A stretch of DNA of 26,224 nt from IMG/VR virus record IMGVR_UViG_3300048117_000442, positions 1 to 26,224 of that record; one strand, 5' to 3'. Positions 1 through 26,224 of the stretch are shown piece after piece (position 1 is the stretch's first letter; every line of letters begins with the position of its first letter). Origin of the DNA: a virus. Both the position numbers and the translations under genes were made by a program. The notes beneath the pieces are model-generated. The model ran no database searches. It saw only the letters and a program-made list of their open reading frames with translations, and had not been told where the DNA came from.

Positions 1-473
1 ACATAGCAGGTGGTAACGATAAACTAAAAGACAATTATACATTAGAAAATATAAAGTTACAAGAAATGATATGTTTCTGTATGTTGATGTATAATGATGA
101 TATAGTTGGGTTCAGTGGATTACAACGCAAACCATTGTGGCCCGAGCCTTTTGGCGATTGGGAAGACAATACACCAAGGGTCAATTCACGTTGTTATATA
201 GCACCAAAGTTTAGACAATATAAAATAAGAGGTGATAGAATTCGCTATCCGTGGAAGTATCTAGCACCTTATCAGATTGAAATGGCAGATAAAATGGGGT
301 ATAATAAGTTATTTTGGTCAACAGAATTATACAAACGTCCAGGAAAAACCATGGACTTAACTATTGAATATGCAAAGAAATATTTGCCAGAGAATTGGCA
401 CTATAACAGATTAGAGGGTTATAGAGATATAAATGGAGTTGAACAAGAAGTATGCGAGATATTGAAATCATAG
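1..473 (+). CDS. Probable GNAT-like acetyltransferase, 5' end missing
   Basis: The reading frame is open from base 3 to a TAG ending at 473, so the start lies outside the window; the ATG at 66 is probably internal. The visible part is about 157 residues. A hydrophobic strand followed by the turn DDIVGFSGLQ, then a strand ending CYIAPKFRQ and a helix leading to GYNKLFWSTE, resembles the order of elements in GNAT N-acetyltransferases (strand with a dG.ivG turn, then an acetyl-CoA-binding V.P.yRg-type strand), but the pyrophosphate loop is not canonical. The substrate cannot be told. The last 22 bases overlap the next gene, so the three leftmost genes look co-translated. It could be another alpha/beta fold; the family call is tentative. 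Confidence 0.45.
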   Translation, partial: IAGGNDKLKDNYTLENIKLQEMICFCMLMYNDDIVGFSGLQRKPLWPEPFGDWEDNTPRVNSRCYIAPKFRQYKIRGDRIRYPWKYLAPYQIEMADKMGYNKLFWSTELYKRPGKTMDLTIEYAKKYLPENWHYNRLEGYRDINGVEQEVCEILKS

Positions 474-1069
474 ATAACATTCATACAAAAGAAGATTTTA
501 TAAAAGAATTAGAAAAGTATGGAACAGTTAACAGAGATATAGACTTGCCAGTCATTACAAGTAAAGAGACTAAAGAAGTCACTGAACAAATTTGGCACCA
601 AGATGGTTTACAAATAGAACACCAACCACAGTATCAAGCATTATGGTGTTCACATGCTGAAGAAGAATGTCCATCTACACAGTATGTTTCTACAAGAATA
701 TCAGAAGAAGAGGCTCTAAAGCACATTGATGTCGTAGAGGGTTATGAATTCAAAGAAGCAATAGATGATGGATTGTTTTATAGATTTGAAAAAGAATCAC
801 ATAAAAGGTATTATTTAAAAAAGATTTACAAAGGTAAAAGACCAATCATTCTACAAGATGATATAGGTTATTACACTAGATGGTGTCCAATGTCATCATA
901 TAGAAACGAATCATTAGAAGAAGCAGTCTTTAAAAACGAAATACAAGAAATAGAGTGGATATCTGGTAGAGTTGTGATATCAAACAACATTGCAACGTTA
1001 CATAGACGAACTCCAAACAAGAATGTGTCAGGAACAAGAAGTCTTTATAGAGCATATGTACACATATGA
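452..1069 (+). CDS. TauD/TfdA-like 2-oxoglutarate Fe(II) dioxygenase
   Basis: This 205-aa protein is predicted to bind iron and 2-oxoglutarate and oxidise an unknown small molecule in the cytoplasm. The metal triad is visible: H49-Q-D51 in the IWHQDG segment, and the distal His at about residue 184 in IATLHRRTP, followed by R196 (GTRSLYRAYV), placed like the 2-oxoglutarate-binding Arg of TauD/TfdA enzymes. It is shorter than bacterial TauD (about 280 aa), which is common for phage versions. The start overlaps the upstream gene by 22 bases and its stop overlaps the next ATG (ATGA), so it is very likely translationally coupled on both sides. The fold call is good; the substrate is unknown. Confidence 0.75.
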   Translation: MRDIEIIDNIHTKEDFIKELEKYGTVNRDIDLPVITSKETKEVTEQIWHQDGLQIEHQPQYQALWCSHAEEECPSTQYVSTRISEEEALKHIDVVEGYEFKEAIDDGLFYRFEKESHKRYYLKKIYKGKRPIILQDDIGYYTRWCPMSSYRNESLEEAVFKNEIQEIEWISGRVVISNNIATLHRRTPNKNVSGTRSLYRAYVHI

Positions 1070-1605
1070 TACGTCCAATAACATTTCTTAATTTAGAGCA
1101 TCTTATTGATAGAGATGGGTTAAAAGAAGATATGAATAACGCAACGTTTATTCCATTTTCAGACTCTTCGATAAAGGAGGGGTTCTTTAAACATGCGCCA
1201 CACTGGGAACAAGCGAAAGTTGATGATACTTACGAAATGCCATTTGTGTCTAAAATTAACGAATTAATAAAAGGAAAGGCTAAATTTTATAAACAACATG
1301 CGTATCATAGTGTGCCTCCACATGCAGATATAGATACACTTTGTTGTATAAATATTTTAATATCAGAAGATAATGCACCAGTAAATTTCGAAGATTGGGG
1401 CGATTTTACTTACCATTGTGCGTTATTGGATGTAACACAAAGACATAGCATTATCTCTTGGCAAGAAGAAAGACATGTATTAAAATTTAGCATATTTGAC
1501 CGAACATACAACCAGGCATTAGAAGAGTTTAAAGATTATATCTCTCCAGAGCAAGGACCTATTCAATATAAAAAAAATATTAAAAAAACATCAAAAAACG
1601 CTTGA
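1066..1605 (+). CDS. Second 2-oxoglutarate Fe(II) oxygenase-like protein
   Basis: This 179-aa protein has a second, different set of double-stranded beta-helix oxygenase motifs: H86-A-D88 in VPPHADID, distal H127 in QRHSI, and R136 in the ERHVLKFSIF strand. The PPHxD...RHSI...R arrangement recalls the aspartyl/asparaginyl beta-hydroxylase-like class more than TauD. The C-terminal tail is rich in Lys and Asn. It starts on the ATG of an ATGA overlap with the preceding dioxygenase gene, so the two oxygenases are produced together. A sigma70-type promoter for the next unit sits at the very end of this gene. The substrate cannot be read from the sequence. Confidence 0.7.
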   Translation: MIRPITFLNLEHLIDRDGLKEDMNNATFIPFSDSSIKEGFFKHAPHWEQAKVDDTYEMPFVSKINELIKGKAKFYKQHAYHSVPPHADIDTLCCINILISEDNAPVNFEDWGDFTYHCALLDVTQRHSIISWQEERHVLKFSIFDRTYNQALEEFKDYISPEQGPIQYKKNIKKTSKNA

Positions 1606-1630
1606 CATTGATTCGTGCTTGTGTTACTAT
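1602..1630 (+). promoter_or_regulatory. Sigma70-type promoter for a candidate small RNA
   Basis: The -35 box TTGACA is at 1602-1607 and the -10 box TACTAT at 1625-1630, with a 17-base spacer. This is close to the bacterial consensus and unlike the late element used elsewhere in the window. Transcription should start near 1637. The promoter overlaps the last codons of the upstream oxygenase gene. Confidence 0.7.
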
Positions 1631-1636
1631 ATATTA

Positions 1637-1807
1637 ATCAACAGGTGCCTATGTCTCCTCTAAACCTCTCTCATCGACATAGACTACTTGTTGCTTCAGC
1701 CCAAAGGGGTTGGGTGGGTTAGACCTTAACGTACCACTCTAAAAAGCACAAAAAGGAAATGTAAGGCGGGAAACCCAATGTCAGAAATGATGTTGGGTTT
1801 TTCTTTT
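1637..1807 (+). ncRNA. Candidate structured small RNA or attenuated leader
   Basis: About 170 bases lie between a good sigma70-type promoter and a strong intrinsic terminator and hold no plausible gene. Visible structure includes a 7-bp stem (1649-1655 with 1676-1682), a C/G-rich hairpin around 1697-1712, and the terminator stem. GGGTT at 1717-1721 could pair with the AACCC of the terminator's 5' arm, a possible anti-terminator. The segment contains CTCCTC near 1655-1660, complementary to purine-rich ribosome-binding sites. It does not match tRNA, tmRNA or the glutamine riboswitch as I know them. It may be a free phage small RNA or a cis-acting leader for the membrane-protein gene at 1840. 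Confidence 0.5.
1771..1807 (+). terminator. Intrinsic terminator with GAAA tetraloop
   Basis: A 13-bp stem (1771-1783 with 1788-1800, including two tandem G-T wobbles) closes on a GAAA tetraloop and runs into TTTTTCTTTT. It ends the sigma70-driven transcript just before the late-type element at 1810. Confidence 0.8.
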
Positions 1808-1809
1808 AC

Positions 1810-1817
1810 CTAAATAC
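1810..1817 (+). promoter_or_regulatory. Late-type promoter CTAAATAC
   Basis: CTAAATAC differs from the T4 late consensus TATAAATA in the first two bases but matches the recurrent element of this window. It lies 22 bases before the ATG at 1840 and directly after a terminator, so the membrane-protein gene probably has its own late transcript. AGAGGAG at about 1827-1833 is the ribosome-binding site. Confidence 0.55.
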
Positions 1818-1839
1818 TTGTATCTTAGAGGAGCCCATC

Positions 1840-2091
1840 ATGTCACCGAAATCAATAGAACGCACAAAGTGGCTCGCTACACTTATGTTTGTATGTGCTG
1901 GAACACTCATATCTTTGAATCTACCACAATCTAAATATGCATTTCCATTATTTGCTTCGGGACATCTGATTGCAATATACGTTTTTGCGATATTAAAAGA
2001 TAAACCTTTAATAGTACAAAATATATTTTTCTTATGTATTGATGTAATAGGAATATATCAGTGGATATTAGCGCCTATATTTTTTCTTTAA
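1840..2091 (+). CDS. Small integral membrane protein
   Basis: This 83-aa protein has about three hydrophobic segments (residues about 10-28, 33-52 and 58-82) and a positively charged N-terminus (SIERTKW). The end of the chain, FFLCIDVIGIYQW, resembles the last helices of PnuC-like and other small transporter-like membrane proteins, but the chain is far shorter than PnuC, so no transport role is claimed. A clear ribosome-binding site (AGAGGAG) and a late-type element precede the ATG. The 3' end overlaps the convergent GIY-YIG gene by 17 bases. Confidence 0.65.
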   Translation: MSPKSIERTKWLATLMFVCAGTLISLNLPQSKYAFPLFASGHLIAIYVFAILKDKPLIVQNIFFLCIDVIGIYQWILAPIFFL

Positions 2092-2512
2092 CGCTGTTTA
2101 GATACTCAGTAAGAATCTTTGAACTTCCTACTCGTACATTGATAATACCATTATAGTACTCATCCGTTTCAAGCACTCTACGGTCAAACTGTTCTTTGGC
2201 TTCTACATAACTTAATGCACCACGACTCGGGCAATAGTGTAGAATTTCACGTGAAAATTTATCGGGACCTAATTTTTTTACGTCCGCATTCAAATGGTCA
2301 GACGAACCCCAATAGGTTCTCCAATCACTTTCTTTATAACCACGTCTTTTGTTCTTACGTCCCTTAAGAGGTGGTTTAGTGGTTTTAAATCTTGCTAACT
2401 TCTTACCTATGTATTTTCGGTCATTTGTAAGATTCGTAATCAAATATACAAATCCCTCAACATTATCAGGTAAATCATTTACAACTTTATTATTGTATGT
2501 CCAATCACTCAT
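2075..2512 (-). CDS. GIY-YIG family putative endonuclease
   Basis: This 145-aa protein carries the two halves of the GIY-YIG core, GFVYLI (residues 20-25) and YIGKK (34-38), then a basic segment (LKGRKNKRRGYK), DWRTYWGSSD, and a region with a Glu in YVEAKEQF that could be the metal-binding acidic residue. GIY-YIG enzymes cut DNA; stand-alone copies in T4-like phages are often homing-type or of unknown target. Almost the whole chain is the catalytic-domain type, with no obvious extra DNA-binding module. It converges with and overlaps the membrane-protein gene. A weak late-type element (ATAAATAT, minus strand, 2601-2608) lies about 90 bases upstream. Confidence 0.7.
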   Translation of the reverse strand: MSDWTYNNKVVNDLPDNVEGFVYLITNLTNDRKYIGKKLARFKTTKPPLKGRKNKRRGYKESDWRTYWGSSDHLNADVKKLGPDKFSREILHYCPSRGALSYVEAKEQFDRRVLETDEYYNGIINVRVGSSKILTEYLNSVKEKI

Positions 2513-2537
2513 TGCTATCTCATTGTTTATATCTTAA

Positions 2538-2553
2538 TAGGTCTAAAGACCTA
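2538..2553. other. Short intergenic hairpin
   Basis: TAGGTC pairs with GACCTA around a TAAA loop, between two minus-strand reading frames. No T-run follows on either strand, so it is not a convincing terminator. Confidence 0.35.
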
Positions 2554-2578
2554 ATATCTTCAGAAATTTCTTTTCGTT

Positions 2579-2827
2579 TCACTCAAAGAAGATTTCATCG
2601 ATATTTATTTCTTCCATATAATTATATATCAATATTATATCCATGATTATAACTGCTTGATAGTTTGGAAGACACAATTGCCCATCCACAGGGCAACTGC
2701 TGAGATACTTGATAAGTTCATCAGATTCTATGTCTAAGTTAGCCACTAGCAATGGCGAGGTCGGTTGGCGATTCCCTCGTAACTTAGTATTGCGTCTTTC
2801 GACCCAACGGCACTTTGAATAATCCAC
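2579..2827 (-). CDS. Doubtful small hypothetical protein
   Basis: An 82-codon frame starts with GTG, without a visible ribosome-binding site; an ATG in the sequence just upstream is out of frame. The N-terminal half is basic and polar (CRWVERRNTKLRGNR), and the C-terminal half is acidic and hydrophobic (IIMDIILIYNYMEEINIDE). No family is recognised. It lies next to a stretch that is poorly coding on both strands, so it may be a remnant, or not a gene. It is listed because it is the only long frame here on the strand of its neighbours. Confidence 0.25.
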   Translation of the reverse strand: MDYSKCRWVERRNTKLRGNRQPTSPLLVANLDIESDELIKYLSSCPVDGQLCLPNYQAVIIMDIILIYNYMEEINIDEIFFE

Positions 2828-2896
2828 ATAGAATAAAATATCATCAAAGTTGGTAGTGTTTTAGAAACCTACCTGCGGTTTGTACATTTCTGTACG

Positions 2897-2904
2897 GTAA
2901 ATAC
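2897..2904 (+). promoter_or_regulatory. Late-type element GTAAATAC
   Basis: GTAAATAC followed by TAG resembles the other late elements of the window (CTAAATACTT, CATAAATACTAG). Nothing clearly protein-coding follows it on the plus strand, so it could drive an untranslated RNA, or be chance in AT-rich DNA. Confidence 0.35.
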
Positions 2905-2976
2905 TAGTCATTCAATTACCTTTAGAGTAACGAATGTTTCGATACAAACAGTTCTTGTGGTTAACGAGAAGCAGTG

Positions 2977-3046
2977 TCGGAGTTCACCCAACTTGTCCGA
3001 ACGTATGTATAATATACGCCCTCAATCCCGAGTCGGCAGCCCGACT
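2977..3046. other. Three consecutive hairpins
   Basis: Hairpin 1 is TCGG-AGTT with AACT-(TGT)-CCGA (2977-3000). Hairpin 2 pairs CGTAT with ATACG (3002-3018). Hairpin 3 pairs AGTCGG with CCGACT around CAGC (3031-3046). They would form in RNA from either strand. No tRNA T-loop sequence is present, so this is not a tRNA cluster. Confidence 0.45.
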
Positions 3047-3101
3047 AACAGTTCCACTATGTATTGCCTTATTAGAATCATTATTAGCCTTAATATCTTT
3101 A

Positions 3102-3151
3102 GATTTTGTATCAGGTTTTGGGATTTGTATTAGATTTGTATCGATTTATAT
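3102..3151. repeat. Short repeats of GATTTGTAT
   Basis: GATTTGTAT occurs at 3122-3130 and 3133-3141, with close variants GATTTTGTAT at 3102-3111 and GATTTATAT at 3143-3151. The last three are spaced by 10-11 bases, about one helix turn. They lie just downstream of the minus-strand sigma70-like promoter, where an operator or a protein-binding array could sit. Confidence 0.5.
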
Positions 3152-3165
3152 TAGTTATGGTGACC

Positions 3166-3194
3166 ATACTAACATAGTGGAAAAGGGATGTCAA
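3166..3194 (-). promoter_or_regulatory. Sigma70-type promoter on the minus strand
   Basis: Reading the minus strand, TTGACA (3194-3189) is followed after 17 bases by TAGTAT (3171-3166). This is the same layout as the promoters at 1602 and 6426. Transcription would start near 3159 and cross the repeats and the three hairpins. The first possible short frame starts with ATG and encodes about 19 residues, preceded by AAGG. Confidence 0.55.
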
Positions 3195-3219
3195 CCTTTT
3201 TTGTAACTTTTTTTATATT
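3181..3219 (+). terminator. Weak T-rich terminator
   Basis: AAAAGG and CCTTTT form a 6-bp stem around an 8-base loop (3181-3200), followed by T-rich sequence. It would end plus-strand transcripts converging on the minus-strand hub genes. It overlaps the -35 box of the minus-strand promoter. Confidence 0.4.
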
Positions 3220-3221
3220 TT

Positions 3222-3443
3222 TTATAAAATAGGTGTTCCAGCCTGTTTACTTAACTCAAAGTTCTCAGAAACTATCTCATTTAAGTGCTGAATGTGACCC
3301 GCCGGCATGTCATGTAACTCGGATATACTAACGCCACCACGCATATACCACGTAAGTTTATACAAAGATTTGTGCAGAGCGTCAAGTGATTTTTCGTAGG
3401 ACTCTTGTTTCGCTCTTACGTCAGTATCGCTGGCAGTCTTCAA
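3222..3443 (-). CDS. Baseplate hub-linked small protein, probably made by -1 frameshift
   Basis: The frame of 73 codons lies in the -1 frame relative to the upstream hub gene and overlaps its stop. The only start it could use at the junction is TTG (3443-3441), with no ribosome-binding site; the next Met is residue 34. The frame is open upstream through the slippery site, so a -1 shift gives a fusion of about 355 residues with no stop in between. The protein is helical, with a YMRGGVSISELHDMPAGHI stretch followed by LNEIVSENFELSKQAGTPIL. I recall similar short proteins beside hub genes of T4-like phages, but not a proven function. A role in hub or tail assembly is inferred from position. Confidence 0.65.
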   Translation of the reverse strand: MKTASDTDVRAKQESYEKSLDALHKSLYKLTWYMRGGVSISELHDMPAGHIQHLNEIVSENFELSKQAGTPIL

Positions 3444-3461
3444 CCAGCGGAGGAAAAATTT
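3428..3461 (-). promoter_or_regulatory. Candidate -1 programmed frameshift signal
   Basis: On the minus strand the hub gene reads GTA AAT TTT TCC. A AAT TTT (3461-3455) fits the X XXY YYZ slippery heptamer in the correct frame. After a 5-base spacer (3454-3450), CGCTGG (3449-3444) pairs perfectly with CCAGCG (3433-3428) around a 10-base loop that contains the hub stop codon TGA (3442-3440). Shifting back one base continues as F-L-R-W-L-K into the 73-codon frame. Heptamer, spacer and stem all match known -1 frameshift signals; use of the site is inferred. Confidence 0.65.
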
Positions 3462-4288
3462 ACAGGGTTCATGTCAAATGTGACTTCCTCTGTGTGTTTA
3501 CATGCCTCACAAGTAAACTCAAATGTTGCTATATCACTTATATTTGGTGAAACATTGTTTACAGTTTCATTTATTTTCTTAACAACATCTGCTGGTATAT
3601 TATCCATGAATTCTGTAATCATCTCTTTTTCAAAAATAACATTTTCTGGAGTTTCAATTCTGTCTATAGAACTTACTAATAAGTCTACGTTTTGTTTAGA
3701 CACTTTTCTGAAACTAGTAGCAAATGCTTTTGCCATTGCCAACTCGTCTTCTTCGCCTTCAATCTTATTAGAACTCATATTACTTAGAATTCTAGCCTGT
3801 TCTACTTCCATAAGTGCAAGTCTTGTTAGACTTTCTATTTTTGGCGGAGTTACAAAGATTTTAAGGTCTTCGTATTTTATTGGCTCAATGTCAGAAATTT
3901 CTGGGAATTTACCTAATATGCTATTGATGTCAATATTGTAATCTGCTTGTTCACTACATTCAGAACAAGTGTGTGTATGTTCTACTTCGTTACCATACGT
4001 TGCGTATTTGATTGCCAAGAATATCATCTCTGCATCGATATTACATAGATTTCTTGGATTAGGTATTGATGGTACACAACTACGGATAAGATTTATTAAT
4101 GCCTCTCCGTTTAATAGTTCGTCAGGATTTTGCATTGATATTTCATCAATAGCAGTCATCGGAAGTATAGGTAACTCGTCCAATACAGTTTTTTCTATTT
4201 CTGGATTAAATCTGCCACCAGTCGGAATTTGTACATATATTCCCGGTTTACGAAAATATTTGGATAATGGGTTCTCATTGGTGTTCAT
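3440..4288 (-). CDS. 26: Baseplate hub subunit, gp26 type
   Basis: This 282-aa protein matches the T4 baseplate protein family that includes gp26: NPLSKYFRKPGIYVQIPTGG at the N-terminus, LPILPMTAIDEI, LNGEALINLIRSCVPSI and IFLAIKYATYGN. Two CxxC pairs (C108/C111 in TCSECS and C260/C263 in TCEACK) look like a zinc ribbon. T4 gp26 is 208 aa, so this is a longer version. The baseplate hub is the centre of the contractile tail's baseplate and nucleates tail tube assembly. A late-type element on the minus strand (4354-4347) and an AAAGGA ribosome-binding site precede the ATG. The gene ends in the candidate frameshift signal, which would append the 73-residue frame. Confidence 0.8.
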   Translation of the reverse strand: MNTNENPLSKYFRKPGIYVQIPTGGRFNPEIEKTVLDELPILPMTAIDEISMQNPDELLNGEALINLIRSCVPSIPNPRNLCNIDAEMIFLAIKYATYGNEVEHTHTCSECSEQADYNIDINSILGKFPEISDIEPIKYEDLKIFVTPPKIESLTRLALMEVEQARILSNMSSNKIEGEEDELAMAKAFATSFRKVSKQNVDLLVSSIDRIETPENVIFEKEMITEFMDNIPADVVKKINETVNNVSPNISDIATFEFTCEACKHTEEVTFDMNPVNFSSAG

Positions 4289-4301
4289 TTGTTTGTCCTT
4301 T

Positions 4302-4310
4302 GATAAATAC
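4302..4310 (+). promoter_or_regulatory. Late-type promoter GATAAATAC for the tape measure gene
   Basis: GATAAATAC matches TATAAATA except for the first base. It lies about 90 bases before the ATG at 4401, with a predicted start near 4316. It faces the minus-strand element at 4354-4347, so the two leaders would overlap. Confidence 0.6.
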
Positions 4311-4346
4311 AGTATAATAAGGTTAGTAATTAAGTATATACATAAT

Positions 4347-4354
4347 TATTTATC
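4347..4354 (-). promoter_or_regulatory. Late-type promoter GATAAATA for the hub gene
   Basis: Reading the minus strand, GATAAATA (4354-4347) is followed by TT rather than C. A start near 4340 would give a leader of about 50 bases before the hub gene ATG at 4288. Confidence 0.5.
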
Positions 4355-4400
4355 TTCAACAATAACTACGAAGTTTTTATAACTAAATTAAAGGTTTTTC

Positions 4401-6416
4401 ATGGCAGATGATTCACAAGACGTTTTTATTACAGGTGTAGGCGGTAACGTTGCCCAGTGGAGTACTGAAGCAACTGCCTCTCAAATGGCAGGTGCATTAA
4501 AAAAAATTGGTAGCCAAAATACAAAGATAATTGAACTCTTAACTAAAATGATGAGTGGTCAATCTGTTACTGTTAAACAGGCAGGTAAAGCAATTGGTGA
4601 AGGTGCAAAACTTCAAAGAAGTATTGATAAACAAACAGCAAAAGATACTACAAACGCAAACACGAGCCAAAGAGTATTAAGAGACATTGATAAAAAGTTT
4701 GGTGGCTTTGGTTCACTATTCGATGGTCTTAATACCACAATGGGTAAACAGTTAGTCCAAGAAAAGAAAACTACAAAAGCAGTTGAGCGTCTTATGAAAG
4801 CGTCAGGAATGTCTGAGGGTGATGCGAGAGCAACAGTTGAGGCAGACAACAAAGCAAAAGAGCAGATGAACTTTTTGAAAAAGGCAGTAGTAAGTATCGC
4901 TTCAGTCTCATTGATGGCAGAAGAGGCTACTAGAGCAGGATTTGAAGAAAGATTTGATATGGCATCTGAACTTCGTCAATCTGGTTTGATGAATGGCTTA
5001 AGTGGTATGAACGAAGGAATGATTGATATTGCTAGAACGATATCTGAAACTGGCTTTACTTTCGGTCAAGCCGCAGAATTTACTAAAGCATTTTCTGAAG
5101 CAGTTGGCGTAAAAGGCGTAAAGGCTACATTAGATTTTGTAAACAATATGGCACAAGGTCCTACTGGATTAATGGAACAGTTTAGTTTAGAGTTTGGACA
5201 AGTTGCTCACTTATCTGGTGAATACTTAGAATCTTTAAGACTTTCAGGTCAACTTAATAGAATGAGTGACCAACAACAGAGACTTGGCATGGACAGTTTT
5301 ATGTCTAATGTTCAAGCAACATCGAATGTACTAAAAGTTTCAATGGAAGAAGCGGCATCTATAATGAAGAATGCTTTGACTGATGAACAACGAGGCATGC
5401 TTTTAACTCTTCCAGACCAAATGCAAACGTCATTAAAGGCTGGAATGGAGTTTATGGGTGGAATGAATAATCCACTTGCTGAATTAATAACTACAAGATT
5501 AGGCGCAGGAGCAAATCAGTTTATGCAAACTGAACAATTCCAAGAAATGTCTGGCTCTCAAGCAGGTTTAGAATTGATTAAGTTCACTAATCAAGCGGCT
5601 AATGTTTTAGAAACACAAGGTGATGCGGCATTCCAAGAATTCATGGCTGGCCAAGGTTCTGGATTTATTGACGATTTGATAGAGACATTCTCGTCTTCTC
5701 AAAACAGAGGTGTTGCATTTACTGATGGAACTATGGCTCTCATTGGTCAGTTAGCGGCTTTTCAACAAACATTAAGTGAGGCTGGACAAGGCATATCTGG
5801 TGGTGATAGAGCAGACTCAGTAGAAATGAGAAACAGAGAAGCAAAACGTCAAGCCTCAGTTGGATATGAAGATGCATTTAATGCCCTTATGCCAGGTTTT
5901 ATTGATAACGTTGAAAATCTAACAGAAACAAATAGAAGATTTGCAGAAACTGCCAGAGATACAATTACAGAAAACGCAAATTTAATTGATGGATTTAGTA
6001 ATGCTACTACTGGTGTAAAACAAGTAGTAGTAGAAACAGCCTCACTTGTTACTAAAATGCTTCAGTTTCCAGCATTTGTATTCGACGGAGTTGGTAGTGT
6101 GTTTGGAACAAATGTACTAAGTAATGATGGTAGGTCTGCCCAAGACTTCACAAAAGCAGGTAAACAAGGTCGTACAATCAGTAATTCTCAAATGCAAGAT
6201 TTTGAAAAATATACTAATGATATGATTGAAAAGATTGGTAAAGATAAAAATGCAACTGCCGAAGATAGAAGAGCAGATTATGAAAGACTATTACAGTCAC
6301 TATCAACCATTATGATTACTCAAACGGCAGAGGGCTCAAATGCTAATAGTATAAATCAAACACAACAGAAGATATTAGCCAGTCTAACTACTTTAATCAA
6401 TCAGTTGAAGAATTAA
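4401..6416 (+). CDS. Probable tail tape measure / baseplate hub tail-length protein
   Basis: This 671-aa protein is almost entirely helical, rich in Ala, Gln, Met, Ser and Thr, with a hydrophobic stretch near residues 160-175 (KKAVVSIASVSLMAEEA) and another around 530-560. No enzymatic motif is seen. In T4 the tail length determinator is gp29 (590 aa), encoded among hub genes; the size, helical character and position back to back with the gp26-type gene suggest the same role here, as a ruler inside the tail tube. Direct similarity to gp29 was not recognised, so this rests on context. The ATG has AAAGG upstream. No terminator follows, so reading through into the portal gene is possible. Confidence 0.55.
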   Translation: MADDSQDVFITGVGGNVAQWSTEATASQMAGALKKIGSQNTKIIELLTKMMSGQSVTVKQAGKAIGEGAKLQRSIDKQTAKDTTNANTSQRVLRDIDKKFGGFGSLFDGLNTTMGKQLVQEKKTTKAVERLMKASGMSEGDARATVEADNKAKEQMNFLKKAVVSIASVSLMAEEATRAGFEERFDMASELRQSGLMNGLSGMNEGMIDIARTISETGFTFGQAAEFTKAFSEAVGVKGVKATLDFVNNMAQGPTGLMEQFSLEFGQVAHLSGEYLESLRLSGQLNRMSDQQQRLGMDSFMSNVQATSNVLKVSMEEAASIMKNALTDEQRGMLLTLPDQMQTSLKAGMEFMGGMNNPLAELITTRLGAGANQFMQTEQFQEMSGSQAGLELIKFTNQAANVLETQGDAAFQEFMAGQGSGFIDDLIETFSSSQNRGVAFTDGTMALIGQLAAFQQTLSEAGQGISGGDRADSVEMRNREAKRQASVGYEDAFNALMPGFIDNVENLTETNRRFAETARDTITENANLIDGFSNATTGVKQVVVETASLVTKMLQFPAFVFDGVGSVFGTNVLSNDGRSAQDFTKAGKQGRTISNSQMQDFEKYTNDMIEKIGKDKNATAEDRRADYERLLQSLSTIMITQTAEGSNANSINQTQQKILASLTTLINQLKN

Positions 6417-6425
6417 GGGATGAGG

Positions 6426-6454
6426 TTGACAATGTATACAAAATATGTTAATAT
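6426..6454 (+). promoter_or_regulatory. Sigma70-type promoter before the portal gene
   Basis: TTGACA (6426-6431), a 17-base spacer and TAATAT (6449-6454) form a near-consensus bacterial promoter in the 59-base gap before the portal gene. The start would be near 6461, giving a leader of about 15 bases. A structural late gene with a sigma70-type promoter is unexpected. Confidence 0.6.
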
Positions 6455-6475
6455 AGATAAAATTAGGAATAAATT

Positions 6476-8173
6476 ATGACTTGGAAAAAGTACTTTAAAA
6501 CATATGACGGTGTTCCACGCCCGGCAGAAACAGGACCAGCACAAAATAATGCTTCGAGTTCTAAATATAGCAGTTGGTTACCAGAGGTCTATATGGGTCA
6601 ACCGAATCGTGCCCAACGTTATGGTCAATATGACCAAATGGACATGGATTCAGAAGTCAATGCGGCATTAGATACAATTGCAGAGTTCTCTACATTGTTT
6701 AGTGAAACTACTAAATTGCCATTTAACATTCAATACAATGATGACCCATCGTTTACTGAAAACGAAATTCTTCAAAAGTCATTACGTCAATGGTGTTCAA
6801 TGAATAAGATGAACAAACGTATCTTTAGAATTTTTAGAAATACAGTTAAGTACGGTGACCAATTATTCGTTAGAGACCCACAGACATACAAACTATATTG
6901 GGTAAACCCATCAAAGGTTGAAAAAGTTGTCGTAAACGAAGGCAAAGGCAAAAAGATTGAAGCATATTACATTAAAGATTTAGATATTAATATGCAAAGT
7001 CTTAATATTACCGCAGACACAGTTAAACTATCACAAACTGGCAGTCAGAAGATGGGTATTCCTACATCTACATCTGGTATGCAACAAAGTTATGGTTCAG
7101 GTGCGGATGGTCAAGGTTCAAGGTTTGCAAACGATGTAACAACTACAGCAATTGATGCCAAGCATGTTATTCATGTATCTTTAAGTGAAGGTATAGACCA
7201 ATACTGGCCGTTTGGTACAAGTATGCTTGAGCCTGTATTTAAAGTATACAAACAAAAAGAATTACTAGAAGACTCTATTATTATCTATCGTGTACAACGT
7301 GCGCCAGAACGTAGAGTATTCTATATCGATGTCGGTGATATGCCAACTCACAAAGCACGTCAACACTTAGAGCGTATTAAGAACGAAATTCATCAACGTA
7401 GAATCCCATCTAAAACTGGTGGTGGTGCTAACGTTGTTGATAGTGCGTATAATCCACTATCAATCATGGAAGATTACTTCTTTGCTCAAACGGCTGAAGG
7501 TCGTGGTTCTAAAGTTGAGACACTTCCAGGTGGTGAGAACTTAGGTGAAATTGATGATTTGAAATTCTTCAATGATAAACTACTAAGAGGTCTACGTGTT
7601 CCACCAAGTTACTTGGGTGGTATGGATGCAAATGGTTCTGCGTTTAACGATGGTAGAACTGGTACTGCGATGATACAAGAGTTCAGATTTACAAAGTATT
7701 GTGAAAGACTACAACAACTTATTGTTGAAGAACTAGATAAAGAATTTAAGATGTTCTTAAAGCACCGCGGTGTTGTGATTGAAAGCAGTTCTTTTGATTT
7801 GTCATTCAACACTGTCCAGAACTTCGGTAAGTATCGTCAAGCAGAAGTAGACCAAGTAGCAATGAACGTATTTACAAGCATTGAAAGTGCAGATTACATT
7901 AGTAAGCGATTTGCAATGAAACGTTTCTTAGGATTATCTGAAGAGGAAATCTTAGAAAACTCAATGATGTGGAAAGAAGAACGTGATGTTACTGACCCAC
8001 TTCAAGGCAGTGATGATGGACTTAAAGGTGTAGGAGCATCTCCGGGTCCAGCAGGCGGCGACTTTGATGGTGGTGGCGACATGGAAGACTTTGATGATTT
8101 AGAAGGTGATGCAACTGATGATGCGTCTGTGATTTCTGGAGAAGAAAACACAGAAACTGACGAAGATGCATAA
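6476..8173 (+). CDS. 20: Portal vertex protein gp20
   Basis: This 565-aa protein (T4 gp20 is 524 aa) forms the dodecameric ring at one vertex of the head, where DNA enters and the neck attaches, and which starts prohead assembly. Recognisable T4-like portal stretches are MDMDSEVNAALDTIAEF (near residue 60), KYGDQLFVRDP, HVIHVSLSEG, YRVQRAPERRVFYIDVG, FFNDKLLRGLRVPPSYLG and GTAMIQEFRFTKYCERLQQL. The C-terminal 60 residues are Gly, Asp and Glu-rich. The first codons follow TAGGA. The order portal, two small proteins, protease, scaffold, capsid is the T4 order, which makes the call secure. Confidence 0.95.
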   Translation: MTWKKYFKTYDGVPRPAETGPAQNNASSSKYSSWLPEVYMGQPNRAQRYGQYDQMDMDSEVNAALDTIAEFSTLFSETTKLPFNIQYNDDPSFTENEILQKSLRQWCSMNKMNKRIFRIFRNTVKYGDQLFVRDPQTYKLYWVNPSKVEKVVVNEGKGKKIEAYYIKDLDINMQSLNITADTVKLSQTGSQKMGIPTSTSGMQQSYGSGADGQGSRFANDVTTTAIDAKHVIHVSLSEGIDQYWPFGTSMLEPVFKVYKQKELLEDSIIIYRVQRAPERRVFYIDVGDMPTHKARQHLERIKNEIHQRRIPSKTGGGANVVDSAYNPLSIMEDYFFAQTAEGRGSKVETLPGGENLGEIDDLKFFNDKLLRGLRVPPSYLGGMDANGSAFNDGRTGTAMIQEFRFTKYCERLQQLIVEELDKEFKMFLKHRGVVIESSSFDLSFNTVQNFGKYRQAEVDQVAMNVFTSIESADYISKRFAMKRFLGLSEEEILENSMMWKEERDVTDPLQGSDDGLKGVGASPGPAGGDFDGGGDMEDFDDLEGDATDDASVISGEENTETDEDA

Positions 8174-8177
8174 ATAC
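8169..8177 (+). promoter_or_regulatory. Late-type element overlapping the portal stop codon
   Basis: CATAAATAC spans the stop codon of gp20 and ends 5 bases before the next ATG (8182). Transcripts starting at the usual distance would begin at or inside that ATG, so it may make a leaderless message, or be non-functional. Confidence 0.35.
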
Positions 8178-8181
8178 TAGT

Positions 8182-8412
8182 ATGAAATATATTGAAATAA
8201 ATGAGAACTATTCGCCAGAAGAAGACGAGTTTAACGCTATCGATTTAGAAGATACACGTAAAACTCGACTGACTCTTGTACACCTTTCTAAACTTAGAAA
8301 GATAAGAGAGTATAGAAAGTTTCAAAAAGCGGCTGATAATGAGCAAATCCAGAAGCAATACGGCGGTTCTTCTGATGAAGCACCTGCTGGTGGCGGCGCA
8401 TTAGACTTATAA
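8182..8412 (+). CDS. Small prohead-core-position protein (gp67/gp68 position)
   Basis: This 76-aa protein occupies the place directly after the portal gene where T4 has the small prohead core genes 67 and 68. It has an acidic N-terminus (SPEEDEFNAIDLED), a basic helical middle (TRKTRLTLVHLSKLRKIREY) and a Gly-rich end (GGGALDL). Proteins with the same RKTRLTL...L.KLRK pattern are found next to the portal in other marine T4-like phages as I recall, without proven function. No ribosome-binding site is visible; the ATG is 8 bases after the portal stop, so translational coupling is likely. Two hairpins follow, the second a good terminator. Confidence 0.65.
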   Translation: MKYIEINENYSPEEDEFNAIDLEDTRKTRLTLVHLSKLRKIREYRKFQKAADNEQIQKQYGGSSDEAPAGGGALDL

Positions 8413-8476
8413 AAAACTTATATTTCATTATTAAGTACGGTTTTATAAATTAGTAAAACTTACTAAATATCTTAAG

Positions 8477-8494
8477 TTCGGTGAGAAAACCGAA
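8477..8494. other. Hairpin before the terminator
   Basis: TTCGGT pairs with ACCGAA around GAGAAA, followed by an A-run. On the minus strand this A-run becomes a T-run on the 5' side only, so it is not a terminator by itself; it may add to the stop signal that follows. Confidence 0.45.
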
Positions 8495-8495
8495 A

Positions 8496-8522
8496 AAAAT
8501 GCTCATTTCCGAGCATTTTCCC
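8496..8522 (+). terminator. Intrinsic terminator after the portal unit
   Basis: AAAATGCTC pairs perfectly with GAGCATTTT (9 bp, loop ATTTCC), ending in TTTTCCC. The A-run on the 5' side would also let it stop transcripts from the other strand. It separates the portal and its small partner from the prohead core, protease, scaffold and capsid unit. Confidence 0.65.
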
Positions 8523-8541
8523 AATATACTTACATAATCCC

Positions 8542-8550
8542 CATAAATAC
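8542..8550 (+). promoter_or_regulatory. Late-type promoter for the prohead and capsid unit
   Basis: CATAAATACTTG follows the terminator and stands about 100 bases before the ATG at 8652, predicting a start near 8556. With no terminator until 12446, it should drive the prohead core protein, protease, scaffold and major capsid genes together. Confidence 0.65.
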
Positions 8551-8651
8551 TTGTGTATGAAACTCACTTTGCAACAAATTGGCGCATTGCTTGTTTCTAT
8601 AACCCTGCCGCAATTGTAGTGGCTATTAAAAGATTATTAAGGAGACTTAAC

Positions 8652-9440
8652 ATGTCCAGAAGTACACTAGAACAAGTGCTAGAATTGTTAATCAATGAAG
8701 AGAATGCAAAAGCAGAATCGCTTTTACATGACTTCGTTGTTGAACAAGCACGACAAATCCATGAGGATTCTTTAAACGAAAGCGACACAGTTGTAGAAGA
8801 AGAACTTGAGGAAATTGAAGAATCAGAAGAAATCGAATCTTTAAACGATGATATCGAAGAAGATTCTGATGAAATTGAAACAGAAGAAATGTTTGACGAT
8901 GAAGATATGTCTGACGATGATGCTGAAGAAGACCTAGAAATGGGTGATGAAGAGCCAGCGGAAGAGATTGAAGACAGAGTTGAAGATTTAGAATCAGCGT
9001 TATCTGACCTAGAAGCAGAATTTGAAAAAATTATGGCTGGCGAAGACGATGCAGAAGATGAAGGCGAAGAAATGGATATGGACGATATCGATTTAGATAT
9101 TGAAGAGCCAGAGATGGAAGAATCAGTTGAAGAAGTTGTTGAAACAGAAGAAACTGACGAAGCAATCGAAGAAGCCGCATCAGAAGATTTAGATGAAGAT
9201 GCATCTGAAGAAGAAGAAAAGTTGGAAGAATATACAATTCCAGCATCTGCTAAAGAAGGCGACAATGGCGAAGGTTCTTCACCAGTTGCTAAAGATGGCG
9301 GCGCAGACGAAAGTGACGCGGCACCAGTTGGACAAAACGATGGTAACACATCTGGCGGTTCAGCATCAGCAGAAGATATGAAAACAGGTAATGTAAACAC
9401 AGTTGGCAACAAGAAAGCGCCAGCACCGAAAAAAGCCTAA
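8652..9440 (+). CDS. Acidic prohead core protein (gp67-like)
   Basis: The start chosen is ATG 8652, preceded by AAGGAG at 8639-8644; a GTG at 8553 would extend the frame but has no such site and lies right on the late promoter. The 262-aa protein begins with a helix (LEQVLELLINEENAKAESLL) similar in layout to the start of T4 gp67, then has a very long Glu/Asp-rich middle (about residues 36-200) and a Gly, Lys and Ala-rich tail ending PAPKKA. T4 gp67 is 80 aa, also with a helical head and acidic tail, so this is a much larger version. It should fill the prohead core and be cut by gp21 during maturation. By gene order alone it sits at the gp68 place. Confidence 0.7.
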   Translation: MSRSTLEQVLELLINEENAKAESLLHDFVVEQARQIHEDSLNESDTVVEEELEEIEESEEIESLNDDIEEDSDEIETEEMFDDEDMSDDDAEEDLEMGDEEPAEEIEDRVEDLESALSDLEAEFEKIMAGEDDAEDEGEEMDMDDIDLDIEEPEMEESVEEVVETEETDEAIEEAASEDLDEDASEEEEKLEEYTIPASAKEGDNGEGSSPVAKDGGADESDAAPVGQNDGNTSGGSASAEDMKTGNVNTVGNKKAPAPKKA

Positions 9441-9466
9441 GTAATAAACTCTTTTAGGAGAAACCA

Positions 9467-10096
9467 ATGACAGTTCTTATTGAAAAATATACACATAATC
9501 AAGCAAACGTTAAGTCACGTATTGTTGAGAACGAGTCAGGTGAAAAGAATATGTTTATGGAAGGCATTTTCGTTCAAGGTAACGTTAAGAATGCTAACCA
9601 AAGAATGTATCCTGTGAGCGAAATATCTAAAGCAGTGGAATCAGTCCAAAAAAGAATTAAAGAGGGCTTTCCAGTGTTAGGTGAATGCGACCATCCACCT
9701 GAATTAACAGTCAACGTTGACCGTGTTTCACATATTATTGAAAATATGTGGATGGATGGCGCTGATGGATTTGGTAAACTAAAGATTGTTCCTACACCAA
9801 TGGGCAACATTATCAGAACACTAATCGAATCAGGTGCCACTTTAGGCGTCTCGTCTCGTGGTTCTGGTGAAGTTGACCACGCTGGTAAAGTTAGCAATTA
9901 TGAAATTATCACTGTCGATATTGTGGCACAGCCAAGTGCCCCGGATGCATATCCAAAAGCAATATACGAAGGATTAATGAACATGCGTGGCGGTTACCAA
10001 ACTTGGCAACTAGCACAAGGTGTTCAACAGGACAAGACTGCACAGAAGTACTTGTCAAAAGAAATAGTTAAGTTCATTAGAGAACTTAAACTTTAA
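9467..10096 (+). CDS. 21: Prohead protease gp21
   Basis: This 209-aa protein (T4 gp21: 212 aa) is the serine protease that removes the scaffold and trims capsid proteins during head maturation. The likely catalytic His is H76 in GECDHPPEL, and the Ser is in LGVSSRGSG (S129 or S130), as in the T4 gp21 family. The stretch NANQRMYP near residue 42-49 is also typical, as is VDIVAQPSAPDAYP. TAGGAG stands just before the ATG. It lies between the core protein and the scaffold gene, as in T4. Cleavage is known to follow Glu in LxE or IxE sites, which fits sites seen in gp22 and gp23 here. Confidence 0.93.
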   Translation: MTVLIEKYTHNQANVKSRIVENESGEKNMFMEGIFVQGNVKNANQRMYPVSEISKAVESVQKRIKEGFPVLGECDHPPELTVNVDRVSHIIENMWMDGADGFGKLKIVPTPMGNIIRTLIESGATLGVSSRGSGEVDHAGKVSNYEIITVDIVAQPSAPDAYPKAIYEGLMNMRGGYQTWQLAQGVQQDKTAQKYLSKEIVKFIRELKL

Positions 10097-10117
10097 TTGA
10101 AAGAAGGAGAACCAACA

Positions 10118-11236
10118 ATGGCAACAAATGAAATCCTTGCTGGTCTTCTTGAGTCTGATGTTTTAAGTGAAGAAGTTTCACATCAAATATCAGAGGCTTG
10201 GGAAGCACAAATAAATGAAGCAAGAGAGGAGATAACAGCCGAGTTGCGTGAAGAGTTTGCACAGAAGTTCGAACATGACAAATCAGTGATTGTAGAAGCC
10301 ATGGATAACATGCTTTCATCAGCAATCAAAACTGAAATGGATGAGTTCAAAACTGACCGTGAAGCCCTAATCGCAGAACGTGTTGCATATAAGAAAGCAA
10401 TTTCTGAACATGCATCTCTCCTTGAAAAATTCATTACTTCTCAATTAGCAAATGAAGTTAAAGAATTACGTGACGACCGTGCTAAAGTTAACGAACATTT
10501 AGATAGAACTAAAGATTTCGTTGTTAAACAACTTTCACGTGAACTTGCGGAATTCCACGATGATAAGCGTGATTTAGTGGAAACTAAAGTACGCATGGTA
10601 GCAGAAGGTAAAGAGATTCTTAATAAGACTAAGAATTCATTTATCAAGCGTTCAGCAGAATTGGTCGAAAAGACAATTGATACTGCTTTACGTTCTGAAT
10701 TGGCTGTTCTTAAAGAGGACATCCAAGCGGCTAAAGAAAACGAGTTTGGCCGTAAGATTTTTGAAACATTCGCTGGCGAATTTATGACCTCACAACTAAG
10801 TGAAGGTACTGAAGTTGCTAAGATTACTAAAAAATTAGAAGAATCTGCTTCCGAGATTGCTAAGTTAGAAGCAACAATTACTGAAAAAGAAGAAGCCATC
10901 TCAAGCGCCGAAACTGCAAAGAAAGTGCTAGAAGACAGAATGGACCGAAACAAGGTCATGGAAAGTCTTTTATCGCCTCTAGGCAAAGAAAAGCGTACAG
11001 TTATGGTTGATTTACTTGAAACAGTAAAAACAACTAATTTAAAATCTGCATTTAAGAAATACTTGCCTGCAGTTTTGAATGAGAACGTCTCAACAGAGGC
11101 AAAACAATCGTTAAATGAAGGCAAAGTAACAGAACACACTGGCGATAGAGTTGAAGAAGTAGTAACTTCAGAAGCAACATCACAGGGTAGCGATGCCAAT
11201 ATAATCCAGTTAAAGAAATTGGCTGGACTTAAATAA
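10118..11236 (+). CDS. 22: Prohead scaffold protein gp22
   Basis: The start chosen is ATG 10118 with AAGGAG at 10104-10109; an in-frame TTG at 10097 would add seven residues and is rejected. The 372-aa product (T4 gp22: 269 aa) is almost wholly helical and charged, with coiled-coil stretches at about residues 110-170 and 230-280 (heptad-like Leu, Ile and Glu/Lys). It makes the inner core on which gp23 assembles and is destroyed by gp21. Possible protease sites of LxE type include LLE/S near residue 14 and LNE/G near the C-terminus. The C-terminal IIQLKKLAGLK is like other marine T4-like scaffolds in my memory. Position before gp23 is decisive. Confidence 0.88.
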   Translation: MATNEILAGLLESDVLSEEVSHQISEAWEAQINEAREEITAELREEFAQKFEHDKSVIVEAMDNMLSSAIKTEMDEFKTDREALIAERVAYKKAISEHASLLEKFITSQLANEVKELRDDRAKVNEHLDRTKDFVVKQLSRELAEFHDDKRDLVETKVRMVAEGKEILNKTKNSFIKRSAELVEKTIDTALRSELAVLKEDIQAAKENEFGRKIFETFAGEFMTSQLSEGTEVAKITKKLEESASEIAKLEATITEKEEAISSAETAKKVLEDRMDRNKVMESLLSPLGKEKRTVMVDLLETVKTTNLKSAFKKYLPAVLNENVSTEAKQSLNEGKVTEHTGDRVEEVVTSEATSQGSDANIIQLKKLAGLK

Positions 11237-11258
11237 TAACCAGAAACAGGAGAGAAAG

Positions 11259-12419
11259 ATGGAAAATCTTTTCGAAGGAAATAACTGGGATACTACACGT
11301 GAAACACTTTTAGATGGTCTAGAAGGTAACAAACGTGACGTAATGTCCTCAGTTTTAGAAAACACAAAACAAGCACTTACAGAAAGTGCGGCAGCGGGTG
11401 CAACACAGGCTGGTAATATTGCTACTTTGAACAAAGTTATTTTACCAATCATTAGACGTGTTATGCCAACTGTTATTGCAAACGAAATCATCGGCGTACA
11501 GCCAATGACTGGTCCAGTTGGACAAATTCACTCACTAAGAGTACGTTATGCAGAATCAGCCGGTGGCGCAACAGCAGGTGCTGAAGCACTTTCACCATTT
11601 GATATTGCTAACAACTACTCTGGCGACGGTTCAAGTGCTCCGGCACCAACTGCGTCTATGGAAGGTGAAGCAGGTAACAAAATGTCAATTCAAGTGTTGA
11701 AACAAACAGTTGAAGCGAAAACACGTAAGTTATCAGCACGTTGGACATTCGAAGCGGCACAAGATGCTAATTCAATGCACGGCTTAGACGTTGAAGCAGA
11801 AATCATGGCAGCACTTGCTATGGAAATCACTGCTGAAATCGACCAAGAAATTTTAGGTTCACTAAAATCATTGGCTACATCAGCGGCTACAGACTTCGAC
11901 CAAACTGCTATTGGCGCCCGTCACACTACAACTTTTGTTGGTGACGAACATGCGGCACTTGCAACATTAATGAACAGAGAAGCAAACCTAATTGCACAAC
12001 GTACTCGTAGAGGCGCGGCAAACTGGGCAGTAGTTTCTCCAACAGCATTAACATTGCTACAGTCTGCAACTACATCAGCATTTGCTAGAACTACTGAAGG
12101 TACTTTTGAAGCACCAACAAACACTAAGTTTGTAGGTACTTTGAACGGCTCAATGCGTATCTATGTAAACACATACGCTACAGACGACACAGTTCTTTTA
12201 GGTTATAAAGGTCAAGGCGAAATTGACGCGGCTGCGTTCTATTGCCCATACGTTCCATTAATGTCATCAGGCGTTGTGGTTGACCCAAGTTCATTCGAAC
12301 CAGTAGTATCATTCATGACTCGTTACGGGTATGTTGAATTGAACAACACTGCATCATCACTTGGTAATGCGGCTGACTACGTTTCAAAAATTGCAATGAG
12401 CAACGTTTCATTCACATAA
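11259..12419 (+). CDS. 23: Major capsid protein gp23
   Basis: This 386-aa protein forms the hexamers of the head shell, HK97 fold. The strongest signature is AGNIATLNKVILPIIRRVMP followed by IANEIIGVQPMTGPVGQIHS (residues about 50-90), diagnostic for T4-like gp23. A candidate gp21 cut site is LTE/S after E42. The C-terminal part (VSFMTRYGYVELN, then a Ser/Asn-rich end) is also typical. T4 gp23 is 521 aa, so this version is short; the length difference is probably in the surface insertion domain. CAGGAG precedes the ATG. A UUCG-loop terminator follows. Confidence 0.96.
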   Translation: MENLFEGNNWDTTRETLLDGLEGNKRDVMSSVLENTKQALTESAAAGATQAGNIATLNKVILPIIRRVMPTVIANEIIGVQPMTGPVGQIHSLRVRYAESAGGATAGAEALSPFDIANNYSGDGSSAPAPTASMEGEAGNKMSIQVLKQTVEAKTRKLSARWTFEAAQDANSMHGLDVEAEIMAALAMEITAEIDQEILGSLKSLATSAATDFDQTAIGARHTTTFVGDEHAALATLMNREANLIAQRTRRGAANWAVVSPTALTLLQSATTSAFARTTEGTFEAPTNTKFVGTLNGSMRIYVNTYATDDTVLLGYKGQGEIDAAAFYCPYVPLMSSGVVVDPSSFEPVVSFMTRYGYVELNNTASSLGNAADYVSKIAMSNVSFT

Positions 12420-12445
12420 TATTTTATTATATTAATAATGAATAG

Positions 12446-12472
12446 AAAAAGCCACCTTCGGGTGGCTTTTTT
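12446..12472 (+). terminator. Terminator after gp23
   Basis: GCCACC-TTCG-GGTGGC with flanking A and T runs (AAAAA ... TTTTTT) is a classic UUCG-tetraloop intrinsic terminator that could act on both strands. Confidence 0.93.
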
Positions 12473-12495
12473 AATGCCTGATTCCAAACCTATAA

Positions 12496-12504
12496 GATAA
12501 ATAC
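12496..12504 (+). promoter_or_regulatory. Late-type promoter for the first fibre genes
   Basis: GATAAATACAT lies 40 bases before the ATG at 12544, just after the gp23 terminator. Start predicted near 12510. It probably serves both fibre genes 12544 and 13465, which are 9 bases apart. Confidence 0.65.
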
Positions 12505-12543
12505 ATATAATAATGATGTACTAGTATTTTTTTGGAATAAAGC

Positions 12544-13455
12544 ATGGCAGAACAAATCAAATTTGGTGATAGACTATATCTAAAAGGACAAGAATTGATT
12601 TTGGATAATGGTTCTAATAATGCCGTTATAAAATCAATTGATGGAACTTTAAAGGTTGACGATAATCTTGTTGTAACTGGTGACTTAACAGTCAATGGAA
12701 CAGCAACTACTGTTAATTCTACAACTCTAACTGTTGATGATAAGAATATAGAACTTGGTTCGGTAACTACTCCCACAGATGCAACCGCAAATGGTGGTGG
12801 TATTACTCTTAAAGGCGCTACTGATAAAACAATTTTGTTTGTAGACTCAACAGACACTTGGGATTTTAGTGAAAAAGTTAAATCTGTGAATGGCTTTGAA
12901 GGCAATCTAACAGGTAACGTAACTGGTAATGTAACAGGTAACGTAACTGGCGATATGACTTCGACCGGTATTTCTACATTTGCACAAATTGATGTTAATG
13001 GTGGTTTTTTAGATACTGTTGTAATTGGTGATACGGATCCTGGACCAGGAACATTTTCTGTAATTGCTGGCGATGGCGCTAACATTACTAACGTTCTTAC
13101 AAATTATACAACAGATACATTAACTGAAGGTTCTTCTAATCTATATTTTACAGATGCAAGAATTGACACACACTTAAACCAAAGCAATCCAAATAGTGGT
13201 TACGTTCTATCATGGAACGGCACAGATTATGTTTGGGCTCCACCTAGTATAAATTTTGATAAACAATTTAGTTCACTACTTAATACACCCACTACATTGG
13301 CGGGATATGGAATTACAGATGCGGCTACATCGACACAGGGTGCATTAGCAGATAGCGCCTTACAAAGTGAAACTATTAGTTTAGCAACACTAAAGGCTGA
13401 AGTTGCGGCTAGCACAGACTTTGCAGACTTTAAATCACGTATAGCGGCATTATAA
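12544..13455 (+). CDS. Short fibre or appendage protein, paralogue of the next gene
   Basis: This 303-aa protein starts with MAEQIKFGDRLYLKGQ, nearly the same as the next gene, so both probably share an attachment domain for the virion. Then comes a beta-rich part with NLVVTGDLTVNGTATTVNST (residues about 40-60), a TGNV repeat block (about 122-140), one LYFTDARID unit (about 199-207) and a helical C-terminus ending FADFKSRIAAL. This resembles trimeric beta-structured fibre shafts of marine T4-like phages. It lacks the C-terminal YADLAERY domain of two of the other fibre genes. The receptor or place on the virion is unknown. Confidence 0.7.
   Translation: MAEQIKFGDRLYLKGQELILDNGSNNAVIKSIDGTLKVDDNLVVTGDLTVNGTATTVNSTTLTVDDKNIELGSVTTPTDATANGGGITLKGATDKTILFVDSTDTWDFSEKVKSVNGFEGNLTGNVTGNVTGNVTGDMTSTGISTFAQIDVNGGFLDTVVIGDTDPGPGTFSVIAGDGANITNVLTNYTTDTLTEGSSNLYFTDARIDTHLNQSNPNSGYVLSWNGTDYVWAPPSINFDKQFSSLLNTPTTLAGYGITDAATSTQGALADSALQSETISLATLKAEVAASTDFADFKSRIAAL
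12907..12954 (+). repeat. TGNV-coding 12-base repeat
   Basis: A 12-base unit with alternating sequences close to ACAGGTAACGTA and ACTGGTAATGTA is repeated about four times, encoding TGNV repeats. Related copies lie in the fibre genes near 13809-13830, 13973-13990 and 18526-18552, so the genes share short homologous DNA. Confidence 0.7.
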
Positions 13456-13464
13456 GGAATAAAA

Positions 13465-16400
13465 ATGGCAGAACAAATTAAATTCGGCGATAGACTTTAT
13501 CTAAAAGGTGAAGAATTAGTTTTAGATAACGGTTCTGGTTCTGGAGTTATTAAAGCCACTAGTGGCACTGTTGAAATTAAGGGTAATCTAGTAGTAACTG
13601 GAGACACTACTACAGTTAACTCAATTCAAACTAGTTTTGCTGACCCGAAACTTTTAATTAATGGCGACTTGACTGGTGCTCCATCTGAAGATGTTGGTAT
13701 AGAAATTGAACGTGGTACTTCAGACAACAAATTCTTATTATGGAACGAAACGACAGACAAATGGTCAGTTGGTGCTGAGACATTTGTTGCAGGAATATTC
13801 GAAGGCAATTTAACAGGTAACGTAACGGGTGATATAACATCATCTGGTTCTACATTCTCAAATATAGATATTAATGGTGGCGCAATTGATGGAACAATTA
13901 TTGGCGCAAACACACCAGCGGCTGGCACATTCTCAACTGTAAATGCGACAACTATAACTGGTGCGTTAGTAGGCAATGTAACAGGTACAGTTTCTAGTAT
14001 TGCTAATCATACTACAAGTGATTTGACTGAAGGAACAAACTTATATTATACTGATGCAAGAGTTGATGCAAGATATGCCACATTACAAGCAGATAGTAAT
14101 TTCATAGAAACATTAGATGGACAAAACGGTGCGTATTACTTAGATTATAATAACTTAACAAACGTGCCAACAGTTATTGGCAGTATTGATGATTTAAGTG
14201 ATGTTGATACAACAACAAATGCGCCTACAACTGGACAAACTATCATATGGAATGGTACTAACTTTGTTCCTGGTAATAATTTTAGTCAATCAGATTTTGA
14301 TTCAGCATTCACTGCCAAAGACACAGATGACCTAAGTGAAGGTACAACAAATTTATATCATACGACAGCAAGAGCAAGAGCATCTATTAGTGCTACGGGT
14401 AGTTTAAGTTATGATAGTGGCACAGGTGTTGTTTCATATACACAGGGCAATACAGATACTGTAGCAGAAGGTTCAACTAATCTTTACTACACAGATGCAA
14501 GAGCGGATGCAAGGGCACAGTTAAAGATTGATGCTTTAGTTGACTCTTCGCCAGGAACATTAGATACATTAAATGAATTAGCGGCCGCTTTAGGCGATGA
14601 CGCAAATTTTGCCACTACGATGACAACTTCATTAGCAGGCAAAGAACCAACTATAACTGCTGGTACAACATCTCAATATTATAGAGGTGATAAATCATTT
14701 CAAACATTAGACACACTTGCAGTTGCAGAAAATACAAATCTATATTATACAGATACAAGAGCAAGAGCGGCTATTAGTGCGACAGGTAGTTTAAGTTATA
14801 ACTCATCAACTGGTGTCATATCTTTCACACAAGGTAATACAGATACAGTTGCAGAAGGCTCATCAAATTTATATTACACAGATGCTAGAGCAGATGCACG
14901 GGCACAATTAAAGATTGATGCATTAGTAGATTCAGCACCTGGAACATTAGATACATTAAATGAATTAGCCGCGGCACTTGGAGATGATGCTAACTTTAGT
15001 ACAACGATAACAAACTCTATTGCTACTAAACTGGCAATAGCAGATTTTAATTCTACATTTGACACAAGACTTGGTACAAAAACAACATCCGATTTGACAG
15101 AAGGTACAAATTTATATTACACAGATGCTAGAGCAAGAGCCTCTATTAGTGCAACTGGTTCTTTAAGTTACAACAGTACTTCGGGTGTTATATCATTTAC
15201 ACAAGGCAATACTGATACAGTAGCAGAGGGTTCATCAAATCTTTACTTTACAGATGCAAGGGCACAAGCAGTATCTATAAACAATATTGTAGAAGATACC
15301 TCACCACAATTGGGTGGCACTTTAGACCTAAACACATTTGACTTAACTACACTTGATGACACAGTTACATTGACAACAAATGCAACTCCATCAATTGTCA
15401 CAGGAACAGTCGGCGCATCAACAGAAACACTATTGTCAAACACAACAGTTACAATAAATGATGATGGTGATTATGCAAACTCTGTAAGTAGTTTTGTAAC
15501 ACTTACAAGTACACAGATAGATACTCTAGGCTTCAAAGGTGATTCATCCTTAACATATTTCGGTTCAGCCGCTTCCTCAAGTAATTTTGTTTTCAGAGAT
15601 ACTGGAGATAGTATTGAACAGAATAGTATGGTTGTTGTTTATTCACCGCCAACAGATACATATACATTTACATTAGCATCACAACATGCAGATAACGATT
15701 CTGGTACTCCTGGAAATCAAAACCAATTAAATATTTCTGCGGCAGATACGGATATAAAATTCAAGCAATATGCTTATGGAGAAATGACAGTATCGTCATC
15801 GACAGCACTTTCTAATTCCAATATTCAATTGAGAGATGAAGACGGATTTTATATTGATAAAACACATGTCGATGTCACAAATACATCAGGCAATAATTAT
15901 AAGATTGTCTTCTGGACACATAGCGTTAGTGTTGGTGATACAATTGAAGTAGTTAATCCATCATCATCTACTGCGATATTTACATGGGGTGCTGAAGATT
16001 ATAATGAAACAGGTCTAGTTGCTAGTTCAGAAAGTTTCTCAATCTCATCATCTTCAAATGATTTAATTGCAATTGGTGATTTAGATTTCACAGTTGGTAA
16101 TACAACTGGTGAAGTAGTTGGTACATTAGTTTATGATAGACCATCTACTAAGAGTGTTATTTCTGGCTTAACAACTGTTTCTATAGATGGTACTGATTAT
16201 CAGTCTGCATTAACAGTGTCTGATGCGCCTCTCATTTTGTCTGGTAATTCTGGAACATCAAATGAAGTCGGATTAGCAGTTGGTACTGGCACAGATGGAA
16301 GAATACATCAACTTGGTACTTCAGGCATAACGACATTTAAATTCCCAGCCGCAGACGGTTCAGCAAATCAAGTAATGAAGACAGATGGTTCTGGTGATAT

Positions 16401-17337
16401 ATCTTGGGCAACACAAAATACTGATTATGTTACAGAGGGTTCTAACTTATATTATACAGATGCAAGAGCAGATGCAAGGGCACAGTTAAAGATTGATGCC
16501 TTAATCGGTGGTGCATCTTCAGCCTTCGATACTTTATTAGAGATTGAAAATGCGATGGCTACTGATACTGAATTGTCTTCAGCAATTTCAGGACTTAACC
16601 ATGATACACTATCTGGCTTTGTAGCAAACGAACACATCGATTGGACTTCAGCATCAGCAGGAACAATTGACCCTAGTAACTATACTAATACCGGAGACAC
16701 AACATACACAGCAGGTACAGGTTTAAGTTTATCAGGAACAACATTTACAAATACTTCTCCAGACCAAACAGTTACATTAACTGGCGCAGGTGCTACTAGT
16801 ATCTCAGGAACATATCCTAACTTTACTATTACAAGTACTGATAGTTCAACTAATATTTCAGGAACTATTGAACCAGCGACAGACAATACTTACAACTTAG
16901 GTAGTCCTACTAAAAAGTATGCCAATATTTACGGTCACTCAGTTCACGCAACCTATGCCGACTTAGCAGAAAGATATGCAACAGACGTTCCGTATGAACC
17001 TGGAACAGTTGTAGTATTTGGTGGTGAAGCAGAAATCACAACAACGAGTATTGCTGGTGATGTATCAGTGGCAGGTGTAATTTCTACTAATCCAGCGATT
17101 AAACTAAATGCTGATGCTGGTAATTCAGTGACGCATCCATATGTCGCACTAAGAGGTAGAGTGCCATGTAACATGGTTGGTCCAGTGTCTAAGGGTGATT
17201 TGATTATTACAGCACATGATGAGCCAGGATATGCTAAGAGTAATGGCAAGTTTGATGCTGGTCGTTCAGTCTTTGCTAAGTCACTTGAGACAGACCTCAC
17301 AGAGGGCAAAAAAGTTATAGAAGTTGTGATTTTATAA
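13465..17337 (+). CDS. Long modular fibre protein with LYYTDAR repeats
   Basis: This 1290-aa protein is the largest in the window. Order: the shared head MAEQIKFGDRLYLKGEEL; TVNSIQTSFADPKLLING (about residues 50-70); TGNVTGD block; then about eight units of the type EGxxNLYYTDARADAR (roughly residues 190-600, with another near 1000); a Ser/Thr/Asp-rich beta region (about 610-980); TDNTYNLGSPTKKYANIYG and the C-terminal domain starting TYADLAERY (about 1165-1290). The YADLAERY domain with G.V.....YVALRGRVP is shared with the last fibre gene. Some units carry TLDTLNELAAALGDDANF. It is probably a trimeric virion fibre for host recognition; the exact place is not known. AAGGA lies before the ATG. 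Confidence 0.75.
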   Translation: MAEQIKFGDRLYLKGEELVLDNGSGSGVIKATSGTVEIKGNLVVTGDTTTVNSIQTSFADPKLLINGDLTGAPSEDVGIEIERGTSDNKFLLWNETTDKWSVGAETFVAGIFEGNLTGNVTGDITSSGSTFSNIDINGGAIDGTIIGANTPAAGTFSTVNATTITGALVGNVTGTVSSIANHTTSDLTEGTNLYYTDARVDARYATLQADSNFIETLDGQNGAYYLDYNNLTNVPTVIGSIDDLSDVDTTTNAPTTGQTIIWNGTNFVPGNNFSQSDFDSAFTAKDTDDLSEGTTNLYHTTARARASISATGSLSYDSGTGVVSYTQGNTDTVAEGSTNLYYTDARADARAQLKIDALVDSSPGTLDTLNELAAALGDDANFATTMTTSLAGKEPTITAGTTSQYYRGDKSFQTLDTLAVAENTNLYYTDTRARAAISATGSLSYNSSTGVISFTQGNTDTVAEGSSNLYYTDARADARAQLKIDALVDSAPGTLDTLNELAAALGDDANFSTTITNSIATKLAIADFNSTFDTRLGTKTTSDLTEGTNLYYTDARARASISATGSLSYNSTSGVISFTQGNTDTVAEGSSNLYFTDARAQAVSINNIVEDTSPQLGGTLDLNTFDLTTLDDTVTLTTNATPSIVTGTVGASTETLLSNTTVTINDDGDYANSVSSFVTLTSTQIDTLGFKGDSSLTYFGSAASSSNFVFRDTGDSIEQNSMVVVYSPPTDTYTFTLASQHADNDSGTPGNQNQLNISAADTDIKFKQYAYGEMTVSSSTALSNSNIQLRDEDGFYIDKTHVDVTNTSGNNYKIVFWTHSVSVGDTIEVVNPSSSTAIFTWGAEDYNETGLVASSESFSISSSSNDLIAIGDLDFTVGNTTGEVVGTLVYDRPSTKSVISGLTTVSIDGTDYQSALTVSDAPLILSGNSGTSNEVGLAVGTGTDGRIHQLGTSGITTFKFPAADGSANQVMKTDGSGDISWATQNTDYVTEGSNLYYTDARADARAQLKIDALIGGASSAFDTLLEIENAMATDTELSSAISGLNHDTLSGFVANEHIDWTSASAGTIDPSNYTNTGDTTYTAGTGLSLSGTTFTNTSPDQTVTLTGAGATSISGTYPNFTITSTDSSTNISGTIEPATDNTYNLGSPTKKYANIYGHSVHATYADLAERYATDVPYEPGTVVVFGGEAEITTTSIAGDVSVAGVISTNPAIKLNADAGNSVTHPYVALRGRVPCNMVGPVSKGDLIITAHDEPGYAKSNGKFDAGRSVFAKSLETDLTEGKKVIEVVIL
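14026..15265 (+). repeat. Cluster of repeated fibre units
   Basis: Units encoding EG..NLYYTDAR-A recur through this stretch about every 100-300 bases. The longest exact DNA match noted is 29 bases, at 14554-14582 and 14941-14969, within the TLDTLNELA unit. The spacing is uneven and the units are coding, so it is an internal protein repeat. Confidence 0.8.
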
Positions 17338-17380
17338 GTACTTAATTATTAACTGTAACTATTGCTTTTCCAAACATTTC

Positions 17381-17389
17381 GATAAATAG
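17381..17389 (+). promoter_or_regulatory. Late-type promoter GATAAATAG
   Basis: GATAAATAG lies between two fibre genes; a start near 17394 would put the following 9-bp hairpin at the very 5' end of the message. The gene starts at 17567. Confidence 0.5.
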
Positions 17390-17393
17390 TATT

Positions 17394-17421
17394 GTAACGA
17401 GAAGATAAAGGGTCTCGTTAC
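17394..17421 (+). promoter_or_regulatory. 5'-end hairpin of the fibre leader
   Basis: GTAACGAGA pairs perfectly with TCTCGTTAC (9 bp) around a 10-base loop. It is not followed by a T-run, so it is not a terminator. At the 5' end of a late transcript it could protect the RNA from decay or govern translation. Confidence 0.5.
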
Positions 17422-17476
17422 ATTATGGAGAGGACTTACCTGTCTTATCCTAGGCTAACCTTTGTCTTAGTCGAAA

Positions 17477-17524
17477 GGATGGAAACATTCAACCTTAAAG
17501 AAGCAACAAGGGATGGAAACATTC
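17477..17524 (+). repeat. Pair of 14-base direct repeats in the leader
   Basis: GGATGGAAACATTC occurs at 17477-17490 and 17511-17524, 34 bases apart start to start, in the long leader of the next gene. No gene frame explains it. Confidence 0.65.
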
Positions 17525-17566
17525 TGATAATATTTTATAAAATAACACAAGACGGGAGAAAATTAA

Positions 17567-19579
17567 ATGGCAGCATATGCAATTCAATTCCGACGTGGTA
17601 CAACGACTGAACATTCATCTTTTACCGGTTTATTGGGTGAAGTTACAGTTGATACAACTAAAAAAACAATAGTTGTACACGACGGTTCTACAGCGGGTGG
17701 TCAGCCCTTAGCACTAGAAGGTGCGGCAGTATCATCATCAACGGGTACGTTTACAAGTAACGTAACAGTTGGTGGCACACTTGGTGTCACAGGTTTGACA
17801 ACTATGTCAGGCGCCGCGGCAGTAACAGGTGACCTAACAATGACAGGTCACGTACTACCAAGTGCAAATATTACTTACGACTTAGGCTCAACCACGAAGA
17901 TGTGGCGTGATGTCTACGTTGGTCCTGGTTCATTATACATTAACGGTAAGAAAGTTATTGAAGATGATTCTGGTACAATCAGCGTTACAACAGACGCAAA
18001 CGAAGACCTTAAGTTTACTACAAGTGGAACAGGTACATTAAAACTAATCTCAGGTAATGGTATTAACTTTACTGGTGAATTAGGTGCAGTATCAGGCGAT
18101 TTACAAATCGGCGACCACATGGACATGAACTCAAACTTAATTAAAGAAGTAGCAACACCAGTATCTGGTACTGATGCGGCAAACAAAACATACGTTGACA
18201 CAGCGGCGGCTTCAGCAGTAACAGGTGGCTCTAATGCCGTTTCTGGTACAACTGGTGCATTCTCTAGTAACGTAACAGTTGCTGGTAACTTAACAGTTTC
18301 TGGTACAACAACTACAGTTAACACAACAGACGTATTGTTTGAAGACAACATGTTTGTTCTTAACTCAAACACAACCGGCACACCTACTGAAAACTCAGGT
18401 TTCGAAGTAGAACGTGGCGATTCATTAAACGTTCAGTTCCTATGGAACGAATCAGATGACAGATGGTCAACTGGTTCAAACACTTTACATGCTGGTGCAT
18501 TAGTCGCCAACACGTTTACAGGTGCTGTAACTGGTAACGTAACTGGTAACCTTGACGGTGTAGTTGGTGGTAACACTCCAGCGGCTGGTTCATTTACATC
18601 AATTGGTGGTACAACTATTACTGCTTCAACATCATTCCAAGGTGACTTGGTTGGTGACGTAACTGGTGATATATCAGGTTCTGCTGGTACTGTAACAAGC
18701 ATATCGGCTCATCTTAAAGATGAAGACGACATGTCTTCAGACAGTGCAACACATGTTCCTTCACAACAATCAGTTAAGGCTTATGTTGCTTCACAAATCG
18801 CAACTAAAGACAATACTGATGAGATGACTGAAGGTTCAACTAACCTATACTTCACAAACGCTCGTGCCCGTGGCGCAATCAGTGTTTCTGGAGATATCTC
18901 TTATAACTCATCAACTGGTGTTATTTCAACAACAGGTCTAGCAAGTTCAGACACAGATGATTTATCAGAAGGTTCAGCAAATCTTTACTACACAGATGCA
19001 AGAGCAGACGCCAGAATAGCGGCGGCTTCTACGACTGACTTATCTGAAGGTACTAACTTGTACTACACAGATGCAAGAGCAGACGCCAGAATCGCAAATG
19101 CAACTACAAGTGATTTGACTGAAGGTACGAACCAGTACTATACAGATGCAAGAGCAAGAGCGGCAATTTCTGCTTCTGGTTCTCTAAGTTACAACAGTAC
19201 AACTGGCGCTATGTCATATACTGAAAGAACTGACGAAGAACTACAAGACTTAGTTGGTGCTATGTTATCATCTAACACTGAGACTGGTATTACAGTATCA
19301 TACCAAGATGGTGACGGTACTATTGATTTAGTAGTTAACACTACTCATTTCCATAGTTCAGTACAAACAGTAACTTCATCACAAGAAACAACAAATGCTT
19401 CATCAACAGTATCATTTACATTCAGTGAATTATCAAACGCACAACACTATGCTGTTTTCTTAAACAGACAGTTGTTACGTCCTGCTGAATATTCTGTTTC
19501 TGGTACATCAGTTGTTATCGCTACAGGCGTTATTGCTGAAGACGATGAATTAGAAGTAACAGGCTTTACAAACACTTAA
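17567..19579 (+). CDS. Fibre protein with IQFRRGTT N-terminal domain
   Basis: This 670-aa protein begins AYAIQFRRGTTTEHSSFTG and GEVTVDTTKKTIVVHDGSTA, the N-terminal domain found in many phage tail fibres and related to the N-terminal part of the Bordetella phage Mtd protein. Then come Thr/Gly/Val-rich beta repeats, a DLGSTTKMWRDVYVG unit (about residue 106), EDNMFVLNSNTTG (about 260), a TGNVTGN block, four LYYTDAR-type units (about 425-530), and a C-terminal beta domain containing HYAVFLNRQLLRP and ending LEVTGFTNT. It lacks the YADLAERY domain. A GGGAG site precedes the ATG. It probably forms part of a virion appendage. Confidence 0.75.
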   Translation: MAAYAIQFRRGTTTEHSSFTGLLGEVTVDTTKKTIVVHDGSTAGGQPLALEGAAVSSSTGTFTSNVTVGGTLGVTGLTTMSGAAAVTGDLTMTGHVLPSANITYDLGSTTKMWRDVYVGPGSLYINGKKVIEDDSGTISVTTDANEDLKFTTSGTGTLKLISGNGINFTGELGAVSGDLQIGDHMDMNSNLIKEVATPVSGTDAANKTYVDTAAASAVTGGSNAVSGTTGAFSSNVTVAGNLTVSGTTTTVNTTDVLFEDNMFVLNSNTTGTPTENSGFEVERGDSLNVQFLWNESDDRWSTGSNTLHAGALVANTFTGAVTGNVTGNLDGVVGGNTPAAGSFTSIGGTTITASTSFQGDLVGDVTGDISGSAGTVTSISAHLKDEDDMSSDSATHVPSQQSVKAYVASQIATKDNTDEMTEGSTNLYFTNARARGAISVSGDISYNSSTGVISTTGLASSDTDDLSEGSANLYYTDARADARIAAASTTDLSEGTNLYYTDARADARIANATTSDLTEGTNQYYTDARARAAISASGSLSYNSTTGAMSYTERTDEELQDLVGAMLSSNTETGITVSYQDGDGTIDLVVNTTHFHSSVQTVTSSQETTNASSTVSFTFSELSNAQHYAVFLNRQLLRPAEYSVSGTSVVIATGVIAEDDELEVTGFTNT

Positions 19580-19621
19580 TCAAATAATTGATTGAGTAAA
19601 CAAAAATAGAGATTAGACAAG

Positions 19622-19646
19622 ACGTGGGAGGCACCACCTCCCACGT
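19622..19646. other. Perfect 10-bp hairpin between fibre genes
   Basis: ACGTGGGAGG pairs with CCTCCCACGT around CACCA. It is G+C-rich and has no T-run after it, so it is unlikely to be an intrinsic terminator. An RNA processing or stability element is possible, since no late-type element was seen between this and the next gene. Confidence 0.55.
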
Positions 19647-19727
19647 TCTACCGCACGGAGAGGCGATAGATTGATACAGAATTAAAAAGGGTGTCTCGGG
19701 CTAATCAACTCATAAAGGAGAATAAAA

Positions 19728-20927
19728 ATGGCACGTAAAATGAGAAGTGGAGGTAACACTAATAAGTTTTCCTTCGATAAAACAAAAAAATATAAGTATA
19801 ATTCATCTGGTTCACTAGTTGAATTTACAGGTGATGCAGGCGCAGATGATATCACAATGTCAGGTTCAAAATCGTCTCTTAGACGTATGGCAGACGTTGA
19901 ACGTAACGTATCTATTCTTGCGGCTAAACTATTAACAAACGATGGTGGCTCAGGTGATAGTGACGATAGCAACTTCGGTCGTATCGAAACTAAGAAAATT
20001 CGTTTCAAAGATGACATTCGTATGGATGACGTTTTAGACATGCGTTCAACAATCGACATGAACACTAACAAAATCACTGATTTGGGTACTCCAACTGCTT
20101 CAGCAGATGCGGCAAACAAATCATATGTTGATACTAAAGTATCGGCGTTAGCGGATTCTGCTCCAGCGACATTAGATACACTAAATGAACTAGCGGCTGC
20201 TTTAGGTGATGATGCTAACTTTAGCACAACAGTTACTAACTCAATTGCTACTAAAATGCCATTGGCAGGTGGTGCATTTACTGGTGCAGTAACTACTAAC
20301 TCTACATTTGATGGAAGAGATGTTGCTACAGACGGTGCTAAGTTAGACGGTATCGAATCAGGTGCAAACGTAACTGATGCGACAAACGTGACAGCGGCAG
20401 GTGCCTTAATGGACTCTGAATTGGCTGGTATTGCTCATGTTAAATCACTTAACCAAGGCTTAACAACAACTTCTTCACCTACATTCACGGCAGTTACAGC
20501 AACTGACTTTAACGGTACGGCGACATATGCAAAATATGCCGACCTTGCTGAAAGATATGCGGCAGACGCTCCATATGAAGAAGGTACATTAGTTATGTTT
20601 GGTGGCGAAGCAGAAGTTACTTCAGCACAAGGTTATGGTTCAACTAAGATTGCAGGTGTAGTTTCTACTAAACCAGCATTCGCAATGAACGATGCGGCTG
20701 GTAATTCAGAAACTCACCCTTTCATCGCTCTACAAGGTCGTGTACCATGTAAAGTTGTTGGAACAGTTTCTAAAGGCGACATTCTAGTAGCATCTGATAT
20801 TTCAGGCGTTGCAACAGTATGGACAGAAACAACTGTAGACCCTCGTATGACAGCATATGTTGGTATCGCTATTGAAGACAAAACTACAGGTGGCGAAGGC
20901 TACGTTGAAGTTAAAGTAGGTAAGTAA
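19728..20927 (+). CDS. Fibre or appendage protein with YADLAERY C-terminal domain
   Basis: This 399-aa protein has a basic, unique N-terminus (MARKMRSGGNTNKFSFDKTK), MNTNKITDLGTPTASADAAN (about residues 110-130), the TLDTLNELAAALGDDANFST unit shared with gene 13465, and a C-terminal domain starting KYADLAERYAADAPYEEG, with FIALQGRVPCKVVG and KGDILVASD, homologous to the C-terminus of the 1290-aa fibre. The domain layout recalls C-terminal intramolecular chaperone or G2-type autoprocessing domains of phage appendages, but the match is not certain. AAGGAG precedes the ATG; a terminator follows. Confidence 0.72.
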   Translation: MARKMRSGGNTNKFSFDKTKKYKYNSSGSLVEFTGDAGADDITMSGSKSSLRRMADVERNVSILAAKLLTNDGGSGDSDDSNFGRIETKKIRFKDDIRMDDVLDMRSTIDMNTNKITDLGTPTASADAANKSYVDTKVSALADSAPATLDTLNELAAALGDDANFSTTVTNSIATKMPLAGGAFTGAVTTNSTFDGRDVATDGAKLDGIESGANVTDATNVTAAGALMDSELAGIAHVKSLNQGLTTTSSPTFTAVTATDFNGTATYAKYADLAERYAADAPYEEGTLVMFGGEAEVTSAQGYGSTKIAGVVSTKPAFAMNDAAGNSETHPFIALQGRVPCKVVGTVSKGDILVASDISGVATVWTETTVDPRMTAYVGIAIEDKTTGGEGYVEVKVGK

Positions 20928-20952
20928 TTACTTAAACTTTAAAGAAACAACT

Positions 20953-20981
20953 AAAAGGGAGCAATTATGCTCCCTTTTTTT
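20953..20981 (+). terminator. Terminator after the fibre cluster
   Basis: AAAAGGGAGCA pairs with TGCTCCCTTTT (11 bp, loop ATTA), followed by more T. It lies between the convergent fibre gene and the minus-strand 235-aa gene and, with its A-run, could serve both. Confidence 0.92.
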
Positions 20982-20998
20982 ATACATAGTTTTTTTGA

Positions 20999-21706
20999 TT
21001 ATTTGAATAATTTTTTGATAGTTGTGCAGAATGTTTTCTTACCATCTTTAGACCCTACAGGCAATGAGTTCTCCTGAATCCATTCAGGAAACTTTTCAAA
21101 CAGTGTCTTCCATTGAAGCATCTCATTGTGATAATCTACAATTCTTTTTAAATGTTCGCTTGTGTTTGGATAGCCGTATTCATTCTTCAACTTATTAACT
21201 CGTTGTTTACATTCTGCTAAGTCTCTGATATCTCTATCTATTGCAGTTAGCACTTTTTCAAATGCCTCTATCTTTCTAAACTTATTGATTAGAAATGTGT
21301 GATGTTTGTTCTTTGGCTTGCCATCATATAGAAACATAATCTCTTGTAAATCATAATATAATGCTTTCACAGGATTGATACTTTCTCGGTATCTTTTTGT
21401 TATTTCTTCGATAGCAAATTCTGAACTTTCAGTAGATAAGTTTTCAAGCACACTTATAGCCAGTATGTTAATACGTTGGCTACTTGCTGATAATGCCTTT
21501 TTAGATTCTTCTTTGACTTTAGCAATTACAACATCAATTAGACGTGCTTCGGCTGTATCTAAATCTCTCTTTAGATATTCTATGTGTCCAGGACTAGAGT
21601 GTACAATGGTTCTTCTTAGACTGTCCGTAGTTCTTTCCCCTTTAAGAACTGCCTTACAATCTCTTATGAATCTCTGTTTCTCTAAGTTTATGATATGTTG
21701 ATTCAC
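20999..21706 (-). CDS. Hypothetical helical protein
   Basis: This 235-aa protein is not recognised. It is charged and almost all helical, with coiled-coil-like stretches around residues 40-75 and 150-175 (KVLTAIDRDIRDLAECKQRV), and only one or two Cys. The start is GTG at 21706, supported by GGAGGAG a few bases upstream on the minus strand. A late-type element (CTAAATAC, 21743-21736) precedes it, so it is probably a late protein with its own promoter, possibly virion-related, but no function can be assigned. Confidence 0.7.
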   Translation of the reverse strand: MNQHIINLEKQRFIRDCKAVLKGERTTDSLRRTIVHSSPGHIEYLKRDLDTAEARLIDVVIAKVKEESKKALSASSQRINILAISVLENLSTESSEFAIEEITKRYRESINPVKALYYDLQEIMFLYDGKPKNKHHTFLINKFRKIEAFEKVLTAIDRDIRDLAECKQRVNKLKNEYGYPNTSEHLKRIVDYHNEMLQWKTLFEKFPEWIQENSLPVGSKDGKKTFCTTIKKLFK

Positions 21707-21735
21707 TATATCTCCTCCAAACTTCTCTACAGTAG

Positions 21736-21743
21736 TATTTAGG
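21736..21743 (-). promoter_or_regulatory. Late-type promoter for the 235-aa gene
   Basis: On the minus strand, CTAAATACTAC is like the element at 1810. It is 30 bases before the GTG start at 21706 and after the end of the radical SAM gene. Confidence 0.55.
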
Positions 21744-21786
21744 ATGATTTAGTGTGTCTCAAAGTGACGATTTAATACATTTTGTA

Positions 21787-23004
21787 TTAGCCTGCAACTA
21801 CACCACACAAGGCGGCACAGGACTTAAGTCTTTTGTTTCTTATATCTCTATCTTTGAATGTATCTAAGTAACCAGTTGTATATATTTCTCCATCTATTAT
21901 TTGTTTTATAGATTTGTGTTGTAATGAAATATTATTTTCTCCAAAAGATTTTATAAAATTCACTAACGGACCAACCATGTCTTCAGTGCCAAACTCATCA
22001 TCATACATTGCGGCATGCCAACAACACGGAAAAACTAACCCATAACTGTTTACAAAAATATGTGAACTTTTTATTGCTACACAATCTATATCACATTTGC
22101 CTAATTCTACTTCGTGTCCAGTCAACTCTCTGTCTATGTTGTTTATGTGATTTGTTCTGTCTTTACGTTTAACAGGTTCAATATTAATATAAGATTTTTC
22201 TAAATCTGATTTTATATCTGTGATATATCCAACTTTTTCTGAATCTAAGAACATTTTCTGTTGGTCATCATTGCCTAGATTTCTTTTGTCAAATTGTTTT
22301 TCAACATTCTTACTTTCAACTTCTGCTGGTGGCTTGATTGTATATTGATACTCGCCTTGTCTACCGTATACTTTCATTGATTGAATAATATTATTGTCTT
22401 TGTCTCTATTAGTAGAAAAGCCCATCGCTCTCTTGGCAAAGAACTTGGTGACTCCCATATCTTTTGCAAGTTGTCTTGCTTCTTCTACTTGATGTTCATT
22501 ATGTCTAAACACAAGAAATTCCCAATGAGAATCAGCACCTGTTGAGATATATGTTTCCATTGCTAACATAATTTTATCCCAATATGTGCCTTTTCTGTAT
22601 ATCCAGTTTGTGTCTTCAAGACCATCAACACTGAATACAACAGTAGAATTATTGACAGAGAATATCTCTCCTAACTCACGCCAGAATGCTTCATCTCTGC
22701 CACTTGCGTTTGTGTTCATATGAAATCTTATATTTGGATTTATAGACCTAAAGTGTTTCAAAATAGGAATTAAATCTGGGTTAGTCATGGAATCTCCATA
22801 ATTACCACACATCGTAATCATGTTTAAGTTTTCAATAAAGTCTTCAGAAAACCATTCTTTAACTTGCTCAGTGGTCATATATGTTTCTGTGAATGTTTTG
22901 CTCTTTATGCCACCTTCTAGTCTTCGATTACAACTCGGACATTCAGCATTACATAAACTACTAGTTTCTAAATCTAATCTTTTTATATCTTTGTAGTTTA
23001 TCAT
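21787..23004 (-). CDS. Radical SAM protein with SPASM-like C-terminus
   Basis: This 405-aa enzyme should use a [4Fe-4S] cluster and S-adenosylmethionine for radical chemistry. The cluster motif is C18-x3-C22-x2-C25 in SSLCNAECPSCNR, followed by the expected TMCGNYGDSMTNPDL glycine-rich strand and RFHMNTNASGRD. The C-terminal part has CVAIKSSHIFVNSYGLVFPC, a C-x13-G-x4-C pattern of SPASM or twitch domains that bind extra clusters, then CCWHA and CAALC. SPASM enzymes often modify peptides or proteins, but the substrate here is unknown. It begins one base after the stop of the Nudix gene, last in a unit starting with gp14, so it should be made late. Confidence 0.85.
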   Translation of the reverse strand: MINYKDIKRLDLETSSLCNAECPSCNRRLEGGIKSKTFTETYMTTEQVKEWFSEDFIENLNMITMCGNYGDSMTNPDLIPILKHFRSINPNIRFHMNTNASGRDEAFWRELGEIFSVNNSTVVFSVDGLEDTNWIYRKGTYWDKIMLAMETYISTGADSHWEFLVFRHNEHQVEEARQLAKDMGVTKFFAKRAMGFSTNRDKDNNIIQSMKVYGRQGEYQYTIKPPAEVESKNVEKQFDKRNLGNDDQQKMFLDSEKVGYITDIKSDLEKSYINIEPVKRKDRTNHINNIDRELTGHEVELGKCDIDCVAIKSSHIFVNSYGLVFPCCWHAAMYDDEFGTEDMVGPLVNFIKSFGENNISLQHKSIKQIIDGEIYTTGYLDTFKDRDIRNKRLKSCAALCGVVAG

Positions 23005-23005
23005 T

Positions 23006-23449
23006 TTAAACTTTCAATGTTGATATGATATCGTTAATAATTTTTAGTTTTTTCTTTCTAAAAAGTGTACGTCTTGTACCAGGATGTAAAGGTTTTGGCA
23101 CGCAGTTTGTGTCTACCCAAGCATATCCGCCAGACTCATCGTTCATTTTTGGAATGAATTCTTCTTTGACAAGAATAACAAAAGAGTAGTAACTAAAGTC
23201 ACCATTTCTTGCATGATATTGGTCTAGTGGATATATCTTTACAATATCATTTTCAATATCTAATGATATTTCTTCTTGTAACTCTCGTAATAATGCTTGT
23301 GCTACATTTTCATTGTCTTCTACTTTTCCACCAAAGAAACCCCAATTTCTAGGAAATGACCCATCTATTGCTCTTTGTTGTAGAAGTATTCTATGTGTGT
23401 CTTTTGCGACTATGCATCCGCCAGCCGCCTTGAGTTTCGATTCTTTCAT
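23006..23449 (-). CDS. Nudix hydrolase
   Basis: The start chosen is ATG 23449, which overlaps the TAA of gp15 (TAATG) and suggests coupling; a TTG at 23479 would add ten residues. The 147-aa protein has the complete Nudix box G41-x5-E47-x7-R55-E-x2-E-E60, with the usual Gly after EEx replaced by Ser (EEISL). Nudix enzymes hydrolyse nucleoside diphosphates linked to another moiety, such as oxidised nucleotides, NADH or ADP-ribose; the substrate cannot be read here. The preceding WGFFGGKVE strand is MutT-like. It stands between gp15 and the radical SAM gene, an unusual place for a metabolic enzyme. Confidence 0.87.
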   Translation of the reverse strand: MKESKLKAAGGCIVAKDTHRILLQQRAIDGSFPRNWGFFGGKVEDNENVAQALLRELQEEISLDIENDIVKIYPLDQYHARNGDFSYYSFVILVKEEFIPKMNDESGGYAWVDTNCVPKPLHPGTRRTLFRKKKLKIINDIISTLKV

Positions 23450-24831
23450 TATGGCGTTACTACTAGTTCCATTCTCCAATATCCAGCCTCATAAATTCCT
23501 TGGTATGTATCTGTCCATGATTTATCTTTGGCATCAAATTTAAACTGTTGTGAAGTCGTTGTGTTTGTTACGTATTCTCTAGTGTCATTAGCACTTGCGT
23601 CAAAACTCTTCACCCAATCAGTACCATTATACTCTATAATGTCATTAGTGTCAACTGCAATTCCCCACACACTGCTTTCTGTTGCAGAATCTAATGTCAA
23701 GTATCTTTGACCTAGTGCAACATTTGGAATACTGTTAAATCCTGGTCTTGCTGTTGAGGCATTGATAATTCTATCTACCGATGTTATTGTATTTGTCGGT
23801 AACGTAGCAGTGTCGATTGCGAATTCTAAAGTATTATTATCACCAGTAGTTGATAGTGTGCCGATTACGTCAGCATTCAAGTCATCTAACTCGCCATGGT
23901 ATTTTAATCGAAGCCTTGAAACACCACTATCTAATGTGCCATATTCTTTAAGTACTGTTGACCAAGGAATACTAGCATCGTAATTTCCGTTTGCAAACGG
24001 AGTTGCTAAAACATTACCACCATTTTCATAAACTCTTAATGCGTAATTGCCTGGAGTTACAATTACACTTGACTGTGCGTTCAAGTCTGCAAAGAACTCA
24101 AATGCATCTGGGTCATAATCAAGTGTGTCTAAGTCTGTATAAGTGTATATGTTATTGATAATATTTCTGATAACATTTTGTCTTGTGACTTGTGCTGGTG
24201 GATTAATCCAAACTGGTATCTGAAATATCATTGTTGCAATATCAATTTGGTCTTCAATACCTGCCGGAATTCCTCTGCTTGTCCATTGTAAGTCAGTCAT
24301 CTCTACAGTAGTGATTGTCGTCCAATCAATTGGATTATCATTGTGTTGTATTTCTAATGCTGGATTAAATAGCACTAAGATTTGCTCAAGTAGTTGAAGT
24401 TTTTGGTCAGTGTTTGAAGTCCAAATATCAACTTGCATATTCAGTAAGTAAGGAACTGGCATTAATCTTTTTACACTATACTTTTGTCCCTGTTCTGCGG
24501 TGTAAGAGTTTGTATTTGAGTCGAATGCTCTTTCATTAATACTCACAGCATCATTGAAGAATGGCTCTTGTAATCTCTGTCTATCAGGTTGCAAACTTTG
24601 TACCCAACAAGCAATAAATGGAGCAGATTGTACTACATTCTCTGAGTTACCCTTAAGAATAGTTGCCGCCATACGAGATACATCTCCGTATCTTGCTGGT
24701 ACTCTGATATAATAATCAGTTACTCCATCGTTTTTCTTTGAGCCTGTTTTAACTGTGAAGCCACTGAACATTCTTACAAATTGTAAGATATATCTTCGAA
24801 TCTGATTGTCATAGAAATGTTTTTGTGCCAT
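23449..24831 (-). CDS. 15: Tail sheath stabiliser / tail completion protein gp15
   Basis: This 460-aa protein starts FYDNQIRRYILQFVRMFSGF, followed by YYIRVPARYGDVSRM, aligning with the T4 gp15 N-terminus (FYNSSFRRYATLM...FIRVPI). T4 gp15 is 272 aa; gp15 caps the tail and connects it to the neck. LMPVPYLLNMQVDIWTSN (about residue 145) and QWTSRGIPAGIEDQIDIAT (about 205) are also characteristic. The extra C-terminal 190 residues are beta-rich, with NDIIEYNGTDWVKSFDASAN and YEAGYWRMELVV, as seen in gp15 of other marine myoviruses in my memory. It is directly after gp14 (1 base apart), the T4 order. Confidence 0.85.
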   Translation of the reverse strand: MAQKHFYDNQIRRYILQFVRMFSGFTVKTGSKKNDGVTDYYIRVPARYGDVSRMAATILKGNSENVVQSAPFIACWVQSLQPDRQRLQEPFFNDAVSINERAFDSNTNSYTAEQGQKYSVKRLMPVPYLLNMQVDIWTSNTDQKLQLLEQILVLFNPALEIQHNDNPIDWTTITTVEMTDLQWTSRGIPAGIEDQIDIATMIFQIPVWINPPAQVTRQNVIRNIINNIYTYTDLDTLDYDPDAFEFFADLNAQSSVIVTPGNYALRVYENGGNVLATPFANGNYDASIPWSTVLKEYGTLDSGVSRLRLKYHGELDDLNADVIGTLSTTGDNNTLEFAIDTATLPTNTITSVDRIINASTARPGFNSIPNVALGQRYLTLDSATESSVWGIAVDTNDIIEYNGTDWVKSFDASANDTREYVTNTTTSQQFKFDAKDKSWTDTYQGIYEAGYWRMELVVTP

Positions 24832-24832
24832 A

Positions 24833-25840
24833 TTAGTCTACCTTTGGTTTAACTGCCTTCGACAGATTTACTTTGCCAGCAAGTGTTGTGCCGTCATCTA
24901 GTGTTACTGTACCTGAGTTATTAATAAATTGATTATGTAACGCATGTCCAACTTCCCAAGCACCATCATCGTCATTGATTCTAAACCATTTGCTATCTCT
25001 GTATTGAAATAACCTTGACGGTGAATAATCTGTTCTTAAGAAATAAGAATCAGTACTTGGACTATCAGGAAATTCTTTACCGAAAGCCACTGTGGCGTAA
25101 TCTACATCATCTGGATGATTTGATTGTGTTGCATACATTAAGTTATTAGTTCTATAGTCCCAGTATTTTCCAGGAACATTATCTTGTGCTTCTTGTACAA
25201 CAGCATCAGTAATTTGTAGTTCTTTGTTGTACGTAGATAGAATATTCTTCAAGTCGGATGCTTCTTCACCAGTACCAAGAATATCTTTGTACTCTTGTGT
25301 ATCTTGTAATTGTTTGCAACGAACACGCCAAATATGTGGCCACCAACCTGGGTCAAAGCCACTCGAATCTTTCGATGCTTCTTGTACTACCCAATATTGA
25401 TTTACTGCATCTGGGTCTTCGCCATCGTTGCCTTCTAACATCATGTCTTCTCTCATGTGAGGCAATTCGATTACATCGCCAGTCATAATTTTGCGACCTA
25501 GTTGATTGACCATCTCGTTCAAATGGAGAGTGAACACTTGTTGGTCATTACCTAAGAACATACCGAACTGTGATAATTCAAAGTCTTGGTCAGATACTGT
25601 ATATACGCCTCTAAGGTCATACACATCTGTGTCGTACTTTCTATCTCTGTTCTCTAAAAATAGTAAATCTTGTATTGCCGGTTTGGCAGGGTCAAAATCA
25701 GCATCAGTCTTATCTTGTGAGCCGATATACTTATGAATTAAAAGTGACGTACCGCCATGGTCAAAATGTGCTTTGACAGTTTTATCAATAAATTTGTAAT
25801 CGTTACCCTTTTTAGGATTCCATAGGCTAAGTCTTGCCAT
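24833..25840 (-). CDS. 14: Neck protein gp14
   Basis: This 335-aa protein (T4 gp14: 256 aa) belongs to the neck, joining head and tail. Family signatures are LLFLENRDRKYDTDVYDLRG, DQDFELSQFGMFLGNDQQV and LGRKIMTGDVIELPHMREDM. The C-terminal part has YFLRTDYSPSRLFQYRDSKW and NLSKAVKPKVD, typical of marine T4-like gp14. It is the first gene of the minus-strand unit gp14-gp15-Nudix-radical SAM, behind a late-type promoter and a GGAG site. T4 gene 13 normally precedes 14; it is not seen in this window. Confidence 0.85.
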   Translation of the reverse strand: MARLSLWNPKKGNDYKFIDKTVKAHFDHGGTSLLIHKYIGSQDKTDADFDPAKPAIQDLLFLENRDRKYDTDVYDLRGVYTVSDQDFELSQFGMFLGNDQQVFTLHLNEMVNQLGRKIMTGDVIELPHMREDMMLEGNDGEDPDAVNQYWVVQEASKDSSGFDPGWWPHIWRVRCKQLQDTQEYKDILGTGEEASDLKNILSTYNKELQITDAVVQEAQDNVPGKYWDYRTNNLMYATQSNHPDDVDYATVAFGKEFPDSPSTDSYFLRTDYSPSRLFQYRDSKWFRINDDDGAWEVGHALHNQFINNSGTVTLDDGTTLAGKVNLSKAVKPKVD

Positions 25841-25872
25841 AACTATTTTTCTCCATAATTTGACTTCTTACT

Positions 25873-25881
25873 GTATTTATC
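25873..25881 (-). promoter_or_regulatory. Late-type promoter for the gp14 unit
   Basis: On the minus strand, GATAAATACAG (25881 downward) lies 33 bases before the gp14 ATG. It is back to back with the plus-strand element at 25910. Confidence 0.68.
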
Positions 25882-25909
25882 ATATAATATAGTAATATAA
25901 TTTCAAAAT

Positions 25910-25917
25910 TATAAATA
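25910..25917 (+). promoter_or_regulatory. Late-type promoter TATAAATA
   Basis: A perfect match to the T4 late consensus TATAAATA, 23 bases before the ATG at 25941; AAGAAGG (25925-25931) is the ribosome-binding site. Confidence 0.6.
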
Positions 25918-25940
25918 AAGTTTTAAGAAGGTACAATAAT

Positions 25941-26224
25941 ATGTTAATAGATGAAAATCAAGGATACTTGTCAATAAAAGAATTGCTATCACCATTTGCA
26001 GTGAGACAATTCAAATTGTGGGCAATGAACCCAGAGAATATACATCGTGGAAACGCTGTAAATGGGGAATACTACGGGAAACATCGTAAAGGTAGAGAAT
26101 ATAACATCTGCTGGAGTAAACAGCCACCAAGAGAAATGTGGGACCCCATAGTAGACAAATTAACTAGTCCTCTAAACGCAATGTTTAAAGGCAAACAATG
26201 GGATATGCATATCGTTGATACAAT
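25941..26224 (+). CDS. Unidentified gene, 3' end missing
   Basis: The frame begins with MLIDENQGYLSIKELLSPFA and is open to the end of the window (94 codons). Later stretches are RKGREYNICWSKQPPREMWD and FKGKQWDMHIVDT. A hydrophobic strand of the KQWDMHIVDT type can precede the iron-binding HxD of 2-oxoglutarate oxygenases of phages, but that motif would lie outside the window, so this is only a guess. It has a late-type promoter and a good ribosome-binding site, so the gene itself is likely real. Confidence 0.6.
   Translation, partial: MLIDENQGYLSIKELLSPFAVRQFKLWAMNPENIHRGNAVNGEYYGKHRKGREYNICWSKQPPREMWDPIVDKLTSPLNAMFKGKQWDMHIVDT

Follow-up and report, generated by a model that had tools for sequence, protein, structure and literature searches.

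How is an open reading frame translated when it overlaps the 3′ end of a gp26-type gene in the −1 frame and carries no evident start at its head? This question is raised by a locus in the window, the whole 26,224-nt stretch of DNA analysed here, which is a 26-kb virus record with T4-type genes for the portal protein gp20, a prohead protease, the major capsid protein gp23, and the tail sheath stabiliser gp15. The reading we favour, with a probability of roughly 0.9, is that a single gene would give rise to gp26 (282 aa) and to a minor 355-aa −1 frameshift fusion with a gp51-like domain, and that the two products would be chaperones resembling the G/GT pair. The coordinates of the locus are collected in Table 1.

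Table 1. Features of the gp26-type locus and its neighbours (window coordinates)
Feature	Position	Strand	Remark
gp26-type gene, putative short tail assembly chaperone form (TAC-N)	3440..4288	-	282 aa; ATG 4288 to TGA 3442-3440
Slippery heptamer A_AAT_TTT, in frame	3455..3461	-	invariant in 26/26 clade relatives
Spacer TCCTC, 5 nt	3454-3450	-	between heptamer and stem
Downstream stem-loop, 6-7 bp, candidate stimulator	3428..3449	-	5 nt after heptamer; stop codon in loop
0-frame stop codon TGA	3440..3442	-	TGA or TAA in relatives
-1 frame extension, predicted gp51-like C-terminal domain	3222..3455	-	77 codons plus stop; would be reached by frameshift
Structural gene of 671 aa in divergent orientation, flanked by gp26 and portal; candidate tape measure	4401..6416	+	position only
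Portal protein gp20	6476..8173	+	PF07230, 7.4e-108

The gp26-type protein was matched by the PF12322 (T4_baseplate) profile at 3e-19 and 70 bits, which is above the curated cut-off of 24.5, and by phrog_150 at 3.7e-23. An AlphaFold2 model of it (pLDDT 84) found its best viral fold matches among T4-like baseplate hub assembly proteins; there was no significant PDB match to the model, and no solved gp26 structure was found by sequence or fold. The name of hub gene, under which the sequence-only reading had introduced this locus, needs correction, as gp26 and gp51 of T4 are listed as hub assembly chaperones and the literature is split on the presence of gp26 in the hub. T4 gp51 is essential and its function is unknown. 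The candidate tape measure gene corresponds in position to a RaK2 gene annotated as similar to tape measure protein, and no homology of its product to T4 gp29 or to the two P-SSM2 genes following gp51 was detected. Just downstream of the gp26 locus, positions 2075-2512 encode a SegE-type GIY-YIG homing endonuclease (PF19835, 1.5e-35), and segE is also found in the neighbourhood of T4 gene 26.

The heptamer, the 5-nt spacer, and the 6-bp stem with the stop codon in its loop, all proposed earlier from the letters of this stretch, were found again at the same positions. From 31 nt ahead of the 0-frame stop, the −1 frame stays open as far as position 3222, so that an in-frame X_XXY_YYZ heptamer is combined with a −1 frame that continues past the 0-frame stop, the configuration by which −1 programmed frameshifting is recognised. 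A shift at the heptamer would produce the junction ...NPVNF-FLRWLKTAS..., and the length of the fusion, previously put at about 355 aa, was recomputed as 355 aa. In E. coli, motifs with mixed X and Z generally shift poorly, but R_RR.U_UU.Y motifs, including A_AAU_UUU, are reported to be shift-prone exceptions to this rule owing to the shifty UUY codon. The arms of the stem are CGCTGG (3449-3444) and CCAGCG (3433-3428), to which a U-G pair (3443/3434) can be added. Its folding energy is ordinary, with a z score of −1.3 and 22 of 200 shuffled sequences folding equally well. Among ten distinct sequences of close relatives, 94% of the stem cells are paired, the outer pair is missing in four, and no compensatory changes were seen; moreover, conserved residues of the −1 frame are encoded within the arms, so that the stem's conservation is confounded with coding. 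We infer that the stem-loop may act as a frameshift stimulator. Cyanophage junctions have a hairpin of another sequence just 3′ of the heptamer, and a clear stem after the heptamer was not found in several jumbo phages.

The comparison that the sequence-only reading had called for, of the heptamer and the −1 overlap in relatives, was carried out on 26 viral contigs that encode the gp26-type gene at 67-100% identity; a 27th match was incomplete and was left out. GTAAATTTTTC is unchanged in all 26, and in each of them the −1 frame runs 72-75 codons past the 0-frame stop. The stop itself varies between TGA and TAA, and in two contigs (L024 and L025) it is replaced by a TAG three codons upstream, with the −1 frame remaining open. 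The codons GTA AAT TTT are fixed in 10/10 distinct sequences, which use synonyms elsewhere. In synonymous change, PVNFSSA is the seventh lowest of 244 windows along the gene, the lower ones lying near its 5′ end; this is supportive of a frameshift site, yet not unique to it. The extension has exactly 77 codons in all 14 aligned clade sequences, and its dN/dS is 0.09-0.39 among distinct pairs, mostly 0.1-0.3, when near-identical pairs are left out. Judged by these ratios, the extension is under purifying selection.

More distant relatives carry a related signal. In all of nine jumbo phages, the gp26 stop is preceded at 10-40 nt by an in-frame T_TTT_TTC or T_TTT_TTT, and the −1 extension is open. 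A profile search with the jumbo phages gave 80 IMG/VR loci, one being the 121Q record and the others sharing 27-60% identity with the 121Q query. All 80 have a heptamer: T_TTT_TTC in 78, and A_AAT_TTT only in L158 and L194. The −1 extension measures 58-75 codons in 80/80 of these loci, whereas the +1 frame reaches 40 codons in just one. Many of them carry AAATTTTTTC, where the sites A_AAT_TTT and T_TTT_TTC overlap one another and so could plausibly interchange. Across 56 distinct junctions, the codon before Phe-Phe specifies His, Arg, Asn, Ser, Ala, or Asp and always has T as its third base, and Phe-Phe is always written TTT TTC, although TTC accounts for a third of Phe codons elsewhere. T_TTT_TTC is likewise present in 80/80 cyanophage-like loci; 78 of them have a −1 frame that stays open for 58-61 codons beyond the stop, and in the other two (L068 and L113) the contig ends first. 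By host, the heptamer is T_TTT_TTT in phages of Methylophilales, T_TTT_TTC in those of Desulfovibrio and of Vibrio (Schizotequatrovirus), and T_TTT_TTG in those of Rhizobium. No heptamer was found in three Ackermannviridae-type records, namely VP-1, phiA8-29, and D531, the last of which is assigned to this type by similarity only; the −1 frame is kept in all three. The signal thus spans cyanophage-like, jumbo-like, Schizotequatrovirus, and rhizobial relatives, and in these comparisons all close relatives and the majority of the distant ones retain it. At three Ackermannviridae-type junctions (L122 2221, L124 2242, and L125 2242), T_TTC or T_TTT tetramers are seen, with a TAATG overlap in two, which suggest either a shift on the tetramer or reinitiation.

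As a control, the ORFs of the same contigs that reach 100 aa, 438 in all, were scored for a heptamer together with a −1 extension of 50 codons or more. The combination was found in 118 of them, and all but two bear the Phe-Phe or Phe-Leu signature of gp26. This leaves 2 of about 320 ORFs other than gp26, an approximate figure since the gp26 split rests on the signature. The coincidence of heptamer and −1 extension at gp26 is far beyond chance.

What the extension encodes could be addressed by profile comparison. The window and jumbo extensions were aligned by hhalign with a probability of 96% (E 3.7e-9) and have WYMRGG and a C-terminal PIL in common; on this alignment they are homologous. The jumbo extensions reached a probability of only 15%, a weak value, against a profile of cyanophage and T4 gp51, and the direct comparison of the window extension with that profile was insignificant at 1.4%. 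Matches to the gp26 families PF12322 and phrog_150 cover T4 gp51 in most or all of its extent, and phrog_634, the cyanophage gp51 family, matches its C-terminus; T4 gp51 therefore looks like a gp26 to which an extension has been added. By their family matches, T4 gp26 and gp51 are paralogues. The position of the window extension after a gp26 domain, together with the chain of matches through the jumbo set, suggests that it probably corresponds to the C-terminal part of T4 gp51. The AlphaFold2 model of the extension is all-helical (pLDDT 88), and a viral fold library returned nothing significant for it. When the fusion was scanned with phrog_150, the match reached only position 235 of the 282 in the profile, with no gain into the extension.

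The extension might instead be a separate small gene of 73-77 codons, translated by reinitiation at the TTG that overlaps the gp26 stop in the window (GGTTGA) or at another start after that stop. The cyanophage frame does have an ATG immediately beyond the gp26 stop and carries the annotation of gene 51, and in several jumbo phages the extension is annotated as a small ORF. In the window, the earlier claim that the head of the −1 frame offers a TTG but neither an ATG nor a ribosome-binding site was borne out: TTG 3443 is the sole start-like codon near the junction, no Shine-Dalgarno-like sequence is seen ahead of the extension, and the first ATG is its codon 37. This TTG is TTA or CTG in most clade relatives, the first ATG common to all is that of codon 37, and most have none before it. 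Furthermore, any such start would come only downstream of a conserved FF-x-x-x-L stretch, and the heptamer is kept in all cyanophage-like and jumbo-like loci, even in those that have an ATG. Relatives with a separate ATG and ribosome-binding site and without the heptamer had been named beforehand as an observation that would refute frameshifting, and the opposite was found in the clade and in the jumbo-like set. Translation as a separate gene is unlikely in our judgement. Slippage of RNA polymerase on the T-run, rather than of the ribosome, could also yield a message in the −1 frame, and the runs of six or seven T at the sites of most relatives would permit it. The site of the window clade, by contrast, is only A3T5, a mixed sequence with no long homopolymer, and the X_XXY_YYZ codon register, which transcriptional slippage would not need, is kept in 56/56 distinct junctions, making the polymerase a very unlikely source of the shift.

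The arrangement of T4 itself has to be considered as well, in which the long form is a complete second gene, as with genes 26 and 51; the −1 frame of the window would then be a relic. One gp26 domain and one extension domain, adjacent to each other, are found in each of seven records, of which three are near-complete genomes of 328-358 kb, and no other copy of the domain was seen in these relatives. A relic would also not hold dN/dS near 0.15, so that, judged from these relatives, a second gene elsewhere is highly improbable. A frame break near the 3′ end resembles a sequencing or assembly indel, or the decay of a once-single gene in this contig. This reading was rejected with next to no probability left to it, as it is ruled out by conservation of the break: the same break is present in 26 separate clade contigs and in isolate genomes such as RaK2, 121Q, PA5oct, and P-SSM2. 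Purifying selection on the −1 frame likewise speaks against it.

Under −1 ribosomal frameshifting, the majority of ribosomes would terminate at 3442-3440 and release gp26 of 282 aa as the short tail assembly chaperone. A minority, with A_AAT_TTT in the P and A sites, would slip one base back (AAT to AAA, TTT to TTT), possibly aided by the stem-loop 5 nt downstream. The shifted ribosomes would read 77 further codons to complete the 355-aa fusion, in which the added domain would be equivalent to the C-terminal part of T4 gp51. That slippage occurs, that it involves only a minor share of ribosomes, and that the products are chaperones is what we infer from this arrangement. In lambda, the tape measure protein is coated by gpG and gpGT, which also bring in tube subunits (Atkins et al. 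2016). By analogy, the short form in many copies and the long form in few would cover the tape measure protein and attract the subunits of the tail tube. Most likely, then, gp26 is the short and gp26-gp51 the long tail assembly chaperone, in the manner of gpG and gpGT. A short and a long form that share an N-terminal domain, the long one having an extra C-terminal domain, are present as encoded in the DNA. The proposal is that the pair would work like G/GT and carries no claim of homology, the gp26 model having no chaperone match in the PDB.

The lambda gpG/gpGT system, and P2 E/E′ with it, likewise uses a −1 shift near the 3′ end of the short chaperone gene to make a minor long form. In the window, the heptamer differs from that of lambda, no sequence relation is apparent, and the gene is divergent from the neighbouring structural gene rather than part of a G-T-H operon. 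T4 was described as an exception to tail-chaperone frameshifting in the review of Atkins et al. (2016). The products of its genes 26 and 51 both match PF12322, gp51 with an extra C-terminal domain; unlike in the window, the two are separate genes on opposite strands, and the end of gene 26 has no slippery heptamer. In cyanophages, "gp51" (P-SSM2, L038 7217-7390; L039-L118) is located in the −1 frame after gp26, as in the window, and behind T_TTT_TTC, but it has its own ATG, so that a free gp51 is also possible. Sullivan et al. (2010) found that cyanophage gp51 lacks about 200 N-terminal residues and saw it as truncated. Frameshifting would explain this appearance, with gp26 supplying the missing N-terminus. 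Several jumbo and rhizobial phages (L028, L031, L033-L036, and L126) have a small gene annotated behind gp26, and some phages have none; these small ORFs probably represent the C-terminal part of a frameshift fusion, wrongly annotated as genes of their own.

That the case has no known precedent among T4-type baseplate hub genes, as the sequence-only reading put it, does not hold. Vladimirov, Gautam & Davidson (Virology 2022, doi 10.1016/j.virol.2021.11.003) had identified the chaperones of tail assembly in T4-like phages, and the later Adele paper cites poly-T slippery signals in the TAC-N genes of these phages; judging from the papers that cite the 2022 work, the mechanism is therefore not new, having already been reported for T4-like phages in 2022. 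The PRFect paper adds that some T4-like phages use a short gene and a longer fusion gene in place of frameshifting. The TAC-N and TAC-NC of Vladimirov et al. are taken here to be gp26 and gp51, an equation drawn partly from the family matches. On that basis, the T4-like pair is of the same kind as that of the window, with a common N-terminal domain and with poly-T slippery sites cited for TAC-N; in contrast to those genes, as the citing papers present them, the window clade has A_AAT_TTT in place of T_TTT_TTC, and its C-terminal part has no start codon at the head. New here are the clade, its variant site A_AAT_TTT, and how widely the signal is conserved. The −1 frameshift reading and the analogy with G/GT put forward earlier are well supported. 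In the window clade, frameshifting seems to be the sole route to the extension domain, which makes the gp26/gp51 model directly testable. A broader proposal, on which we are evenly divided, is that frameshifting was the ancestral route to the long chaperone across the T4 superfamily, with sites interchangeable within AAATTTTTTC (A_AAT_TTT/T_TTT_TTC); T4 would have lost it by duplication into genes 26 and 51, and the marine clade would have come to depend wholly on A_AAT_TTT, with no other route to the domain.

Elsewhere in the window, positions 21787-23479 encode a SPASM-domain protein (a weak match, below the cut-off) and a NUDIX protein whose reading frame runs slightly into that of gp15. 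Two adjacent tail-fibre-like ORFs, at 12544-13455 and 13465-17337, have nearly identical beginnings (MAEQIKFGDRLYLKG..), and this shared start suggests a local duplication.
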